Assembly (NCBI RefSeq): GCF_021531315.1
Contig: NZ_JAFBIQ010000010.1
Location: 1-64,000 of the forward strand
Length of the DNA stretch: 64,000 bases
Direction: 5' to 3'
DNA from: Oscillibacter valericigenes
GTDB lineage: Bacteria; Bacillota; Clostridia; Oscillospirales; Oscillospiraceae
The notes beneath the pieces are model-generated. The model saw only the letters and a program-made list of their open reading frames with translations. It did no database searches and was not told the DNA's origin. This document shows positions 1 to 64,000 of the stretch, in pieces (positions within the stretch are counted from its first letter, which is position 1; each line of letters opens with the position of its first letter). Both the position numbers and the translations under genes were made by a program.

Positions 1-92
1 AATACTCGCCTTTATGATACTCCACGGACAGGCTTTTTTCTACCCTCCCGTGTCCACTTTTATAATAGCATCATCATCGCTTTTTTCAACTT

Positions 93-190
93 CGCTCACA
101 AACGCCCCAAGTTCGTTTTCATGGGTAAAAATGGGTACACACTCGGCTTTCGGAGAAGGATCGCATACAACGGCTCACACGCCGAAACAG
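93..190. repeat. Repeat A, copy 1
   Basis: About 98 bp that recurs with roughly 85% identity (estimated by eye) at 379-476, offset 286 bp. The best-kept block runs from 121 through the 'gccgaaacag' near 190. The reading frame is not protected in any obvious way, and no target-site duplication or transposase is attached. Confidence 0.8.
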
Positions 191-378
191 GAGCCTTCCC
201 TCTCTCGTCCACAGTGCGGCTTTGTGCTGTCAGTGAAATTCCTTTTATTCCACCATGCCTTTATATACATACATTTCCCGGTTCTCTGTGAACCCTCAAC
301 ACCAGCAGACGAGAAAAAGTCGGCAAAACTGCCGTCACAGTTCTATCTCAGACCACCTCTCGTTGCGTTTTTCAGCCT

Positions 379-476
379 CTCGCACAAACGGCCCACGTTT
401 GCTTTCATGGGTAAAAATGGGTACACACTCGGCTTTTGGAGAAGGATCGCACACAAGGGCTTACACGCCGAAACAG
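379..476. repeat. Repeat A, copy 2
   Basis: Second copy of the ~98-bp repeat at 93-190. It is followed almost directly by the first copy of repeat B, which suggests a composite A-B unit of which the upstream copy has lost B. Confidence 0.8.
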
Positions 477-491
477 GGGGCGTTTTGGATG

Positions 492-582
492 GGGGTGCTG
501 TCACTACCCTCGGACTGTTTCACACGTTTCGGAAACCCTGCGTGGCCGGGTGTCAGAACGGCAAACTTTGCCGCTTTCAGGC
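492..582. repeat. Repeat B, copy 1
   Basis: About 90 bp containing a 'cactaccctcgg' block, which recurs at 758-850 with weaker overall identity. Shared landmarks in order are this block, a run around 'ccgaaac/cggaaac', and a block near the end around 'tttgccg'. Confidence 0.6.
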
Positions 583-622
583 CTTGGTCGGGGGGCACTC
601 CCGGAAAACGCAGAGAGCCTGC

Positions 623-656
623 GGAACAGCGATGCACTCATGTGCGTCGCTGTTCC
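623..656. other. Stable hairpin
   Basis: A 10-bp perfect inverted repeat (623-632 against 647-656, arms ggaacagcga / tcgctgttcc) lies between the two B copies. No T-run follows on either strand, so it is not an ordinary intrinsic terminator. It could be part of a structured transcript. Confidence 0.5.
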
Positions 657-757
657 GAGGCGTCGCGGCCCCGCTGGGCTGCGTGATCTTTTTTACTTCT
701 GTCGAAATTGCGGCTTCCACGCCCTGCGCTCAGGATCTTTCCGCGTGTGCAAGATAG

Positions 758-850
758 GAGGCGGCATCACTACCCTCGGCGTGCTTTGCGTGCTGCCGAA
801 ACGCTGGATGGCTGCTTGTCAAAGTGGCTCATTTGCCGTTTTCTGAGGTC
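758..850. repeat. Repeat B, copy 2
   Basis: Second, more diverged copy of the ~90-bp repeat at 492-582. It ends about 85 bp before the stop codon of the hydrolase gene on the minus strand. Confidence 0.55.
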
Positions 851-935
851 AGGTGATTACCATTGATTCCGGCAATGGAACAGGCTGTGAGCAAAAATGT
901 CATAGCCGCCAACAAGTAGAAAAACAAGAGATGTC

Positions 936-1907
936 TCATTTCAGATATTCCTCAAAGAACGCTTTCAGCTTTTCAAATGGGATCACGTCCATCTGATCGT
1001 AAAGGTCGGTGTGGTTTGCGCCGGGGATAATGAGCAATTCCTTATTATTGCCGGTCAGCTTGCTGTAAGCCGTCTCACTGAAATAGCGGGAGTGCGCCTT
1101 TTCTCCGTGTACCAGCAGCACGGCGGAGCGGATCTCGCTGCTGTATTGCAGGATCGGCATATTCAGGAACGACAGCGAAGACGTCACATTCCAGCCGTTA
1201 TTGGAGTTCAAGCTGCGGGGATGGTATCCGCGCGGAGTTTTATAGTAGGCGTAATAGTCCTTTACAAACTGCGGTGCGGCCTCCGGCAGCGGATCAACTA
1301 CGCCGCCCGCCAACGCATAGGCACCGTTTTTATAGTCCTCGGTGCGCTGCGTGTTCAGCGCTTTTCGCTTCTCAAAGCGTGCCTGCTCAGAATCCTCAGC
1401 ATCAAAATATCCGTTGGCAGTTACACGAGTCATGTCGTACATGGTCATAGCCGCAGTAGCTTTGATACGGGTGTCAATGGCTGCGGCGTTGATCGCCATG
1501 CCGCCCCAGCCGCAGATACCGATGATACCGATACGCTCGGAGTCCACATCTTCCTGCACGGAGAGGAAGTCTACCGCTGCGCAGAAATCCTCGGTGTTGA
1601 TGTCCGGCGATGCGACATAGCGGGGTGTACCGCCGCTCTCTCCGGTGTAGGACGGGTCGAAGGCAATCGTCAAGAAGCCAAGCTCCGCCATTTTCTGCGC
1701 ATACAGACCGGAGGACTGCTCCTTTACCGCACCGAACGGACCGCTGACAGCAATGGCGGGCAGCTTGCCCTCTACACTCTTTGGCATATACATATCCGCC
1801 GCCAATGTGATGCCGTAGCGGTTGTGAAAAGTCACCTTTTTGTGGTCCACCTTGTCGCTTTTCGGGAACACCTTGTCCCATTCCTGTGTTAAATTCAACT
1901 GTTCCAT
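936..1907 (-). CDS. Alpha/beta hydrolase, dienelactone-hydrolase-like (YcjY type)
   Basis: A 323-residue cytosolic alpha/beta hydrolase. The nucleophile elbow reads GICGWGG with Cys132 where serine hydrolases carry Ser; cysteine is usual in the dienelactone-hydrolase branch. An Asp/Glu-containing strand (VHGEKAH) and a C-terminal GANHTD with the likely catalytic His complete a triad. No signal peptide is seen. The start is ATG at 1907 after a 'ggaggttatcac' ribosome site. It lies 13 bp downstream of the flavodoxin gene on the same strand, so they probably form one transcript. Substrate unknown; such hydrolases are often found with FMN-dependent oxidoreductases in accessory DNA, as here. Confidence 0.85.
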   Translation of the reverse strand: MEQLNLTQEWDKVFPKSDKVDHKKVTFHNRYGITLAADMYMPKSVEGKLPAIAVSGPFGAVKEQSSGLYAQKMAELGFLTIAFDPSYTGESGGTPRYVASPDINTEDFCAAVDFLSVQEDVDSERIGIIGICGWGGMAINAAAIDTRIKATAAMTMYDMTRVTANGYFDAEDSEQARFEKRKALNTQRTEDYKNGAYALAGGVVDPLPEAAPQFVKDYYAYYKTPRGYHPRSLNSNNGWNVTSSLSFLNMPILQYSSEIRSAVLLVHGEKAHSRYFSETAYSKLTGNNKELLIIPGANHTDLYDQMDVIPFEKLKAFFEEYLK

Positions 1908-1920
1908 GTGATAACCTCCA

Positions 1921-2445
1921 TTAGTCTTTCAGATTTCGTCCTGCATCTTTCAGACGGTTCAGTAATTCTTCAGATTTGTTGTTTTCACCATAGGCTGCGA
2001 ACATACCGCAGTCTTGAAGATTTAGGTATTGCAGAAAAGAGTTTTGATATTCAAAAATCGCTCCACTGTAAACAAGATCGCTGCCGGATGACATGATCAG
2101 AGCTGCCTTTCTCAGCTTTTTCGGCTTGTCCAGAGCGTAGATACGGTTGATGGCACATTGGAGTTGCCCAGAAAAGTTGTGGTAGTAGATGGGAGAGGCC
2201 AGCACGAGCATCTCCGCGTCTTCCAACAGAGGATAGACCTCCTGCATATCATCCTGTTGGACGCACTTTCCTTTGCCTTTGGTGTGGCAGTATTCACAGG
2301 CAAGACAGCCACTGATCTTCTTTTTACATACGTCCACCACATGAACGGTATGTCCTGCTTCGGCGGCACCCTCTGCATAAGCCTTGACCATAGCCGCCGT
2401 ATTTCCGTTGGGGCGTGGGCTTCCATTCAAAATCAGGATATTCAT
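1921..2445 (-). CDS. Flavodoxin-fold NAD(P)H-dependent FMN oxidoreductase
   Basis: 174 residues with the flavodoxin-like fold of the NADPH-dependent FMN reductase / iron-sulfur flavoprotein group. The FMN-phosphate loop is LNGSPRPNGNT at about 6-16. CLACEYCHTKGKGKC at about 47-61 is the cysteine cluster of this subfamily, and SPIYYHNFSGQLQ (about 84-96) is the conserved flavin-contact region. The length is normal and the gene looks intact. It is followed at 13 bp by the alpha/beta hydrolase and preceded by the remains of a paralogous gene. Likely role is reduction of small electrophiles or quinones using NAD(P)H; substrate unknown. Confidence 0.85.
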   Translation of the reverse strand: MNILILNGSPRPNGNTAAMVKAYAEGAAEAGHTVHVVDVCKKKISGCLACEYCHTKGKGKCVQQDDMQEVYPLLEDAEMLVLASPIYYHNFSGQLQCAINRIYALDKPKKLRKAALIMSSGSDLVYSGAIFEYQNSFLQYLNLQDCGMFAAYGENNKSEELLNRLKDAGRNLKD

Positions 2446-2447
2446 GG

Positions 2448-2735
2448 TTAAATCTCTCTGCCAGTCTGGTATGCCGTGTCCAGTGCAGGATGTCCGGCAA
2501 TGTCACCAATGCCGTTTACACCGCCAGCGAAAACGGTAGCTGCAAGCTCGCATCTGTCAAAGCAATCACCCCATCCCTGAATAGCCTTTTCGGTGCCTTC
2601 CACCGTTTCCGGCTCAGCCTCTGCCGCTGTTGCCAGCAAGTAGGCTTTCGTAAAGGCATAATCCGTTCCGAACAGTGGATTGGCGCGGTCCAGCATCGTC
2701 TTGAGTTGACCGCTGACACAGTAATAGACCTGCTA
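2448..2735 (-). pseudogene. 3' fragment of a second flavodoxin-family oxidoreductase
   Basis: The frame reads QVYYCVSGQLKTMLDRANPL and continues through FGTDYAF and a GHPALDTAYQTG ending, the C-terminal half of an NAD(P)H-dependent flavodoxin-family oxidoreductase. Going upstream, a TAG stands directly before the Q codon at about 2735 and family similarity ends there, so the FMN-binding N-terminal half is missing. It stops 2 bp before the intact paralogue. Loss of the 5' half probably accompanied arrival of the adjacent IS110 element. An ATG at 2696 could start an 82-residue peptide, but that would lack a flavin site. Confidence 0.75.
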
Positions 2736-2849
2736 AGAAAAGTCAAGTAGAAATTTCAAGGCAATGCAGCTTGTAAAAAGGCCGCACCACACCAAGCCGC
2801 TTCGCATCTCAAAAATGAAACGGCGGCCAGCCAATGCTTTATGGCGAGA

Positions 2850-4061
2850 TCAGGCGGTGTGTTCCAGTGACTCCAGATAGGCTTTTACAGTGGCGTAGTA
2901 GATCCGCAGAAACTTGTTGGCAGAGGCCATCATGTAGACGCGGTAGGGCTTGCCCTCGGCGCGTTTCCTGTCCATGAACTGGTAGACCGGTTCATCCAGC
3001 GGCGCGTTCTGCAAGTAGACGCTCATGACGAGGAACAGCGTCCGCCGCAGGGATGAAGCACCAACTTTGCTCATGGATTTGTGCCTGCCGGTCACATCAC
3101 CGGAATCATTTGGCGGAGCATCCTGCCCAGCGTAGGCCACGAGCGCTTTCTTGGAGTAAAACCGTCTTACGTCGCCAATTTCAGCTATGAGCTGCGGGCC
3201 GAGCGTCGGGCCTACGCCGAACAGATCCATGACAACGGGATATTCCGGCAGCTGGGAAGCCAGTGTTTGCATTTCGTGTTTGAGAGCCGCAAGCGCGGCA
3301 GAAGTCGCTCTGAGCTGTGCAACCGCCTGTTCCACGAGCAGTTTCGTTGTTTTGGACTTTGGCATAACACCGATATGTCCGCTGGCTTCGGCGTGAATCG
3401 TGTGCGCCTTTGCTTCGCTGAAGTTGTAGCCGTGCTTTCTGCACCAACGTTGGTATTTGTTTGTGAATGCCTTTTGGGATTTCTCACTGACACAGCGGCA
3501 ATGCCAGAATTCAGCCACAAAATCCACCCACTTTTCACTCCCGTCCCCGCGGATCGGACTTGAAAACAGGCGGTTGGCGTTTGGAAACACCGTATCCAGC
3601 AACGAAATCAGATTGTTCTTCAGAACCGTCTGTACCTTGGAATACTGCCGGTACTGGCGGTAGCAGTTTTTCAGCAGCAGCCGGGTATCTTCCTCCGGGA
3701 CATATCTCGTCAAAGTGAGCCAGCGGTCAAGACCGTAATTTGCCAGCTTGACAGAATCTTTCTTGTCGGTCTTGACCCGCCTCAAATCGTTGTTCCCGTA
3801 GCCATGCACCAGCTTTGCATTGATGACGGAAACATACAGTCCCGCGTCGTGGAGCAGCTTTGCCACCGACGCATGGTAGTTTCCTGTGGCCTCCATGACC
3901 ACACGAGTCTCACCGTCCAGGCTTTTGAGCTGCCTTGCCAGTTCGCTCAGTTCACTGTCGGTGTGACGGACTTCAAAGGGCGAGATGACGACCTCTCCAA
4001 AGGGGCGCATGACGGCAACCGTGCTTCTGCCTTTGGAAATGTCAATGCCAACAGAGTTCAT
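2850..4061 (-). CDS. IS110-family transposase (DEDD recombinase)
   Basis: 403 residues. The N-terminal RuvC-like DEDD domain shows D7 (GIDISK), E57 (VMEATGN), D99 and D102 (TDKKDS), the spacing expected of IS110 enzymes. The C-terminal Transposase_20 domain contains FGVGPTLGPQLIAEIGD (about 281-297) and SKVGASSLRR (331-340), where the family's catalytic serine lies. The start is the ATG at 4061 with GGAGAA just upstream; a longer frame from 4100 has no ribosome site. The gene is full length without stops, so it may still be active. IS110 enzymes are known to be guided by a bridge RNA from the element's non-coding end. Confidence 0.92.
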   Translation of the reverse strand: MNSVGIDISKGRSTVAVMRPFGEVVISPFEVRHTDSELSELARQLKSLDGETRVVMEATGNYHASVAKLLHDAGLYVSVINAKLVHGYGNNDLRRVKTDKKDSVKLANYGLDRWLTLTRYVPEEDTRLLLKNCYRQYRQYSKVQTVLKNNLISLLDTVFPNANRLFSSPIRGDGSEKWVDFVAEFWHCRCVSEKSQKAFTNKYQRWCRKHGYNFSEAKAHTIHAEASGHIGVMPKSKTTKLLVEQAVAQLRATSAALAALKHEMQTLASQLPEYPVVMDLFGVGPTLGPQLIAEIGDVRRFYSKKALVAYAGQDAPPNDSGDVTGRHKSMSKVGASSLRRTLFLVMSVYLQNAPLDEPVYQFMDRKRAEGKPYRVYMMASANKFLRIYYATVKAYLESLEHTA

Positions 4062-4325
4062 TTGTATTTCTCCAATTTGTGAATCGCAACCGGGATCCAT
4101 CTTTTTCTCATTGTCGATTCAATCTATTGGGTGACACGAACTCCAAGGCTCAACCTGCTCAAATCGAACGCTGCAATAAGGGGATGACTGACAGTCTTTC
4201 GTGCGGACATAAAAGCCCAGTGAGGAAATGGTCAGCCGGTTGCTCCCCCTATTGTAGCTTAGGCATGAGACGGAAAGAAATCCAACCGGTTGCTGGGCTT
4301 CCAACCAAAATTTATTGTAATAGGG
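4062..4325 (-). ncRNA. Candidate bridge-RNA region of the IS110 element
   Basis: About 265 non-coding bases precede the transposase, where IS110-group elements encode their bridge RNA. On the minus strand the heptamer caaccgg occurs twice within 'agcaaccgg' blocks (around 4277-4289 and 4232-4244), and its complement ccggttg follows near 4087-4093. 'gcccag' also occurs twice. Repeated short complementary blocks are what target- and donor-binding loops would produce, but no secondary structure was computed. Family knowledge supports the location; the RNA itself is inferred. Confidence 0.45.
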
Positions 4326-4326
4326 C

Positions 4327-4521
4327 CAAATCAAGGAATTGGTCCGAGGAAGTGTAGAGGAAACCATGAACGAGCTGCTGGAGAAGGAGACGGAGTCGCT
4401 GACGCAGGCGGCGCGCTACGAGCGCAGCGAGACCCGTCAGGGCTACCGCAGCGGTCACTACGACCGGAATCTCACCACCACCTCCGGCGACGTCACGCTC
4501 CATATACCGCGGCTCAAGGAT
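4327..4521 (+). pseudogene. IS256-family (Mutator) transposase fragment
   Basis: The frame reads QIKELVRGSVEETMNELLEK and continues with RYERSETRQGYRSGHYDRNL and TTSGDVTLHIPRLKD, the N-terminal part of an IS256/Mutator transposase. The real start codon and everything after about residue 65 are missing; beyond 4521 the frame runs into unrelated sequence and stops at 4588. The DDE catalytic domain is absent, so it is inactive. Confidence 0.8.
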
Positions 4522-4607
4522 ATGTCCATTATCTTATCAGAAGGATTTTTTCTGCCCAACTCTTTAATTCTTACCAAACCATGCGTCTAACGCGCGGTTT
4601 TCTATAT

Positions 4608-4636
4608 AAAAAAGCGCCGCGGCTGCGGCGCTTTTT
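4608..4636 (-). terminator. Intrinsic terminator of the Na/Pi transporter gene
   Basis: GC-rich stem gcgccgc/gcggcgc (4614-4620 with 4625-4631) and a 4-base loop, flanked by A-runs and T-runs on both sides, so it can act in both directions. It lies 17 bp beyond the stop of the minus-strand transporter gene. Confidence 0.85.
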
Positions 4637-4652
4637 CTGTCCTTTCCGGCGC

Positions 4653-6452
4653 TCACTCCATCACGGCTTTGAGCATACCGAAATACTTGTCGTGCTTTTC
4701 CTGATACTCGCGGTTGAACACCGGATCGTTACCCTGATGCAGGCGGTGGATATACTCATGGTGGCTGTTCATCACCGAGGGGTCGAACTGCGAGATGGTG
4801 TAGACGCCAAGGTTGGAGCATTGGTCGGCGATACGCTCGGCATTGATGAGAATATCGAGGAACACCAGCCCCGCGTAGACCGTGCACTGCCCGTCGCGCA
4901 GGCGGCGGATGTGGTTGGTGCGGAGCGTGGCGACCATGTCGTCCACGACCTCCTCCACCGGCTCGATGCGGCGGGCGATCTGCGCGTCCACAGTGGTAAA
5001 GCTGTGATAGGCATAATCCATGATCTCGCGCAGGGCCTCGCCGAGCACATAAAGCTCCTGCTGTGCGGCCTCGGAGAACTCAATGCCCTTGTTACGCAGC
5101 TCGGCAGCGTTTTCCGTAAGGTTCACCGCATAGTCGCCGATGCGCTCAAACTCTGGAAAACACTGGATATAGTAGTTGAGCAGGTCGTTGCCGTGGCCCG
5201 GCGGGACATGGCTGGAGAGCTTGATGAGATAGTTATCCACACTGTCGGCCAGCGCGTCGATATGGTCCTCGTTCTGATTGATGGCATCGATCTTCTTCTG
5301 GTCAAAGCCGTGCAGCACATCGAGCGCGCTCATCACACCCGTGCGCGCAAGGCGCGCCATAGCGCTGATGGCGTCTGCCGCGGCGGAAAGCGCCAGCGCG
5401 GGCGAAGCGAAGAACTTCTCGTCGAGCTGAGAGAGCTCGTGGTCGACATTCTCGCCGATCTGCTTGTCGTCCTTGACGAGGATGCGGGAGAGCTTTTCAA
5501 ACTGTCCGCACACCGGCAGCAGCAAAACAGCGGTGGAAAGGCGGAAGATGGTGTGGACATTTGCGATAGAGCCGGAGCTCATCGTCTGCCCCCAAAGGCT
5601 GTCGAGCAGCCCCGCGTGGCGCATAACGGCCAGCGCAGTGATGATGATCACAGACGCACAGAGGTTAAAAATGATGTGGATAACGCCAGTGCGCTTGGCG
5701 TCCGCCTTCGAGCCGATGGAGCAGACGATGGCGGTGGTCACACAGTCGCCGATGTTCACGCCGATGATGATGGAATAGACCGAGCCGAAGGTCAGCGCCC
5801 CCGTCATGGACAGCGCCTGCAAAATACCGATGGTCGCAGACGAGCTTTGAATGAGGAAAGCGACGCCCGTACCGGCGAGGAAGCCGAGCACCGGCACATC
5901 CGCAAGCCCCATGAACATCTGTGCAAAGGACGGCGAGGACGAGAGCGGACTGACCGCCGCCGTCATATTGAGAAGCCCTGTAAAGAGGATACCGAAGCCC
6001 ATGGTGATGCTGCCGATGGTGTCGCTGTGGCGGGTTCTGACAGCCATGATAAAGAGGATGCCCGCAATGGCCGCGAGCGGCGCGAGCGTGGAGGGCTTGA
6101 AGAGGTTCAGCCACGCACCGCCGTCGGCGTTGAGGTCGAGCAGACGGATGATCTGGCCCGTGACGGTCGTACCGACATTCGCGCCGAGAATGATGCCGAT
6201 GGACTGGTGCAGCGTCAGCACGCCCGCCCCGACAAGGCCCGAGGTCAGCACGATGGTCGCCGTCGAACTTTGAATGACCGCCGTGACCGCAAGGCCGAGC
6301 AGAAAGCCGACAAGCGGGTTGTTCGTCACCTTCTCCATCGCCGCCTTGAGCGCGCCGGACGAGCCCTTTTTCAATCCGTCGCCCATGAGCTGCATCCCGT
6401 AGAGAAACAGCGCGAGCCCGCCGAAGAGGGAAATAAAGTTAAAAATCGTCAT
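4653..6452 (-). CDS. Na+/phosphate cotransporter family protein with PhoU domain
   Basis: 599 residues, related to bacterial NptA/YjbB sodium-phosphate cotransporters. The two inverted Na/Pi repeats are each marked by a QSS motif: QSSTAT at 61-66 and QSSSAT at 202-207. About eight hydrophobic segments fill residues 1-320. The remaining ~250 residues are a cytoplasmic PhoU-like helical domain that probably gates transport or senses phosphate. Start ATG 6452 has only a weak GGTGAC site. It is a single-gene unit with its own terminator. The substrate is inferred from the family, and YjbB-type proteins may export phosphate. Confidence 0.9.
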   Translation of the reverse strand: MTIFNFISLFGGLALFLYGMQLMGDGLKKGSSGALKAAMEKVTNNPLVGFLLGLAVTAVIQSSTATIVLTSGLVGAGVLTLHQSIGIILGANVGTTVTGQIIRLLDLNADGGAWLNLFKPSTLAPLAAIAGILFIMAVRTRHSDTIGSITMGFGILFTGLLNMTAAVSPLSSSPSFAQMFMGLADVPVLGFLAGTGVAFLIQSSSATIGILQALSMTGALTFGSVYSIIIGVNIGDCVTTAIVCSIGSKADAKRTGVIHIIFNLCASVIIITALAVMRHAGLLDSLWGQTMSSGSIANVHTIFRLSTAVLLLPVCGQFEKLSRILVKDDKQIGENVDHELSQLDEKFFASPALALSAAADAISAMARLARTGVMSALDVLHGFDQKKIDAINQNEDHIDALADSVDNYLIKLSSHVPPGHGNDLLNYYIQCFPEFERIGDYAVNLTENAAELRNKGIEFSEAAQQELYVLGEALREIMDYAYHSFTTVDAQIARRIEPVEEVVDDMVATLRTNHIRRLRDGQCTVYAGLVFLDILINAERIADQCSNLGVYTISQFDPSVMNSHHEYIHRLHQGNDPVFNREYQEKHDKYFGMLKAVME

Positions 6453-6618
6453 ACCGTCACCATTCTTTTGTATGGTTCAATTTTTTGTTTTGCTGTGTCC
6501 TCTGCGGCAAAAATTGACCTGTGCCAATCTCCACCAAATATTATGGTAGCAGAAATTCACAAAATTGCAAGGATTTTCGCAGAAAAGTCCCGTGGTATTT
6601 TTGCCCGCATCTTTTTTC

Positions 6619-6646
6619 TTGCAATTTTTCTTTCCTGTGCTACAAT
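6619..6646 (+). promoter_or_regulatory. Probable sigma-A promoter of murI
   Basis: TTGCAA (6619-6624), a 16-bp spacer and TACAAT (6641-6646) with an extended TGC before the -10 element, about 40 bp ahead of the murI start codon. Confidence 0.65.
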
Positions 6647-6686
6647 AGCAGAAGAAAATGCCACCGCATTTTGAGGAGGTTTCACC

Positions 6687-7481
6687 ATGCTTAACCAGTC
6701 TAATCCCATCGGCGTGATGGACAGCGGCATCGGCGGCCTGACCGTCGTGCGCGAACTGCAGCGCATCCTGCCCGGTGAGGACATCATCTACTTCGGCGAC
6801 AGCGCCAACTGCCCCTACGGCAACAAAACGGCGGATCAAATCTTTGACCTGAGCTGCCATATGCTCCAGTTCCTCGGCGACAACGGCGCGAAGTGCGCCG
6901 CCGTGGCGTGTAACACCATCTCCACGATGGCCGAGCGCCTGCGCCCCTGCTTCGACTTCCGCATCATCAGTATCGTCGAAGAGGCGGCCAAGTATGTCAT
7001 CCGCGAAAAGCTCCCCAGCGTCGGCCTGATCGCCACGGAGTTCACCGTTGCCTCCGGCAAGTACGCGGAGCTGATCCATCAGGGTGCTCCCGACTGCCAT
7101 GTGGTCGGCAAGGGCTCTCCCCTGCTCGCGGCGCTCGTGGACCGCGGCGACTTCAACCGGCACGACATCAACTTGGAGATCACCACGCAGGTCGATAATA
7201 TCCTCTCCCGCGAGAAAGTCAATGACCTCATCCTCGGCTGTACGCACTATCCCATCGTGGAGGAAAATTTCCGTGAGTGCTACCCCGAGATGCATCTCAT
7301 CAACCCTGCGCTTGAGCAGGCGAACGCCGTCAAGGCATATCTTGCTGAGCAGAACGCCCTCAATCCGCAGAAGAAGGGTACCTTCACCATCTGCACCAGC
7401 GGCGATCCTCAGGTGTATGTCAATGTTGGCAAGCGCCTCGGCCTCTTCGAAGCAAGCGAGCTGAAGGTCGTCCATATCTGA
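6687..7481 (+). CDS. murI: Glutamate racemase
   Basis: 264 residues. A cytosolic cofactor-independent racemase that makes D-glutamate for peptidoglycan. The two catalytic cysteines lie in AVACNTIS (C75) and LILGCTHYPI (C185). MDSGIGGLTV (11-20) and YFGDSANCPYG (35-45) are the substrate-binding signatures. The start ATG at 6687 follows a good GAGGAGG site. The gene stands alone, with its own promoter and terminator, between two minus-strand genes. Length and motifs are normal. Confidence 0.97.
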   Translation: MLNQSNPIGVMDSGIGGLTVVRELQRILPGEDIIYFGDSANCPYGNKTADQIFDLSCHMLQFLGDNGAKCAAVACNTISTMAERLRPCFDFRIISIVEEAAKYVIREKLPSVGLIATEFTVASGKYAELIHQGAPDCHVVGKGSPLLAALVDRGDFNRHDINLEITTQVDNILSREKVNDLILGCTHYPIVEENFRECYPEMHLINPALEQANAVKAYLAEQNALNPQKKGTFTICTSGDPQVYVNVGKRLGLFEASELKVVHI

Positions 7482-7495
7482 GAATACAGAAAGAG

Positions 7496-7526
7496 AAACC
7501 GCAGCCAATGGCTGCGGTTTCGTTTT
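7496..7526 (+). terminator. Terminator between murI and the XRE regulator gene
   Basis: An 11-bp perfect stem aaaccgcagcc/ggctgcggttt around an AATG loop, followed by cgtttttc. It lies between convergent genes and can serve both. Confidence 0.85.
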
Positions 7527-7533
7527 TCTTCTC

Positions 7534-8823
7534 TTACCCTTCGCGCTTGCGGAGGTAGATGACCAGCGCGGCGACGCCCTCGGCGGCATAGACGCCGTAG
7601 AACACGGTGTTGATATTCTCCGCCTTGCGATCCGCACGCGAGAGCGCCTCCTGCGTGTAGACGGTGACAGGCAGATAGCCGTCTGCCTTTGGCCCTGTCC
7701 GCCACCAAACGACCGAGCGGTTGCGCCAGATGAAGCTGCAGAGCACATTCCCGTTGTCGTCCTCAATGGTCATGCCCTCGGTCTGCGAGCGGTAGATCGG
7801 CGTGTCGTTCTCGTAGTAGAGCGGGCTTTCGGCAACGGCGCTCTCCGGCGCAGGCGCGGCGTCGCCATAATAGGTCGGCTCCACTGGCTTTCGCATATAA
7901 CGCTTGAACGAGTCAAAGTCCGTGAACTCCGTTCCCTCGGCGAGCAGCTCTGTGTCGCCGAAGCCGACAAGCGCGCGGTTGACAAAGGCGCTCAGCGCCA
8001 GCGCCGCGCAGAGCGTGAGCGCCGTAGTACGGCGGAGGCGACGGTTTCGGCACTGCTTTTCCGTTTCCTGCGGCGGCGTGAGAAGGCCCTTTTTCACCAA
8101 TTTCCCGTTGACGAGCCGCATGGCGGCAAAGCCGACGGCGACGGCGGCGAGCAGCACGAGAGCTGCCTGCCAAAGTTCGAGTGAAATGCCGACGCCCGTG
8201 CGGCTGAGGGTAAAGCCGTTCACCGTGATCGGATGGAACGCCAGCAGCAGCGGCAGCGTGCAGGCGAAGAGCACCCACACGACGCCATAGGTCCACGCCG
8301 CGCTGCGCACGACCGCACTGCGGAAGGCATCGACATCCTCGCCCTCCTCACCGTGTACGGCAAGAAAGGCGGCGTTGAGCTGCACCGTCTCGGCAGCGGC
8401 CGCCGCGACGAAGAACGCCGCGCCGAGGAAAAAGCCGAGCAGCGCGCGCTCCAGCGCGCTGTTGCACGCCATCGCCACAAGAAAGCCAGCGGCGGCAAGC
8501 GCGAGCGCAATGCAGCAGCGCGAGCGGAAGCGCGAAAGGCTCGCCGCAAGCAGGTGCTTTTTCTGCTGCTCGCCTTTTTGCGATGGCTGCGCGGTCTGCT
8601 CCTCCCCTGCCGTGGCACGCTCGCCGCGCAGCAGCTCGTCGCAGGTCACGCCGAATACCTCCGCAATGACCGGAATAAGTGAAAGATCCGGCGCACCGTC
8701 GTCGCGCTCCCAGCGGGATACGGACTTGTCCGAAACGCTCAGCCGCTCCGCCAGCTCCTTCTGCGTCATGCCGCTTGCGCGGCGCAGCGCGGCAAGAAAG
8801 CCGCCCATCGTTTTCTTTTCCAT
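7534..8823 (-). CDS. XRE-family regulator fused to a membrane domain
   Basis: 429 residues. Residues about 8-66 form a classical helix-turn-helix (MTQKELAERLSVSDKSVSRW with DDGAPDLSLIPVIAEVFGVT). After a polar linker come about five hydrophobic segments, a ~110-residue hydrophilic stretch with EYE/YYGD-type acidic sequence, and a last C-terminal membrane helix. This is a one-component, membrane-anchored DNA-binding protein that may respond to an envelope signal; the target is unknown. The start ATG at 8823 has GGAGGGCG before it; a longer frame from 8856 has no ribosome site. Confidence 0.8.
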   Translation of the reverse strand: MEKKTMGGFLAALRRASGMTQKELAERLSVSDKSVSRWERDDGAPDLSLIPVIAEVFGVTCDELLRGERATAGEEQTAQPSQKGEQQKKHLLAASLSRFRSRCCIALALAAAGFLVAMACNSALERALLGFFLGAAFFVAAAAAETVQLNAAFLAVHGEEGEDVDAFRSAVVRSAAWTYGVVWVLFACTLPLLLAFHPITVNGFTLSRTGVGISLELWQAALVLLAAVAVGFAAMRLVNGKLVKKGLLTPPQETEKQCRNRRLRRTTALTLCAALALSAFVNRALVGFGDTELLAEGTEFTDFDSFKRYMRKPVEPTYYGDAAPAPESAVAESPLYYENDTPIYRSQTEGMTIEDDNGNVLCSFIWRNRSVVWWRTGPKADGYLPVTVYTQEALSRADRKAENINTVFYGVYAAEGVAALVIYLRKREG

Positions 8824-8922
8824 AAAGCGCCCTCCTTTGGGTCTTTGATGGCTCAATTCTACCGCTGTGTCAGAGAGAATACCAGCCAGCGGAGCGGGAA
8901 TGTCTCTCGCGGCGCGAGAATT

Positions 8923-9561
8923 TTATGCCTCCCCCGCCATTTTCGGCAGCTCCCAGCCGACGAGCAGCGGCCCGCGCCCCACCGTGATGCGCGCTGTCGG
9001 TGCAACGATGTGGTTGCTCACACCGAGCGGAAAGCCGCACTCGAGCGTACCGTCCGCGAGCGGGTATTGTAAGCCCTCAAGCGTGATATGCTCGGCGCGG
9101 TCGCCCATGCTGAAGAGCGAAACGATGCCCCAGTCCACCTCGCGCGTGAGCGTGAGCATCTCGTTTTCGATGGCTGTGTAGACGAAATTTTGGTCGTAGA
9201 GATAACCCCTTGCCCCATGGCGCAGAAGGAAGGCGAGCGACTGGAGGTTTGCAAGCGTGTGGTCGAGCCGCGCCCCGCCGGTCGCGCCGTAGAGATAGAA
9301 GGTGTCACAGCCGCGCTTGAATCCCTCGCGGAGCGCCAGCATCGTATCGGTGTCGTCCTTTTCGGCCGGCACGCGAAGGCAGTTGGGCGGCGCCTCGGAG
9401 GCGTCCATCGAGTCGAAGTCGCCGAGTACGAGGTCCGGCTTGACGCCGAGGCGCTTGCAGAGCAAAAGTCCCGCATCCGCGGCGATCTGAAGGTCACCCG
9501 CGCGGGGACGCTCCCGCAGGCCGTAAAAGCTGCCCGCGGCATAGATAAAGCAGCGCTTCAT
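8923..9561 (-). CDS. thiN: Thiamine diphosphokinase
   Basis: 212 residues. It makes thiamine diphosphate from thiamine and ATP. Family motifs are GDFDSM (47-52), EKDDTDT (67-73) and GATGGARLDHTLAN (92-105), followed by the C-terminal vitamin-binding beta domain with PLGVSNHIV. The start is ATG 9561 with GGAG 8 bp upstream. A frame open as far as 9831 runs antisense through the riboswitch and is rejected. It is divergent from thiT across the TPP riboswitch, so uptake and activation of thiamine are neighbours. The thiN side shows no riboswitch of its own. Confidence 0.93.
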   Translation of the reverse strand: MKRCFIYAAGSFYGLRERPRAGDLQIAADAGLLLCKRLGVKPDLVLGDFDSMDASEAPPNCLRVPAEKDDTDTMLALREGFKRGCDTFYLYGATGGARLDHTLANLQSLAFLLRHGARGYLYDQNFVYTAIENEMLTLTREVDWGIVSLFSMGDRAEHITLEGLQYPLADGTLECGFPLGVSNHIVAPTARITVGRGPLLVGWELPKMAGEA

Positions 9562-9649
9562 GGTAAACACTCCTCGCTTTTGTGGTCTCGCTCCATTGTA
9601 GCCCAAGAGGTACGGGAGCGCAAGATACAAAATTTGTGCAAACAAGGTA

Positions 9650-9677
9650 TTGACAACTGCGCCCAAAAATCTATAAT
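9650..9677 (+). promoter_or_regulatory. Promoter of the thiT leader
   Basis: Consensus TTGACA (9650-9655), 16-bp spacer, consensus TATAAT (9672-9677), placed about 12 bp before the first riboswitch stem. Confidence 0.85.
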
Positions 9678-9689
9678 AAAGGTGACAAT

Positions 9690-9790
9690 TCCAAGGGGCG
9701 CTGGCGCAAGCCGGCTGAGATCGGGGCGTAATGCCGTCCCAGTCCCTCGAACCTGATCCGGGTAATGCCGGCGTAGGAATGCGAAGGATA
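9690..9790 (+). promoter_or_regulatory. TPP riboswitch (THI element)
   Basis: The conserved thi-box cores are present in order: ggggcgc near 9695, gctgagat at about 9714-9721, then ccctcgaacctgatccgggt and taatgccggcgtaggaa up to about 9780. The variable P3 helix (cggggcgtaatgccgtcc) lies between them. The element sits in front of a thiamine transporter gene, the expected target. Bound thiamine diphosphate should favour the downstream terminator and stop thiT expression. Confidence 0.95.
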
Positions 9791-9800
9791 TTGGTGCGCC

Positions 9801-9835
9801 ATGCCGCATTGCGATCGCCGCAATGCGGCATTTTT
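9801..9835 (+). terminator. Riboswitch-controlled terminator
   Basis: A 12-bp stem atgccgcattgc/gcaatgcggcat with a gatcgcc loop, followed by five T residues. It lies directly after the TPP aptamer and well before the thiT start codon, so it is the expression platform. Confidence 0.9.
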
Positions 9836-9884
9836 CACCGAGACCGTTGGGGTTGATCTTTTGAAAGAAAGCAGGAAAGAAACA

Positions 9885-10466
9885 ATGACCCAAACCAAGA
9901 CAAAAGCCCTCACCGAGGGCGCCCTGATGGTGGCTGCCGCCACCGCGCTGAGCTATGTCAAGCTCCTTGAGCTGCCGCAGGGCGGCAGCGTGTGCATCGG
10001 TATGCTGCCGATCTTCCTCTACTGCGCCCGCTGGGGCTGCAAGGAAAGCTTCCTCGCCTCCTTCGCCTACGGTCTTTTGCAGCTCATCTTCGATGGCGCT
10101 TACGCCTGGGGCCCGACCTCGATGCTGCTCGACTATGTGCTCGCCTACGGCGTGCTGGGCGTGGCCTGCCTGTTCCGCAAGCAAAAGGGCGGCGTGTACA
10201 TCGGCACGGTCGTCGGCTGCCTGTGCCGTTTCCTCGTCCACTTCATCAGCGGCATCACGATCTACCGCATCTATGAGCCGACGGAGCTGTTCAACACGAC
10301 CTTTGCCAACCCTTATATCTATTCTGCTGCCTACAATGGCAGCTACATGGTGATCGACTTGGTGCTCTGCCTCGTCATCGCCGTCCTTCTCTCCCGCCCG
10401 CTCTCGCGCTACTTTGCCCCGCAGGAGACCGTCGCGGCAAAGAAAAATCAAGGCCCCGAGCTTTGA
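9885..10466 (+). CDS. thiT: ECF transporter thiamine-specific S component
   Basis: 193 residues with six hydrophobic segments, the size and layout of ThiT (YuaJ). It binds thiamine in the membrane and works with a shared ECF energising module encoded elsewhere. The region with aromatic and acidic ligand residues, FDGAYAWGPTSMLLDYVLAYG, is centred near residue 75. The start ATG at 9885 follows a weak AGGAAAG site; an open frame from 9801 begins inside the terminator and is rejected. Controlled by the TPP riboswitch upstream. Confidence 0.93.
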   Translation: MTQTKTKALTEGALMVAAATALSYVKLLELPQGGSVCIGMLPIFLYCARWGCKESFLASFAYGLLQLIFDGAYAWGPTSMLLDYVLAYGVLGVACLFRKQKGGVYIGTVVGCLCRFLVHFISGITIYRIYEPTELFNTTFANPYIYSAAYNGSYMVIDLVLCLVIAVLLSRPLSRYFAPQETVAAKKNQGPEL

Positions 10467-10480
10467 GCAGCACAAGCTGA

Positions 10481-10516
10481 AGAGAGCCGTTCCGAACGGA
10501 ACGGCTCTCTTTTTTA
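10481..10516 (+). terminator. Bidirectional terminator, thiT / aldolase
   Basis: A perfect 14-bp stem with its centre at the cgaacg (10494-10497), followed by a T-run. It is shared by convergent thiT and the salvage operon. Confidence 0.9.
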
Positions 10517-10523
10517 TTCTTTT

Positions 10524-11126
10524 TTATAAATTCTTCAACTCCACCGGCGTGCCGACAGACCTGGCAAGGGTATAGATCCTCGCCACATCCTCGATGTATT
10601 CGGCATTGAGGTACGCCTGTGCGAGATCGTCGCCCACGGCGAGCACGCCGTGGTTGGCAAGCGTGCAGCCTTTACGGCCCTCAAGCGCGGGGATCGCATT
10701 CAAGCCGACCTCCTTTGTGCCGGGTGTTGCGTAATCCGCACAGCGAATGTCGCCGCCGAGGAACACCAGCGCCTCAATGAGCACGGCGGGAATGGTCCGG
10801 CGGTTCACGGCAAAGGCGGTGGCGTAGGGCGAGTGCGTGTGAAACACGGCGTTCACCTCGGGGCAGGCCTCGTACACCGCCGCGTGCATCCGCCACTCGC
10901 TTGATGGTTTCAGTTTTCCCTCGGCCACCGTGCCGTCGAGCCGCAGGGCGACGATGTCCTCCGCACGCATCACATCGTAGCGCACCGAGGTCGGCGTGAT
11001 GAGCATAAGTCCCTCATCGCGCAAAAAGCAGCTCATGTTGCCGCTCGTACCGGAGAACAGCCCCTCGCGGAAGGCTTGCAGAGAGCGGTCCACGATCTCC
11101 TGCCGCAGCGCGGAAATGGTTTGCAT
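10524..11126 (-). CDS. Class II aldolase (fuculose-phosphate aldolase family), salvage type
   Basis: 200 residues. Zn-dependent class II aldolase signatures: SGTSGNMS (25-32), SSEWRMH with the catalytic-type Glu77, metal ligands H96 and H98 in HTHSP, and H159 in ANHG. It is the last gene of an operon with mtnA and mtaD, 11 bp after mtnA. Such aldolases cleave 5-methylthioribulose- or 5-deoxyribulose-1-phosphate to dihydroxyacetone phosphate plus an aldehyde in the so-called DHAP shunt. The context supports that, but L-fuculose-phosphate aldolase or methylthioribulose-phosphate dehydratase activity cannot be excluded by sequence. Confidence 0.85.
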   Translation of the reverse strand: MQTISALRQEIVDRSLQAFREGLFSGTSGNMSCFLRDEGLMLITPTSVRYDVMRAEDIVALRLDGTVAEGKLKPSSEWRMHAAVYEACPEVNAVFHTHSPYATAFAVNRRTIPAVLIEALVFLGGDIRCADYATPGTKEVGLNAIPALEGRKGCTLANHGVLAVGDDLAQAYLNAEYIEDVARIYTLARSVGTPVELKNL

Positions 11127-11137
11127 AGTCTCCCTCC

Positions 11138-12202
11138 TTACACCACAAGGTTGTGCTCGTCGATGTGCCCATCGGTAAAGTAGCGGTGCAGATCATAGGG
11201 CGAATAGATGCCGAGGTCGGTCACGACGCCCGAGACAAGGTGCGGCGGCGTGATGTCAAACGCCGGATAGTAGCCCTTCACGCCCTCCGCCGCGGTGCGG
11301 ACGCCCATCGCCTGTATGGTAAAATTCGGGTCACGCATCTCGATGTGTATGGTGTCCACGGTCGGATGTCCCTGATCGGGTGCGCCGGTGACGAAGTACG
11401 GAATACCCATGTACTTAGCGACGATGGCGTTCTGGAAGGTGCCGACCTTGTTGACCACATGGCCGTCGCAGCAGATGGCGTCGGCGGCGGTGGTGAACAC
11501 ATCCACCTTTTCGTTCTGCATGACAAAGGCGGGCATATTGTCGGAGATCACCGTCACATCAAAGCCCATGTCATGGCAGACGCTTGCGGTCAGGCGCGCG
11601 CCCTGAAAATAGGGGCGCGTCTCGGGACAGAAGAGGCGAATATGCTTGTTTCTCTCGCTGCACTCGCGCAGCATCATGCCCACGATGGTCTCGGCAAAGC
11701 AGTGCGTCATCACCGTGCCGTTTTCGGGGAACATATCCACCAGATATTTGCCGATCTTCGCCACACGCTCGTAGCGGACGTTGTTCAGCTCGACCGTTTT
11801 GTTGACGATCGCCTGCGCCACATCCTCGCCCGCGGCGAGGGCGCGTTCCGCCTCGGCGAGGCAGAGGTCGCACAGCAGCGCCATGCGCTTGACCGTCGTC
11901 GGGCGCGCGTGAGAGATGGTGTGGGCGGCACGGCGCAGATAGTCCATCTGAACGGCAGCGGTTTGCTCACGGCACTCATGCGCCGCAAGCGCCATGCCCA
12001 TCGGCACGGCGGTGTAGGGCCCCGCGCTCTGCGTCACCATATCGGTGATGGCCTGCGCGACCTCCTGATGGGTGCGGCAGGTGACGAATTCAATTTTTGC
12101 CGGATAGACGCGACGGTCAAGTATTTTCACTTTACCATTCTCGTACCACGCGATGTTTTCATATCGCAGCAAAAAGGCCAAATCATGATCCGCTCTTTGC
12201 AT
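11138..12202 (-). CDS. mtnA: Methylthioribose-1-phosphate isomerase family protein
   Basis: 354 residues of the MtnA / eIF2B-alpha-like aldose-ketose isomerase family. It would convert 5-methylthioribose-1-phosphate or 5-deoxyribose-1-phosphate to the ribulose form. The catalytic Cys is C168 in MTHCFAE, where classical MtnA has HCNAG. The acid/base Asp is probably D241 in TTAADAICCDGHVVNKVGT, where classical MtnA has GAD. ETRPYFQGARLT is the conserved phosphate-loop segment. The motif changes put it in a divergent branch, so a related ribose-1,5-bisphosphate isomerase role is possible. Start ATG 12202 has GGAG upstream. Middle gene of a three-gene operon. Confidence 0.85.
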   Translation of the reverse strand: MQRADHDLAFLLRYENIAWYENGKVKILDRRVYPAKIEFVTCRTHQEVAQAITDMVTQSAGPYTAVPMGMALAAHECREQTAAVQMDYLRRAAHTISHARPTTVKRMALLCDLCLAEAERALAAGEDVAQAIVNKTVELNNVRYERVAKIGKYLVDMFPENGTVMTHCFAETIVGMMLRECSERNKHIRLFCPETRPYFQGARLTASVCHDMGFDVTVISDNMPAFVMQNEKVDVFTTAADAICCDGHVVNKVGTFQNAIVAKYMGIPYFVTGAPDQGHPTVDTIHIEMRDPNFTIQAMGVRTAAEGVKGYYPAFDITPPHLVSGVVTDLGIYSPYDLHRYFTDGHIDEHNLVV

Positions 12203-12213
12203 CTCTCTTCTCC

Positions 12214-13512
12214 TTACGCGTAAAGCCGCTTGATTGCCGCGCGCGCCTCATAGAACACCTTTTCGCGGTCGAGCGTCTTGTATTCGCCGTTTTCGTACAG
12301 GATCTTTCCGTCCACCATCGTGAGCACCACATCGGACGAGTGCGCCGCGCAGGTCAGCAGCGCGGGGGTATCAAAGTTCGGATAGAGGTGGGGCTTGTCC
12401 AGATCGAGCGCGATGAGGTCAGCCTTCTTCCCCACCGCCAGCACGCCGATATCGTCGCGCCCCTGCAGCTTCGCGCCGTTGACCGTCGCCATGTCCAGCA
12501 CCTCGGCGGAGCTGACCGCCGTCGGGTCGCAGGAGTAGCCGCAGGGCATGATGTCGGCAAGATGCATTTCCTCGAACAGGTCAAGATTGTTGTTGCTCGC
12601 CGCGCCGTCCGTGCCGAGGGCGAGGTTGATGCCAGCGTCCATGAGCTTCCGCACCGGCGCAAAGCCGCTGCCGAGCTTGAGGTTGCTCGTGGGATTGTGC
12701 ACAACATTCACACCATGCCGCCTCAAAATGGCAATATCCTCGTCGCTCACAGCGACGCAGTGTGCCGCGGCGGTGGGGCTGTCCAGCGTCCCCATCTCCT
12801 CGAACCACGCAACGGGTGACTTCCCGTAGCGCACGATGCACTCGTCCACCTCACGCTGCGTTTCGGAGAGATGAATGTGCATCCGCCCGCCGTGCGCCCT
12901 GCACATCTCGCTGTAAGCGCGGACGATGTGCGGCTTGCAGGTATACTCCGCGTGAACGGAAAAGTCGATATGAATGCGCCCGTTTTCCGCGTTGTGATAC
13001 TGCTCAAAGAGCGCCACCGACTGCAAAAGCTGTGTGTTCTGCTCCACGGTCTGATTTTCGTCAAAGCACTGCACGCAGCGGCTGATGTTCGCTCTCATGC
13101 CTGCTTCCGCCACAGCGGCGACGGTCTCGGCGGGGAAAAAGTACATATCGGAAAAGCTTGTCGTGCCGCTCGCGAGCATCTCGAGGATAGCAAGACGGCT
13201 GCCCGCCGCAATATCCTCCGGCACCAGCTTATCCTCGATGGGGAAAATTCTGTCGAACAGCCACTCCCGCAGGGGCAGCCCGCTGCCCACGCCGCGCATC
13301 AGCACCATGGGCGAATGGTTGTGGCAGTTGATAAGGCCGGGCATGAGAAGCTTATGCTCCATCTTTTTATGCTCCTCATACTCCCCCACCGGTTTTTTCG
13401 CGCCGATGTAATCGATGCTATCGCCGCGCACGCCAAGAAAGCCATGCAGCGTGGAGTAGGCGCCATCCTCCCCGCGCAGCAGAATATCACAGTTTTCAAA
13501 CAAAATGCTCAT
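12214..13512 (-). CDS. mtaD: Methylthioadenosine / S-adenosylhomocysteine deaminase family amidohydrolase
   Basis: 432 residues, amidohydrolase superfamily. Metal ligands are H64 and H66 (NCHNHSP), H214 (MHIHLSE, with E217), likely H251 (AHC) and D302 (GTDGAAS). Members deaminate methylthioadenosine, S-adenosylhomocysteine or 5'-deoxyadenosine to the inosine analogue. It is first in the operon, followed at 11 bp by mtnA. Start ATG 13512 has GGAG 10 bp upstream. With mtnA and the class II aldolase it makes a nearly complete salvage route; only a nucleoside phosphorylase would be needed from elsewhere. Confidence 0.9.
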   Translation of the reverse strand: MSILFENCDILLRGEDGAYSTLHGFLGVRGDSIDYIGAKKPVGEYEEHKKMEHKLLMPGLINCHNHSPMVLMRGVGSGLPLREWLFDRIFPIEDKLVPEDIAAGSRLAILEMLASGTTSFSDMYFFPAETVAAVAEAGMRANISRCVQCFDENQTVEQNTQLLQSVALFEQYHNAENGRIHIDFSVHAEYTCKPHIVRAYSEMCRAHGGRMHIHLSETQREVDECIVRYGKSPVAWFEEMGTLDSPTAAAHCVAVSDEDIAILRRHGVNVVHNPTSNLKLGSGFAPVRKLMDAGINLALGTDGAASNNNLDLFEEMHLADIMPCGYSCDPTAVSSAEVLDMATVNGAKLQGRDDIGVLAVGKKADLIALDLDKPHLYPNFDTPALLTCAAHSSDVVLTMVDGKILYENGEYKTLDREKVFYEARAAIKRLYA

Positions 13513-13575
13513 GACAACGCTCCGTTTCCGTTAATGCCTCGATTTTACCACGCACAGACAGGAATTGCAAGATAA

Positions 13576-13612
13576 ACGCCCCGCTCCCTATGAGGGGAGC
13601 AGGGCGTTTTCT
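13576..13612 (-). terminator. Terminator of the activase/dehydratase fusion gene
   Basis: A stem of about 14 bp, interrupted by one unpaired base (acgcccCgctccc against ggggagcAgggcgt), with flanking A and T residues, just after the stop codon at 13621. It separates that gene from the mtaD operon. Confidence 0.75.
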
Positions 13613-13620
13613 GTGAGAAT

Positions 13621-16600
13621 TTACTTCGCGCGCAGAGGCTGCCAACCCAGCTGCCTCTCAAGATGCGGCAGATATACCGTCGGCTCCTTCTCCGTTGTCC
13701 TCTCCGGCGTCTCCGGCTGCTCGGCAAGCGCACGGCGGGCGGAGGAGAGCATCAGCTTGATGCGGTTGAGCTGGTTGACCTCGCTCGCACCCGGATCGTA
13801 GTCCACAGCGACGATGTTCGCCCAGGGGTATTCTTTGCGCAGCGCCTTGATGACGCCCTTGCCGACCACATGGTTCGGAAGGCAGGCAAAGGGCTGGATG
13901 CAGACGATGTTCGGTGTGCCGGAGGTCAAAAGCTCTGCCATCTCGCCGGTGAGGAACCAGCCCTCGCCATACTGATTGCCGATGGCAAGGAAAGGCTCGG
14001 CGAGCTTTGCCACCTCCTCGATGGGCATGGGCGGCTCAAAGCGGCGGCTTTTCGCCAGAGCCTCGATCGCGGGCGCGCGCAGCTTACGAATAAGCTCCAC
14101 GCCCGCCTTGGCGACCAGCGAATCCCTCCACGAGGTGCCGAGGTTCTTGTGCCGAAAGTCGCGGCCGTAGATGCTGTAATTGAAAAAGTCCAGCAGATCC
14201 GGCACGACCGCCTCGGCGCCCTCAGCCTCCAGCAGCTCGACAAGGTGGTTGTTCGCAAGCGGCATATACTTCACTAAAATCTCGCCCACGATGCCGACAC
14301 GCGGCTTGCGCAGCGCCTCGTTGATGGGCAGCGCGTCAAAATCTGCCACGATGCCGCGGCAAACCTCGCCATAGCGCCACTTCGTCTTGGGGTTCACGAG
14401 CGAATCGATGCAGATCTCCTTCCACTTTTGGTGGAGCGCCTCGGCGCTGCCCCCTTCCAGCTCATAAGGCCGCACACGGTACAGGCAGCGCATGAAGAGG
14501 TCGCCGTAGACCAGCGCATGGACCGCATCCATGACGAGGCCGCGCGAGAGCGTAAAGCCCTCATTCTTCTCCATGCCGTTGAGGTTGACGGAGACGACCG
14601 GAATGTGGCCGTAGCCCGCCTTTTCGAGCGCGCGGCGGATGAAGCCGACATAGTTGCTCGCGCGGCAGCAGCCGCCGGTCTGCGACATCATCAGCGCGAG
14701 GTGGTCGGTGTCGTAGCGACCGGAGGTCACCGCCTCCATGAGCTGCCCGACAACGGTGATGGAGGGGAAGCAGGCGTCGTTGTTGACATATTTGAGCCCG
14801 ATGTCGATGGCCTTGCGGTCGTCGTTTTTGAGCAGCTCCACGCGGTAACCGTGCTTTGCGAACACCGGCTCCAGAATATCGAAGTGGATGGGGCTCATTT
14901 GGGGCGCAAGCAGCGTCCACTGCTCGTCGCGCATCTTCTTCGTGAAGGTCGCGCGCTGGTAGGACACGCTCTGCGGGCGGGCGCAGATGCCCTTTTCGCG
15001 GCGGATACGCATAGCGGCGAGCAGGCTGCGGATGCGGATGCGCACCGCGCCGAGGTTGTTGACCTCGTCGATCTTGAGGACGGTATAGAGCTTGTTGCTG
15101 CCCTCAAGAATTTCGGAGACCTGATCGGTGGTCACGGCGTCGAGCCCGCAGCCAAACGAGTTGAGCTGAATGAGCTCGAGATCGTCGCGCTTGCGCACAA
15201 ATTCCGCCGCCGTATACAGGCGGGAGTGATAGACCCACTGGTCGTTCGCGCGCAGCGGACGCTCAGGGGTGAAGTCAATGGGCAGGCTGTCCTCGGTCAG
15301 CACATCGAGGCCGTAGGAGGCGATCAGCTCGGGGATGCCGTGGTTGATCTCGGGGTCGAGGTGATAGGGTCGTCCCGCGAAGACCACGCCGCTGCGGCCG
15401 TCCCGCTGCATCTGTTCAAGCACCCGCGCGCCCTCGGCGCGCACATCGGCCTTGGCCCGCTGCTGCTCTTCCCACGCAAGGGAGACCGCCTGCCGTACCT
15501 CCTTGGCAGAGATCCCCCACTGCCTGCGGCAGAACTCGACCATGCGGTCGGCAATGACCTTTTCGCTCGTGAAGGCGATAAAGGGCTTGAGATATTCCAC
15601 CTCGCCATCCGCGGCGGCCTCAACATTGTTTTTGAGGTTTTCCGGATAGGATGCCACGATGGGGCAGTTGAAGTGGTTCTGCGCGTCAGGCGTTTCCTGA
15701 TGCTCAAAGAACACGCAGGGGTGGAAGATGGTATGCACACCCTCGTCGATGAGCCACTGCACATGGCCGTGGGCGAGCTTTGCGGGATAGCACTCGGACT
15801 CGGACGGAATGGACTCCATGCCGCGTTCGTAGAGCTTGCGATCACTCAGCGGCGAGAGGAGCACGCGGAAGCCGAGCGCCTTGAAGAAGGTCGCCCAGAA
15901 GGGGTAATTCTCATACATATTGAGTACGCGCGGGATGCCGAGCTCGCCGCGCGGCGCGTCCTCCGCCGCGAGCGGCGGATAGGCGAACATCCGCTCAAGC
16001 TTGTAGGAAAAGAGGTTTGCGCCCTTTTCCTGCGCGTCTGCATTGCCCGCACCCTTCTCGCAGCGGTTGCCGGTGGTGTAGCGCCGTCCGCCGGGAAAGC
16101 GTGTGACGGTGAGCATACAGTTATTCGAGCAGCCGCCGCAGCGCAGCGTCTGTGTTTTGTACTCAAGATGCTCGATCTCCGCGAGCGGGAGCATTGCCGT
16201 TTCCTGTCCGCAGTAGTGGCTGCGGGCGATCAGCGCCGCGCCGAAAGCGCCCATGAGCCCGGAAATATCGGGGCAGACAACTGCCGCGCCGGAGATGTTT
16301 TCAAACGCGCGCAGCACAGCCTTATTGTAGAACGTGCCACCCTGCACGACGACATGCGCGCCCAGCTCGCTCGGATCGGCAAGCTTAATGACCTTATAAA
16401 GCGCGTTTTTGATGACGGAGTAGGCAAGACCGGCGGAGATGTCGGCCACGCTCGCGCCCTCCTTCTGCGCCTGCTTGACATTGGAGTTCATAAACACCGT
16501 GCAGCGCGTGCCGAGGTCGACCGGATGCGGCGCGAAGAGCGCCTCCTTGGCAAAGCCCTCGGCGCTGTAACCGAGCGATGCGGCAAAATTCTCAATAAAC

Positions 16601-17946
16601 GAGCCGCAGCCCGACGAGCATGCCTCGTTGAGCAGCACATTGTCCACGCTGCCGCCCTTGAGCTTGATGCACTTCATATCCTGCCCGCCGATGTCGAGCA
16701 CGCAGTCCACCTGCGGGTCGAAGAACGCGGCGGCGGTGCAGTGGGCGATGGTCTCGACCTCGCCCTCGTCGAGCGAGAACGCGGCCTTCAGGAGCGCCTC
16801 GCCGTAGCCGGTCGAGCACTCACGCAGAATGTGCGTGCCCTCCGGCAGCTCGCGCGCAAGGGCGGAGATCGCACGCTTTGCGGTTTCGATGGGGCTGCCC
16901 TGATTGTTCGCGTAGTACGACCACAAAAGCTCGCCGCGCTCGCCGATGAGCGCGAGCTTGGTGGTGGTCGAGCCGGCGTCCACACCGAGGAAGCAGCCGC
17001 CGCGATAGTGCGCGAGGTCGCCCTTTTCCACCACTGCCCTCGCGTGACGGGCGCAGAATTCGTCATAGTCCTCCTCGGAGGCAAAGAGCGCCGGCAGACG
17101 GTGCAGCTCAAAATCCATCGCTACACCGCGCTCGAGCCGCTCGATCATCTGCGCAATGGGCATAGCCTCGCAGTCCGAGCGGTCCAGCGCCGCGCCCATC
17201 GCGGCGAAAAGGTGGGAATTTGGCGGGTCGATGGTCGTCTCGTCCGTGAGCCTGAGCGTGCGGATAAATGCCGCCTTGAGCTGCGGCAGAAAGTGCAGCG
17301 GTCCGCCCAAAAAGGCAACGTGGCCGCGAATCGGCTTGCCGCAGGCAAGACCCGAGATCGTCTGGTTGACGACCGCCTGAAAGATGGAGGCGGCGAGGTC
17401 CGCCTTCGTCGCGCCCTCGTTGATGAGGGGCTGGATGTCGGTCTTGGCAAACACGCCGCAGCGCGCGGCGATGGGATAGATCTGCTGATAGCTTGCGGCC
17501 TCGCGGTCGAGTCCCGCCGCGTCGGTCTGCAAAAGCGCCGCCATCTGATCGATGAAGGAGCCCGTACCGCCGGCGCACACGCCGTTCATGCGCTCTTCGA
17601 GCGAGGTGCCGAAGTAGATGATCTTCGCGTCCTCGCCGCCGAGCTCAATGGCTACATCGGTCTGCGGCGCTTCCCGCCGCAGCGCATCTGCGACGGCCAC
17701 GACCTCCTGCACGAAGGGGATGCCGAGCGCCTTGGCAAGGTTGATAGCGCCGGAGCCGGTGATCTTTGCGCGCAGCGCGCAATCCCCCACCTGCTCGCGC
17801 GCCTCGCGCAGCAGAGCGGCCAGCGCCTCCTGCGTGTGGGCGCAATGACGCCGATATTCGCCGAAGAGCAGCCTGCCCTCACGGTCCAAAAGGACGAGCT
17901 TGACGGTGGTGGAGCCGATGTCGATGCCTGCGCGATAAGTATTCAT
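13621..17946 (-). CDS. Giant 2-hydroxyacyl-CoA dehydratase activase / dehydratase-like fusion protein
   Basis: 1441 residues. Two ASKHA ATPase domains of the BadF/HgdC type come first (GIDIGSTTVKLVLLD near 8 and GVDAGSTTTKLALIGE near 325), each with its cluster cysteine (NGVCAGGTGSFID; NEACSSGCGSFIE). Then come a small Cys-rich segment (RCGGCSNNC), a DUF2229 region, and a C-terminal HgdB-like part with repeated Cys such as GGCCRASN. Activases use ATP to push a very low-potential electron onto an iron-sulfur dehydratase or double-cubane protein. Here activator and acceptor seem joined in one chain. Start ATG 17946 has GAGG upstream. Real substrate unknown. Confidence 0.85.
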   Translation of the reverse strand: MNTYRAGIDIGSTTVKLVLLDREGRLLFGEYRRHCAHTQEALAALLREAREQVGDCALRAKITGSGAINLAKALGIPFVQEVVAVADALRREAPQTDVAIELGGEDAKIIYFGTSLEERMNGVCAGGTGSFIDQMAALLQTDAAGLDREAASYQQIYPIAARCGVFAKTDIQPLINEGATKADLAASIFQAVVNQTISGLACGKPIRGHVAFLGGPLHFLPQLKAAFIRTLRLTDETTIDPPNSHLFAAMGAALDRSDCEAMPIAQMIERLERGVAMDFELHRLPALFASEEDYDEFCARHARAVVEKGDLAHYRGGCFLGVDAGSTTTKLALIGERGELLWSYYANNQGSPIETAKRAISALARELPEGTHILRECSTGYGEALLKAAFSLDEGEVETIAHCTAAAFFDPQVDCVLDIGGQDMKCIKLKGGSVDNVLLNEACSSGCGSFIENFAASLGYSAEGFAKEALFAPHPVDLGTRCTVFMNSNVKQAQKEGASVADISAGLAYSVIKNALYKVIKLADPSELGAHVVVQGGTFYNKAVLRAFENISGAAVVCPDISGLMGAFGAALIARSHYCGQETAMLPLAEIEHLEYKTQTLRCGGCSNNCMLTVTRFPGGRRYTTGNRCEKGAGNADAQEKGANLFSYKLERMFAYPPLAAEDAPRGELGIPRVLNMYENYPFWATFFKALGFRVLLSPLSDRKLYERGMESIPSESECYPAKLAHGHVQWLIDEGVHTIFHPCVFFEHQETPDAQNHFNCPIVASYPENLKNNVEAAADGEVEYLKPFIAFTSEKVIADRMVEFCRRQWGISAKEVRQAVSLAWEEQQRAKADVRAEGARVLEQMQRDGRSGVVFAGRPYHLDPEINHGIPELIASYGLDVLTEDSLPIDFTPERPLRANDQWVYHSRLYTAAEFVRKRDDLELIQLNSFGCGLDAVTTDQVSEILEGSNKLYTVLKIDEVNNLGAVRIRIRSLLAAMRIRREKGICARPQSVSYQRATFTKKMRDEQWTLLAPQMSPIHFDILEPVFAKHGYRVELLKNDDRKAIDIGLKYVNNDACFPSITVVGQLMEAVTSGRYDTDHLALMMSQTGGCCRASNYVGFIRRALEKAGYGHIPVVSVNLNGMEKNEGFTLSRGLVMDAVHALVYGDLFMRCLYRVRPYELEGGSAEALHQKWKEICIDSLVNPKTKWRYGEVCRGIVADFDALPINEALRKPRVGIVGEILVKYMPLANNHLVELLEAEGAEAVVPDLLDFFNYSIYGRDFRHKNLGTSWRDSLVAKAGVELIRKLRAPAIEALAKSRRFEPPMPIEEVAKLAEPFLAIGNQYGEGWFLTGEMAELLTSGTPNIVCIQPFACLPNHVVGKGVIKALRKEYPWANIVAVDYDPGASEVNQLNRIKLMLSSARRALAEQPETPERTTEKEPTVYLPHLERQLGWQPLRAK

Positions 17947-18080
17947 GAGAAAGCCTCTTTCTGCCGGATGATCGTCTTTGCCGCTGCGCGGCAAAACTGC
18001 CTACTATGGATACTTCAAGTATATTTCTCTTTCATGCAAATGAAAAGTTAAGATGTTCCGACGAAGAGTTAAGAATACGC

Positions 18081-18126
18081 AAAGAAAGACATTGCCTCCG
18101 AATTTCGGAAAGCAATGTCTTTCTTT
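18081..18126 (-). terminator. Terminator of the tig-clp-lon-ysxC region
   Basis: A 15-bp perfect stem (18081-18095 with 18112-18126) with an inner ccgaa/ttcgg stem and flanking A/T tracts. It starts directly after the ysxC stop codon. Confidence 0.85.
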
Positions 18127-18720
18127 TTACCGTTTCAGCTGCGCGGCAATGGCGGTGATGAGCGCGTCCTTGCCCTCGCCCTTCTCGGCGGAAAACGGCA
18201 CGAGCGTGTCCTCCGCGCCGAGGTCGAGCGTTTCGCGGATGCGTGCAAGGTTCGGCTCGATCTCGCTCTTTTTAAGCTTGTCGAGCTTGTTCGCCACAAC
18301 CACCATCGGGCAGCCGCTCTGCCGGAACCATTCGCGCATCGTCACATCATCCGCCGTCGGCTTGTGGCGGGCGTCAACAATGAGCACACCGAGGTCGATG
18401 AGTCCCGCGCTCTGGAAATAGTTCTCCATCAGGCGCCCCCAGCGGTCACGCTCAGCCTTGGAGACCTTAGCGTAGCCGTAGCCGGGCAGGTCGACGAGGT
18501 AGAGCCTGCCATCGATCTTGAAATAGTTGATCTGCGTCGTTTTACCGGGGCTCGCACCCACGCGGGCGAAGTTCCTGCGGTTCACCACGCGGTTGATGAC
18601 GCTCGATTTGCCGACATTCGAGCGCCCCGCAAACGCGATCTGCGGCAGACCGTCGTGAAGAAACTGCGCCGGCACGGTCGCGCTGAGGATAAAATCCGCC
18701 TTGTTGAAGTTGATGGCCAT
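18127..18720 (-). CDS. ysxC: Ribosome-biogenesis GTPase YsxC/YihA (EngB)
   Basis: 197 residues. A small GTPase needed for 50S subunit assembly. G1 is GRSNVGKSS (32-40), G2 lies around PGKTTQ, G3 is DLPGYGYAKVS, G4 is ANKLDKL, and FSAEKGEG near the C-terminus is the G5 region. It follows lon by 26 bp, the gene order also found in Bacillus, and ends at a strong terminator. Length and motifs are normal. Confidence 0.96.
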   Translation of the reverse strand: MAINFNKADFILSATVPAQFLHDGLPQIAFAGRSNVGKSSVINRVVNRRNFARVGASPGKTTQINYFKIDGRLYLVDLPGYGYAKVSKAERDRWGRLMENYFQSAGLIDLGVLIVDARHKPTADDVTMREWFRQSGCPMVVVANKLDKLKKSEIEPNLARIRETLDLGAEDTLVPFSAEKGEGKDALITAIAAQLKR

Positions 18721-18746
18721 ATCGGTCTCTCCGCTTCTGTCGATTT

Positions 18747-21140
18747 TCAGACCCGCAGCGCGGGCAGCTTGCCGCTCTCTGCGGCGGGCGCGAGCGCGGC
18801 ACCGAGCCGCGGAGCACTCACCGCCTCGGGGTAGACCAGCGCCGCGGCAAACACGGCGTCCACGGTTTCGACAGGAATGAAGTGCAGCTTCGCGCGCACA
18901 TTCGGGTCGATCTCCGCAAGGTCTTTTTCATTCTCCTTCGGCAGGATAACGGTATGGATGCCCGCGCGCAGCGCGCCCATGGTCTTCTCGCGCAGGCCGC
19001 CGATGGGCATGACGCGCCCGCGCAGCGTGACCTCGCCGGTCATGGCGACATCGCGGCACACAGCGCGGCCCGTCAGCGCCGAGAGCAGCGCCGTGGTGAT
19101 GGCGATGCCCGCGCTCGGCCCGTCCTTGGGAACGGCGCCCTCCGGGAAATGGATGTGGACATCCTTTGTCTTATAGAATTCCGCCGGAAGTCCCAGCTCC
19201 GCCGCGCGCTGGCGCAGGCAGGACATGGCAGCCTTGCAGCTCTCCTGCATCACCTCGCCGAGGTTGCCGGTCAGCTCGAGCTTACCTGTGCCGTCCATCA
19301 CGCCGACCTCGACCGGCAGTATCTCACCGCCCGCCTGTGTCCACGCAAGGCCGTTGACCACGCCTACAAGGTCGGTCTTTGCCGCCTCATCGCGCGTGTA
19401 GCGCGGCGTTCCGAGGCAGGTCTCCACATTCTTCTCCGTAATGGAGATGCGCTTTACATCGCTTGTCGCAAATGCCATTGCCGCCTTGCGGCAAAGCCGT
19501 CCCAGCTCACGCTCCAGACTGCGCACACCACTCTCGCGCGTATAGCGCGCGATGATCTCGCGCAGTGCGCTCTCGTCCACACGCAGCGCCGCAGGCGTGA
19601 TGCCGTTCGCCTTTTTCTGCTTGGGCAGCAGATAGTCCACGGCGATATGTACCTTCTCCTCGTCCGTATAGCTGGGCAGCTCGATGACCTCCATACGGTC
19701 GAGCAGCGGACGGGGAATGGTGTCGGTCGTGTTGGCGGTCATGAGAAACATGACCTTACTCAGATCGACCGGAATTTCCAGATAGTGGTCGCGGAAGGCA
19801 TAATTCTGCTCGCTGTCGAGCACCTCGAGCAGCGCCGACGCAGGGTCGCCGCGCTGGTCGCTCGCGAGCTTATCCACCTCGTCGAGCACAAGCAGCGGGT
19901 TCATCGAGCCGCTGCGGGAAATGGCCTCGATGATGCGCCCCGGCATCGCGCCGATGTAGGTTTTGCGGTGGCCGCGGATGTCCGCCTCGTCGCGCACGCC
20001 GCCGAGTGACAGCCGCGCGGCCTTGCGGTTCATCGCCTTGGCGATGCTCAGTGCGATGGAGGTCTTGCCCACGCCCGGCGGGCCGACCAGACAGACGATC
20101 TGCCCCTTCGCGTCAGGGTTGAGCCTGCGCACGGCGATAAACTCCAAAATGCGCTCCTTGACCTTCTCCAGACCGTAGTGGTCGTGGTCGAGGCGGCGGC
20201 GCGCCGCCTCCACGCTCACGCGCTCCTTTGTCTCCACGCCCCACGGCATATCGAGCACGGTATCTAAATAGTTGCGCAGCACGCTCGCCTCCGAACTGCC
20301 GAAGGGCTGGCGGGAGAGGCGATCCACATCCTTGAGCAGCTTCTTCTCCGTTTCCTCCGGCAGGCAGAAGGCGAGGATCTTTTCGCGGTATTCGTCGATC
20401 TCCGCGTCGCTGTCGCCCTCGCCGAGCTCATTTTGCAGCACCTTGATCTGCTCACGCAGGACCATATCCTTTTGGATGCGGCCGACACGCTCGCGCACCT
20501 TGCTCTCAATGTCCTGCTCCATAGCGATGACGCCGATCTCGCGCTTGAGGATCTCATTCACGCGGCGCAGGCGCACCAGCGGGCGCAGCTCCTCAAGCAC
20601 AGACTGCTTGTCCTGATAGCGCAGATTGCTGTTCTGCGCAATGAAGTCGGCAAGATAACCGGGATCGGTCGAGTCCATCACGGTGGTGAAGATGCTCTCG
20701 GGCTGCTTGGGCAGCAGCTCGCTGTACTCGCCGAAGAGCGTATAGGTCTGACGAAGCATCGCCTCGGTGCGCGTGCCGTGCCGCGACTCCTCCTCGGCGA
20801 TCAGCTCGACCTGCGCCTGCAAAAAGGGCTCGCGCTGCCACAGACGGCGCAGACGCGCGCGGCAGCCGCCCTCTATCACAATACGCATCATGGAGTTTGA
20901 CGCGCGCAGGATCTGAAGAACGCGTGCGACGATGCCGATCTCATAGAGATCCTTTTCCTCCGGCAGCTCGACGCCCAGCTCGCGCTGTGTGATGAGGAAT
21001 ATCTCCTGCCCGGTCTCCATCGCGCGCTCCAGCGCGCGCACGGAGATCTCCCGCTCAATGTCGAAACTCGTTGTCATGCGGGGAAATGCTGTAATTCCGC
21101 GCAGCGCAAGAGCGGGAATGTTTTTTGTCATGGTCTCCAT
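18747..21140 (-). CDS. lon: ATP-dependent protease Lon (LonA)
   Basis: 797 residues. The N-terminal LAN substrate domain (about 8-200) is followed by coiled-coil, the AAA+ module with Walker A GPPGVGKTS (about 354), Walker B LLVLDEVDK, and the C-terminal serine protease domain with KDGPSAGIAIT (catalytic Ser) and, further on, the catalytic Lys region GGLREKTMGALRAG. It degrades misfolded and regulatory proteins in the cytosol. AAGGAG precedes the first of two close ATG codons (21140). It lies 17 bp after clpX and so is probably co-transcribed. A short Ala-rich tail follows the protease domain. Confidence 0.97.
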   Translation of the reverse strand: METMTKNIPALALRGITAFPRMTTSFDIEREISVRALERAMETGQEIFLITQRELGVELPEEKDLYEIGIVARVLQILRASNSMMRIVIEGGCRARLRRLWQREPFLQAQVELIAEEESRHGTRTEAMLRQTYTLFGEYSELLPKQPESIFTTVMDSTDPGYLADFIAQNSNLRYQDKQSVLEELRPLVRLRRVNEILKREIGVIAMEQDIESKVRERVGRIQKDMVLREQIKVLQNELGEGDSDAEIDEYREKILAFCLPEETEKKLLKDVDRLSRQPFGSSEASVLRNYLDTVLDMPWGVETKERVSVEAARRRLDHDHYGLEKVKERILEFIAVRRLNPDAKGQIVCLVGPPGVGKTSIALSIAKAMNRKAARLSLGGVRDEADIRGHRKTYIGAMPGRIIEAISRSGSMNPLLVLDEVDKLASDQRGDPASALLEVLDSEQNYAFRDHYLEIPVDLSKVMFLMTANTTDTIPRPLLDRMEVIELPSYTDEEKVHIAVDYLLPKQKKANGITPAALRVDESALREIIARYTRESGVRSLERELGRLCRKAAMAFATSDVKRISITEKNVETCLGTPRYTRDEAAKTDLVGVVNGLAWTQAGGEILPVEVGVMDGTGKLELTGNLGEVMQESCKAAMSCLRQRAAELGLPAEFYKTKDVHIHFPEGAVPKDGPSAGIAITTALLSALTGRAVCRDVAMTGEVTLRGRVMPIGGLREKTMGALRAGIHTVILPKENEKDLAEIDPNVRAKLHFIPVETVDAVFAAALVYPEAVSAPRLGAALAPAAESGKLPALRV

Positions 21141-21157
21141 AGGGTCTCCTTATTCGC

Positions 21158-22453
21158 TCAGGAGGCGCTGTCCACCGGCGGCAGCTCCGCCGGCGGCTTT
21201 CCCTCCTGCAGCGCTTCTTTTCTGTGTCCGAGCTGCGGCGGCTCCTTGCCGTCCACGCAGTCGCGAGTGATGGTCACACGGTCGATCGTGCGGTCGGACG
21301 GAATATCGTACATCACCTTGGTGAGCAGGCCCTCCATCACCGCGCGCAGGCCGCGCGCGCCGATCTTGCGCTCGATGGCCTTATCGGCGATCTCCTCAAG
21401 CGCATCACGGTCGAACACCAGCTCCGCGCCGTCGTAGCTCAAAAGCTTCTGATACTGCTTGACGAGCGCGTTCTTCGGCTCGGTCAGGATGCGCACCAGA
21501 TCGTCGCGGCGCAGCTCGTCGAGCGCGGCGACGACCGGCAGACGGCCCACCAGCTCGGGAATGATGCCGAACTTCAAAATATCGTGCGGCTGCACCTCGC
21601 GCAGGATCTTCGCGTTGTCCTTTTCCCGCTTGCCCTCGATGACTGCGTCAAAGCCGATGCTCTTGCGGTCAAGCCGATGCTCAATGATCTTGTCCAGTCC
21701 ATCGAACGCGCCGCCGCAGATGAAGAGGATATTGCGCGTGTCGATCTGAATGAACTCCTGATGCGGGTGCTTACGCCCGCCCTGCGGCGGGACGTTGGCA
21801 ACCGTGCCCTCGACGATCTTCAGCAGCGCCTGCTGCACGCCCTCGCCCGAGACATCGCGCGTAATGGAGGTATTCTCACTCTTGCGGGCGATCTTGTCGA
21901 TCTCATCGACATAGATGATGCCGCGCTCGGCCAGCTCCACATCGTAATCCGCCGCCTGCAAAAGGCGCAGCAGGATATTTTCCACATCGTCGCCGACATA
22001 GCCCGCCTCGGTGAGCGTGGTGGCGTCCGCGATGGCAAACGGCACCTTGAGGATGCGGGCCAGCGTCTGCGCGAAGAGCGTTTTGCCGCTGCCGGTGGGA
22101 CCGAGGAGCAGAATGTTGCTCTTTTGCAGCTCCACCTCGTCGCCGCCGCCGAAGAAGATGCGCTTATAGTGATTGTAGACCGCCACGCTCAGCGCGACCT
22201 TTGCCTCGTCCTGCCCGATGACATACTCGTCGAGCACGGCGCGGATCTCGTGCGGGGTGGGGATCTCGTCGGGCGAGCCGAATTCCTCCGGCTCGGCCTG
22301 ATAGCCGTCCTCCACGATCTCCATGCACAGCCGCACGCACTCATCGCAGATGCGCACACCGGCGGGACCTTGGATCATGCGGTGCGTTTCCTTCTCGGAC
22401 TTGCCGCAGAACGAGCAGCGGAGAAGCTGCTTCTTGCTCTTTTCTTCACTCAT
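21158..22453 (-). CDS. clpX: ATP-dependent Clp protease ATP-binding subunit ClpX
   Basis: 431 residues. The N-terminal zinc-binding domain carries C13, C16, C36 and C39 (CSFC...CDEC). AAA+ Walker A is GPTGSGKT near 120 and Walker B is IYVDEIDK. An IGF-type loop for docking on ClpP (SIGFDAV) lies near residue 275. It unfolds tagged proteins and feeds them to ClpP, encoded 35 bp upstream on the same strand. Length is normal; the last ~20 residues are Pro- and Glu-rich and variable. Confidence 0.97.
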
Positions 22454-22488
22454 ATTCTGTAATGACCTTTTCCTTTACAGTCGTTGTA

Positions 22489-23070
22489 TCAGCGCTTATA
22501 GATGACCTTGTCGATCAGGCCGTACTCCTTGGCTTCCTCCGCCGTCATCCAGTTGTCGCGCTCGGAGTCTATTTTGATCTGCTCGGGTGTCTTTCCGGTG
22601 TTGTCGGCGAGGATCTTGTTGATGCGCTGCTTGATCTTGAGGAAATGCTCAACATCGATCTCCATATCCGTGACCTTGCCCTGCGTACCGGCGGAGGGCT
22701 GGTGGATCATGACCTCCGCGTTCGGCAGCGCGATGCGCTTGCCCTTCGCGCCGCAGGAGAGCAGAAACGCGCCCATGCTCGCCGCCATGCCGACGCAGAT
22801 GGTGGAAACATCGCACTTGATATACTGCATCGTGTCGTAGATCGCCATGCCCGCGGTCACACTGCCGCCGGGAGAGTTGATATAAAGCTGGATGTCCTTG
22901 TCGGGATCCTGCGCCTCAAGATAGAGAAGCTGGGCGACGACGAGGCTCGCGGTGGTGTCGTTGACCTCCTCGCCGAGAAAGACGATGCGGTCGTTGAGCA
23001 GGCGGGAGAAAATGTCATAGGATCGCTCGCCGCGGCTGGTTTGCTCAACTACATAGGGGACTAAGCTCAT
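22489..23070 (-). CDS. clpP: ATP-dependent Clp protease proteolytic subunit ClpP
   Basis: 193 residues, normal ClpP length. The catalytic triad is S98 (GMAASMG), H123 (MIHQPSAG) and D172. It assembles into the tetradecameric chamber that works with ClpX. Start ATG 23070 follows an AAGGAGG site. The 157 bp between this gene and tig contain a perfect 16-bp palindrome, so clpP may have its own transcript or processing signal. No separate promoter was convincingly found. Confidence 0.97.
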
Positions 23071-23133
23071 GGAATTACCTCCTTGGTGTGTCTTCTAAAC
23101 GTTCATACCCTGTTCAAATTTGCGGTATGTATG

Positions 23134-23170
23134 CAATCAACCACAAATGCTTCTCATTTGTGGTTGATTG
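23134..23170. repeat. Perfect 16-bp inverted repeat between tig and clpP
   Basis: Arms caatcaaccacaaatg (23134-23149) and its exact complement (23155-23170) surround a 5-base loop. There is no T-run on either side, which makes a simple terminator unlikely. It could be a processing or stabilising hairpin in the tig-clpP mRNA, or an operator. Confidence 0.8.
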
Positions 23171-23227
23171 GCTGTCTCTATTTATGCCTGTTCACTTTTT
23201 TCTGCCGAAGTATAACCGTTTTCCGGC

Positions 23228-24739
23228 TTATTCAGCCTTCTCAGCAGCCTTCTTCGTGGTCTTCTTGGCAGCGGGCTTCTTCTCCGCCTCGCCCTCGGCA
23301 GCCTTCTTGGTCGTCTTCTTGGCGGCGGGCTTCTTCTCTTCCTCGCCCTCAGCAGCCTTCTTCGCCGTCTTCTTGGCGGCGGGCTTCTTCTCCGCCTCGC
23401 CCTCGGCGGCCTTCTTGGTCGTCTTCTTGGCGGCGGGCTTCTTCTCTTCCTCACCCTCGGCCTTCTCTGCCTTGGCGCTGTCCACAACAACGGCGACGGC
23501 CTTCTCGTTGAGCAGCTGCTCACGGACGGTGGGCGCGTCGAGGTACTTCTTGAGCATCTCAAGCTCCATGCCGTACTGCTCGGCCATGGACTTGTACTTC
23601 TCCTCGACCTCCTCGTCGGTGACATCAAGGCTCTCAGCCTTGATGATGGCGGCGATGGCAAGATCCATCTTCACCTGGCGGGTGGCGGGCTCCTTGCCGT
23701 CCTCCATGAACTTAGTCTCGTCCATGTTGGTCATCTTGCAATACTGGTCGTAGGGGATGCCCTGCGCCTGCAAGCGCTGCTTGAACTCCTCAAGGAAGCG
23801 GCGGCACTGCTCGTCAATCATGGCGTCGGGAATGTCGGCCTCGATGTCGCCGGCGACCTTCTCGAGAAGGGCGTTTTCAAAGGCGATCTTCACGGACTGC
23901 TCACGCTCGGCCGCGATCTTGGCCTTGATGTCGTCCTTGAGCTCCTTGAGTGTCTCAAACTCGGAAACATCCTTGGCGAACTCGTCATCGAGCGCGGGGA
24001 CCTGCTTTTCCTTGACCTCGTTGACCTTGACATGGAACACGACCTGCTTACCGGCGAGGTCGGGGGCGTAATTCTCGGGGAAGGTGATGTCGATATCCTT
24101 CTCCTCACCGGCCTTCATGCCGATGAGCTGATCCTCAAAGCCGGGGACAAAGCTGCCGGAGCCGATCTCCAGCTCGTGGTTCTCGCCCTTGCCGCCCTCG
24201 AAGGCAACGCCGTTGTCGAAGCCCTCAAAGTCGATGACGGCGGTGTCGCCCTTTTTGACCTTGCGATCCACAGAAACCAGACGGGACTCACGCTCGGCCA
24301 TCTGCTCAAGGCGCTCCTTCACATCGTCAGCCGTGACCTTGACCTCTTCCTTGGGGGCGCTGACGCCCTTGTACTTGCCCAGCTTGACCTCGGGATAGAC
24401 CGCGACGGTCGCCTTAAAGGTGAAACCGTCCTTGCCGATCTGGTCGTCCACGATCTCGACCTCGGGATAGCCGACCACATCAAGGCCGCTGGAGCCGATG
24501 GCCTGTGTATATGCTTCAGGGAGCGCGGCATCCACAGCATCGCTGTAAAAAACGCCCTCACCGTAGAGCTTTTCGATCATCTTGCGGGGCGCCTTGCCGG
24601 GACGGAAACCGGGCACGCTGATCTTATTGCGCATCTTGAGATACGCCTTCTGAACGGCGGCTTCAAACTCCTCGGCGGTCACTTCGACGGTGACGGCGAC
24701 CTGACTCTTTTCGAGCTTTTCGACAGACTTGACATTCAT
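23228..24739 (-). CDS. tig: Trigger factor with a Lys/Ala-rich repeat tail
   Basis: 503 residues; typical trigger factors have about 430. The ribosome-binding N-domain contains the signature PGFRPGKAPRKMI (about 43-55). The FKBP-like prolyl isomerase domain lies near 160-245 (KKGDTAVIDFEGF) and the C-terminal chaperone arms run to about 425. The remaining ~78 residues are four near-identical 18-residue units of the type KKPAAKKTTKKAAEGEAE, strongly basic and like histone H1 tails. The start is ATG 24739 after GGAGGA; longer frames upstream lack a ribosome site. It heads the Clp/Lon region. Confidence 0.93.
   Translation of the reverse strand: MNVKSVEKLEKSQVAVTVEVTAEEFEAAVQKAYLKMRNKISVPGFRPGKAPRKMIEKLYGEGVFYSDAVDAALPEAYTQAIGSSGLDVVGYPEVEIVDDQIGKDGFTFKATVAVYPEVKLGKYKGVSAPKEEVKVTADDVKERLEQMAERESRLVSVDRKVKKGDTAVIDFEGFDNGVAFEGGKGENHELEIGSGSFVPGFEDQLIGMKAGEEKDIDITFPENYAPDLAGKQVVFHVKVNEVKEKQVPALDDEFAKDVSEFETLKELKDDIKAKIAAEREQSVKIAFENALLEKVAGDIEADIPDAMIDEQCRRFLEEFKQRLQAQGIPYDQYCKMTNMDETKFMEDGKEPATRQVKMDLAIAAIIKAESLDVTDEEVEEKYKSMAEQYGMELEMLKKYLDAPTVREQLLNEKAVAVVVDSAKAEKAEGEEEKKPAAKKTTKKAAEGEAEKKPAAKKTAKKAAEGEEEKKPAAKKTTKKAAEGEAEKKPAAKKTTKKAAEKAE
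23231..23443 (-). repeat. Tandem 54-bp repeats encoding the trigger-factor tail
   Basis: Four in-frame units (three of 18 codons, the last of 17) with only T/A and E/A exchanges between them. The near identity at DNA level suggests recent expansion and a potential for copy-number change. Confidence 0.85.
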
Positions 24740-24791
24740 GTTTCTTTTTCCTCCGTAATTAAGCAAATGATGCTCATTGCAAAGTGGTATT

Positions 24792-25529
24792 TTACCATAG
24801 GTTTTCTGAAATTTCCAGCCCTTTTTTATCAATTTTCCTTTCATCGCAGATTTTTTTCGGGGCAAAGTCCAAATAATCCGCGGAAATGAGAGCGTACTCC
24901 GTGTTTCCGCGCCGTCCCTCGAAGGCGCGGCGGTGTGTGGGGCCGTGCAGATGCCCGTAATAGCAGCGCTCGACGCGGTAGCGGTCGATCAGCTCCAGCA
25001 GCTCAGGACATTGGTAGCCCTGATAGAGCGGCGGGTAGTGCAGAAAGCAGAGAATGGGCCTCTCCCCCGCAGCCTTGAACGAGGCTTCCAGCCGCAGCGC
25101 CTCGCGCGCGAGCATCTTGCCTGTGTGCGTACCGGCGGCATCCTCCTCGTAAAACCAGCCGCGCGTGCCGCAGAGGGCATAGTCCCCATAGAAAAAGCAG
25201 TTGTTGAATAAAATATCGATGCTCCCGATGCCATGGGCGTCGAAAAACTTCTTCATCTTTGTGGCGGTGCCCCACCAGTAGTCATGGTTGCCCTTCAAAA
25301 TGAGCTTGCGCCCGGGCAGGGCGTCGATGAACTGAAAGTCGGGGAGCGACTCTTCCAGCGAGATGCCCCACGAGAGGTCGCCCGCGAGCACCGTTATATC
25401 ATCCTGCGTCAAATGGGAGAAGGACTCCCGCAGCCGCTCGACATGGTTCGCCCACCTGTCACCAAAAATATCCATCGGCTTGCTCCCGCCGAGCGAGAGG
25501 TGCAGATCGCCGATCGTATAGAGCGCCAT
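24792..25529 (-). CDS. Metallophosphoesterase (calcineurin-like)
   Basis: 245 residues with all five dimetal phosphoesterase blocks: IGDLHLS (6-12), LAGDLSWG (48-55), LKGNHDYWWG (78-87), a His in FLHYPP (about 163) and GHLHG (about 193). Cytosolic, without signal peptide. It is the last gene of the lepB-ylqF-rnhB-yraN operon, 21 bp after yraN. The substrate (nucleotide, phosphodiester or phosphoprotein) cannot be told from sequence. Confidence 0.88.
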   Translation of the reverse strand: MALYTIGDLHLSLGGSKPMDIFGDRWANHVERLRESFSHLTQDDITVLAGDLSWGISLEESLPDFQFIDALPGRKLILKGNHDYWWGTATKMKKFFDAHGIGSIDILFNNCFFYGDYALCGTRGWFYEEDAAGTHTGKMLAREALRLEASFKAAGERPILCFLHYPPLYQGYQCPELLELIDRYRVERCYYGHLHGPTHRRAFEGRRGNTEYALISADYLDFAPKKICDERKIDKKGLEISENLW

Positions 25530-25550
25530 GGCCGCCCCCTTCCCTGTTGC

Positions 25551-25904
25551 TTACTCAAATGCATTTTCGATGTACTCGATGCGCGGCGGCGTTTCGTCGT
25601 CGTAGACCTCCGCCACGTCGAAGCGGGCGCAGAGGTCAGGATAGTGCCGCGTCATGTAAAAGGCCGCTGTGGTGCGAAGCCTCCGCTGCTTGGAGACCGT
25701 GACAAAATCACGCGGCAGGCCGAAGCGCAGGTCGCTGCGCAGCTTGACCTCCACAAAGCAGAGGATGCCGCCCTTGCGGGCGATGAGGTCGATCTCGCCG
25801 AAGCGGCAGCGGAACTGCGAGGCAAGCAGCTCGTAGCCGTTCTCGCGCAGGTAGTCCGCGACCATCGCCTCGCCGCGGTCGCCTGTCTCTTTGGTCGTGC
25901 TCAT
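25551..25904 (-). CDS. YraN family protein (UPF0102), endonuclease-like fold
   Basis: 117 residues. The conserved pattern GDRGE, then FRCRFGEIDLIARKGG and FVEVKLRS resembles the D-x-ExK core of the restriction-nuclease fold, with possible metal ligands E39, D41 and the E-x-K of VEVK. The exact function is not established, although the family is often linked to DNA or recombination. The ATG at 25904 was chosen because it has GGAGG upstream and overlaps the rnhB stop (ATGA), showing translational coupling. Confidence 0.88.
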   Translation of the reverse strand: MSTTKETGDRGEAMVADYLRENGYELLASQFRCRFGEIDLIARKGGILCFVEVKLRSDLRFGLPRDFVTVSKQRRLRTTAAFYMTRHYPDLCARFDVAEVYDDETPPRIEYIENAFE

Positions 25905-26542
25905 GGTTTTCCGGCCTCCCATTTTTTAAGAAAGGTCTTTCTATGGCAGGGGCAGGGGCCGTACTCGTCCAGCATGGCATAGTGCAGCTTCGTGCCGTAG
26001 CCCTTGTGCTTGGCGAACTGATACTGCGGATATTCCCTGTCAAGCACCTCGGTCACGTAGCGGTCGCGGCTGACCTTGGCCAAGATCGACGCTGCGGCGA
26101 TGCTCATGCTCACCCCGTCCCCGCCGATGACCGTGCGGTGCGGCGTGGAAACAGCGTATCTCGTGCCGTGGTCGCGGTTGCCGTCGATGAGGGCGAAGTC
26201 CGCCTTGGTCGTAAGGCCGTCGATGGCAAGCTGCATCGCCTTCATGCGGGCGTTCAATATGTCGATCTCATCGATCTCCCGCGCGTCCACATCGGCGACG
26301 CTGTACGCGACCGCTCTCTCGCAAATGAGGTCAAAAAGCGCCTCGCGCTTCCTCTCGCTGAGCATTTTTGAGTCGTCCAGCCCGTCGATAGCACAGCCCT
26401 CCGGCAGGATCACCGCGGCGGCGTACACCGGTCCCATCAAAGGGCCCGCGCCCGCCTCGTCCACACCGCAGACATGGACATAGCCCGCCGCGCGGGCCTC
26501 CGCCTCCAGCGCATAGCTTGCGAGCGAAATATGCTCTCTCAT
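25901..26542 (-). CDS. rnhB: Ribonuclease HII
   Basis: 213 residues. It removes ribonucleotides misincorporated in DNA and RNA primers. VCGVDEAGAGPLMGPVYAAA carries catalytic D28 and E29; ALIDGNRD supplies another metal ligand. Unusually, the GRG substrate loop after the DEAG motif reads GAG (31-33), so the usual Arg/Lys that contacts the ribonucleotide is Ala. It overlaps ylqF and yraN by 4 bp each (ATGA), so the three are coupled. Confidence 0.93.
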   Translation of the reverse strand: MREHISLASYALEAEARAAGYVHVCGVDEAGAGPLMGPVYAAAVILPEGCAIDGLDDSKMLSERKREALFDLICERAVAYSVADVDAREIDEIDILNARMKAMQLAIDGLTTKADFALIDGNRDHGTRYAVSTPHRTVIGGDGVSMSIAAASILAKVSRDRYVTEVLDREYPQYQFAKHKGYGTKLHYAMLDEYGPCPCHRKTFLKKWEAGKP

Positions 26543-27405
26543 GCGTTCTCCTCCGGCAGCTCAAGTGTAAAGCGTCCGAGCTTGCTGGCACGGTATTCAT
26601 CGAGTAAAATGCGCGCCATGCGCTCGGTGCTCACCTCGCCGCCGGAGATGAGGAAGCCGCGCTTGCGCCCCGCCTTTTCCAGCAGCTCCCAGCCCTGCTC
26701 GTCCGGCTCGACGGTGATCTTGTAGCGCTCGGTCAGCGCCTCGGGATAGTGCGCGGCGAGGTAAGCCATCAGTCGGGCGGCAAGATCCTCCACATCCATC
26801 ACATCGTCGCGGATGGCGCCGGTGAAGCCGAGGCGCACACCCACATCGGGATCCTCAAACTTCGGCCAGAGGATGCCGGGGGTGTCGAGCAGCTCCAGCG
26901 TTTTGTCCACCGGTACCCACTGCTTGCTGCGCGTCACGCCGGGGCGGTCCTCCGCCTTGGCGGTCTTGCGGCCGGAGACCTTGTTGATGAAAGTCGATTT
27001 GCCGACATTCGGGATGCCGAGCACCATCACACGCAGCACGCGTCCGACCTGCCCCTTTTCCTCGTAGGCACGGAGCTTGTCGGCAAGCAGCGCGCGCACG
27101 GCGGGCGCGAACTGCTTCACACCCGCGCCGGACTTGGCGTCTGCCTCCAAAACCGCGTAGCCCTGCGCGCGGAACCACGCCGCCCACTGCTTCGTCGCCT
27201 TGGGGTCCGCCTGATCCACGCGGTTGAGCACCACGATGCGCGGCTTGCCCGCGGTCAGCTCGTCGAGGTCGGGGTTGCGGCTCGCGCGCGGAATGCGCGC
27301 GTCGATGATCTCGCACACCGCGTCCATGCTGCCGATCTCGGCGGCGACCATACGGCGCGTCTTTGTCATGTGTCCGGGGAACCAGCTCAGGCTTTCCAGT
27401 TGCAT
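26539..27405 (-). CDS. ylqF: Ribosome-biogenesis GTPase YlqF (RbgA)
   Basis: 288 residues. A circularly permuted GTPase for late 50S assembly. The N-terminus has the family mark WFPGHMTK (8-15). G4 (VLNRVD), then G1 GIPNVGKST, and G3 DTPG with GILWPKFED appear in the permuted order. The C-terminal domain binds RNA. The last codons overlap rnhB by 4 bp, and the gene starts 14 bp after lepB, the arrangement also known in Bacillus. Confidence 0.96.
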   Translation of the reverse strand: MQLESLSWFPGHMTKTRRMVAAEIGSMDAVCEIIDARIPRASRNPDLDELTAGKPRIVVLNRVDQADPKATKQWAAWFRAQGYAVLEADAKSGAGVKQFAPAVRALLADKLRAYEEKGQVGRVLRVMVLGIPNVGKSTFINKVSGRKTAKAEDRPGVTRSKQWVPVDKTLELLDTPGILWPKFEDPDVGVRLGFTGAIRDDVMDVEDLAARLMAYLAAHYPEALTERYKITVEPDEQGWELLEKAGRKRGFLISGGEVSTERMARILLDEYRASKLGRFTLELPEENA

Positions 27406-27419
27406 ACAGCGCTCCCCCC

Positions 27420-28049
27420 TTACTTCAGCTTCAGCGGGCCGAGACGGGTAAAATCGCGCTTGTCGGTCAGGCTGTCTTTCCCGGGAAATACCAGCAGCAC
27501 GGCCCTGCCGATGATCAGCCGCTCGTCCACCGGCCCAAGGTCGATGTCGCGGCTGTCGCTGCTGCGGTTGCGATTGTCGCCCATCAAAAAGAGCTCTCCC
27601 TCGCCGAGCGTCAGCGGGAACTGCGTCCCCTCGTCAAGATAGGTGAGATCGTTGACATAATCTTCCTGCAGGAGCGCGCCGTCCACGAATACGCGCCCGA
27701 GGGTAAAGTCGATGTCGACCGTCTGTCCCTCGGTGGCGATGACGCGCTTGACAATAGGCTCGGTATCAAAGCTCTCCTTATACGCGATGACGATGTCGCC
27801 GTACTTGTAATCGCCGCACAGCCAGCTGCTAAGCACGATCATGCGGTCGCCGTCCTGTAAGGTCGGCACCATCGAGTGGCCGGAGACACCCATCAGGCGC
27901 ACCACAAAGGTAAAGAGCAGCGTGATGGCCAGCACCGCGCCGACCAGGGAGCGCACCCATTCATAGGTCTCGCGGCCGGCGACGCGCTCGGCAATCTCCT
28001 CTCCCTCGTCGGGGTCGGTGGGCAGAATCTCGTTTTCAAAATCGTTCAT
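27420..28049 (-). CDS. lepB: Type I signal peptidase
   Basis: 209 residues. One N-terminal transmembrane helix (about 34-53) is followed by the extracellular serine/lysine protease domain with S59 (SGHSMVPTL) and K101 (PIVKRVIA); GDNRNRSSDSRDIG-like sequence follows. It removes signal peptides from Sec-exported proteins. The start at 28049 follows GGAGAG; a frame open to 28097 lacks a ribosome site. It is the first gene of the operon down to the metallophosphoesterase. Confidence 0.95.
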   Translation of the reverse strand: MNDFENEILPTDPDEGEEIAERVAGRETYEWVRSLVGAVLAITLLFTFVVRLMGVSGHSMVPTLQDGDRMIVLSSWLCGDYKYGDIVIAYKESFDTEPIVKRVIATEGQTVDIDFTLGRVFVDGALLQEDYVNDLTYLDEGTQFPLTLGEGELFLMGDNRNRSSDSRDIDLGPVDERLIIGRAVLLVFPGKDSLTDKRDFTRLGPLKLK

Positions 28050-28275
28050 ACTTGTCTCTCCACAGCGCAAGCGGCACACAGCCGCAGATTTTTTCATTTT
28101 CTATGATACCACGCCCACGGCAAAAAAACAACAGCGGGTTTGCACCCTGCGCCCGTCTGCCAAATCGGGGCTTGACAAAAGTCAGACATTGTGTTGTACT
28201 ATAATTGTATAATTATACACGGTTGCAGGTCTACCGCTGCCTGCAAGGCAAAAAAAAGGGGATGGTTAGCATATC

Positions 28276-29676
28276 ATGAAAAATTCTCTGATCTGTGTTT
28301 CGCTCCTGTGCATTTTCTTACTGATTTTCTCCGCGTGTTCTTCCAAGCGGAACAAGGGTTCCGACGATCCCGGTGATTTAGCCGACCATGGAGGTGAGCC
28401 TATGGAGTTCCAGCGTTTCTCCCTGTCGGAAAGCGGTATGTCCGCGCAGAGCTATGTCTACGAGGGCTATAAAACGGAGACCGGTGTCCATTTAGAGCAT
28501 TTTATCCGCTCGGAATACTGGGACAACACAGTTTCCGGTAATGTGGAGCAGAGGACGGTCATCCGCGCCATTGATGGGGACGACGCCCTCTATCAAGAGG
28601 TCTGCGCCCTGTTCGGCGAGTGCCGCATCGACCAATGGGCGGACTTTCACGGTGACAACTCGCCGGACGTTCTAGACGGCAGCTCCATGGGCTTCACGGC
28701 GGTCCTCGCCGACGGCACGGAGATCACAGCCGACGGGACCAACAGCTTCCCCAAAAACTACCAGACCTTCACCGACGCGCTCCGCAAGCTCATCACCACC
28801 GAAAAAATTCGTTCGACCTTCTTTACTGACGGGACCTATGCGCTCACCCTGCCGGAAAGCTGGGTGAGTGTTGTGACCGCACAGTTTACGGAGTTCGGCG
28901 TGACATTCTCGGTGGATAAGACCGACGGTGGCGAGGTCCTCTTCTTCGTCCTCGACAACAACGGCTACGGCTATTCAGCCGACGATTACAGCGGAGCGAT
29001 GGCGGTGGGACGGCTGGTGTCCGACGATGATGTTCGGTTCATCACAGCCCGTCCCCACTCCCCCATTTCTACCTTTGCCGACAGCGTTTCCGAGGACGCC
29101 CTCGCCCTTTGGGAGCACTTTAAGGCGGATGAAGCCGCCATCATCGAAAGTCTCCACGGCGTGAATGGGTATAAATTTTACCCGGAGGACGGCTCGACTC
29201 TGTACGAAGAGGAAGCGCGGGAGCTGTCGGAGCAGGCCCGGAGCCTTTGGCTGCGCCTCAACTTCGCCGGGGAGTATGCCGAGGGTATGAGCCCCGTCCA
29301 AATTCAGGGGCGGAAGTACCTGCCCATGTTCCCCGCCCGGGACGGCGTCTACACCATTGAACAGGTTCGAGAAAAATTCTTAGAGGTCTTTTCCGAGGAA
29401 TTTACGGATAAAACCCTAAATGCCGCCATTGCGAGCAAGGACCTGCTCGAATATAACGGCAACATCTATGCGGCGTACAGGAAAAACAAGGGTGAGACCT
29501 CCTACAACAGTTGGGCGGATCACATCCGTGACGACGGCGGCGGGAAATTCACGGTGGTGATGGGCGTTAAAATGCCGCCGAACGGCGACACGGTCTATGT
29601 GGAACTGCCAGCAGAGAAAAACGCGGCGGGCAAATTTGTGTTTACGGATTATCCCTACTGGGATCGGTCGGAATAA
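28276..29676 (+). CDS. Lipoprotein of unknown function
   Basis: 466 residues. The N-terminus is a lipoprotein signal: MKN, a hydrophobic core, and FSAC with the lipidated Cys21, followed by a polar linker. The mature part is mixed alpha/beta, acidic, rich in Asp and Tyr, and without a family signature I recognise. Two stretches (about 95-180 and 180-290) look like separate globular domains. The transcript is single-gene with a strong terminator. Upstream, TTGACA (28172) and TATAAT (28200) are 22 bp apart, which is long for one promoter. It is the last gene before the AT-rich island but has host-like GC content. Confidence 0.75.
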   Translation: MKNSLICVSLLCIFLLIFSACSSKRNKGSDDPGDLADHGGEPMEFQRFSLSESGMSAQSYVYEGYKTETGVHLEHFIRSEYWDNTVSGNVEQRTVIRAIDGDDALYQEVCALFGECRIDQWADFHGDNSPDVLDGSSMGFTAVLADGTEITADGTNSFPKNYQTFTDALRKLITTEKIRSTFFTDGTYALTLPESWVSVVTAQFTEFGVTFSVDKTDGGEVLFFVLDNNGYGYSADDYSGAMAVGRLVSDDDVRFITARPHSPISTFADSVSEDALALWEHFKADEAAIIESLHGVNGYKFYPEDGSTLYEEEARELSEQARSLWLRLNFAGEYAEGMSPVQIQGRKYLPMFPARDGVYTIEQVREKFLEVFSEEFTDKTLNAAIASKDLLEYNGNIYAAYRKNKGETSYNSWADHIRDDGGGKFTVVMGVKMPPNGDTVYVELPAEKNAAGKFVFTDYPYWDRSE

Positions 29677-29707
29677 CCCCCCTCCGGCGAAGGACTGCGG
29701 CCTGATC

Positions 29708-29756
29708 AAAAAAGCTCTGGATCTATCTTCGCGCAGATAGATCCAGAGCTTTTTCC
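29708..29756 (+). terminator. Terminator of the lipoprotein gene
   Basis: A long stem (aaagctctggatctatc with gatagatccagagcttt) and a T-run, 35 bp after the stop codon. The arms match over about 17 bp. Confidence 0.85.
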
Positions 29757-29758
29757 AT

Positions 29759-29813
29759 TGGTGCGCCTGAAGGGACTCGAACCCACACGCTGAAAGCACG
29801 AGAACCTAAGGGG
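29759..29813 (-). tRNA. 3' part of a tRNA-Leu gene (fragment, probable attachment-site scar)
   Basis: On the minus strand the sequence reads as the anticodon arm 3' side (with a possible TAG anticodon), a long variable arm, a T-loop with ggttcgagtccc, an acceptor strand and an encoded CCA end (29759-29761), as in class-II leucine tRNA. The 5' half is absent: no sequence complementary to the acceptor strand is found upstream. The T-stem outer pairs are imperfect. A 3' tRNA piece at the edge of foreign DNA is typical of an att site. Confidence 0.7.
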
Positions 29814-29819
29814 TATGTT

Positions 29820-29843
29820 CATAGGTACACAATGTGACCTATG
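29820..29843. repeat. Small palindrome next to the tRNA fragment
   Basis: cataggt (29820-29826) and acctatg (29837-29843) with an inner cac/gtg pairing. Its position 7 bp beyond the tRNA fragment suggests a recombinase or excisionase site, but that is inference. Confidence 0.4.
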
Positions 29844-29869
29844 GGGCAGACCGGACGGTACAGGGCACG

Positions 29870-29908
29870 AAAAAATAAGTCGATGGAATTTTCCTCGACT
29901 TATTTTTT
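29870..29908. terminator. Bidirectional terminator-like hairpin
   Basis: A perfect 14-bp stem aaaaaataagtcga / tcgacttatttttt with a loop of 11. A- and T-tracts on both sides let it work in both directions. No adjacent intact gene uses it now. Confidence 0.7.
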
Positions 29909-29991
29909 CTTTGATCCCAAGTTTACTTGAGCGATACATTTCAATTTGATGTGCAGACTTGATACGGGATATAACATTAAATTAAATTTCA

Positions 29992-30026
29992 GCCATCTGC
30001 CTTTTCATTGGCAGATGGCCGTTTTT
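29992..30026 (+). terminator. Terminator hairpin
   Basis: Stem gccatctgcc/ggcagatggc (29992-30001 with 30010-30019), then cgttttt. It probably belonged to a gene that has since been deleted. Confidence 0.75.
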
Positions 30027-30041
30027 GGGGCTTAACAATTA

Positions 30042-30239
30042 TTGAACATCCCTTACGGTGATAAATACGCCCCGGTGATGATGCTGTTCAGCAAGCGTGA
30101 TGCGGCAAATCTGCTGAACGAGGAAGTGGAAGAACGGTCTGTTCGGGAGTCCATGCGGCAGACGCAGAAAATGCAGCAGGTACAGCAAAAGCGAAAAAAG
30201 CAACGACGGCTGGGAGCGATAATATCTTTTCAAATCCGA
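30042..30239 (+). pseudogene. Truncated reading frame, unidentified
   Basis: A frame including MMLFSKRDAANLLNEE and a Gln/Lys/Arg-rich end (QQVQQKRKKQRR) looks like the basic, helical end of a mobile-element protein. The ribosome site is weak and the frame later runs into unrelated sequence. I do not recognise the family. Confidence 0.3.
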
Positions 30240-30377
30240 AAGCACTTTTGCAGGGCTTTATACTCACCCCTATTTTTGAAATCGGCTGTTTCCACAAGAA
30301 TCCAGCCGGAAGTTTTATACAAACGCTTGTCCGATTTGCGATGCTGTGCTATACTGTTTTCAGCGAGGAGGTGCGTC

Positions 30378-30428
30378 ATGCAGCAAACCGGACGAACGTA
30401 TATCGCCATTGACCTGAAATCTTTCTAG
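30378..30428 (+). pseudogene. First codons of a Y-family DNA polymerase (DinB/UmuC-like) gene
   Basis: ATG after GAGGAGG, then MQQTGRTYIAIDLKSF and TAG. The last ten residues match the start of DinB/UmuC-like proteins common on clostridial conjugative elements, where the next residues are usually YASVE. The stop arises exactly at the deletion junction after the Phe codon. Confidence 0.7.
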
Positions 30429-30510
30429 ACATGGCTGTATTCTACTCTCGACGAGCAAGCGATCTCCTGCTATACTGGTGAAAAAGAAGTAACGCGGGAG
30501 AGCGAATGGA

Positions 30511-30561
30511 ATGAAAAAGATACTCTTTGTGTGTCACGGCATTATTTGCAGAAATCTCTAA
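30511..30561 (+). pseudogene. First codons of a low-molecular-weight phosphatase gene
   Basis: ATG, MKKILFVCHGIICRNL and TAA. The family start is normally KKILFVCxGNxCRSP, the phosphate-binding loop of low-molecular-weight protein-tyrosine phosphatases; here Asn is Ile, and Ser-Pro is lost to the deletion. Only 16 codons remain, so it is non-functional. Confidence 0.7.
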
Positions 30562-30669
30562 GATCCCCTGTAATATCAAGGTTTTTCAGGCTTGAAGGTA
30601 GTGCTACTACACCACTACTACACCAGTGAGTCTCGATGTGACAAAAATTTTGAAATCGAGGTCAAGCTT

Positions 30670-31038
30670 ATGAAAGACAAAAAGAGTATCAACAATATCG
30701 AATACGTATTGGTTGGAGATTACTATATCCCGGATCTGAAGCTGCCCCATGAGGAACGTCCCTTCGGAAAATATGGGCGGATGCACCGAGAATATCCGAA
30801 AGAGCACAATCCAATGATGTTCAATGATTTGGTTCTGGACGGCCAGCTCTGGACTTACCTTGCCGATTTGAACGAGCAGGTACAGGAGCGTTTGTCCCTG
30901 ATTGTTGAGCAGATGAAGGCCGCTGAGGGCGTGACCGAGGAACTGAAAGCAGCAGACCAGATGGCCTGGATTCGAGCCATGAACAGTATCCACAATCGGG
31001 CAGAGGAAATTGTGTTGGAAGAAATCGTATATAGATAA
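30670..31038 (+). CDS. TnpV family protein (transposon-associated)
   Basis: 122 residues. It matches the TnpV family named from clostridial Tn4451-type transposons, with the pattern YYIPDL(x)LP, FGKYGRMH, LKEH-like region, and a C-terminal AADQMAWIRAMNSIHNRAEE block. The function in transposition is unknown. The ATG at 30670 has GAGG upstream and gives the family length; a frame open from 30592 has none. About 50% identical (by eye) to the second tnpV at 33491-33862, which faces it across the Fic genes. Confidence 0.8.
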   Translation: MKDKKSINNIEYVLVGDYYIPDLKLPHEERPFGKYGRMHREYPKEHNPMMFNDLVLDGQLWTYLADLNEQVQERLSLIVEQMKAAEGVTEELKAADQMAWIRAMNSIHNRAEEIVLEEIVYR

Positions 31039-31044
31039 TATCTT

Positions 31045-31078
31045 GCCGGACTTCATTTTCGATGGAGTCCGGCTTTCT
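31045..31078 (+). terminator. Terminator after the first tnpV gene
   Basis: Stem gccggact/agtccggc with a 13-base loop and a short T-rich tail, right after the tnpV stop. It uncouples tnpV from the Fic genes. Confidence 0.65.
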
Positions 31079-31160
31079 ATATCCAGAAGCAGTATTTCCT
31101 GTGTCGGCAAAAAGTGCAACAATTTCGTTTTAAATGCTATTGATATTTTTGCCGATGGCA

Positions 31161-31169
31161 TGGTATACT
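31161..31169 (+). promoter_or_regulatory. Probable extended -10 promoter of the Fic operon
   Basis: TGGTATACT, an extended -10 hexamer, about 53 bp before the first Fic start. It sits inside an imperfect palindrome (catggtatactatg), which could be the operator for an autoregulating HTH-Fic protein. No good -35 is seen. Confidence 0.45.
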
Positions 31170-31222
31170 ATGTAATAGATCAACGTAGTTTTTTGGATAG
31201 ATTTTATGGTGGAGGATCATGG

Positions 31223-32113
31223 ATGCGATATCTTTCAGTTACTGAAATAGCGAAAAAGTGGGATGTGTCAGAGCGCAGTGTTAGAAATTACTGTGCTCAG
31301 GGGCGTGTGAACGGTGCGTTTCTTACCGGCAAGACATGGAACATTCCGGAAAACGCAGAAAAGCCGGAGCGTACCAACAAAAGAAAAGATAAACCGACTA
31401 CTCTGTTGGATATTCTGAAAGAACAGAAGGTAAGTAAATGTTCCGGTGGGATCTACCATAAAACACAGATTGATTTGACATATAATTCCAACCATATGGA
31501 AGGAAGCCGCCTGACGCACGATCAAACCAGATATATCTTTGAAACCAACACCATTGGCTTAGAAAAAGAAGTGCTGAATGTGGATGATGTAATCGAAACA
31601 GCAAATCATTTTCGGTGCATTGATATGATCATTGATCATGCAAAAGCAGCTCTGACGGAGAAGTTCATCAAAGAACTTCACTTGGTTTTGAAGAACGGCA
31701 CCAGTGATTCCAGAAAAGAATGGTTTGCTGTTGGAGATTATAAGAAACTTCCGAATGAAGTCGGCGGCAGAGATACAGCCCTTCCGGAAGAAGTTGCCGA
31801 TAAAATGAAGGCCTTGCTGACGGAATATAGTGCTAAGGAAGAAAAGACCTTTGAAGATATTCTGGACTTCCATGTGAAGTTTGAGCGGATCCATCCGTTC
31901 CAGGACGGCAACGGGCGTGTGGGCAGATTGATCATGTTTAAGGAGTGCCTGAAATACAATATTGTTCCGTTCATCATTGAGGACAATCTGAAGATGTTCT
32001 ATTACCGTGGACTAAAGGAATGGGACAACGAAAAAGGCTATTTGACAGATACCTGCCTGACCGCACAGGACAAGTATAAAGCGTATTTGGATTATTTTAG
32101 GATTGCATATTAA
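31223..32113 (+). CDS. HTH-Fic protein (class II, self-inhibited AMPylator)
   Basis: 296 residues. Residues 1-42 form a MerR-like helix-turn-helix (YLSVTEIAKKWDVSERSVRN). The Fic domain has the full active motif HPFQDGNGRVGR (224-235) with catalytic H224. Upstream, SNHMEG (89-94) fits the (S/T)xxxE(G/N) inhibitory helix in which Glu93 blocks ATP, so this is a class II Fic. Such enzymes usually AMPylate a protein target; the target is unknown. Start ATG 31223 follows GGAGG at 7 bp. First gene of a pair with the next Fic gene, 20 bp apart. Confidence 0.88.
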   Translation: MRYLSVTEIAKKWDVSERSVRNYCAQGRVNGAFLTGKTWNIPENAEKPERTNKRKDKPTTLLDILKEQKVSKCSGGIYHKTQIDLTYNSNHMEGSRLTHDQTRYIFETNTIGLEKEVLNVDDVIETANHFRCIDMIIDHAKAALTEKFIKELHLVLKNGTSDSRKEWFAVGDYKKLPNEVGGRDTALPEEVADKMKALLTEYSAKEEKTFEDILDFHVKFERIHPFQDGNGRVGRLIMFKECLKYNIVPFIIEDNLKMFYYRGLKEWDNEKGYLTDTCLTAQDKYKAYLDYFRIAY

Positions 32114-32133
32114 GCAAAAAGTGAGGTGCAGCT

Positions 32134-33216
32134 ATGTCAGCAGAAAAGAACTGGCAATTTGAACTTGAAGAATATATCAAACAAGGTGAGCCTGGTCAAA
32201 TTGAAAAGAGTGAAGCGTGGCAGACTGCAATTGGCTTGCAGGCGGTAGATGGTTTGAAGACCTCTGCGTATCTGTTAGATACTGCCAAGGAACATATCGA
32301 AGGAAAAATCAATATTGATGAAGCGCAGAAACGTATTCAGAGCTATTACGAGCAACGTACTGATCGTACGGAAGTTGAGAACGATACTAAGGAGGCAGAT
32401 ATTGTATCTGCAAGAATTGCGAAACTATTAGGCGAGAAAGCGTTTCAGTTTTCACCGGCTGAATGGCTGACAATTCACCGCAGATTGTTTGATGGTGTAT
32501 TTTCCCATGCCGGGCAGATTCGTCAGTATAACATTACAAAAAGAGAATGGGTGCTGAAAGGTGATACTGTTACCTACGCAGCGTGGAACAGTATCAAAGA
32601 CACTCTTGATTATGATTTTGCTACGGAGAAACAGTATTCTTATGCAGGCTTGTCTGTAGAACAATGCGTGAAACATCTTGCTAAGTTTGCTTCGGATATT
32701 TGGCAGATTCATCCGTTCTGTGAAGGCAACACCAGAGCAACGGCTGTTTTTATGATCAAATACATGAAGACATTCGGGTTCAAAGTAAACAATGATGCTT
32801 TTGAGAAGAACTCTTGGTATTTCCGCAACGCTTTGGTAAGAGCTAATTATAACGATCTGCAAAATGGTATTCATGCTACAACAAAGTTCTTGGAAATGTT
32901 CTTCAGCAATTTAATTTTGGGAACGGAATATGAGCTGAAAAACAGATATATGCACGTAGATTATGTGGATGATAATTTTCAAAGTGTCATCCCTAAAGTT
33001 CCAAAGTCTCAATTTGACACTTTGGAATGCACTTTAGAAGAACTGGCAGTTTTGAAATTGATTTACAAGAATCCGTCCATTAAGCAAAAAGAGCTTGTGG
33101 CAGAGACAGGAAAATCTCTTAGCACCGTAAAACGAATTATGGAGTCCTTGCAGAAAAAGGATTATATCCGTAGAGTGGACGGAAAGAGATATGGAAAATG
33201 GGAAGTACTGATTTGA
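32134..33216 (+). CDS. Fic-domain protein with C-terminal winged helix
   Basis: 360 residues. The N-terminal ~75 residues hold a conserved helical segment (AWQTAIGLQAVDGL, EHIEGKINIDEAQ) that resembles antitoxin-like leaders of other Fic proteins, but no clear SxxxEG motif. The Fic motif is HPFCEGNTRATA (193-204), a variant with Thr where class II has Gly or Lys. The C-terminus (about 300-355) is a winged helix (AVLKLIYKNPSIKQKELV, LSTVKRIMESLQKKDYI). Start ATG 32134 has GAGG 8 bp upstream. It could AMPylate a host protein and act at DNA, or regulate its own operon. Confidence 0.85.
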   Translation: MSAEKNWQFELEEYIKQGEPGQIEKSEAWQTAIGLQAVDGLKTSAYLLDTAKEHIEGKINIDEAQKRIQSYYEQRTDRTEVENDTKEADIVSARIAKLLGEKAFQFSPAEWLTIHRRLFDGVFSHAGQIRQYNITKREWVLKGDTVTYAAWNSIKDTLDYDFATEKQYSYAGLSVEQCVKHLAKFASDIWQIHPFCEGNTRATAVFMIKYMKTFGFKVNNDAFEKNSWYFRNALVRANYNDLQNGIHATTKFLEMFFSNLILGTEYELKNRYMHVDYVDDNFQSVIPKVPKSQFDTLECTLEELAVLKLIYKNPSIKQKELVAETGKSLSTVKRIMESLQKKDYIRRVDGKRYGKWEVLI

Positions 33217-33265
33217 AAACACCTCAATATGGAGAAAAGATATGACTAACAAACAGTTGAAAAAA

Positions 33266-33470
33266 TTAAAAGATCATGGTGAATCTGTTGTCCAGCTCTG
33301 CCATATTGTTAATGTCCTGATAGAGCTTATCGTTGTCGGTACTATCCAACGAATCATACTCAGACACAAAGATTGGCAGGCCGTTTGACAAATCCTCCAT
33401 TGCCTTTTTCAAGACTGGATTAGAAAGAACAGAAATGATGAATCCCCGGCTGTTGATCCATAAAACAGTG
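33266..33470 (-). pseudogene. Unidentified 3' gene fragment
   Basis: The minus-strand frame ends at a TAA (33266-33268) and reads through WINSRGFIISVLSNPVLKK, a Met-Glu-Asp-Leu stretch, LPIFVSEYDSLD and DINNMAELDNRF. The residue pattern is protein-like, but no start codon with a ribosome site is present, and all frames decay near 33470. I do not recognise the family. The plus-strand ORF 33242-33388 is its antisense shadow. Confidence 0.4.
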
Positions 33471-33490
33471 CAACAGCTGGGGAGTTTTTA

Positions 33491-33862
33491 TCAGCAGTAA
33501 ATCAATTCACTCAACACAATTTCTTCCGCAGCATTACGGATGTTATTCATAGCGCCGACCCATGCCATCTGGTCACGAGCCTTCAATTCTTCATTTATGC
33601 CCTGACGCTCTTGCATTTGCCGGATCAAACGCTCCATTCTCCGGTGTGCGGTATCATCAATCTCGTTCAGATGCGCTACCAGCTTTCCCTCCAGCACAAG
33701 AGTGTTATACAGCACCTTGCGATGCTCCTTCAGATAATGCAGACGCATTCTGCCGTATTTGCCGTAGTGCGGTTCTTCTTCGGGCAGAGAAAGATTGGGA
33801 TAATACATTCCGTCTGCACCCAATGTGTAGGTTCCGCCCAGTTCCTCGAATAGTGACTTCAT
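33491..33862 (-). CDS. TnpV family protein, second copy
   Basis: 123 residues, clearly TnpV (LGGTYTLGADGMYYPNL, YGKYGRMRLHYLKEHRKV, ARDQMAWVGAMNNIRNAAEE). AAGGAGG lies 7 bp before the ATG. It follows the extended rlmD gene by 32 bp in the same direction and points toward the Fic genes. It is too diverged from the first tnpV to be a recent duplication, so the two probably mark two different insertions. Role unknown. Confidence 0.85.
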   Translation of the reverse strand: MKSLFEELGGTYTLGADGMYYPNLSLPEEEPHYGKYGRMRLHYLKEHRKVLYNTLVLEGKLVAHLNEIDDTAHRRMERLIRQMQERQGINEELKARDQMAWVGAMNNIRNAAEEIVLSELIYC

Positions 33863-33894
33863 ATGCTATTCCTCCTTGAAATCAACAATGACTT

Positions 33895-35514
33895 TTAGAT
33901 CATTGCAAAATGTTCAAGAGCAGCCTGGATAGCATCTTCCTTTTCTTTCGGACATTGCGGCACTTTCTGGTTTTCTTTTTGAGAGATATTGTAATGCTCC
34001 CCGACTTCGATGCCGTACTTCCGTTTGACCTGAGAAATATATAAAGTTGAAACCTTTAAGCCAAATTCTTTCAGCACATAATCCTTGATTTCCTGATAGG
34101 TCGCCTTCGACTCGGCAGAGGTAATATCCAGTTCATCCAAGCCCAGGTCGACCTCTATCGTATCATCCGGAGTTTTTCTGGACAAAAGAACTACCGTCTC
34201 CACATGGTCGGCGCGGGGGAAGAGATCGACCGCGCAGGCGCGTTTCGCCTCATAGCCGAGGGCGGCGAAGCGGCCCACGTCACGCGCCATGGTCGCGCTG
34301 TCGCAGGAGACATAGACGACCCGCTCGGGCCGCATGGAGGCGATGCTTTCTATCACGCTTTCCGAAAGCCCCTTGCGCGGGGGATCGACGGTGATGACGT
34401 CGGGGCGCAGATGCTCGCGCGCGAGCTTGGCAGCCACATCGGAGGCGTCGCCGCAGAAAAAATCGACATTGGAAACGCCGTTGCGCGCGGCATTCTCCCG
34501 CGCGTCGGCGATGGCCTCCGGCACGATCTCCGCGCCGAGGACGCGCCGCGCATGGTCCGCGAGCGCGAGCGTGATGGTCCCCGCGCCGCAGTAGAGGTCG
34601 AGCACGGTCTCCTCTCCCGTGAGCCGCGCGAACTCGATGGCCTTGGCGTAGAGCCGCTCGGCCTGCGCATGGTTGACCTGATAGAAGGACGGCACACTCA
34701 GGCGGAAGGACTTGCCGCAGAGCACATCCTCCAGCCGGTCGGCGCCCCAGAGTGTGCGGTAGCGCTCGCCGAGGATCACATTGTCCCGCCGCGTGTTCTC
34801 GCCGAGGACGACGCCCACGGCCTTCGGACAAGCTTCCCGCAGCCGCTCCACCAGCTCTGCCTCGTGCGGCAGCCTTTTGCCGTTCACGAGCAGGCAGATC
34901 AGGCACTCGCCCTTTGTATTCGAGCGGACATAGACGTGGCGCACGAGGCCGCGCCCTGTCCTCTCGTCGTAGCCCGCCACGCGAAAGTCCTGCATATACC
35001 GCCGCACGGCAGCTGCCGCGGCGTCCGCCTCGCTCTTCACCAGCAGGCACGAGACCGTGTCGATGACCTCATGCGTGCGGCCGCGGTAAAAGCCGACCCT
35101 TCCCTCCGGTGAAACAGGGTACTGCGCCTTGTTGCGGTAGCGCAGCGTCTCCTCCGCGCCTAAGATCTCCTCGACCTCGACCGCGCTGCCGCCGATGCGG
35201 ACGAGGTTATCCTGCACGCGCTGCCGCTTCAGCCGCAGTTCCTCGGCGTAGTCCATGTGGCGGTAGGTGCAGCCACCACAGCGCGGGAAATAGGGGCAGT
35301 CCGGCGCGATGCGGTGCGGCGAGGGCGAGAGCACCTCGAGCACCTTGGCAAAGGCGACGGAGCGGAGCACCTTGAGAATGAGAATCCGGCAGACCTCGCC
35401 GCGCAGCGCCCCGGACACAAAGACGACAAAGCCGTCGATGCGGGCGACACCCGCTCCCTCACCCGAATAGCCCTCAACGGTGACGGTATACTCCTGATTT
35501 TTCATGATCGCCAT
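33895..35514 (-). CDS. rlmD: 23S rRNA uracil-C5 methyltransferase RlmD/RumA with foreign C-terminal extension
   Basis: 539 residues; ordinary RlmD proteins have about 450. An N-terminal TRAM domain is followed by iron-sulfur cysteines (CPYFPRCGGC plus a later Cys in TVSCLLV), the SAM site LDLYCGAGTITLAL, DPPRKG, and the nucleophile Cys in YVSCDSATMARD. The core should end at DHVETVVLLSR. The next ~90 residues (DELDITSAESKATYQEIKD... to ALEHFAMI) are AT-rich in codon use and belong to the adjoining island. The start is ATG 35514 with GAGG upstream rather than TTG 35529. The tail's function is unknown. Confidence 0.9.
   Translation of the reverse strand: MAIMKNQEYTVTVEGYSGEGAGVARIDGFVVFVSGALRGEVCRILILKVLRSVAFAKVLEVLSPSPHRIAPDCPYFPRCGGCTYRHMDYAEELRLKRQRVQDNLVRIGGSAVEVEEILGAEETLRYRNKAQYPVSPEGRVGFYRGRTHEVIDTVSCLLVKSEADAAAAAVRRYMQDFRVAGYDERTGRGLVRHVYVRSNTKGECLICLLVNGKRLPHEAELVERLREACPKAVGVVLGENTRRDNVILGERYRTLWGADRLEDVLCGKSFRLSVPSFYQVNHAQAERLYAKAIEFARLTGEETVLDLYCGAGTITLALADHARRVLGAEIVPEAIADARENAARNGVSNVDFFCGDASDVAAKLAREHLRPDVITVDPPRKGLSESVIESIASMRPERVVYVSCDSATMARDVGRFAALGYEAKRACAVDLFPRADHVETVVLLSRKTPDDTIEVDLGLDELDITSAESKATYQEIKDYVLKEFGLKVSTLYISQVKRKYGIEVGEHYNISQKENQKVPQCPKEKEDAIQAALEHFAMI
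34195..34210. other. Island/host junction inside rlmD
   Basis: Around the codons for DHVETVV the composition changes abruptly from GC-rich (above 34200) to AT-rich (below). The 3' end of rum/rlmD genes is a known integration site for several streptococcal mobile elements that recombine at the HVE codons. No att repeat was found within the window. Confidence 0.5.
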
Positions 35515-35530
35515 AGCGTTTTCCCTCAAA

Positions 35531-35556
35531 AAAGGGCGCGGAGCACCGCGCCCTTT
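35531..35556 (-). terminator. Terminator of the beta-CASP nuclease gene
   Basis: An 11-bp stem aaagggcgcgg/ccgcgcccttt with a 4-base loop and flanking A/T runs, between the stop at 35560 and the rlmD start at 35514. It keeps rlmD separate. Confidence 0.85.
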
Positions 35557-35559
35557 CCC

Positions 35560-37152
35560 TTATTTGTATTTGTTGATGAGCGAGAGGATCTGGCCGGTAA
35601 AGGAGATGACATCCTTATTCGGCATCCCCTTGCTCTTACGGATCAGCTCAAGCAGCGACTCGCCCGCGGCAAGGAGCTTGCCGTAGAGGTTGTCCGCGCG
35701 GCTGGCCTGCACCGTGCGCTTGCGCTCGGAGATGTAGCCCTCGTTGAGCATCACATCGGCAGCGAGGTCGTAGCTCTCGGTAAACTTCGCCGCGTGGGCA
35801 GAGAAGCCGAGTGTGCCCAGCTCGTCGGCAAAGGCGGGCGCAACATCCTCATCGCCGTGGACGACGAACACGCGTGCTGGCCTGGGGTCAAAGGACTTGA
35901 TCCACTCTACGAGGTGGTCGTGATCGGCGTGGGAGGAAAGGCCTTGGAAGTTCACGACCTTCGCCCTGACCGCGATCTCCTCGCCGAAGAGCTTCACGCT
36001 CTCCACACCGTCGAGCAGTCTGCGCCCGAGCGTGCCGGGCGACTGGAAGCCGACGAACACCACTGCGCTGTCTCTGCGCCAGAGGTTGTGCTTGAGATGG
36101 TGGCGGATGCGCCCCGCGTCGCACATACCGGAGGCAGAAATGATGATCTTGGGCGTTTTGTCGAGGTTGAGCATTCTGGATTCCTCGGTCGTCTCGACCA
36201 AGTGCAGGTTTGGGAAGGAGAACATGTGTGTGCCGTCCTTCACCAGCTCGAGTGCGTCCTCGTCAAGGTAGCCGCGCAGGTCGCCGCAGAATACGGTGGT
36301 CGCCGCCTTGGCGAGGGGAGAGTCGATATAGACCGGAAAATCGGGCACGGACTTCACCAGTCCCCTGTCCTTGATCTCGCGGATAAAGTACAAAAGCTCC
36401 TGCGTGCGGCCGACGGCGAAGGACGGAATGACGATGTTGCCGCCCTTGGAGAGCGTTTCGTCGATGATCTCCGCCAGCTCGTCGGTGTAGCTCCACACCT
36501 CGGCGTGGTTGCGGTCGCCGTAGGTGGACTCCATCACCACATAGTCCGCCTTCTTCAAAAGCTGCGGGTCGCGGATGATGGGCTGGTCGACATTGCCGAT
36601 GTCACCGGAGAAGACGATCGTCTTATGAACGCCGCCCTCCGTGAGCTCCAGCGTGATGGAGGCCGAGCCGAGCAGATGCCCCGCATCGGTAAAGACTGCG
36701 CTCACGCCCTCGCACAGCTCGACGCTCTGACCGTATTCGCAGACGGTGAGGAACTTAAAGACATTCATCGCGTCCTCGGTGGTATAGAGCGGCTCAACAT
36801 AATCGCGCCCCGCGCGCTGGCCCTTGCGGTTGCGGTACTCGGCGTCGCTCTCTTGAATATGAGCGGAGTCGAGCAGCATGATGCGCATGAGGTCGGCGGT
36901 CACGCGGGTGGTCAGGATGCGTCCGGTAAAGCCGCGCTTGACCATCAGGGGGATACGCCCCGTATGGTCGATGTGCGCATGGGTGACGAGCAGAATGTCA
37001 ATGTCCGCGGGGTTGAAGGCGAACATGGAGTTGTCCAGCTCGTCACGCCCCTGCTGCAAGCCGCAGTCCACAAGGATGCGCTTGCCGTTGATCTCAAGAC
37101 AATGGCACGAGCCGGTGACGCAGCGGTCCGCGCCGTAAAAATGCAGTTTCAT
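35560..37152 (-). CDS. Metallo-beta-lactamase/beta-CASP RNA nuclease (YSH1-like)
   Basis: 530 residues. The MBL motif HAHIDHTG (about 57-64), later metal ligands in [10 protein letters not shown] and SGDIGN, then the beta-CASP insert, with [19 protein letters not shown] and SSHADHDHL near the C-terminus (RNA-specificity domain). Members are single-chain RNA endo/exonucleases related to CPSF-73. The ~70 C-terminal residues are helical. Single-gene unit with its own terminator. Its particular RNA substrates are unknown. Confidence 0.9.
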
Positions 37153-37297
37153 CGCAAAGCCCTCCGATACCTTTCGCTGTAGGTTTTCTGCTTTATGGTT
37201 CTATTATCTTAACACACACCTTTCCTGCTTGCAAGGCACACAAGGGCTATATTGTGCGGAAATTTACGCTCCGTTCACATTCCCCGCCATTTTTCCT

Positions 37298-37326
37298 TTG
37301 CATATCGCGATATTGCGTGTTATACT
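37298..37326 (+). promoter_or_regulatory. Promoter of secA
   Basis: TTGCAT (37298-37303), 17-bp spacer, TATACT (37321-37326), 66 bp before the start codon. The same hexamers with the same spacing occur ahead of lexA. Confidence 0.75.
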
Positions 37327-37391
37327 GTAGAAGTATTTTTATGCCTTTCGGCAAAGGTATTTTCATTTTCCGTGAAAGGAAGCTTTTTGAT

Positions 37392-40124
<2,733 letters not shown>

Positions 40125-40154
40125 TGTGTTGCTCGTAAGCAACGAAACACAAAA

Positions 40155-40185
40155 GGGGTATTCTCTTTCCGAAAGAGAATACCCC
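40155..40185 (+). terminator. Hairpin after secA
   Basis: A perfect 14-bp stem (ggggtattctcttt with aaagagaatacccc) around ccg. The T-run is poor, so it may be a weak terminator or an mRNA-end stabiliser. Confidence 0.55.
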
Positions 40186-40277
40186 CCCTTTGACACGAAG
40201 GCGCGCCGGCATGGAGACGCCCGCCCCGCCGGCAAAGAGCGACGCATACAAAATAGAATTATAGACGAGGTGTTACC

Positions 40278-40634
40278 ATGAAAAAGCGGCTATGGATCGC
40301 AGCCGGTATTATTCTTGCGATTGCCTTGGCTTGCGGAATAGGTCTTTGGAGAGAGGCTCAGACGGTAAAATGGCAGACAGACCATCTCCATGAGCTTGCG
40401 CATATATTGACCTTTGCGGAGAACAAGGGCGCGGACTGGGCTACGGACGAGCTGATGATAAACCACATAGAGACATTCAGAAAAGAGAGCTTATATAAAA
40501 AGTGGGGAGAACCGACTGAAAGCGTAGAAGCCGGAAAGGAAGATATATGGATCCTATCGAATCAATTTCAGCTCGTTGTCACTTACGATGATCGTGAGCG
40601 AATTGAGCGCGCGAAGATTGTTCCAAGCACATAG
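40278..40634 (+). CDS. Small membrane-anchored or secreted protein, unknown function
   Basis: 118 residues. One hydrophobic N-terminal segment (about 5-23, RLWIAAGIILAIALACGIGL) acts as signal or anchor; the Cys19 context is not a good lipobox. The soluble part ends in LYKKWGEPTES and LVVTYDDRERIERAKI, which is reminiscent of BamE/BLIP-like small folds, but the resemblance is weak. ATG 40278 is preceded by ACGAGG. It stands alone between secA and pgeF. Confidence 0.65.
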   Translation: MKKRLWIAAGIILAIALACGIGLWREAQTVKWQTDHLHELAHILTFAENKGADWATDELMINHIETFRKESLYKKWGEPTESVEAGKEDIWILSNQFQLVVTYDDRERIERAKIVPST

Positions 40635-40768
40635 CTGATAATTTTCAGTGTTTCTCCTCGTTCCTGCGTCGCAGGAGCAGCTGTGCCTGTTTCGTTCCCC
40701 CGCCACGGAGCGGAAGCGGCTGCAAGAACTCACCAAATCGAAAGCCGATAGAAAAAAGGAGGCTCTTC

Positions 40769-41587
40769 ATGTCCTTTACCGAGCATAATGTCAACGGGCT
40801 CATTTTCGACACCGCCGACGCGCTCTCCGTCGGCGGCGTGCGCCACGCCTTCACCACAAGGCACGGCGGCGTCAGCCCCGCACCCTTCAACTCACTGAAT
40901 TTTGCCGATCATCACGGCGACAGCGAGGAGAACCTCTTGGAAAACTACCGCCGACTCGGCGCGGCGGTCGGCTTTGACGCCTCGCGCGCCGTCGGCTGTC
41001 GGCAGATCCACTCCGACCTCGTGCGCATCGCGCGAGAGGAGGACGCCGGCAAGCTCCGCTGGGACGAGCGCCCCTACGACGCCGACGCGCTCATCACGAA
41101 CGTGCCGAACCTGCCGCTGTTCGCCTACGGCACAGACTGCTGCACGGTCACGGTCTACGACCCGACCTCGCGCTCCATCGCCGCCATCCACGCCGGATGG
41201 CGCGGCACGGCGAGCGGCATCGTGCTCAAGGCGCTCGTCACGATGATGAGCCTTTACGGCGCCGACCCTTACACGACGCGCGCGGCCATCGGTCCCGCCA
41301 TCGGCAGGTGCTGCTTTGAGACCGACAGCGACGTGGCGGACGCCTTTCACGACCTCATGGACCCCGCCGTGGACGAGCGCATCGAGCGCCGCGGAGACAA
41401 GTATCACATCGACCTCAAGGGCATCAACCGCCTGTGGCTGCTGCGCAGCGGCCTTGACCCCGCGCACATCGACGTACACCCCGACTGCACGATGTGCCGT
41501 CCCGATCGCTACTGGTCGCATCGCGGCATGGGCGAGCAGCGCGGCGGCATGGCCGCGGTCATCACACTGACGGAGGATGCGCGATGA
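40769..41587 (+). CDS. pgeF: Peptidoglycan editing factor PgeF (laccase-domain protein)
   Basis: 272 residues. Metal ligands are H81 (RQIHSD), C124 (TDCC) and H141 (AIHAGWRG), the Cu/Zn site of the YfiH/YlmD family. Members were named polyphenol oxidases; PgeF removes wrongly incorporated L-Ser from peptidoglycan precursors, and purine-nucleoside phosphorylase/deaminase activity is also reported. Start ATG 40769 follows AGGAGG. The stop overlaps the next gene's ATG by 4 bp. Confidence 0.93.
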   Translation: MSFTEHNVNGLIFDTADALSVGGVRHAFTTRHGGVSPAPFNSLNFADHHGDSEENLLENYRRLGAAVGFDASRAVGCRQIHSDLVRIAREEDAGKLRWDERPYDADALITNVPNLPLFAYGTDCCTVTVYDPTSRSIAAIHAGWRGTASGIVLKALVTMMSLYGADPYTTRAAIGPAIGRCCFETDSDVADAFHDLMDPAVDERIERRGDKYHIDLKGINRLWLLRSGLDPAHIDVHPDCTMCRPDRYWSHRGMGEQRGGMAAVITLTEDAR

Positions 41588-43125
41588 GGCGGCGGCTGAT
41601 GGCGCTCGCGCTCGCGCTGGTCCTCGCTTTCTCTCTGAGCGGCTGTTGGGAGGACGAAGCAGAGCCGGACGACTTCTGGGACGGCGCGCTGCCGCAGGAG
41701 GACGAAACGCCCGCACGCGAGCCTGCGCGGATCAGTGAATTTACCCTCCCCTACCTCACGGGACAAACGCTCGATCCCGTCACCTGCATCGACGGCGTGC
41801 AGCAGACGGTCGGCGCGCTGCTCTATGAGCCGCTCTTTTACAATCCTCCCGCTGCGGAGGCGGAGACTCAGCTCTGGCTTTGCCTGCACGCGGAGTCGTC
41901 CGACTATCTCACCTGGGTCTTTTCCCTGCGCAGCGATGTGACCTTCTCCGACGGAAGTCCGCTCACCGCGAACGATGTGCTTGCGACCTATCGCCGCGCA
42001 GCAGCGTCGGAGCGCTACGGCACGCGCTTTGCAAAGGTCGCCTCGATGAAGGCACGGGACACGCACACGCTGGTCATCATGCTGACGCAGGCGAACTGCT
42101 TTTTCCCGAAGCTGCTGGATATTCCCATCGTCAAATCCGACACAGAGAATGACCTTGTGCCGCTCGGCACGGGGCCCTATGTCTATACGGGCGGTGCCGA
42201 TGGCGCGGCGCTGACCGTCAATGAGCGCTGGTGGCGCGGCACTGCACTGCCGCTCGGGCGCATCGCGCTCGCCGCCGCCAAGGACAATGATACGGCGCTG
42301 AGCCTGTTTGCCTCGCGCAGCGTCCACTTCCTCTGCCTCGATCCGACCGGCACCGGCGCGCGGACCGTGGGCGGCGCGGTGGAGCTGCACGATGTGCCGA
42401 CCACGACGATGCAGTATCTCGGTTTCAACCTTGGCCGTACACCGCTCGGCAGCGCCGCGGTGCGCCGCGCGATGAGCGGCCTCATCGACCGCGAGGAGCT
42501 GGTCTCCTCCCGCCTCTCCGGCCACGGCACGGCGGCGCAGCTCCCTCTGCTGCCGCAGGGCAGCCCCCCCGCAAGCCAATACGAATACACCGTTTCCGCG
42601 TCCGACTATGCTGCCGCGCTGAAGGAGGCGAGCGTGAGCGACGCGCGCCCGCGCAGCCTGACGCTGCTGGTGAATGAGGAAAGCAGCTTCAAGCGCGCGG
42701 TCGTAGAGAGTCTCTGCGCACAGCTTTCGACCGCCGCGCTGACCGTCACGGTGCGCGCGCTGCCGTGGGAGGATTACCTTGCCGCGCTCCAGAGTGGCAA
42801 TTTTGACCTCTACCTCGGCGAGGTGCGGCTGACGGCCGACGGCGACGCGAGTGCGCTGCTCGACGCGGACGGCGCACTGAACTATGGCGGCTTTGTGAGC
42901 GAGCAGCTCTCCGCACGCAGCGACGAGTTTCTGCGCGGCGAAAATGCCTCTGCCGCGAGGTACGCCGAGGGCTTTATCGCCGAAACGCCCTTCGCGCCGC
43001 TGCTCTTCAAGTCCACGGCAGTGCTCACGCCCTCGGGGCTCATCGAGGGCATGACGCCCACGGTCTCCGCCCCCTTCTACGGCTTTGAGAACTGGACCTT
43101 CCACCTCTCTGATACGGAGAGCTGA
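41584..43125 (+). CDS. Extracellular solute-binding lipoprotein, peptide ABC type (SBP_bac_5)
   Basis: 513 residues. The signal peptide ends in the lipobox LSGC (Cys about 20), so the protein is membrane-tethered outside. It has family 5 features: LTGQTLDPVTCIDGVQQTVG near the start of the mature chain, WVFSLRSDVTFSDGSPLTANDV, and NLGRTPLGSAAVRRAMS. It binds an oligopeptide or similar solute; no permease or ATPase is nearby, so it must share one or act as a receptor. The start is ATG 41584, coupled to pgeF by ATGA overlap; a frame open from 41494 lies inside pgeF. Confidence 0.88.
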   Translation: MRRRLMALALALVLAFSLSGCWEDEAEPDDFWDGALPQEDETPAREPARISEFTLPYLTGQTLDPVTCIDGVQQTVGALLYEPLFYNPPAAEAETQLWLCLHAESSDYLTWVFSLRSDVTFSDGSPLTANDVLATYRRAAASERYGTRFAKVASMKARDTHTLVIMLTQANCFFPKLLDIPIVKSDTENDLVPLGTGPYVYTGGADGAALTVNERWWRGTALPLGRIALAAAKDNDTALSLFASRSVHFLCLDPTGTGARTVGGAVELHDVPTTTMQYLGFNLGRTPLGSAAVRRAMSGLIDREELVSSRLSGHGTAAQLPLLPQGSPPASQYEYTVSASDYAAALKEASVSDARPRSLTLLVNEESSFKRAVVESLCAQLSTAALTVTVRALPWEDYLAALQSGNFDLYLGEVRLTADGDASALLDADGALNYGGFVSEQLSARSDEFLRGENASAARYAEGFIAETPFAPLLFKSTAVLTPSGLIEGMTPTVSAPFYGFENWTFHLSDTES

Positions 43126-43150
43126 TCGGCGCCGGAGGCTATCACAATGG

Positions 43151-43192
43151 CAGAAAGCGTCCCGCGGCTTGTGCCGCGGGACGCTTTCTGTT
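43151..43192 (+). terminator. Strong bidirectional terminator, solute-binding protein / lexA
   Basis: An 18-bp perfect stem (43151-43168 with 43173-43190) around a 4-base loop between convergent genes. Confidence 0.88.
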
Positions 43193-43204
43193 TGGATTTT
43201 GCAC

Positions 43205-43855
43205 TCAATACTGGCGCACGACGGCGACGACCTTGCCGAGTACCTCGCACTCGCGCCCGTCGATGGGCTGATAGTCGGGGTTTGCGGGCAGGAGCCAAAT
43301 TTCACCGTTCTGCTTTTTGAAGGTCTTGACCGTCGCCTCGTCTCCGATCAGGGCGACGACGATCTCGCCGTTATTGGCAGTCTGCTGGCGGCGCACGACC
43401 ACCAGATCATCCGGCAGGATGCCGACGCCGAGCATGGATTCGCCGCGCACGCGCAGGGCAAAGAACTCTCCGCTGCGGCTGCCGGTATCGAAGGTCAGGT
43501 AATCCTCCACACACTCCTGCGCGAGGATCGGGCTGCCGGCGGCAACATTGCCGACAATGGGGATGCGATTCGTGCGCTCGTCCTGCTCCTGCGCAAAATC
43601 GGTGACAGTCGATGGTACGGACGCGGCGGGCACAGTCTGCGCTTCGCCCTTGAGCGTGATGGCGCGGCCCTTGCCGGCATTGCGCTCAATGTAGCCGCGC
43701 TCCTCTAAATTTTTGAGGTGGAAATGCGCTGTGGACGGAGACTTGAAATTCAGCTCCGCGCAGATCTCGCGCACCGAGGGGGGATAGCCCTGCTCCGTCA
43801 CGCATTTGACGATGTAGTCGTAGACCTTTTGCTGCACCTTCGTCGGCTTTTTCAT
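43205..43855 (-). CDS. lexA: SOS repressor LexA
   Basis: 216 residues. A winged HTH (about 25-66, GYPPSVREICAELNFKSPST) is joined by a linker to the S24 autopeptidase: cleavage site A106-G107 (VAAGSP), catalytic S140 (GESMLG) and K177 (ATVKTF). It represses SOS genes until RecA triggers self-cleavage. Its own promoter lies at 43891-43919. No clear GAACN4GTTC-type operator was seen by eye, so autoregulation is not shown. Confidence 0.95.
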   Translation of the reverse strand: MKKPTKVQQKVYDYIVKCVTEQGYPPSVREICAELNFKSPSTAHFHLKNLEERGYIERNAGKGRAITLKGEAQTVPAASVPSTVTDFAQEQDERTNRIPIVGNVAAGSPILAQECVEDYLTFDTGSRSGEFFALRVRGESMLGVGILPDDLVVVRRQQTANNGEIVVALIGDEATVKTFKKQNGEIWLLPANPDYQPIDGRECEVLGKVVAVVRQY

Positions 43856-43890
43856 CGCGCCCTGCCTCCTTAAATTTGTTTCTTACAGGC

Positions 43891-43919
43891 AGTATACCAC
43901 AATTTTTTCACAAATGCAA
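43891..43919 (-). promoter_or_regulatory. Promoter of lexA
   Basis: On the minus strand TTGCAT (43919-43914), 17-bp spacer, TATACT (43896-43891), 36 bp before the start codon. Confidence 0.7.
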
Positions 43920-43963
43920 CATCCGTTTGATGATTTTTGCAATTTTTTGCCGCCCTTTGCGCA

Positions 43964-43992
43964 TTGACAGCGGCGGCGGAGCTATGTAAAAT
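43964..43992 (+). promoter_or_regulatory. Promoter of the MoxR/VWA pair
   Basis: Consensus TTGACA (43964-43969), 17-bp spacer, TAAAAT (43987-43992), about 33 bp before the start codon. Confidence 0.75.
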
Positions 43993-44025
43993 AGAAAGGA
44001 AATTTTTTGACAACGAGGTATCGCT

Positions 44026-44838
44026 ATGACTGCTTCTTTCCGTGGAACTGAAAACTATGTGGCCTCCCCCGAGCTGATGGGCGCAGTGGACATCGCCGTC
44101 GCGCTGCAAAAGCCGCTGCTCATCAAGGGCGAGCCCGGCACGGGCAAGACCATGCTCGCGCAGGCGGTCGCCGACGCGCTGGGCAAACAGCTCATCATCT
44201 GGAATGTGAAGTCCACCACCAAGGCGCAGGACGGCCTGTATGTCTACGATGTGGTGCAGCGCCTGTACGACAGCCAGTTCGGCTCTGACGGCGTGGACGA
44301 CATTGCCAAATACATCAAGCTTGGCAAGTTAGGCGAGGCATTCTCCTCCGACGAGCAGGTCGTTCTGCTCATCGACGAGGTGGACAAGGCCGATCTTGAG
44401 TTCCCCAACGACCTCCTTTGGGAACTGGACAAGATGGAGTTCTACATTCCCGAAACAAAGGAGACCATCCGTGCCAAGCAGCGCCCCATCGTCATCATCA
44501 CCTCCAACGCGGAAAAGGAGCTGCCCGACGCTTTCCTGCGCCGCTGCATCTTCCACTACATCGCCTTCCCCACGCAGGAGCAGATGGAGAAGATCATCCG
44601 CGTGCACTTTGAAAAGCTCGACGAATCGCTGCTCACGCAGGCGATGCAGGCCTTCTATTGGCTGCGCTCGATCGAAAGCATCGAGAAAAAGCCCTCCACG
44701 AGCGAGCTGGTGGACTGGCTCCGCGCGCTCCAGCTCGGCGGCGTCGATCCCGCGCGCATCACAAAGGACATCCCCTTCGCGGGCGTGCTGCTCAAAAAGG
44801 ACAAGGACATTGCGGCGATGCAGCGCCGCATGAGATAA
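44026..44838 (+). CDS. MoxR-family AAA+ ATPase
   Basis: 270 residues. Walker A is GEPGTGKT (35-42), Walker B is VVLLIDEVDKAD (about 112-123), sensor 1 is IITSNAEKELPDAFLRR and the Arg finger region follows. It resembles the CoxD-type ATPases that remodel or activate a metalloenzyme or complex together with a VWA partner, which is encoded next (4-bp gap). Start ATG 44026; own promoter upstream. The client protein is unknown and not next door. Confidence 0.88.
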   Translation: MTASFRGTENYVASPELMGAVDIAVALQKPLLIKGEPGTGKTMLAQAVADALGKQLIIWNVKSTTKAQDGLYVYDVVQRLYDSQFGSDGVDDIAKYIKLGKLGEAFSSDEQVVLLIDEVDKADLEFPNDLLWELDKMEFYIPETKETIRAKQRPIVIITSNAEKELPDAFLRRCIFHYIAFPTQEQMEKIIRVHFEKLDESLLTQAMQAFYWLRSIESIEKKPSTSELVDWLRALQLGGVDPARITKDIPFAGVLLKKDKDIAAMQRRMR

Positions 44839-44842
44839 GCCC

Positions 44843-46042
44843 ATGTTCGTTGGATTTTTCTATCTTCTGCGTCAGCGCGGCTTCAAGGTCAGCCTCAACG
44901 AGTGGATGACGCTCATGGAGGGTCTGTCACTCGGTCTGCACCGCTCGACGCTGACTGGTTTTTACGACCTCTGCCGCGCCGTGCTCGTCAAGAGCGAGGC
45001 GGATTACGACAAGTTTGACGCAGCATTTTTGGAGTATTTCAAGGGCGTCCCCTTCCCCGAGGAACTGCTGCCCGAGGAGCTTTTGGACTGGCTCAACCAC
45101 CCGCAAAACGCAGCGGAGGAATTCCGCGCCTTTCTGCGCGAGCAGGGCCTGCCGGAGCGGAGCATCGAGGAGATCCTCAAGATGTTCGAGGAGCGTCTGC
45201 GTGAGCAAAAAGAGGAGCATAACGGCGGCTCGTACTGGATCGGCACAGGCGGCTACTCCAGCTTTGGCAACTCGGGCCACAACCCACAGGGCATCCGCGT
45301 CGGCGGCGAGAGCCGCTACCGCCGCGCCTTTCAGGTCGCGGGCGAGCGCAAGTATCGCGACTTCCGCCGCGACAACACGCTCGACATCCGCCAGTTCCAG
45401 ATGGCCTTCCGCCTGCTGCGGCACTATTCTGACCAGTCGCTCGGCGACAAGACCGAGTTCGATGTGGACGGCACCATCCGCGACACCTGCGACAACGCAG
45501 GCACGCTCAAGGTGCGCTACAAGCGCCCGCGGCGCAACACCGTCAAGGTGCTGATGCTGATGGACTCAGGCGGCTCGATGAGCTACTACTCTCAGCTCTG
45601 CTCGATGCTCTTTCAGGCGGCGCGGCAATCCAACCATTTCAAGGAGCTGCATGTCTACTACTTCCACAACTGCGTTTATTCCACCGTTTACACCGATCCG
45701 CGGATGTACCGCGAGCACGGGGTGTCCACCGAGTGGCTGCTGAAGAATTTTGGCAGCGAGTACAAGGTCATCCTTGTCGGCGACGCGCTGATGGATATGT
45801 ATGAGTTGACCGAAAAACGCTATGATTATCGCTACGGTGCCGGCTCTCTCTCCGGCTTTGACTGGCTCAAGCGTTTCCGCGAGCAATACGACCACCTGAT
45901 CTGGCTCAATCCCGAGGAACCGCCGCGCTACGGCGGCTACTGGGGGCAAAGCTACGGCTACATCGAGCGTCTCATCGACATGTACCCGCTGAGCGTGGAC
46001 GGGCTGGAGTGCGGCATGAAGAAACTGCTGGTGAACAAATGA
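44843..46042 (+). CDS. VWA-domain protein, CoxE-like, partner of the MoxR ATPase
   Basis: 399 residues. An N-terminal helical region (about 1-130), a Gly/Ser/Arg-rich middle (SYWIGTGGYSSFGNSG, RVGGESRYRR), then a VWA domain with a MIDAS-like LMLMDSGGSMSYY starting near 239, where DxGxS replaces the usual DxSxS. Such proteins chelate Mg2+ and bind the ATPase and the client. Start ATG 44843, 4 bp after the MoxR stop. Cytosolic. Operon of two genes ending at a strong terminator. Confidence 0.87.
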   Translation: MFVGFFYLLRQRGFKVSLNEWMTLMEGLSLGLHRSTLTGFYDLCRAVLVKSEADYDKFDAAFLEYFKGVPFPEELLPEELLDWLNHPQNAAEEFRAFLREQGLPERSIEEILKMFEERLREQKEEHNGGSYWIGTGGYSSFGNSGHNPQGIRVGGESRYRRAFQVAGERKYRDFRRDNTLDIRQFQMAFRLLRHYSDQSLGDKTEFDVDGTIRDTCDNAGTLKVRYKRPRRNTVKVLMLMDSGGSMSYYSQLCSMLFQAARQSNHFKELHVYYFHNCVYSTVYTDPRMYREHGVSTEWLLKNFGSEYKVILVGDALMDMYELTEKRYDYRYGAGSLSGFDWLKRFREQYDHLIWLNPEEPPRYGGYWGQSYGYIERLIDMYPLSVDGLECGMKKLLVNK

Positions 46043-46043
46043 C

Positions 46044-46079
46044 AAAAAAGAAGAGCTGCTCGCGCAGCTCTTCTTTTTT
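46044..46079 (+). terminator. Bidirectional terminator, VWA gene / gdhA
   Basis: A 16-bp perfect stem (aaaaaagaagagctgc with its complement) around tcgc, giving a T-run on each side. Confidence 0.92.
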
Positions 46080-46100
46080 GGTTTTCAAAAGCGGTTCTGC

Positions 46101-47453
46101 TTAGAAAATGCCCTGAGCCATCATGGCGTCGGCGACCTTCTGGAAGCCGGCGATGTTGGCGCCAGCGACCAGGTTGTAGCCCAGGCCGTAACGCTCGGCA
46201 GCCTCAACGGAAGCATCGTAGATGTTCTTCATGATGGCTTCCATCTTGGCGTCGACTTCCTCAGCGGTCCAGTAGATACGCTGAGCGTTCTGAGCCATTT
46301 CGAGCTCGGAGACGGAAACGCCGCAGGCGTTGACAGCCTTGGAAGGAGCGACGGTGAGGTGCTTCTGGCTCATCAGGAAGGCCAGAGCATCGTTGGTGGT
46401 GGGCATGTTGCCGACTTCGATGTAGTAAGGAACACCGGACTCGGCGATCTTCTTGGCCCACTCCATGTTGACATCGTTCTGCGTAGCGGCGGGCATGTAA
46501 ACGTCAACATCCTTGACGCCCCAGCACTTCTGGCCCTCGACGAACTCAACGCCGAACTTATCGGCATAGGGCTTGCAGTGCATAGGATCCTTGGCGCGCA
46601 TCTCAAGGATGAAGTTGAGCTTCTCATCACCGCAGACGCCGTCGGGATCGTGGATGTAGCCGTCGGGACCGGCGAAGTAGGTGACCTTGCCGCCGAGCTC
46701 GTCGATCTTCTTCATGATGCCCCAGCCAACATTGCCGTAGCCGGACATGGCGACGCGGATGCCCTTGACTTCCTTGCCGTCGTGCTTGAGGACTTCGCGC
46801 AGATAATAGACAGCGCCGAAGCCGGTCGCCTCGGGACGGAGGATGGAACCGCCGGTGCAGACAGCCTTGCCGGACATGGCGCCGAACTCAGCGGCACCGA
46901 CGATGCGGCGATACTGACCGTACAGATAGCCGACCTCGCGGCCGCCGACACCAACGTCACCGGCGGGGCAGTCGATATCCTGACCGATGTGACGATGGAA
47001 CTCGGTCATGAAGGCCTGGCAGAAGCGCATGACTTCGCCGTCGCTGCGGCCGATGGGGGAGAAGTCGGAACCGCCCTTGGCGCCGCCGATGGGCAGGCAG
47101 GTCAGAGCATCCTTGAAGATCTGCTCAAAGCCAAGGAACTTGACGATGGAGAGGTTGACATTGGAAGCAAAGCGGAGGCCGCCCTTGTAGGGGCCAAGCG
47201 CCGCGTTGTACTGAACGCGGTAGCCGCGGTTGACGTGATACTTGAGCTGATCGTCCATCCACACCACGCGGAACTCGATGGTGCGCTCGGGCTCGACCAT
47301 ACGCTCGAGCAGGCAGGCAGCCTCATACTCGGGGTGTGCGTCGATGACGGGCTCGATAGAAGAAAAGACTTCCTCGACGGTCTGCAGGAATTCGGGCTCA
47401 TTCGCGTTCTTCGCCTTGGTCTCGGCAAGAACTCTTTCGATATAAGCGTTCAT
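46101..47453 (-). CDS. gdhA: Glutamate dehydrogenase (NADP-type, hexameric)
   Basis: 450 residues, the size of small hexameric GDH. Catalytic and substrate motifs are LPIGGAKGGSDFSP (about 121-134, with the active Lys) and DIDCPAGDVGVGGREVGYLYGQYRR; the nucleotide-binding turn is GYGNVGWG. It makes glutamate from 2-oxoglutarate and ammonia, or the reverse in amino-acid-fermenting anaerobes. The leader is 324 bp and could hold regulation, but no riboswitch was recognised. AGGAGG precedes the ATG at 47453. It is the only gene of its transcript. Confidence 0.96.
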   Translation of the reverse strand: MNAYIERVLAETKAKNANEPEFLQTVEEVFSSIEPVIDAHPEYEAACLLERMVEPERTIEFRVVWMDDQLKYHVNRGYRVQYNAALGPYKGGLRFASNVNLSIVKFLGFEQIFKDALTCLPIGGAKGGSDFSPIGRSDGEVMRFCQAFMTEFHRHIGQDIDCPAGDVGVGGREVGYLYGQYRRIVGAAEFGAMSGKAVCTGGSILRPEATGFGAVYYLREVLKHDGKEVKGIRVAMSGYGNVGWGIMKKIDELGGKVTYFAGPDGYIHDPDGVCGDEKLNFILEMRAKDPMHCKPYADKFGVEFVEGQKCWGVKDVDVYMPAATQNDVNMEWAKKIAESGVPYYIEVGNMPTTNDALAFLMSQKHLTVAPSKAVNACGVSVSELEMAQNAQRIYWTAEEVDAKMEAIMKNIYDASVEAAERYGLGYNLVAGANIAGFQKVADAMMAQGIF

Positions 47454-47778
47454 GATAAATAGCCTCCTCTAAATTTACTCGTTGAGAGTATTTCGATGGT
47501 GCTTCCATCTTGTCTGTAAGCCTATCACAAATACGGTTTTTTCACAAGGGGGTTGTTCAAAAATTACTCCATCAGCCTATGAGAAAATTTCCCCCTCTTT
47601 TTGTGCAAACCGCAGAATCATGGCTTAAAAAGTTTCGTTTTTTTGATAATGCCTATTAAAATTCCCGCAATTATTCCGTCATGTCATGTGAAGCATTTGA
47701 ATTTTTTCTGTCATGCCGCAGCAACACATGACAAAAGGAGATGGAATATATTCATCTCCTTTTTGCATATTCACGCTG
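47454..47778. other. Intergenic region between gdhA and the 620-residue membrane protein gene
   Basis: AT-rich, about 325 bp. It holds the gdhA ribosome site, presumably the gdhA promoter (no good hexamer pair found), a small palindrome tgtcatg/catgaca (47709-47733) and a terminator (47733-47764) serving the gene at 47779. No ORF with protein-like features was seen. Confidence 0.6.
47733..47764 (-). terminator. Terminator of the 620-residue membrane protein gene
   Basis: Stem aaaaggagatg/catctcctttt around gaatatatt, 15 bp beyond the stop codon on the minus strand. Confidence 0.75.
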
Positions 47779-49641
47779 TTATGCACCTGCTCGGTCGGGA
47801 AGCTGTGCCCCATCCTGCTCGGTCGGAACAACGGGCTCGCTCTCCCCTTGCGTCTCCTCCTCGAACCAGTTGTAAGGCAGAAGCTCGACGGCATAGACCG
47901 TGTCCCAATAGTCCCCCACCTCGGCCGCGTAATAGTCGATGCGGACCCTGTCGCCGACATTGAGCAGCGGGGCGTTGAGGACGCTTGAAGCGTCGGCACA
48001 GTAGTAGCCGCTTCTATCGGACAGGCGCAGGAAGTAGTGTGAGCTGCCGTCGATGACCGCGGAGCGGATCTCGGTGATCGTACCCTCCACGGAGAGACGG
48101 TCGCTCTCGGTCGGCTGGTCGATGCTGGTCTGCTCGTCGCTGATGAGATTGTTCTGGCGCAGCATCTTGCGGTAGTTCGACTCACATTCGGCGACCGTCG
48201 CGCCGGTGGCGACGATCTGATACTGGTTAACGTTGACCATGGCGTACATCTTCACCAGCTCGCTCGCGTCCTTGAGCGCCATGAAGTAGGTGGGCTGTTC
48301 GGCGACGTTCAGAAGCAGCGGGAAGGTCGCCTTGTAGCGCAGGTTCTGCACCTGACCCTCGGCGCTGTCCATCGCGCTGTACTCGGTCGCGCCGGCGCAG
48401 GGATAGTACTTCGTCTCCTTCGTGCGCTGGTTGGAGAGCAGGAAGCCGACGTTGCTCTCGTCGCCGCCGACGCTGGTAACGCCGGTGTAGAGGTAGACAT
48501 CGTCTCCCTCGGCGATGTAATTGTAGCCCGAGGTCGTGACGGTGACGTCGCGCTGGCCGAGGATGGAGTTGATGAAGCCGTTGTGATACATACCGTAGTA
48601 GTCATACTGCGCGATGATCAGCTCAGCGGAGTAGACATGATCCACCCACTCCGGCGGCTGGGCGTAGTATTCGCTCTCGCCGGTGATGGCATTGACGAGC
48701 ACCGCGCCGTTGTTGTCCGTGCCGCCGAAAAGACCGATGGTCTTCTCCTTCTTGGCGCAGACCCAGTAGGGTGTACCGTCCTCGTCGATCTCAAAGACCG
48801 GCTCTTCAAACATGAAGGTCGGGTAGTGAAAGCGGAGGTAGCGGTAGAGATTGCGGGAGAAATGCTCGGCGGTGGTGTACTTCATGCCCTCCTCGAGACG
48901 GACGACGTCCACGCTCTGATCGACCATGTCGATGATAAGGTAAGCGGGCAGGCCCGCCGAGCGGTTGTTGAACCACTTGATGAGGTCGCCGTAGCGCAGC
49001 GGGGTAACGCGCACGGGTCGGCCGTGGTAGTTGATCTGGGTATAGTCCTCGGCAACCTCGAACTGCGAGACCATGTCGCTCAGCTCGCCGAGCTTGCGGT
49101 CGCCGAGCTTCTCGGCGCTGTCCTTATCGAGCATGGGGATGCGGTCGTAGGCGACCTCGGCGATCTCGGAGGAGAAGTCGCCGGACTGCACGGTAAGGAG
49201 CTTCTGATAGCTGCCCGCGCGGAACACGACCCACGACGCCGCGCTGCCGACAACGGCGAGGGCGAGCAGTCCCGCGGCGAGGAAGAACGGAACGGTGCAC
49301 TGCTTCTTCACAAAGGAAAAATAGCCCTTCGCGCCCTCACCCTGAAAGCCGGAGGTCAGCAGCGCACAGCCGCAGTAGACGGCGCAGAGCAGCAGCGCGA
49401 AGCCGTAAAACTCCTCCGCGTGGAGGTTGATGGCAGGCAGCTCGACATAGAAATAGACCGCGCTGACCAAAAGCGTGACAAGGGTGTTGATGGCGATGCG
49501 CTTGCCGGGGCTGCCGACGGCCTTGCGCGGCTTGCGCTCGCGCTTGGGAGCAGCGCTCCCCTCTCCCCCGCCGGTGCTGTTCGCGCCGGAAAAATCAAAG
49601 CGGAAGCCGCCGGCGTCGGAGCCGGAAAATTTGATGCCCAT
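47779..49641 (-). CDS. Large membrane protein of unknown function
   Basis: 620 residues. A Gly- and Arg/Lys-rich N-terminus (1-48) precedes three hydrophobic segments (about 49-70, 80-97 and 116-138). The remaining ~480 residues are hydrophilic, Tyr- and acid-rich, predicted outside the membrane. The part near 270-330 (PYWVCAKKEKTIGLFGGT, VNAITGESEYY) resembles PepSY-like repeats. An OB-like C-terminal domain (VEGTITEIRSAVIDG, GDRVRIDYY) is suggested by pattern only. Start ATG 49641 has AAAGGA upstream. Single-gene transcript. No family recognised. Confidence 0.7.
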   Translation of the reverse strand: MGIKFSGSDAGGFRFDFSGANSTGGGEGSAAPKRERKPRKAVGSPGKRIAINTLVTLLVSAVYFYVELPAINLHAEEFYGFALLLCAVYCGCALLTSGFQGEGAKGYFSFVKKQCTVPFFLAAGLLALAVVGSAASWVVFRAGSYQKLLTVQSGDFSSEIAEVAYDRIPMLDKDSAEKLGDRKLGELSDMVSQFEVAEDYTQINYHGRPVRVTPLRYGDLIKWFNNRSAGLPAYLIIDMVDQSVDVVRLEEGMKYTTAEHFSRNLYRYLRFHYPTFMFEEPVFEIDEDGTPYWVCAKKEKTIGLFGGTDNNGAVLVNAITGESEYYAQPPEWVDHVYSAELIIAQYDYYGMYHNGFINSILGQRDVTVTTSGYNYIAEGDDVYLYTGVTSVGGDESNVGFLLSNQRTKETKYYPCAGATEYSAMDSAEGQVQNLRYKATFPLLLNVAEQPTYFMALKDASELVKMYAMVNVNQYQIVATGATVAECESNYRKMLRQNNLISDEQTSIDQPTESDRLSVEGTITEIRSAVIDGSSHYFLRLSDRSGYYCADASSVLNAPLLNVGDRVRIDYYAAEVGDYWDTVYAVELLPYNWFEEETQGESEPVVPTEQDGAQLPDRAGA

Positions 49642-49763
49642 ACGATGTGATCCTTTCTATTGCACACAGCGGTGCCGAATGCTTGATTTTATTGTATTAT
49701 ACCACCTTCATGAGCAAAAACAAGCGCAGCGGCAATTTGTCACGAAATGTTAAAAATTTCCGC

Positions 49764-50591
49764 TCACTCCAAATTCAGCTTTCTGGTGGTGAAGTACCAT
49801 GTGATGAGGTAGAAGATGGCGCAGCTTACCAGCTCGCCTACGAGGGCCATGGTAAAGAAGCTGTGGGCGAACGACATCGCAGCGTGCGCCGACCATGCCT
49901 GAGAAAACCGCTCACTGTCAGCCACGTCGAAGGTCAGGCGAAGCCCCGCAATCTGCACGAGCTGATAAAAGACGAGGAGGAGCACAGCCGTGATCGCGCT
50001 CTTGTGCCGGTTGAAGCTGTATCCGACGGCATAGGCGGCGTAGACGATGAGGGTCGAGACGATCACGCCGAGCACGCAGGCGAGGAAAATCTGCAATATG
50101 AGAAGCATCGCGCCGCTGCGCAGAGAGTCCTCAAGCTGAGAGAAGGCGGAGAACAGGTCGCCAAACAACGCGGGGAATGTGCGCAGGTCGCTCCATGTAG
50201 TCGAGACAACGAGCATCGTAAGCGCCATCACAAGGAATGCCGCGGCGTACCAGACCGCCGAGACGATGAGCTTGGAGAGCAGGAGCCGATGGATGCTCAC
50301 AGGCAGCGTCAGCGTGAGATAGCCCTCGTCGCGGAGTATATGGTTGCGGAAGCGGACCGCGGAGAGCACCAGCGGCGCAAGGCACAGCGCTGCAAGGCCG
50401 AAGATGTAGGCGAGGAAGAGCAAAGAGTAGAGCGTGCTGAAAAAGCGAGCGGTATCGAATCCCCCCCAATACCGGTTCGTCATATACATCGCAGCGCGCA
50501 TGACGAGCGTCAGCGCGAGCATTCCCGCAAAGATGGGCCACATGATGCGGCTTGTTGCGCGAAATTCGTGCTTGATGAGTTTTCTTAGCAT
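49764..50591 (-). CDS. ABC transporter membrane subunit (YtrC/D-like)
   Basis: 275 residues with six hydrophobic segments: about 16-36, 56-77, 105-128, 157-180, 195-216 and 240-262. It begins MLRKLIKHEFRAT, typical of ABC-2-like permeases with a cytosolic N-terminus. It overlaps the ATPase gene by 7 bp and is the last gene of the GntR-ATPase-permease operon, which resembles the cell-wall-antibiotic-responsive ytr systems. Substrate unknown. Confidence 0.8.
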   Translation of the reverse strand: MLRKLIKHEFRATSRIMWPIFAGMLALTLVMRAAMYMTNRYWGGFDTARFFSTLYSLLFLAYIFGLAALCLAPLVLSAVRFRNHILRDEGYLTLTLPVSIHRLLLSKLIVSAVWYAAAFLVMALTMLVVSTTWSDLRTFPALFGDLFSAFSQLEDSLRSGAMLLILQIFLACVLGVIVSTLIVYAAYAVGYSFNRHKSAITAVLLLVFYQLVQIAGLRLTFDVADSERFSQAWSAHAAMSFAHSFFTMALVGELVSCAIFYLITWYFTTRKLNLE

Positions 50592-51280
50592 TTGAACACC
50601 TCCCGAAAAAGCTCGTCGACACTCTTGCCTGTTTCGCTGCGGATCGCGTCCACGCTCGTGTGGCGCTCGACGCGGCCGTTTTGCAGGAAGATCACCTCGT
50701 CAAGCACCTGCTCAACATCGGCGATGAGGTGCGTGGAGATGACCACCGAGGCATCCTCGTTGTAGTTGCTGATGATGGTGCGCAGGATGTAGTCGCGTGT
50801 CGCGGGATCGACGCCGCCGATCGGCTCGTCGAGCAGATACAGTCTCGCCGCGCGGGACATGACGAGAACGAGTTGGAGCTTTTCGCGCGTACCCTTGGAG
50901 AGCGCCTTGACGCGCCCGGAGGCATCGAGCCCGAGGCGGGCGATCATCTCCTGCGCGGCGTCGCGGCGAAAGTCCGCGTAAAAGTCCGCGTAGTAGTCGA
51001 CGGTCTGCGCCACGCTCATCCACTCGGGCAGGGCGTTGCGGTCGGGGAGATAGGAAACGATGGCCTTCGTCTCCGGCGAGGGCGCTCTGCCGTCGATCAG
51101 GATTTCGCCGCTCGTGGGGGTGAGCAGGCCGTTTGCCAGCTTGATGAGCGTCGTCTTGCCGCTGCCGTTCGGACCGAGCAGACCGACGATGCGCCCCGGC
51201 TCGACGGCGAGGTCCACGCCGTCGAGGGCGGTCTTGCCGCCGTAGCGCTTGGTGAGCGCCTTACATTCTAAAATACTCAT
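50585..51280 (-). CDS. ABC transporter ATP-binding protein (YtrB-like)
   Basis: 231 residues. Walker A is GPNGSGKT (36-43), the signature is LSKGTREKLQ and Walker B is LYLLDEPIGGVD, with the D-loop and H-loop (STH) following. The start is the ATG at 51280 with AAGGAGG, overlapping the gntR stop (ATGA); a frame open to 51373 lies inside gntR. It powers the permease encoded next. Expression is probably controlled by the GntR repressor. Confidence 0.92.
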   Translation of the reverse strand: MSILECKALTKRYGGKTALDGVDLAVEPGRIVGLLGPNGSGKTTLIKLANGLLTPTSGEILIDGRAPSPETKAIVSYLPDRNALPEWMSVAQTVDYYADFYADFRRDAAQEMIARLGLDASGRVKALSKGTREKLQLVLVMSRAARLYLLDEPIGGVDPATRDYILRTIISNYNEDASVVISTHLIADVEQVLDEVIFLQNGRVERHTSVDAIRSETGKSVDELFREVFKC

Positions 51281-51645
51281 TTTTCTTCCTCCTTCATGCC
51301 TTGCAGCAGAGCGATGACCTCTTCTCTGCCGCAGCCGAGCTTTGCCATTTCGGACAGAAATTCTGCCACGCACCGATCCGCCAGACGAAGCTTTGCATTT
51401 TCGATCATGTGGATATTTTCCGTCACGAAGCGGCCCGCGGTGCGCTGGGAAAATACCAGCCCGTCGCGCTCAAGGTCTGATAGCGCGCGCTGCACCGTGT
51501 TGGGGTTGACGCCCGCCTCTACCGCGAGGTCGCGCACCGAGGGCAGGCGCTCGCCGGGCTGATACGCGCCCGCGATGATGGCCTGCGTCAAGCGCTGTGT
51601 GAGCTGCGTGTAGATGGGGCTGTCGCTGCGGAATTGCCACTCCAT
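51277..51645 (-). CDS. GntR-family repressor, YtrA subfamily
   Basis: 122 residues. An N-terminal winged HTH (about 8-75, LPSVRDLAVEAGVNPNTVQR) is followed by a short C-terminal dimerisation segment, as in YtrA proteins, which lack a large ligand domain. Start ATG 51645 follows AAGGAGG. It is first in the operon and directly downstream of an inverted repeat (51670-51703) that fits its operator. It probably represses its own operon and releases it under cell-envelope stress. Confidence 0.9.
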   Translation of the reverse strand: MEWQFRSDSPIYTQLTQRLTQAIIAGAYQPGERLPSVRDLAVEAGVNPNTVQRALSDLERDGLVFSQRTAGRFVTENIHMIENAKLRLADRCVAEFLSEMAKLGCGREEVIALLQGMKEEEK

Positions 51646-51669
51646 ACGGCTTTCCTCCTTTTCTCGATT

Positions 51670-51703
51670 GTATTGTTGTATTAAGCAATTAGTACAATAA
51701 TAC
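51670..51703 (-). promoter_or_regulatory. Probable operator of the GntR/ABC operon
   Basis: Inverted repeat gtattgttgta (51670-51680) and tacaataatac (51693-51703), 10 of 11 positions matching, 12-bp centre. It overlaps the region where the promoter should be (TTGATG near 51708, TTAATA near 51684). YtrA-type operators are long AT-rich inverted repeats of this kind. Confidence 0.7.
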
Positions 51704-51781
51704 ATCAAGGGCCGTTTGTCAAGAGGATTTTGAAAAAATTTTGAGCAAAAAGGAAGAGGAAAGGTCGCGGACCTTCCCTCT

Positions 51782-53197
51782 TCAAGTGTTTTCCGGTGAG
51801 ATGGGGCGGCGGAGCAGGAGCGTGCGCAGCGCGCGCCAATTGAAAGGATAGATCGGGTAGAGATAGTGCCCGCCGTCGATGGGCTTGGTCGTGACGAGCA
51901 GGGCGACGATGAGGATCGTACCGAGGACAAGCCCCGCCCATCCGATGGCGGCGGCGCCGACGAGCAGCACAAGGCGCAGCAGCTTGAAGGCGTAGCCCAG
52001 CTCATAGCTTGGCTGGGCGAAGTTTGCGATGGCGACGAAGGCCATGTAGGCCAGCACCTCTGGCACGAGCCAGTGCGCCTGCACGGCGAAGTCGCCGAGC
52101 ACGAGCGCACCGATCATCGAAAACGAGTTGGAAAAGACGCTCGGCGTATTGAGCGAGGCGAGCTTTAAAAGATCGACGATAAATTCGGTCAGCAACAGCT
52201 GCGCGAGCAGCGGCATCTCGTATTCGCTCGTGACGGCGAGAAAGCTCAGCGCGCCGTTGGGGAGGTCGGGATCCTGCACAAGCAGATACCACACGGGCGT
52301 GATGAAAAGCGTCAGCAGAAACACGACCACGCGCAAAAGGCGCAGGTATGAGCCGATCAGCGGCGGGAAGTAAAAGTCGTTCGCCTCCTGCACGAAGTCG
52401 AAAAAGCAGGTCGGCAGGATCATGGCGGCGGGCGAATTGTCCACAAGGACAAGGAGGCTCCCCTCCATGACGCTGGCGGTGGCGGTGTCGGGTCGCTCGG
52501 TGTAGCGCACGCGGGGAAAGGGGTCGTACCACTGCCGCCGATCCATCATCGACTCGGCGATGGTCTCCTGCGACATGGAGACAGAGCTTGCATCGATGGC
52601 AGCGAGCTTTGCGCGGACGCGGGCGAGCAGAGCGCGGTCTACCTTGTCCTCCAAATAGCAGAGGACGACATCGGCGCGGGAGTTTTCGGAAATTTTGTGC
52701 CCCTCGAGCGTGAGCTGCGGCGTGCGGATGCGGCGGCGCAGCAGCGCTGCATTCTGCACGACGGACTCGATAAAGCCGTCGTGCGCGCCGCGCAGCACCT
52801 TGCCCGACGACGGCTCCTCCACGCCGCGGGAGGGATAGGACTTTGCGTCGATCAGGATGCAGGCATCGTAGCCCTCGGCGAGCAGCAGCGTCTTGCCGAG
52901 AAAGACGGCGGTGACCGCCTTTTGCACCTCGCGCTCGGCATTGACCTCGCTGAAGGTGATGTAGCGGTCAATGAAGTCCTGCGCCGTTAGCGCGTCGGCG
53001 GTCGACTGCCGCGTCAGCAGAACGCTCACGATGCGCTCGATCACGGCGTCGTCGCCGTAGCCGTCCACAACATACAGGCGGCAGCGGCGGCCGCCCGCGA
53101 CAAGGTCGCGGGTGATGAGGTCAAAGCAGCGCCCGACGCCAAGCAGCAAATCGAGCGTGCCGGTGTCCTGCGCAAAGTGTCCGGTCAAGCACTCCAT
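51782..53197 (-). CDS. GerA-family spore germination protein (SpoVAF-like)
   Basis: 471 residues. The N-terminal soluble domain (about 1-250) shows family motifs (SVSMSQETIAESMM, FPRVRYTERPD, GSLLVLVDNSPAAMILP), then about five membrane segments (near 285-450). It belongs to the A subunits of germinant receptors. There are no GerB or GerC genes next to it, so a SpoVAF-like role beside the SpoVA channel is more likely than a full receptor. Forms an operon with the 68-residue gene upstream (6-bp gap). It supports a spore-forming host. Confidence 0.88.
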   Translation of the reverse strand: MECLTGHFAQDTGTLDLLLGVGRCFDLITRDLVAGGRRCRLYVVDGYGDDAVIERIVSVLLTRQSTADALTAQDFIDRYITFSEVNAEREVQKAVTAVFLGKTLLLAEGYDACILIDAKSYPSRGVEEPSSGKVLRGAHDGFIESVVQNAALLRRRIRTPQLTLEGHKISENSRADVVLCYLEDKVDRALLARVRAKLAAIDASSVSMSQETIAESMMDRRQWYDPFPRVRYTERPDTATASVMEGSLLVLVDNSPAAMILPTCFFDFVQEANDFYFPPLIGSYLRLLRVVVFLLTLFITPVWYLLVQDPDLPNGALSFLAVTSEYEMPLLAQLLLTEFIVDLLKLASLNTPSVFSNSFSMIGALVLGDFAVQAHWLVPEVLAYMAFVAIANFAQPSYELGYAFKLLRLVLLVGAAAIGWAGLVLGTILIVALLVTTKPIDGGHYLYPIYPFNWRALRTLLLRRPISPENT

Positions 53198-53203
53198 CGC
53201 GGT

Positions 53204-53410
53204 CTACCCCTCCTGCCGGTCGAGATAGTCCCAGACATAGCTGGCGACCTCGTCGGGCGTGTGAAGGCTCTGCGCACCGGAGACGAGCCGCCGCTGCTCG
53301 TCGGGCGAAAGGCCGGCATAGCAGCGGTTCGCATTGACATCGCCCGCAAGAAAGGCCTTGAGCAGGCTGTAACCCACACGCTCATCGGACATAAATTCGG
53401 AATTAGACAT
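53204..53410 (-). CDS. Small hypothetical protein upstream of the germination gene
   Basis: 68 residues, MSNSEFMSDERVGYSLLKAF onward, acidic, helical, and without membrane segment or known motif. The start ATG 53410 has GGAGAG at 8 bp; a longer frame from 53482 has none. The 6-bp spacing to the GerA-family gene argues that it is real and co-expressed, perhaps in the forespore. No family recognised. Confidence 0.65.
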   Translation of the reverse strand: MSNSEFMSDERVGYSLLKAFLAGDVNANRCYAGLSPDEQRRLVSGAQSLHTPDEVASYVWDYLDRQEG

Positions 53411-53535
53411 GATGAAAACTCTCCATTCTGCCGCCTGTCGGCGAGCGGCGTACTTGAATTTCCGTGATTTTTGCGCCTGCACAAAAAATCACCTCGGCGG
53501 TAGTATCCGCAGAGGTGATTTCTTTCATTCACTTT

Positions 53536-54936
53536 TCAGACTTCCTTATCAAAATAAAAGAAGGTCTCGTCCTCCCCCGCACGATGCATACAGGAGGCAA
53601 GCATCTTGTAGGAGGCGTCGTTCTCCTTGTAGCACTTGGCGACAACATGGGCGAGGTGGAGGCGGTAGAGCGCCCAGTCGGCGACGGCGGAAAACGCCTC
53701 CGTGCCGTAGCCATGGCCCGCAAAGTCGGGAGAAATGCGGCAGCCCAGCTCCGCGCCGCCGCGGGAGTCGAAGTGGTAGAGCACAGCCTCGCCGATGAGT
53801 GCGCCGTCCAGTCGAATGGCGAAATTCGCCGCACGGCGGCGCGCGAAGTCCTCATGCGCGACGGCGAGAAAATAGTCCTCGCAGGGCCTGCCGTCGTAGT
53901 CCTTACGGAAATCGTAGCCCCACCAGCGGTTGCGCTCGTCGTCAAGGCAGAGCGCAGTGTATGCGCCCTTGTCCGCCTCGGTCAGCGGCGTGAGCGTCAA
54001 TCGCTCGGTGGTGAGCGTCGGGATCTCCGCAATGTTCACCAGCTCATTTTGTACATCGAAGCGCAGCTTCGCGCCGAGATGGTCGGGCAGATATTGGAGC
54101 TTGGAGGTGCGCAGGCCCTTGTCGCCCGCGTCGTCCTCGCGGTTGAGCCAGCGCACGCCGTCCACGGCAAACTCCTGCGCGAAGGCCTGCACGGTGGCGG
54201 GATAGACGCCCTCGCAGCCGTAGAGCGCCTTTTCGATGTGGATCTGCAGCGTGTCGCCGCAGCGCTCGGCCATGCAGATCGAGAGCAGCCTGCCGTCCAG
54301 CTCCATGCCGCCGACACAGAAGTGCGGGCTTCCCGTCATGCGGAGCATTTTCTCAGCGTAGCGCAGCTCGTTTTTCGCCGACTGCATCTCCTTGGTGAAC
54401 ACCGCCTCATAGTCGCGCCAGAACTGCGTGATGAGCGGGCGGTCGTCCCTGCCAAGCGGGCGGAATGCCGCGTCGGGATAGAGCTTGCGGAATTTGTTGA
54501 TGTGGTTGCGCTGACCGGAGTAGCGCCGGCCGGCAAAGTCGCGCAGATCGTCGGCAGCATAGATATAGTCGCGCCACACGCGCGGCGAGGAAAAGCGGAA
54601 ATAGGGGTAGCGCGCGGCAAGACGCTCCGCCTTCTCCTGCGGCACGACGGAGAGCACAAGCGGGATATCCCGCTCGCGGCAGTCGTCCTCGATGAGGGCG
54701 AGCGCCGCGTCCTCGTCGCCGTCGGGGCCGGGGACGGGATAGTCGAAGCAGTAGCGCCCGTCGATGAGATTGCGCACGATCAGGCAGCCCGCGCCCTCCG
54801 CCCACGCGGGACGCAGGTGGTCGCGCCACATGAGCTTGACGAGGGCGGAGTATTCGCAGAGCTGATACTCGCAGTTTTTATAGTAGCGGCGCAGGCGGGC
54901 AAGATCCCGCTGCGTGACAGGGGTGAATGTGAGCAT
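53536..54936 (-). CDS. DUF2156-GNAT fusion protein
   Basis: 466 residues. Residues about 1-300 are a DUF2156 (lysyl-phosphatidylglycerol-synthase-like) double acyltransferase domain (YSGQRNHINKFRKLYP, WLNREDDAGDKGLRTSK). Residues about 305-466 are a GNAT domain of the ribosomal-protein acetyltransferase type (TERLTLTPLTEADKGAY, ISPDFAGHGYGTEAFSA). DUF2156 domains use aminoacyl-tRNA or acyl donors; GNAT uses acetyl-CoA. Start ATG 54936, GAAGGG upstream. Cytosolic, monocistronic. The target is unknown. Confidence 0.85.
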   Translation of the reverse strand: MLTFTPVTQRDLARLRRYYKNCEYQLCEYSALVKLMWRDHLRPAWAEGAGCLIVRNLIDGRYCFDYPVPGPDGDEDAALALIEDDCRERDIPLVLSVVPQEKAERLAARYPYFRFSSPRVWRDYIYAADDLRDFAGRRYSGQRNHINKFRKLYPDAAFRPLGRDDRPLITQFWRDYEAVFTKEMQSAKNELRYAEKMLRMTGSPHFCVGGMELDGRLLSICMAERCGDTLQIHIEKALYGCEGVYPATVQAFAQEFAVDGVRWLNREDDAGDKGLRTSKLQYLPDHLGAKLRFDVQNELVNIAEIPTLTTERLTLTPLTEADKGAYTALCLDDERNRWWGYDFRKDYDGRPCEDYFLAVAHEDFARRRAANFAIRLDGALIGEAVLYHFDSRGGAELGCRISPDFAGHGYGTEAFSAVADWALYRLHLAHVVAKCYKENDASYKMLASCMHRAGEDETFFYFDKEV

Positions 54937-54996
54937 AGATTTCCCTTCTCTTTGGTGTTGTTCTTTTTATTTCTATTATAACCGCTTTCGGGCAGA

Positions 54997-55896
54997 TCAC
55001 AAGTTGCTTTTGCAACCGCTCTGCATTTCCGCAACAACGCGCCTGGTGCAGTCGATGAAGTGGCGCAGCCCCTCGCTCGCGGTATCGAGCGAGCGGACGG
55101 CAAGCCCCAGCTCTCGCGCGCTCGCCGGCTCGACCGGCAGGAGCTTCACGCCATCCGTGCGGCCGCGGACGGTCAGCTCGGTCATCATGCTCACGCCGAG
55201 GCCGTGGCTGACCATGCTCAGCACCGTGGGATCGTCCACCCAGGTCGGCAGAATGTGCGGCTTGACGCCAATGCGGTTGAAGATGCGCATGATGTCCTTA
55301 TCAAATCCCTGCGAGGGCATGATGAAATCACGCCCCTCAAAGGCGGCGAGCGGAAAGGTGTCCATACCCTGCGTGTCGAAATTCTTGGGAAGAACGGCGA
55401 ACATGGTATCATTCGCGAGGTGGACCCACTCATACTGCCCATCGTCCTGCGCCGAGACAAGGATTGCGTCCATCTTGCCCTGCGCAAGCAGCTCGTAGGG
55501 GACATCAACATGATCCGCCATGCGGATGTCCACATCTACATCGGGGCACTCCTCGCGGAAGCGCTGGATGATGGCGGGCAGCCAGTGCATGGCGATGCTG
55601 GCGTAGGCGCTCACGCGGATGACCTCGGTGCGCGAGGAGGCGACCTGCTCGATCACGCTGTCGAGTCGGGCGTTGGCCTGCAAAAATTCGCGCACGGCGG
55701 GCGCGATGCGCTCGCCCTCCTCCGTCAGCCTTACGCCGCTGCGCCCGCGCTCGAGCAGCGTAAAGCCGACCTCCTTTTCCAGCGAATTCATCATGTGCGT
55801 CAATCCCGACTGCGTGTAGCCCAGCACCTCCGCCGCCTTGGTGAAGCTGCCGAGGTCCACCGCCATCAGCAGCGCCTCTAACTTTTTACTCTCCAC
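54997..55896 (-). CDS. LysR-family transcriptional regulator
   Basis: 299 residues. The HTH is LGSFTKAAEVLGYTQSGLTHMMNSLEKEVGFTLLER (residues about 16-51, given in two parts: LGSFTKAAEVLGYTQSG and LTHMMNSLEKEVG). An effector-binding domain follows (about 90-290). It starts with GTG at 55896 with AAGGAAA upstream. It is divergent from the NSS transporter gene with 179 bp between, a classical arrangement for a LysR activator and its target; effector unknown. Confidence 0.9.
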   Translation of the reverse strand: MESKKLEALLMAVDLGSFTKAAEVLGYTQSGLTHMMNSLEKEVGFTLLERGRSGVRLTEEGERIAPAVREFLQANARLDSVIEQVASSRTEVIRVSAYASIAMHWLPAIIQRFREECPDVDVDIRMADHVDVPYELLAQGKMDAILVSAQDDGQYEWVHLANDTMFAVLPKNFDTQGMDTFPLAAFEGRDFIMPSQGFDKDIMRIFNRIGVKPHILPTWVDDPTVLSMVSHGLGVSMMTELTVRGRTDGVKLLPVEPASARELGLAVRSLDTASEGLRHFIDCTRRVVAEMQSGCKSNL

Positions 55897-55934
55897 AAAA
55901 GTATTTCCTTTCTATTAGGATCACTCATGTTTTC

Positions 55935-55963
55935 ATTATAATGCGTCGCTTTACTTTTGGCAA
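55935..55963 (-). promoter_or_regulatory. Promoter of the lysR gene
   Basis: On the minus strand TTGCCA (55963-55958), 17-bp spacer, TATAAT (55940-55935), about 39 bp before the GTG start. The plus strand has TTGGCA overlapping the same -35, which might belong to the divergent transporter promoter. Confidence 0.75.
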
Positions 55964-56075
55964 GAATGATTGTATGATTTATCCAAATTTCTGCAAAATT
56001 CATAGGCTGCATGAAAACAAGTAAACGGTTTTGCGGAGATCGGAGAGAGAACCGAAACAAAGGAGAAAAGATCAC

Positions 56076-57482
56076 ATGGAAGAAAAAAATCGCGCCCAAT
56101 GGGGCAGCAAGCTTGGCTTTATCCTTGCCGCCGCGGGCAGCGCCGTCGGCCTCGGCAACATTTGGAAGTTCCCCGGCAAGGCATTTGAAGGCGGCGGCGG
56201 CTCTTATATCCTTATCTATTTGGCGATCGTCGTTCTGATCGGCTTCCCCGTCATGCTCTCGGAGCTGTCTATGGGCCGCGCGGCGCAGGCGAACGCCATC
56301 GACAGCTTCGGCAAGCTCGGCCACCGCGGCTTCCGCTGGGTCGGCGTCACGGGCGTCGTCGTGGCGTTCATCATCACCTCTTATTACTGCCATGTCGGCG
56401 GCTGGGTGCTGCGCTATGTCGTCTCCTACGCGACGGAGGCCCAGGCAGTCTACGCCGACCCGCTCGCGTACTTCTACGGCCTGCTCGGCTTCAATGCCGC
56501 GACGGGCGAGACCTGGTTCCCGCTGACCGCCATCGTGTTCGCGGCGATCTTCATGGCCGCCAACGCCATTATCATCATCCGCGGTGTTGAGGGCGGCATC
56601 GAGAAGTTCAACAAGGTCGGTATGCCTGCGCTGTTCGTCATCCTCGTCATTCTGCTCGTGCGCACCGTCACGCTCGACGGCGCACAGACAGGCTTTGCCT
56701 ATATGCTCAGCTGCGACTGGAGCAAGGTCACCTTCAGCACCTTCCTCTCCGCGCTCGGACAGGCCTTCTTCTCCCTCTCGCTCGGTATGGCCATCATGAT
56801 CACCTACGGCTCGTACCTGCCCAAGCACGAGAACCTTGGCAAGAGCACGGCCCTCATCTGCACGATGGATACGCTCGTGGCGCTCATCGCCGGCTTCATC
56901 ATCGTGCCCGCGGTGTTCGCCACGCTCGGCTCCGAAAATGTCGGCAAGGGCGGCGGCTTTGCCTTCGCGTCCCTCGCGGGCGTGTTTGAGCACATGGCCG
57001 GCGGCGCGTTCTTCGGCGTGCTGTTCTACCTGCTGCTGCTGTTCGCGGCGCTGACGAGCTGCATCTCCCTCATCGAGGGCGTGGTCGCGTTCCTGACCGA
57101 GCGCTTCGGCTGGCACCGCAAGCCCACCACCATCATCATCTGCCTTGTGATGTTTCTCGTCGGCTGCCTCTACACCATGTCGCAGGCCGCGTTCAACATC
57201 AAGGGCATCTGGTTTGACTTTGCCAACGGCGTCACCTTCCCCATCATCGGCGACTTCATGGAATTTTTGACCGATCGCCTGCTCATTCCCGTGTGCGCCC
57301 TCGGCGTGTGCGTGTTTGTCGGCTGGGTCTGGAAGCCCGAGAGCGCCGTGCATGAGATCGAGCTGGACGGCAAGCCCTTCAAGCTGGCCGGCGTTTACAG
57401 CGTGCTGGTCAAGTTTGTCGCTCCCATCTTCATTCTGCTCATCATCGTGGCAAGCTTCGTCACCGGCACGACGCTAAGCTGA
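56076..57482 (+). CDS. Sodium:neurotransmitter symporter family transporter (NSS/SNF)
   Basis: 468 residues with about 11-12 transmembrane segments in the LeuT fold. The family signature at the start is GFILAAAGSAVGLGNIWKFP (about 12-31), whose unwound helix binds Na+ and an amino acid; GKGGGFAFAS and FFALTSCISLIEG-like regions follow. It likely imports an amino acid (branched-chain, tryptophan or similar). AAAGGAG precedes the ATG at 56076; an open frame from 56031 lacks a site. Probably regulated by the divergent LysR protein. Confidence 0.93.
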   Translation: MEEKNRAQWGSKLGFILAAAGSAVGLGNIWKFPGKAFEGGGGSYILIYLAIVVLIGFPVMLSELSMGRAAQANAIDSFGKLGHRGFRWVGVTGVVVAFIITSYYCHVGGWVLRYVVSYATEAQAVYADPLAYFYGLLGFNAATGETWFPLTAIVFAAIFMAANAIIIIRGVEGGIEKFNKVGMPALFVILVILLVRTVTLDGAQTGFAYMLSCDWSKVTFSTFLSALGQAFFSLSLGMAIMITYGSYLPKHENLGKSTALICTMDTLVALIAGFIIVPAVFATLGSENVGKGGGFAFASLAGVFEHMAGGAFFGVLFYLLLLFAALTSCISLIEGVVAFLTERFGWHRKPTTIIICLVMFLVGCLYTMSQAAFNIKGIWFDFANGVTFPIIGDFMEFLTDRLLIPVCALGVCVFVGWVWKPESAVHEIELDGKPFKLAGVYSVLVKFVAPIFILLIIVASFVTGTTLS

Positions 57483-57538
57483 GCCGATACGGTAGAAGAA
57501 ATCCCTCCGCACACACTGGACCGGCCGGGTATCTTGTG

Positions 57539-57859
57539 TTACATTTCTTCCTCGGCAGCTTCGGCAATCGTCTTCGCCCGCCGCTCGACGAATTTGAAAT
57601 AGTGCTGTGTGGTTTGCAGATCGTTTTCCAGCTGTCGGAGCTGTTCCGCTGCTCGTTTGAGCCTGCAGAGCCGTTCCCTTTCCTTTTTGATCTGCGCCTC
57701 AATGTCGTTCAGCTGCTTTTCCCTGTTCGGCAACTCCCACACGCATTTGGTGACGAGGTTTTCAAACTTCTGCGTGAAGGTGTCTCCGATCTGCCGGTCG
57801 ATCAGCTCGATCATTTCGTCAGAGAACCGGATACTGCGGATATTGTTCTTCGTTGCCAT
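57539..57859 (-). CDS. Mobile-element RHH-like small protein
   Basis: 106 residues. The N-terminus NIRSIRFSDEMIELIDRQIG looks like a ribbon-helix-helix DNA-binding segment; the rest is a long coiled coil (about 45-100, EKQLNDIEAQIKKERERL). Similar small proteins accompany mobilisation or replication genes of clostridial integrative elements. Start ATG 57859 lies 2 bp after the stop of an upstream fragment. Isolated from any partner here, so it is probably a remnant, though the gene itself is complete. Confidence 0.65.
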   Translation of the reverse strand: MATKNNIRSIRFSDEMIELIDRQIGDTFTQKFENLVTKCVWELPNREKQLNDIEAQIKKERERLCRLKRAAEQLRQLENDLQTTQHYFKFVERRAKTIAEAAEEEM

Positions 57860-57861
57860 AG

Positions 57862-57960
57862 TCAGCCCTCTTCCTCCGGTGCCTGAAAGAACGCCCAGAG
57901 CCGTTGGCCTCGCTCGTGGTGATTGTAGCACATTTCATGTGCGAGGGTATCGCAGAAGTA
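57862..57960 (-). pseudogene. 3' fragment of a putative metallopeptidase-like gene
   Basis: The frame ends in YFCDTLAHEMCYNHHERGQ and LWAFFQAPEEEG. TLAHEMC is what SprT-like zinc peptidases show around their HExxH, but the second His is displaced here. It stops 2 bp before the next ATG, as genes in one operon would. Similarity to the histidine kinase begins on the other strand at about 57958, so the rest was lost there. Family assignment is weak. Confidence 0.35.
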
Positions 57961-58668
57961 AACTATCTTTCTGCCGCAGAAGCATCTTCTCGAAATGTAG
58001 CGCAGGAAAAAGACAAAATCAAAACCTTGATTGCGGACATCTCCCACCAGACAAAAACGCCGATTGCAAACCTGCTGTTATACAGCGAGCTTCTGATGGA
58101 GGAAACTCTGCCTGCATCGGCGAAGGCAAATGTGGAGGCATTGTACAAACAATCGGAAAAGCTGCGATTTCTGATCGATTCTCTCGTAAAGCTTTCCAGA
58201 CTGGAAAACGGGATCATTTCACTCTCCCCCCAGCCGGCAGCGCTGCAGCCGCTGCTTGAAAGTGTAGTAGAACAATATACCGCCAAGGCTTCTGAAAAAG
58301 GATTGTCTTTGCAAATGCAGGATACAGATGCTTTTGCTGTATTCGACTTCAAATGGACAGCGGAAGCGCTGGCTAATATCGTAGACAACGCCACCAAATA
58401 TACGGAGCATGGCACCATCCGGATTTCTGCCGTAAGTTACGAAATGTTTGCAAGGATCGATATATCGGATACCGGTTCAGGTATTTCGGAAACTGAGCAA
58501 GCGAAGATATTTGCTCGCTTTTACCGCTCAAATAGTGTGCAGAAACAAGAAGGTGTGGGCATCGGCTTATACCTTGCCCGACAGATCATATCCGGCGAGG
58601 GCGGTTATATCAAGGTTGCTTCCGTTCCGGGAAAAGGAAGCACGTTTTCCATATTTCTGCCGAAATAA
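57958..58668 (+). pseudogene. Sensor histidine kinase lacking its sensor domain
   Basis: Homology begins at VNYLSAAEASSRNVAQEK (57958). The HisKA box is IADISHQTKTPIANLLLYSE, the N box is ANIVDNATKYTEHG, G1 is DTGSGIS and G2 is GVGIGLYLAR, ending normally at FLPK. The membrane sensor part and the native start are missing; the open frame only begins at a TTG (57904) without a ribosome site. The kinase type and the ABC ATPase after it are those of antibiotic- or bacteriocin-sensing modules. Confidence 0.8.
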
Positions 58669-58737
58669 CAACAATTCTATCAAAACTGTTAGATTTCATT
58701 TTCCGCCGGAAAGAATGTGGAAAGAATTCTATGCGAT

Positions 58738-58786
58738 AATCTGTATGTATCAAAGGATCATTTCCTTTCATACATACAGATTTTTT
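58738..58786 (+). terminator. Hairpin between the kinase fragment and the ABC gene
   Basis: Stem aatctgtatgtat/atacatacagatt with an inner aagga/tcctt stem and a six-T run. It ends the kinase transcript or acts as an attenuator in front of the ABC gene. Confidence 0.75.
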
Positions 58787-58803
58787 CATGGAGGTACTCA
58801 TTT

Positions 58804-59121
58804 ATGGAGGTTTTACAGGCAAAAGACCTGAGAAAAATTTATGGCTCCGGCAATAACGCAGTTCATGCGTTGGATGGAGTTGATTTAAGTGTAAAGAAGG
58901 GCGAATTTGTTGCAATTGTCGGCACATCCGGCTCCGGCAAATCCACGCTGCTGCACATGCTGGGCGGGCTGGATCGCCCTACAAGCGGCACGGTCATGGT
59001 GGATGGACAGGATATTTTCTCCCTGAAGGAGGAAGCGCTGACCATCTTCCGCCGCAGGAAAATCGGCTTTGTATTTCAGAGCTACAATCTTGTTCCGGTG
59101 CTGAATGTATATGAAAATAAT
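58804..59121 (+). pseudogene. ABC transporter ATP-binding gene truncated by an IS66 fragment
   Basis: The ATG at 58804 follows GGAGG. Walker A is GTSGSGKST (40-48) and the Q-loop is FVFQSYNLVPVLNVYEN, as in MacB/BceA-type ATPases. After about residue 106 the frame leaves the family and ends at 59202. The signature, Walker B and H-loop are missing, so it cannot work. Confidence 0.85.
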
Positions 59122-59122
59122 G

Positions 59123-59773
59123 ATGAAGCCGGCAAAGTTTTGGGTACGCGAGGACGTATACTACACCTATGCCTGCAAGAGCTGCGAGCAGGAGACTGGT
59201 GAGGCCAACATTGTGAAGGCGGCGAAGGAGCCTGCGCTGCTGCCCGGCAGCTTTGCCTCCGCGGAGGCAGTGGCGTATCTGGCAGCACAGAAATTTGTCA
59301 TGTACTCCCCGCTGTACCGGTTGCAGCAGGAGTTTGAGCGTCAGGGTCTGAAGCTGTCCCGACAGACCATGGCCAACTGGCTGCTGAACACTTCGGAGAA
59401 GTGGCTGCGGCCCATCTACGATATGCTGCGCGAGCAGCTTTGTAAGGAGCCGGTGCTGCACGCCGACGAGACGACCTTGCAGGTGCTGAAAGAGCCGGGA
59501 CGTTCCTCTACCAGCAAGTCCTACATGTGGCTGTACCGCACCAGCGGCTGCGCGAAACAGGCGGTTGTGCTGTATGAGTACCAGCCGACAAGAAAAGCGG
59601 AGCATGCTGAACATTTCCTGCAAGGCTTCTTGGGCTGGCTGCACGCAGATGGGTACCAGGGATACCACAAGCTGCCTGAGAATATCCGGGTGGTTGGGTG
59701 CTGGGCCCATGCGCGGCGAAAATTTGTCCGTACCGATAATTTCTTTGAATCCAGCGAAATGCGCCGGGTCTGA
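59123..59773 (+). pseudogene. IS66-family transposase (TnpC) fragment
   Basis: Starts within the zinc-finger part (KFWVREDVYYTYACKSCEQE), then the DDE_Tnp_IS66 core: SPLYRLQQEFERQGLKLSRQ, VLHADETTLQVL with the first catalytic Asp, and HADGYQGYHKLP with the second, then GCWAHARRKF. The N-terminal ~150 residues, the C-terminal Glu region and the tnpA/tnpB partners are absent. The fragment sits exactly where the ABC gene breaks off. Confidence 0.85.
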
Positions 59774-59904
59774 GCGAAACAGATGAGGCATGGACCGAAA
59801 AGCTGCTTCCCGCGAGAGCCCCGAAAGAATGCTATATGCCGTAAAAATAGAAGACCGCCCGTTGTCTTGACCGGGCGGCCTTCTGCGTACTGTGATACCC
59901 CCCA

Positions 59905-60242
59905 CTTCGCAGTATATAGTCGCAGCGACTCCTTTTGCTGTTGACTTGATGATCCTGATCGCTGTTGGGAAATACGGCGCAAGAATGTGCATCGTTGCCT
60001 CGTTGTTATAAGTGTATCTCTCGGTCTGGTCGAGCATGACCTTTGCGGAAACATCGCCACCTGCGGAACTATCGGCCACATCGTACGACGCAATGACAAT
60101 ATCGCCAGAGGCCAGATCCTCAAATGTACTCTTCGCAACGGGATTGCCGTTCGCATCATAGAAAACCACGCTACCGCTTGCCATCTCAATGCCCTGATTC
60201 GTCACAGTTGCAACCAACACCTTGCTTGTGCCGATTTGCTGC
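59905..60242 (-). pseudogene. Fragment of a surface/adhesion-like protein
   Basis: After a TAG the frame reads QQIGTSKVLVATVTNQGIEM, then SGSVVFYDANGNPVAK and VSAKVMLDQTERYTYNNEAT, the pattern of an Ig/CARDB-like beta-sandwich repeat of secreted proteins. It has no start signal and fades near 59905. Probably an inner piece of a large, repeat-rich surface protein. Confidence 0.5.
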
Positions 60243-60256
60243 TAATCTCCGCCACG

Positions 60257-60292
60257 AAAAACCTTGAAGCCGCAATGGCTTCAAGGTTTTTT
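60257..60292. terminator. Terminator hairpin
   Basis: Stem aaaaaccttgaagcc/ggcttcaaggttttt with flanking A and T runs; bidirectional. No adjacent intact gene uses it now. Confidence 0.75.
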
Positions 60293-60362
60293 CATGTCTA
60301 TGGCAAATTGCACAATGCCGTTTTTGTGTTGAATTTCAAATTCTTTGCAATTTCTTTTCTTA

Positions 60363-60480
60363 GGGGCAGAGACATTGGCTGTCCCTGCCCCGCTTTCTTA
60401 ACTGACGACGGACGAGATTTCTCCTATAAGGAGTCCAGTCCCGAAAGGTACGGGAGCCTTGATAGGCCGAAAGAACGGCC
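60363..60480. ncRNA. Four tandem hairpins, possible structured RNA or 3' UTR
   Basis: In 118 bp: ggggcag/ctgcccc (60363-60369 with 60385-60391), ctcct/aggag (60421-60433), tcccg/cggga (60439-60455) and ggccg/cggcc (60465-60480). Each stem is perfect. On the minus strand they would lie in the 3' UTR of the GNAT gene, whose stop is at 60550. Not matched to any RNA family I know. Confidence 0.35.
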
Positions 60481-60549
60481 CCATACCCTTTTCTGCAAGC
60501 ACTGCATAAACCAGTTTTCTGCTCCGCCCCCTCCGCCTTCGCGCGCCGC

Positions 60550-61434
60550 TTACGGCACCGTCAGATCCAGCACGGCACGGAGCAGCTGCACGGCCTGCCC
60601 CACAGGCAGGAGCTTCCGCACCAGCCGTGCGGAGGAGGCCGTGACGGTCGGGACCTCCACAAGCGCGTCCGGCGGAAGCTGCGCGAGAAGCGCGCGCCCG
60701 GCGCCTTGCAGCACGGACAGCGCAGCGGCGGGATTTTTGCCCGCGGTGAAAAACTGCGAGAGGTAAGCGCCGCTCCCGCTTGCGGAAAAGAGAGCACAGG
60801 CCCGCGGGCGGTCCTCTGCGTCGAGCAGCATGTACCCCGCGTCCTGCATGGACCGGCGCATCTCGGCGGCGCCGAGATCGTCGATGCCGTGCTGCCGCAG
60901 CTCCCACACGAGCCGGCGCAGCGTATAGTCGGAAACCTCGTGCACCGTGCGGAGCGTACAGCCATGCGGCAGTGGCGCGGGCAGACGAAGAAGAGAGCTC
61001 TCCGCGAGCGCGGAGACCGGAAATCGCCACGAAACGGTTTGAGCATCGGGCGCGATCAGAAAGCCCGCACCGGCGAGCAGGGCCTCCACGCCCTCCGTGC
61101 CTGGCAGAAAAACGGCGGTGACTTGGCGGAGACTGCCGTCGGTCTCCGCCATGCAGAGCTCTAACAGCTCCGCGAGCAGCGTGCCGCCCAGCCCACGCCG
61201 GCGAAAGGCCGGCGCGGTGTAAAGACTGATAATTTCCAACGCCGTATCATCCTCCGGCGCGAAGCGCACGCAGGCCGCAGCGCGGACCTCATTCTCCTCT
61301 GCCAAAGCCATGCCGAAGGCATCACCGTTCTTCAGGTAGGACACGGCCTCAGCGGTCAGCAGAGGCGCGGCGCGCTCCGCTTCGCCCGCTCCGATGGAGT
61401 AGAGCTGCACCTCCGGAAGCGTCTGATCTTTCAT
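60550..61434 (-). CDS. GNAT family N-acetyltransferase, two-domain
   Basis: 294 residues. The first GNAT domain (about 1-140) has the acetyl-CoA pyrophosphate loop RRRGLGGTLL (79-88) and a typical beta-bulge region (ALEIISLYTAPAF). The second half (about 155-294) looks like a degenerate GNAT domain without the loop. The ATG at 61434 overlaps the stop of the ancestral frame upstream (ATGA), so it was translationally coupled to the next entry. Substrate unknown. Confidence 0.8.
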   Translation of the reverse strand: MKDQTLPEVQLYSIGAGEAERAAPLLTAEAVSYLKNGDAFGMALAEENEVRAAACVRFAPEDDTALEIISLYTAPAFRRRGLGGTLLAELLELCMAETDGSLRQVTAVFLPGTEGVEALLAGAGFLIAPDAQTVSWRFPVSALAESSLLRLPAPLPHGCTLRTVHEVSDYTLRRLVWELRQHGIDDLGAAEMRRSMQDAGYMLLDAEDRPRACALFSASGSGAYLSQFFTAGKNPAAALSVLQGAGRALLAQLPPDALVEVPTVTASSARLVRKLLPVGQAVQLLRAVLDLTVP

Positions 61435-62211
61435 TTATGTCTCTCCCTCCATTCTGTAAGCTCCTTTTCACCGATGGTCACCGTCAGGGACTCGGTCAGA
61501 CACGCCGAGCCTGTGGCGCAGCTTGTTCCATTCGGTGTGCTCCAGCTTTCTGCCGGTGAGCATCGCCATCGTCTCCGCAGCCTCACCGGAGGACATACCG
61601 CTTGGTTCAGCCTGCCAGCGCTGCATCGTTTTTTCCAGCGCAAGCATCCATTCAGTGATGTGCGAGGCGCTCATTCCGTTCAAATCGCATTGGCGGCCGC
61701 CGTATTTCGCGCCTACCTCGTCGATGCGCTGACCGCCGAGACTGGAAGCCTTCTCCGCCGTGGCATGAATGTCATGCGTGTGGCCCATCTGGTTCGTCAC
61801 GCCGGCAGCATCCGACTCCAGCCCCATGAGCATCGCGCCGCAATGCTTGGCGTCTGCAGTCTTGTACATGGAGTAGAAGTGCCCGCATGAGCCGTCGTTG
61901 CACAGCATCCTGCCGCTCACGCCGGCGTTGCCGAGACCGCCAATGGCACAGTTCATACCGCGCTGACCGATAAGGTTGAACGGCAGCTTTTTTTCAAGGA
62001 TCTCGCCGTCCTTCCCGCCGACCTTGCGGCGCTTAATAGAGTGTGTAGAGCTGGCGCGGGCGTTGTCCTGCGCGGGATTTTCGCCGCCTATGGTCAAGAT
62101 CGCCCTCCACATCTCCTGCTGCGCGGCGGCATTGTTTTCGATGTCCTCGATGCCACCCTGCGGCGGGAGCGTCAGCGACACGCGGGAGCAATGGCTCAGC
62201 GCCACGGCCAT
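61431..62211 (-). pseudogene. Frameshifted gene of unrecognised family
   Basis: The frame from ATG 62211 gives 247 residues (QGGIEDIENNAAAQQEMWR, NDGSCGHFYSMYK, GVTNQMGHTHDIHATAEKAS, LEKTMQRWQAE) and ends early at 61468. Another frame continues ESLTVTIGEKELTEWRERHK to a TGA at 61431 that overlaps the GNAT start. Removing one C in 'gaccgag' near 61495 joins them as LGVSDESLTV. The protein is rich in Cys, His and Gly, soluble, and unlike any family I know. ATG 62211 has only a close GAGG. A sequencing error is possible. Confidence 0.6.
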
Positions 62212-62228
62212 AGACCTCTGCCACTTAG

Positions 62229-64000
62229 TTACCTTCGTATTGCATCAACGCTCTGCTGTGCCTCATCACATTCCTCAAGCAGGGCAAGGAAAGCCTCGCA
62301 ATAATGTGCCTGCACATCTACACCATCCTCTGGGAAGGCATATTTCTCAGAATCAGCACAATAGGTCAGTACATCCGGTTCAATTTCCGGCACATTAAGC
62401 CTTAAAAGAATACTATGTTGCAAATACTTATGGGATAGCTTACCACAAGAATCATATGCACGGAGTAGCATAATATATATCTCTTCGGAGCATTTGCCGT
62501 CTGCAATCCATTTGGCTATTATGAGAAGTAAACATTCTGTTTGAAGGTCTGAAAGATTATCCCAAATCGACGGGAGGGCGCTCATTATTTCTGTGAAGCG
62601 GAGCCCTAATAGATAAATAGCAAATATTGCGGTTTCAATTTTTCTTGCATTTTTTGTTTCGATCTGTTCCAGCAAGATATACAAAGCCATTTCAGACAGA
62701 GATTGTGGCAGGGGAAATTCGGAAGGTGACCTCTTAGAATCAAATGCAATATCAATATGCCCATTTCCGCTGATCCAAAGTTCTTGTGTTTGAAGTTCAG
62801 CATTAAACAGCGATTCCATTCCCGCTATATCATCAGTAAATGTCAATTTAAAGAGCAACTGCAAATTGCGGGAGGATGTTTGGTAATCATAATCAGATAA
62901 CTGAGCCTCAATGCACTTTGCGATTTCCCAGAAAGCATCATCTCCCAAAGCGGCTAGCAAGGAATTTATCAACGAATCATATCTCTCGTATGTCCATTCT
63001 TTGCTTTGCAAATACTCACACACGCTCATTAGCACGGATGTTAGGTTTTCTTTGATATTTCTATCATCCGATGACACCTTCTCTAAAATAACTTTGTAGT
63101 GTGCTGCTGGGTTCGCTGATGTTCTAACTGCGGGTAATGCCAATATTGTCTCATCAATTGAGATATCTGCATACTGGGTTTTGATATCCTCAAATTCCTG
63201 TATCCTTTGCGCAGCATAGCTTTTTTCATCCGGGGAAAACTTTTGCTGTTCAGATTGATGGCTGATAATGCTTATCCACTGTGGCGTTAATTCCATTGCA
63301 AATGAAGAAAAATCAACACCGATCTTTTGGGCTTGAGCTACATATGCGTTGAAAATGTTTTGCGCTCCGTTTCGTCCATCTTGCGTATACCAGGAATGAA
63401 TTCCGCAACTAAGAATCCACAGCGCTTCTAAATCAAAGGCAGTAGTTGCGTTGTTAATAAATTCAAAAAGTGAATGGTATATCTAGTCTGGACTTAGCCG
63501 GAAGTCATCACTCCAAGCGCGTAGTTCCCAAAAATCACTCAATCCGCAAGCAACAGCAGCTTTGGATAGTTCATTTTTTATCTCGTAAGAAACATGGTTG
63601 CTCGAATAATCCGCTATTTCAGACTGGCAATATAAATCTGCGCCGAGGTCCTTCCACCTGGCAGGCACAGCTTCAGAAATTATCCTAAAAGAATCTAACG
63701 GCGCATGCATAGCATACTCTTTGTAACCCATATATCCTACGACATCCCACTTGAGCTGAGAGGAAAACTTTTGAATCAATTCGGGATGAACGAGTTCTCC
63801 GTACAGGGAAAACCGCATATGCATCTCCGCTTTGTCCTCAACCATGTTTATATTGCAACAGTTCTCACCATACAAGGTTTCGATGTATTCCCCGATTATA
63901 TCCAACCTATCATGCTGTTTGAAATAGTCCAAGATAGCAGTCTTATAGTACATACCTAAACTATCGATCTCGAACAAGCTTATACGCAATGCGTCTATAA
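62229..64000 (-). pseudogene. Long gene of unrecognised family, split by an in-frame amber codon, 5' end outside the window
   Basis: The frame enters from the right edge (IDALRISLFEIDSLGMYY), runs 168 codons to a TAG at 63483-63485 (FRLSPD-stop), and continues in the same frame without ATG (IYHSLFEFINNATTAFDLEA) to a TAA at 62229. Both parts have the same AT-rich composition and protein-like sequence, so they look like one gene of at least 590 codons. The second part (LLALGDDAFWEIAKCIEAQL, LLLIIAKWIADGKCSEE) is helical, perhaps with HEAT-like repeats. No family recognised. Confidence 0.65.

Follow-up and report, generated by a model that had tools for sequence, protein, structure and literature searches.

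The rlmD locus

The window (the whole stretch of Oscillibacter valericigenes DNA analysed here, 64,000 nucleotides) carries on its minus strand an rlmD gene of composite make-up. The features that concern us are as follows.

33895..35529, minus strand: rlmD chimera, 544 codons; the listed start codon is TTG, and the true start probably lies further in
34198..35511, minus strand: host-derived RlmD core including the catalytic Glu codon, with TRAM and methyltransferase domains
34199..34200, minus strand: most likely strand-exchange dinucleotide GA, with which the catalytic Glu codon GAG begins
34196-34200, minus strand: shared att core GAGAC, as suggested by the seven-genome identity, the pair profile and the L117 and L103 junctions
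33898..34197, minus strand: element-supplied C-terminus, 100 codons, TVVLLSRKTPDD...LEHFAMI
34177..34197, minus strand: first seven element-supplied codons, TVVLLSR, which in the model complete the last beta strand of the methyltransferase fold (strand E438-445; model 1-447 on SpRlmCD 5zq0)
34108..34164, minus strand: predicted flexible linker (pLDDT <50, residues 450-468)
33910..34098, minus strand: predicted three-helix tail domain (model helices 472-483, 489-498 and 522-534)
33491..33862, minus strand: tnpV (PF14198, E 1.3e-43), 33 bp past the tail, the second gene of the same element family
29900..33490, no strand assigned: rest of the AT-rich stretch (GC 0.419), with two Fic genes and a second TnpV on the plus strand, a putative decayed or composite island

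The rlmD frame (ORF 33895-35529) is unbroken across core and tail, and no other RlmD-type gene was matched in its genome apart from three weak matches. The RlmD/RumA profile TIGR00479 scores 393 bits against a cut-off of 183.55 over residues 24-444, stopping at the Glu of HVETVV; PF05958 and the TRAM domain were also matched by profile search. Numbered from window position 35511, C403, which we take to be the catalytic Cys, and E438 are invariant in an alignment of 36 RlmD sequences. The catalytic Glu of RlmD pairs in alignment with E443 of SpRlmCD, whose equivalents are the proposed general base (PMC5614603).

The original prediction described a GC-rich methyltransferase core that runs in frame into an AT-rich tail ending close to tnpV, and this holds: GC is 0.667 over the core (34204-35511) and 0.422 over the tail (33895-34190), within one open frame. 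The boundary had been placed at the end of HVETVV; it appears to lie a little before that, in the GA with which the Glu codon starts (34199-34200). The junction sits at the conserved HVET codons, as expected for serine-integrase elements of the rumA site.

Tail-less relatives and distribution of the tail

The nearest relative (G005) has an RlmD that is 87% identical (86.9%) and ends natively in HVETVALLKRREDDQGPDN and a stop; the nucleotide alignment with the window covers 37211 down to 34193 and breaks off there, in agreement with the earlier proposal that an element has replaced the native rlmD end. RlmD was found in 12 of 17 other genomes of the genus searched, tail-less in 10 of the 12 and tailed in two (G012 and G016), each with a tail type other than the window's; the genus yielded no island-free close relative bearing the same tail in host-like codons.

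Across the order, 394 genomes were sampled and 75 of them contain tail relatives (E up to 0.001), and most, not all, of the stretches around these matches were taken into later comparisons. A species-level genome set holds at least 584 loci with tail relatives; in the best 80 of these, the tail is joined to RlmD in 62 ORFs and to a recombinase in 6, and 17 tails stand alone. The genus g46 carries the tail on 8 of the 19 RlmD found in 20 genomes. Among 122 distinct RlmD-type ends followed by a tail, 118 are in frame and unbroken, and the other four contain a stop (L130, L230) or are out of frame (L186, L205). Besides these four, G032 shows a decayed tail remnant behind its RlmD stop. Shorter RlmD-like proteins at four loci (L072, L076, L096 and L102; 472-507 aa with the tail) are also tailed; classed by eye, they are probably RlmC-type paralogues, and more than one m5U methylase gene may thus be a target.

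Large serine recombinases as the source of the tail

The relatives of the tail are C-terminal domains of large serine recombinases (LSRs). The tail stands directly behind an in-frame VET-type core in 21 recombinase ORFs, and in 36 it is a fixed domain without such a core, 34 of these 36 being followed directly by a second recombinase; the second ORF of L267 was assigned by hand to the class with the core, and many ORFs of either class are close relatives of each other. In two fixed-tail LSRs the Pfam order is resolvase, recombinase and zinc ribbon, with the tail last, and weak matches suggest a coiled coil between zinc ribbon and tail. Viral-contig loci between L251 and L296 contain back-to-back LSR pairs, of which the first has a fixed tail and the second often ends in a VET-type core.

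In the fuller elements an LSR lies 7-19 kb downstream of the RlmD-tail, and its gene encodes the attachment site in the frame of rlmD, reading ..VET[V/C].LLS.. or near it. The bodies of these LSRs are full-length whether they end short or in a tail. Downstream DNA of 8 kb or more was available for 56 RlmD+tail rows; 13 of them have an LSR, always on the same strand and 7.5-17 kb away (eight short-ended, three tailed, two cut by the locus edge), and 43 have no recombinase in the downstream DNA examined; the 56 include two repeats (L219 = L086, L220 = L062), whose recombinase lies further on. The suggested co-occurrence of the tail with tnpV or an integrase therefore stands in part: tnpV lies within 3 kb in 8 of the 56 rows, always 31-33 bp past the tail, but this is one element family, and an integrase accompanies the tail in 13 of the 56.

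That family, with its gap of 31-33 bp between tail and tnpV, comprises Anaerobutyricum hallii DSM 3353, Blautia wexlerae, Coprococcus comes, Butyribacter intestini, Lachnospiraceae CE91-St61, Dorea D27, Clostridium porci and one Lachnospiraceae MAG (L165). A close integrase is present in all seven of these genomes that were searched (all except L165); in five of the seven (A. hallii, B. wexlerae, C. comes, B. intestini and CE91-St61) tail and integrase share a contig, as judged by its length, with the integrase 16-19 kb further downstream, Dorea D27 and C. porci falling outside this count. We also sought circular forms in plasmid, phage and viral-contig records, where related recombinases are present, none of them proof of a circle.

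In all likelihood, then, judging by sequence comparison, RlmD acquired its tail when an element integrated site-specifically and the ends of the two genes were swapped in frame, the tail being the C-terminal domain of the element's large serine recombinase.

Reciprocal exchange and position of the crossover

Two integrases that are 99% alike before the core carry unlike tails (24% in an ungapped comparison); the elements around them are 97% alike over 8.5 kb, and the match stops 12 bases into the site. The reverse product, an integrase that has received a native RlmD end, is seen in G248. Its integrase ends in HVETAARLIREV and a stop, the type of the native RlmD end in its tail-less congeners (HVETAARLVRTGG, HVETAARLVHNGD and HVETAARLIRTDA, each followed by a stop), and the last bases of the gene match the native RlmD end of G173 over 30 bases at 93%. 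The DNA just behind this integrase resembles DNA ∼0.7 kb beyond native rlmD (G426, 89% over 789 bp; G430, 88% over 792 bp). This empty-site check against congeners was successful for this one element, and the ∼0.7 kb behind rlmD differs between the compared genomes. Matching downstream DNA was not found for G292 and G392 in their own congeners, nor for G386 and G260 in those same sets; the integrase end of G392 (HVECVVLMSRV, then a stop) is merely similar in type to the HVEC ends of its congeners. We considered short integrase ends to be host-native in every case and dropped this idea, as such ends are common to distant genera; G248 alone is claimed as a checked site.

The seven genomes with tail and tnpV show the switch from both sides: across the site, the RlmD-side sequences become more alike (identity 0.63 before, 0.95 after) and the integrase-side sequences less so (0.83 before, 0.38 after). 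On the RlmD side one genome of seven differs at the base preceding GA (0.71), and the base following GA is constant; on the integrase side the preceding base is constant, and one genome of seven differs at the following one (0.71). In the pair profile, 99 pairs combine similar tails with dissimilar upstream DNA; in these, identity is 0.57 at the base just ahead of GA and 1.0 at the next four; removal of repeats leaves 94 such pairs among 8778, and the profile omits tails without a recognisable core or with <150 bases upstream. At L117 the codon is GAA on RlmD and GAG on the integrase, which fits a crossover in GA. From this switch of identity in the seven genomes, the pair profile and L117, the crossover most likely falls within GA, the first two bases of the Glu codon, its placing to the single base resting on few differing bases (one genome of seven per side, and L117).

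Elements are stacked on one C. comes contig, which has the order RlmD-tailA, element, integrase-tailB, element, integrase-tailC, and the integrase-borne tail of G237 is found on RlmD in G247 (95.8% over 308 bp).

Short ends were compared among 46 tail-less RlmD ends and 15 integrase ends. Four genomes from two genera share the end IVLLQRETL, then a stop, with an identity of 96% or more over 128 bp: at L155, L157, L158 and L309 this short RlmD end (or nearly this) and the DNA downstream of it are shared, and it is probably another mobile element at the same site. The integrase end of G292 resembles that of B. intestini (85% over 104 bp). Since short ends are common to distant genera, it seems that this site is also used by other, short-ended elements, and RlmD therefore does not need the tail domain.

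The window as a remnant

Tail and tnpV of the window align at 75-87% with related elements elsewhere. No recombinase of this kind was found in the window's genome (search at E 1e-40), the window itself gave no related recombinase match apart from the tail (TnpX was not among the queries), and the displaced native RlmD end was not found in the genome. With neither integrase nor displaced end found in the genome, the island is a remnant, and the tail is probably fixed on this RlmD. Gene order downstream of rlmD differs between the window and G005. As to known element types, the window has the TnpV gene (PF14198) of the Tn4451/TnpX kind, and a TnpX-type large serine recombinase was not detected in it; rumA-site elements typically have at their far end a serine integrase whose gene contains attR, and such an integrase was not found in the window but is present in the related elements.

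Within the AT-rich stretch the second TnpV and the two Fic-domain genes follow one another on the plus strand (30592-33216), and part of the second Fic gene also lies directly behind the integrase in L163. Tn5397 is said to insert in Fic-type genes (PMC4430133). At 29760-29812, minus strand, the window resembles by eye the 3' half of a tRNA gene, with a T-arm motif; ARAGORN found no complete tRNA there, and it is possibly the leftover attachment site of another element. Elsewhere, GC is also low (0.41-0.46) at 58001-59000 and 62001-64000, and an apparent trigger factor (23228-24865; named by eye) has as its C-terminus a run of KKPAAKKTTKKAAEGE-type repeats reminiscent of a histone H1 tail.

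The tail domain

The view that the tail is a structured domain agrees with the prediction of a small helical domain, with a low-confidence stretch (505-514) between the second and third helices; folded alone, the tail again gives three helices at low confidence (pLDDT 62.7). Foldseek gave no match for this structure at E 0.001. The tail profile has no significant match among PDB sequences (best E 0.051, eS24), its resemblance to ribosomal proteins L23 and eS24 being weak and non-significant. This lack of a structural match is no evidence of a new fold; the structure comparison with SpRlmCD 5zq0 concerns the methyltransferase part only (model 1-447).

Among 65 tails there was no convincing Pfam or NCBIfam match, and PHROG 27283, of unknown function, matches 62 of them. 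DUF4368, the C-terminal domain of multi-target recombinases, is absent from the 65 tails at E 0.1 and from six recombinases or pieces of them at E 0.01. No named directionality factor appears among the tails' family matches, and we know of no relation between the tail and the directionality factors of phiC31 and Bxb1.

The tail is under purifying selection, as judged from a median dN/dS of 0.104 and a largest value of 0.41 (459 pairs among 99 distinct RlmD-borne tails of 95-106 residues; pairs at 72-97% identity, dS up to 1.5). With three repeated sites kept, the median is 0.099 (108 RlmD-borne tails, 609 pairs). The sets for the pair profile and for selection draw on 133 tails without repeated sites (136 with them).

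Proposed mechanism and alternatives

Comparison of sequences establishes the tail's origin, its frame, the reciprocal exchange and core, the purifying selection and the domain's membership in recombinases; on this we would build the following model. In it, attP is part of the integrase gene and immediately precedes the final ∼95 codons, with the peptide and frame of the rlmD target (VET[V/C].LLS), and the circular element's integrase would accordingly carry the tail domain. Crossover at the GA of the Glu codon would swap the 3' ends of the rlmD and integrase genes. RlmD would keep its catalytic Glu and gain a new final beta strand, a linker and the recombinase helical domain; it would presumably tolerate this tail and stay active. 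The integrase would receive whatever previously stood behind the site, be it a short end, the tail of another element or the native end of RlmD. A fresh insertion in front would shift the old tail onto the newcomer's integrase and so give tandem arrays. The window has kept tail and tnpV and lost the integrase and the far end.

What the domain does is a separate matter. Gain or loss of it presumably alters the behaviour of the integrase and matters for direction. We regard as possible, though short of probable, a reading in which integration would shift a regulatory, possibly DNA-binding, domain from the recombinase to RlmD and excision would return it, so that the domain make-up of the recombinase reports whether the element is circular or integrated. 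If true, this would be a genetically encoded direction switch that has no separate switch gene, with stacked elements handing domains down the line.

The tail might instead be inert on both proteins, a stop plug that is in frame by chance, the element merely restoring the last strand of RlmD and a stop. The use of the same site by short-ended elements, which implies that RlmD does not need the domain, speaks for this, as do the full-length bodies of short-ended and tailed recombinases alike; purifying selection on the tail, and the 36 recombinase ORFs that keep the domain as a fixed part, make it unlikely.

We give a smaller chance still to the RlmD-borne tail being an excision or directionality factor that acts in trans, its expression in the integrated state being driven by the rlmD promoter of the host. 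A directionality factor fused to the C-terminus of the phiC31 or Bxb1 integrase does promote the reverse reaction (PMC5737554), and tnpV, for which a role in excision has been postulated (PMC3158075), lies directly behind the tail in this element family. Tails of the same kind occur on integrases, however, and a named directionality factor is missing from the tails' family matches.

The original prediction that the tail tunes or hijacks rRNA methylation to the benefit of the element found no support and seems very improbable. The tail is kept intact on the sole RlmD matched in the genome and has its weak, non-significant likeness to L23 and eS24; yet the catalytic core is complete before the tail begins, short-ended elements use the same site, and the tail's homologues are fixed C-terminal domains of serine recombinases. 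Because such homologues are fixed on recombinases and the elements' integrases bear tails too, the tail is first of all a recombinase part. A lineage-specific native extension of RlmD or an assembly artefact, for which we found no supporting point, has practically no chance of being correct and was excluded, as composition and homology break abruptly at one codon, the same junction recurs in many separate assemblies and congeners are tail-less.

The preferred reading, a recombinase domain passed to RlmD at integration, would account for a family of odd RlmD proteins with extra C-termini and would give a precise insertion rule: the codon of the catalytic glutamate, indispensable to the host enzyme. 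It would also offer a natural test system for direction control by large serine recombinases. Caution is due in the use of RlmD phylogenies and annotations, which may mix host cores with mobile tails.

Comparison with known systems

The closest precedents are elements of the same gene. CTn5 of Clostridioides difficile 630delta-erm also lies in rumA/rlmD, and there rumA is fused to an element ORF, CD1844A, to give a hybrid protein; the same C-terminus as in this hybrid was noted on an Enterococcus rumA, and a faint band of intact rumA indicates that excision may occur (PMC4320837). CTn5 differs in that the excerpt of that report neither derives its tail from the integrase nor describes an exchange of the integrase end; we liken CD1844A to our tails by description only. 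The streptococcal rumA ICEs and IMEs are alike in having a single serine integrase, attR in the integrase gene and a reciprocal exchange of 3' ends (PMC4701971, PMC5357655, PMC5704250). In the streptococcal ICEs as described in the available text of PMC4701971, the exchange shifts both reading frames, whereas here the frames are kept and a domain is exchanged; two streptococcal loci in this analysis (L225 and L241) likewise keep the frames and exchange the domain.

Among other serine recombinase elements, Tn4451 has a TnpV-type gene in common with the elements described here, and the target of its TnpX is two bases (PMC3158075); the target sites of Tn5397/TndX have a central GA (PMC4430133), as here. 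Both differ from the present elements in that the excerpts of these papers report neither targeting of rlmD nor swapping of ends, and the window has no recombinase. Phage Mx8 is alike in that attP lies in the integrase gene and integration alters the integrase C-terminus, but its integrase is of the tyrosine type and the new end has just 13 residues (cited in PMC4701971). In the phiC31 and Bxb1 factor fusions a serine integrase changes direction when its C-terminus is extended by a further domain, although these are engineered (PMC5737554).

The RumA-tail hybrid (CTn5) and the reciprocal exchange of rumA and integrase 3' ends (streptococcal ICEs) are thus already in print (PMC4320837, PMC4701971). 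We found no description of an in-frame exchange of this recombinase domain in the open-access literature. What is new here, as read from the sequences, is that the exchanged piece is a recombinase domain and that it is exchanged in frame on both sides.
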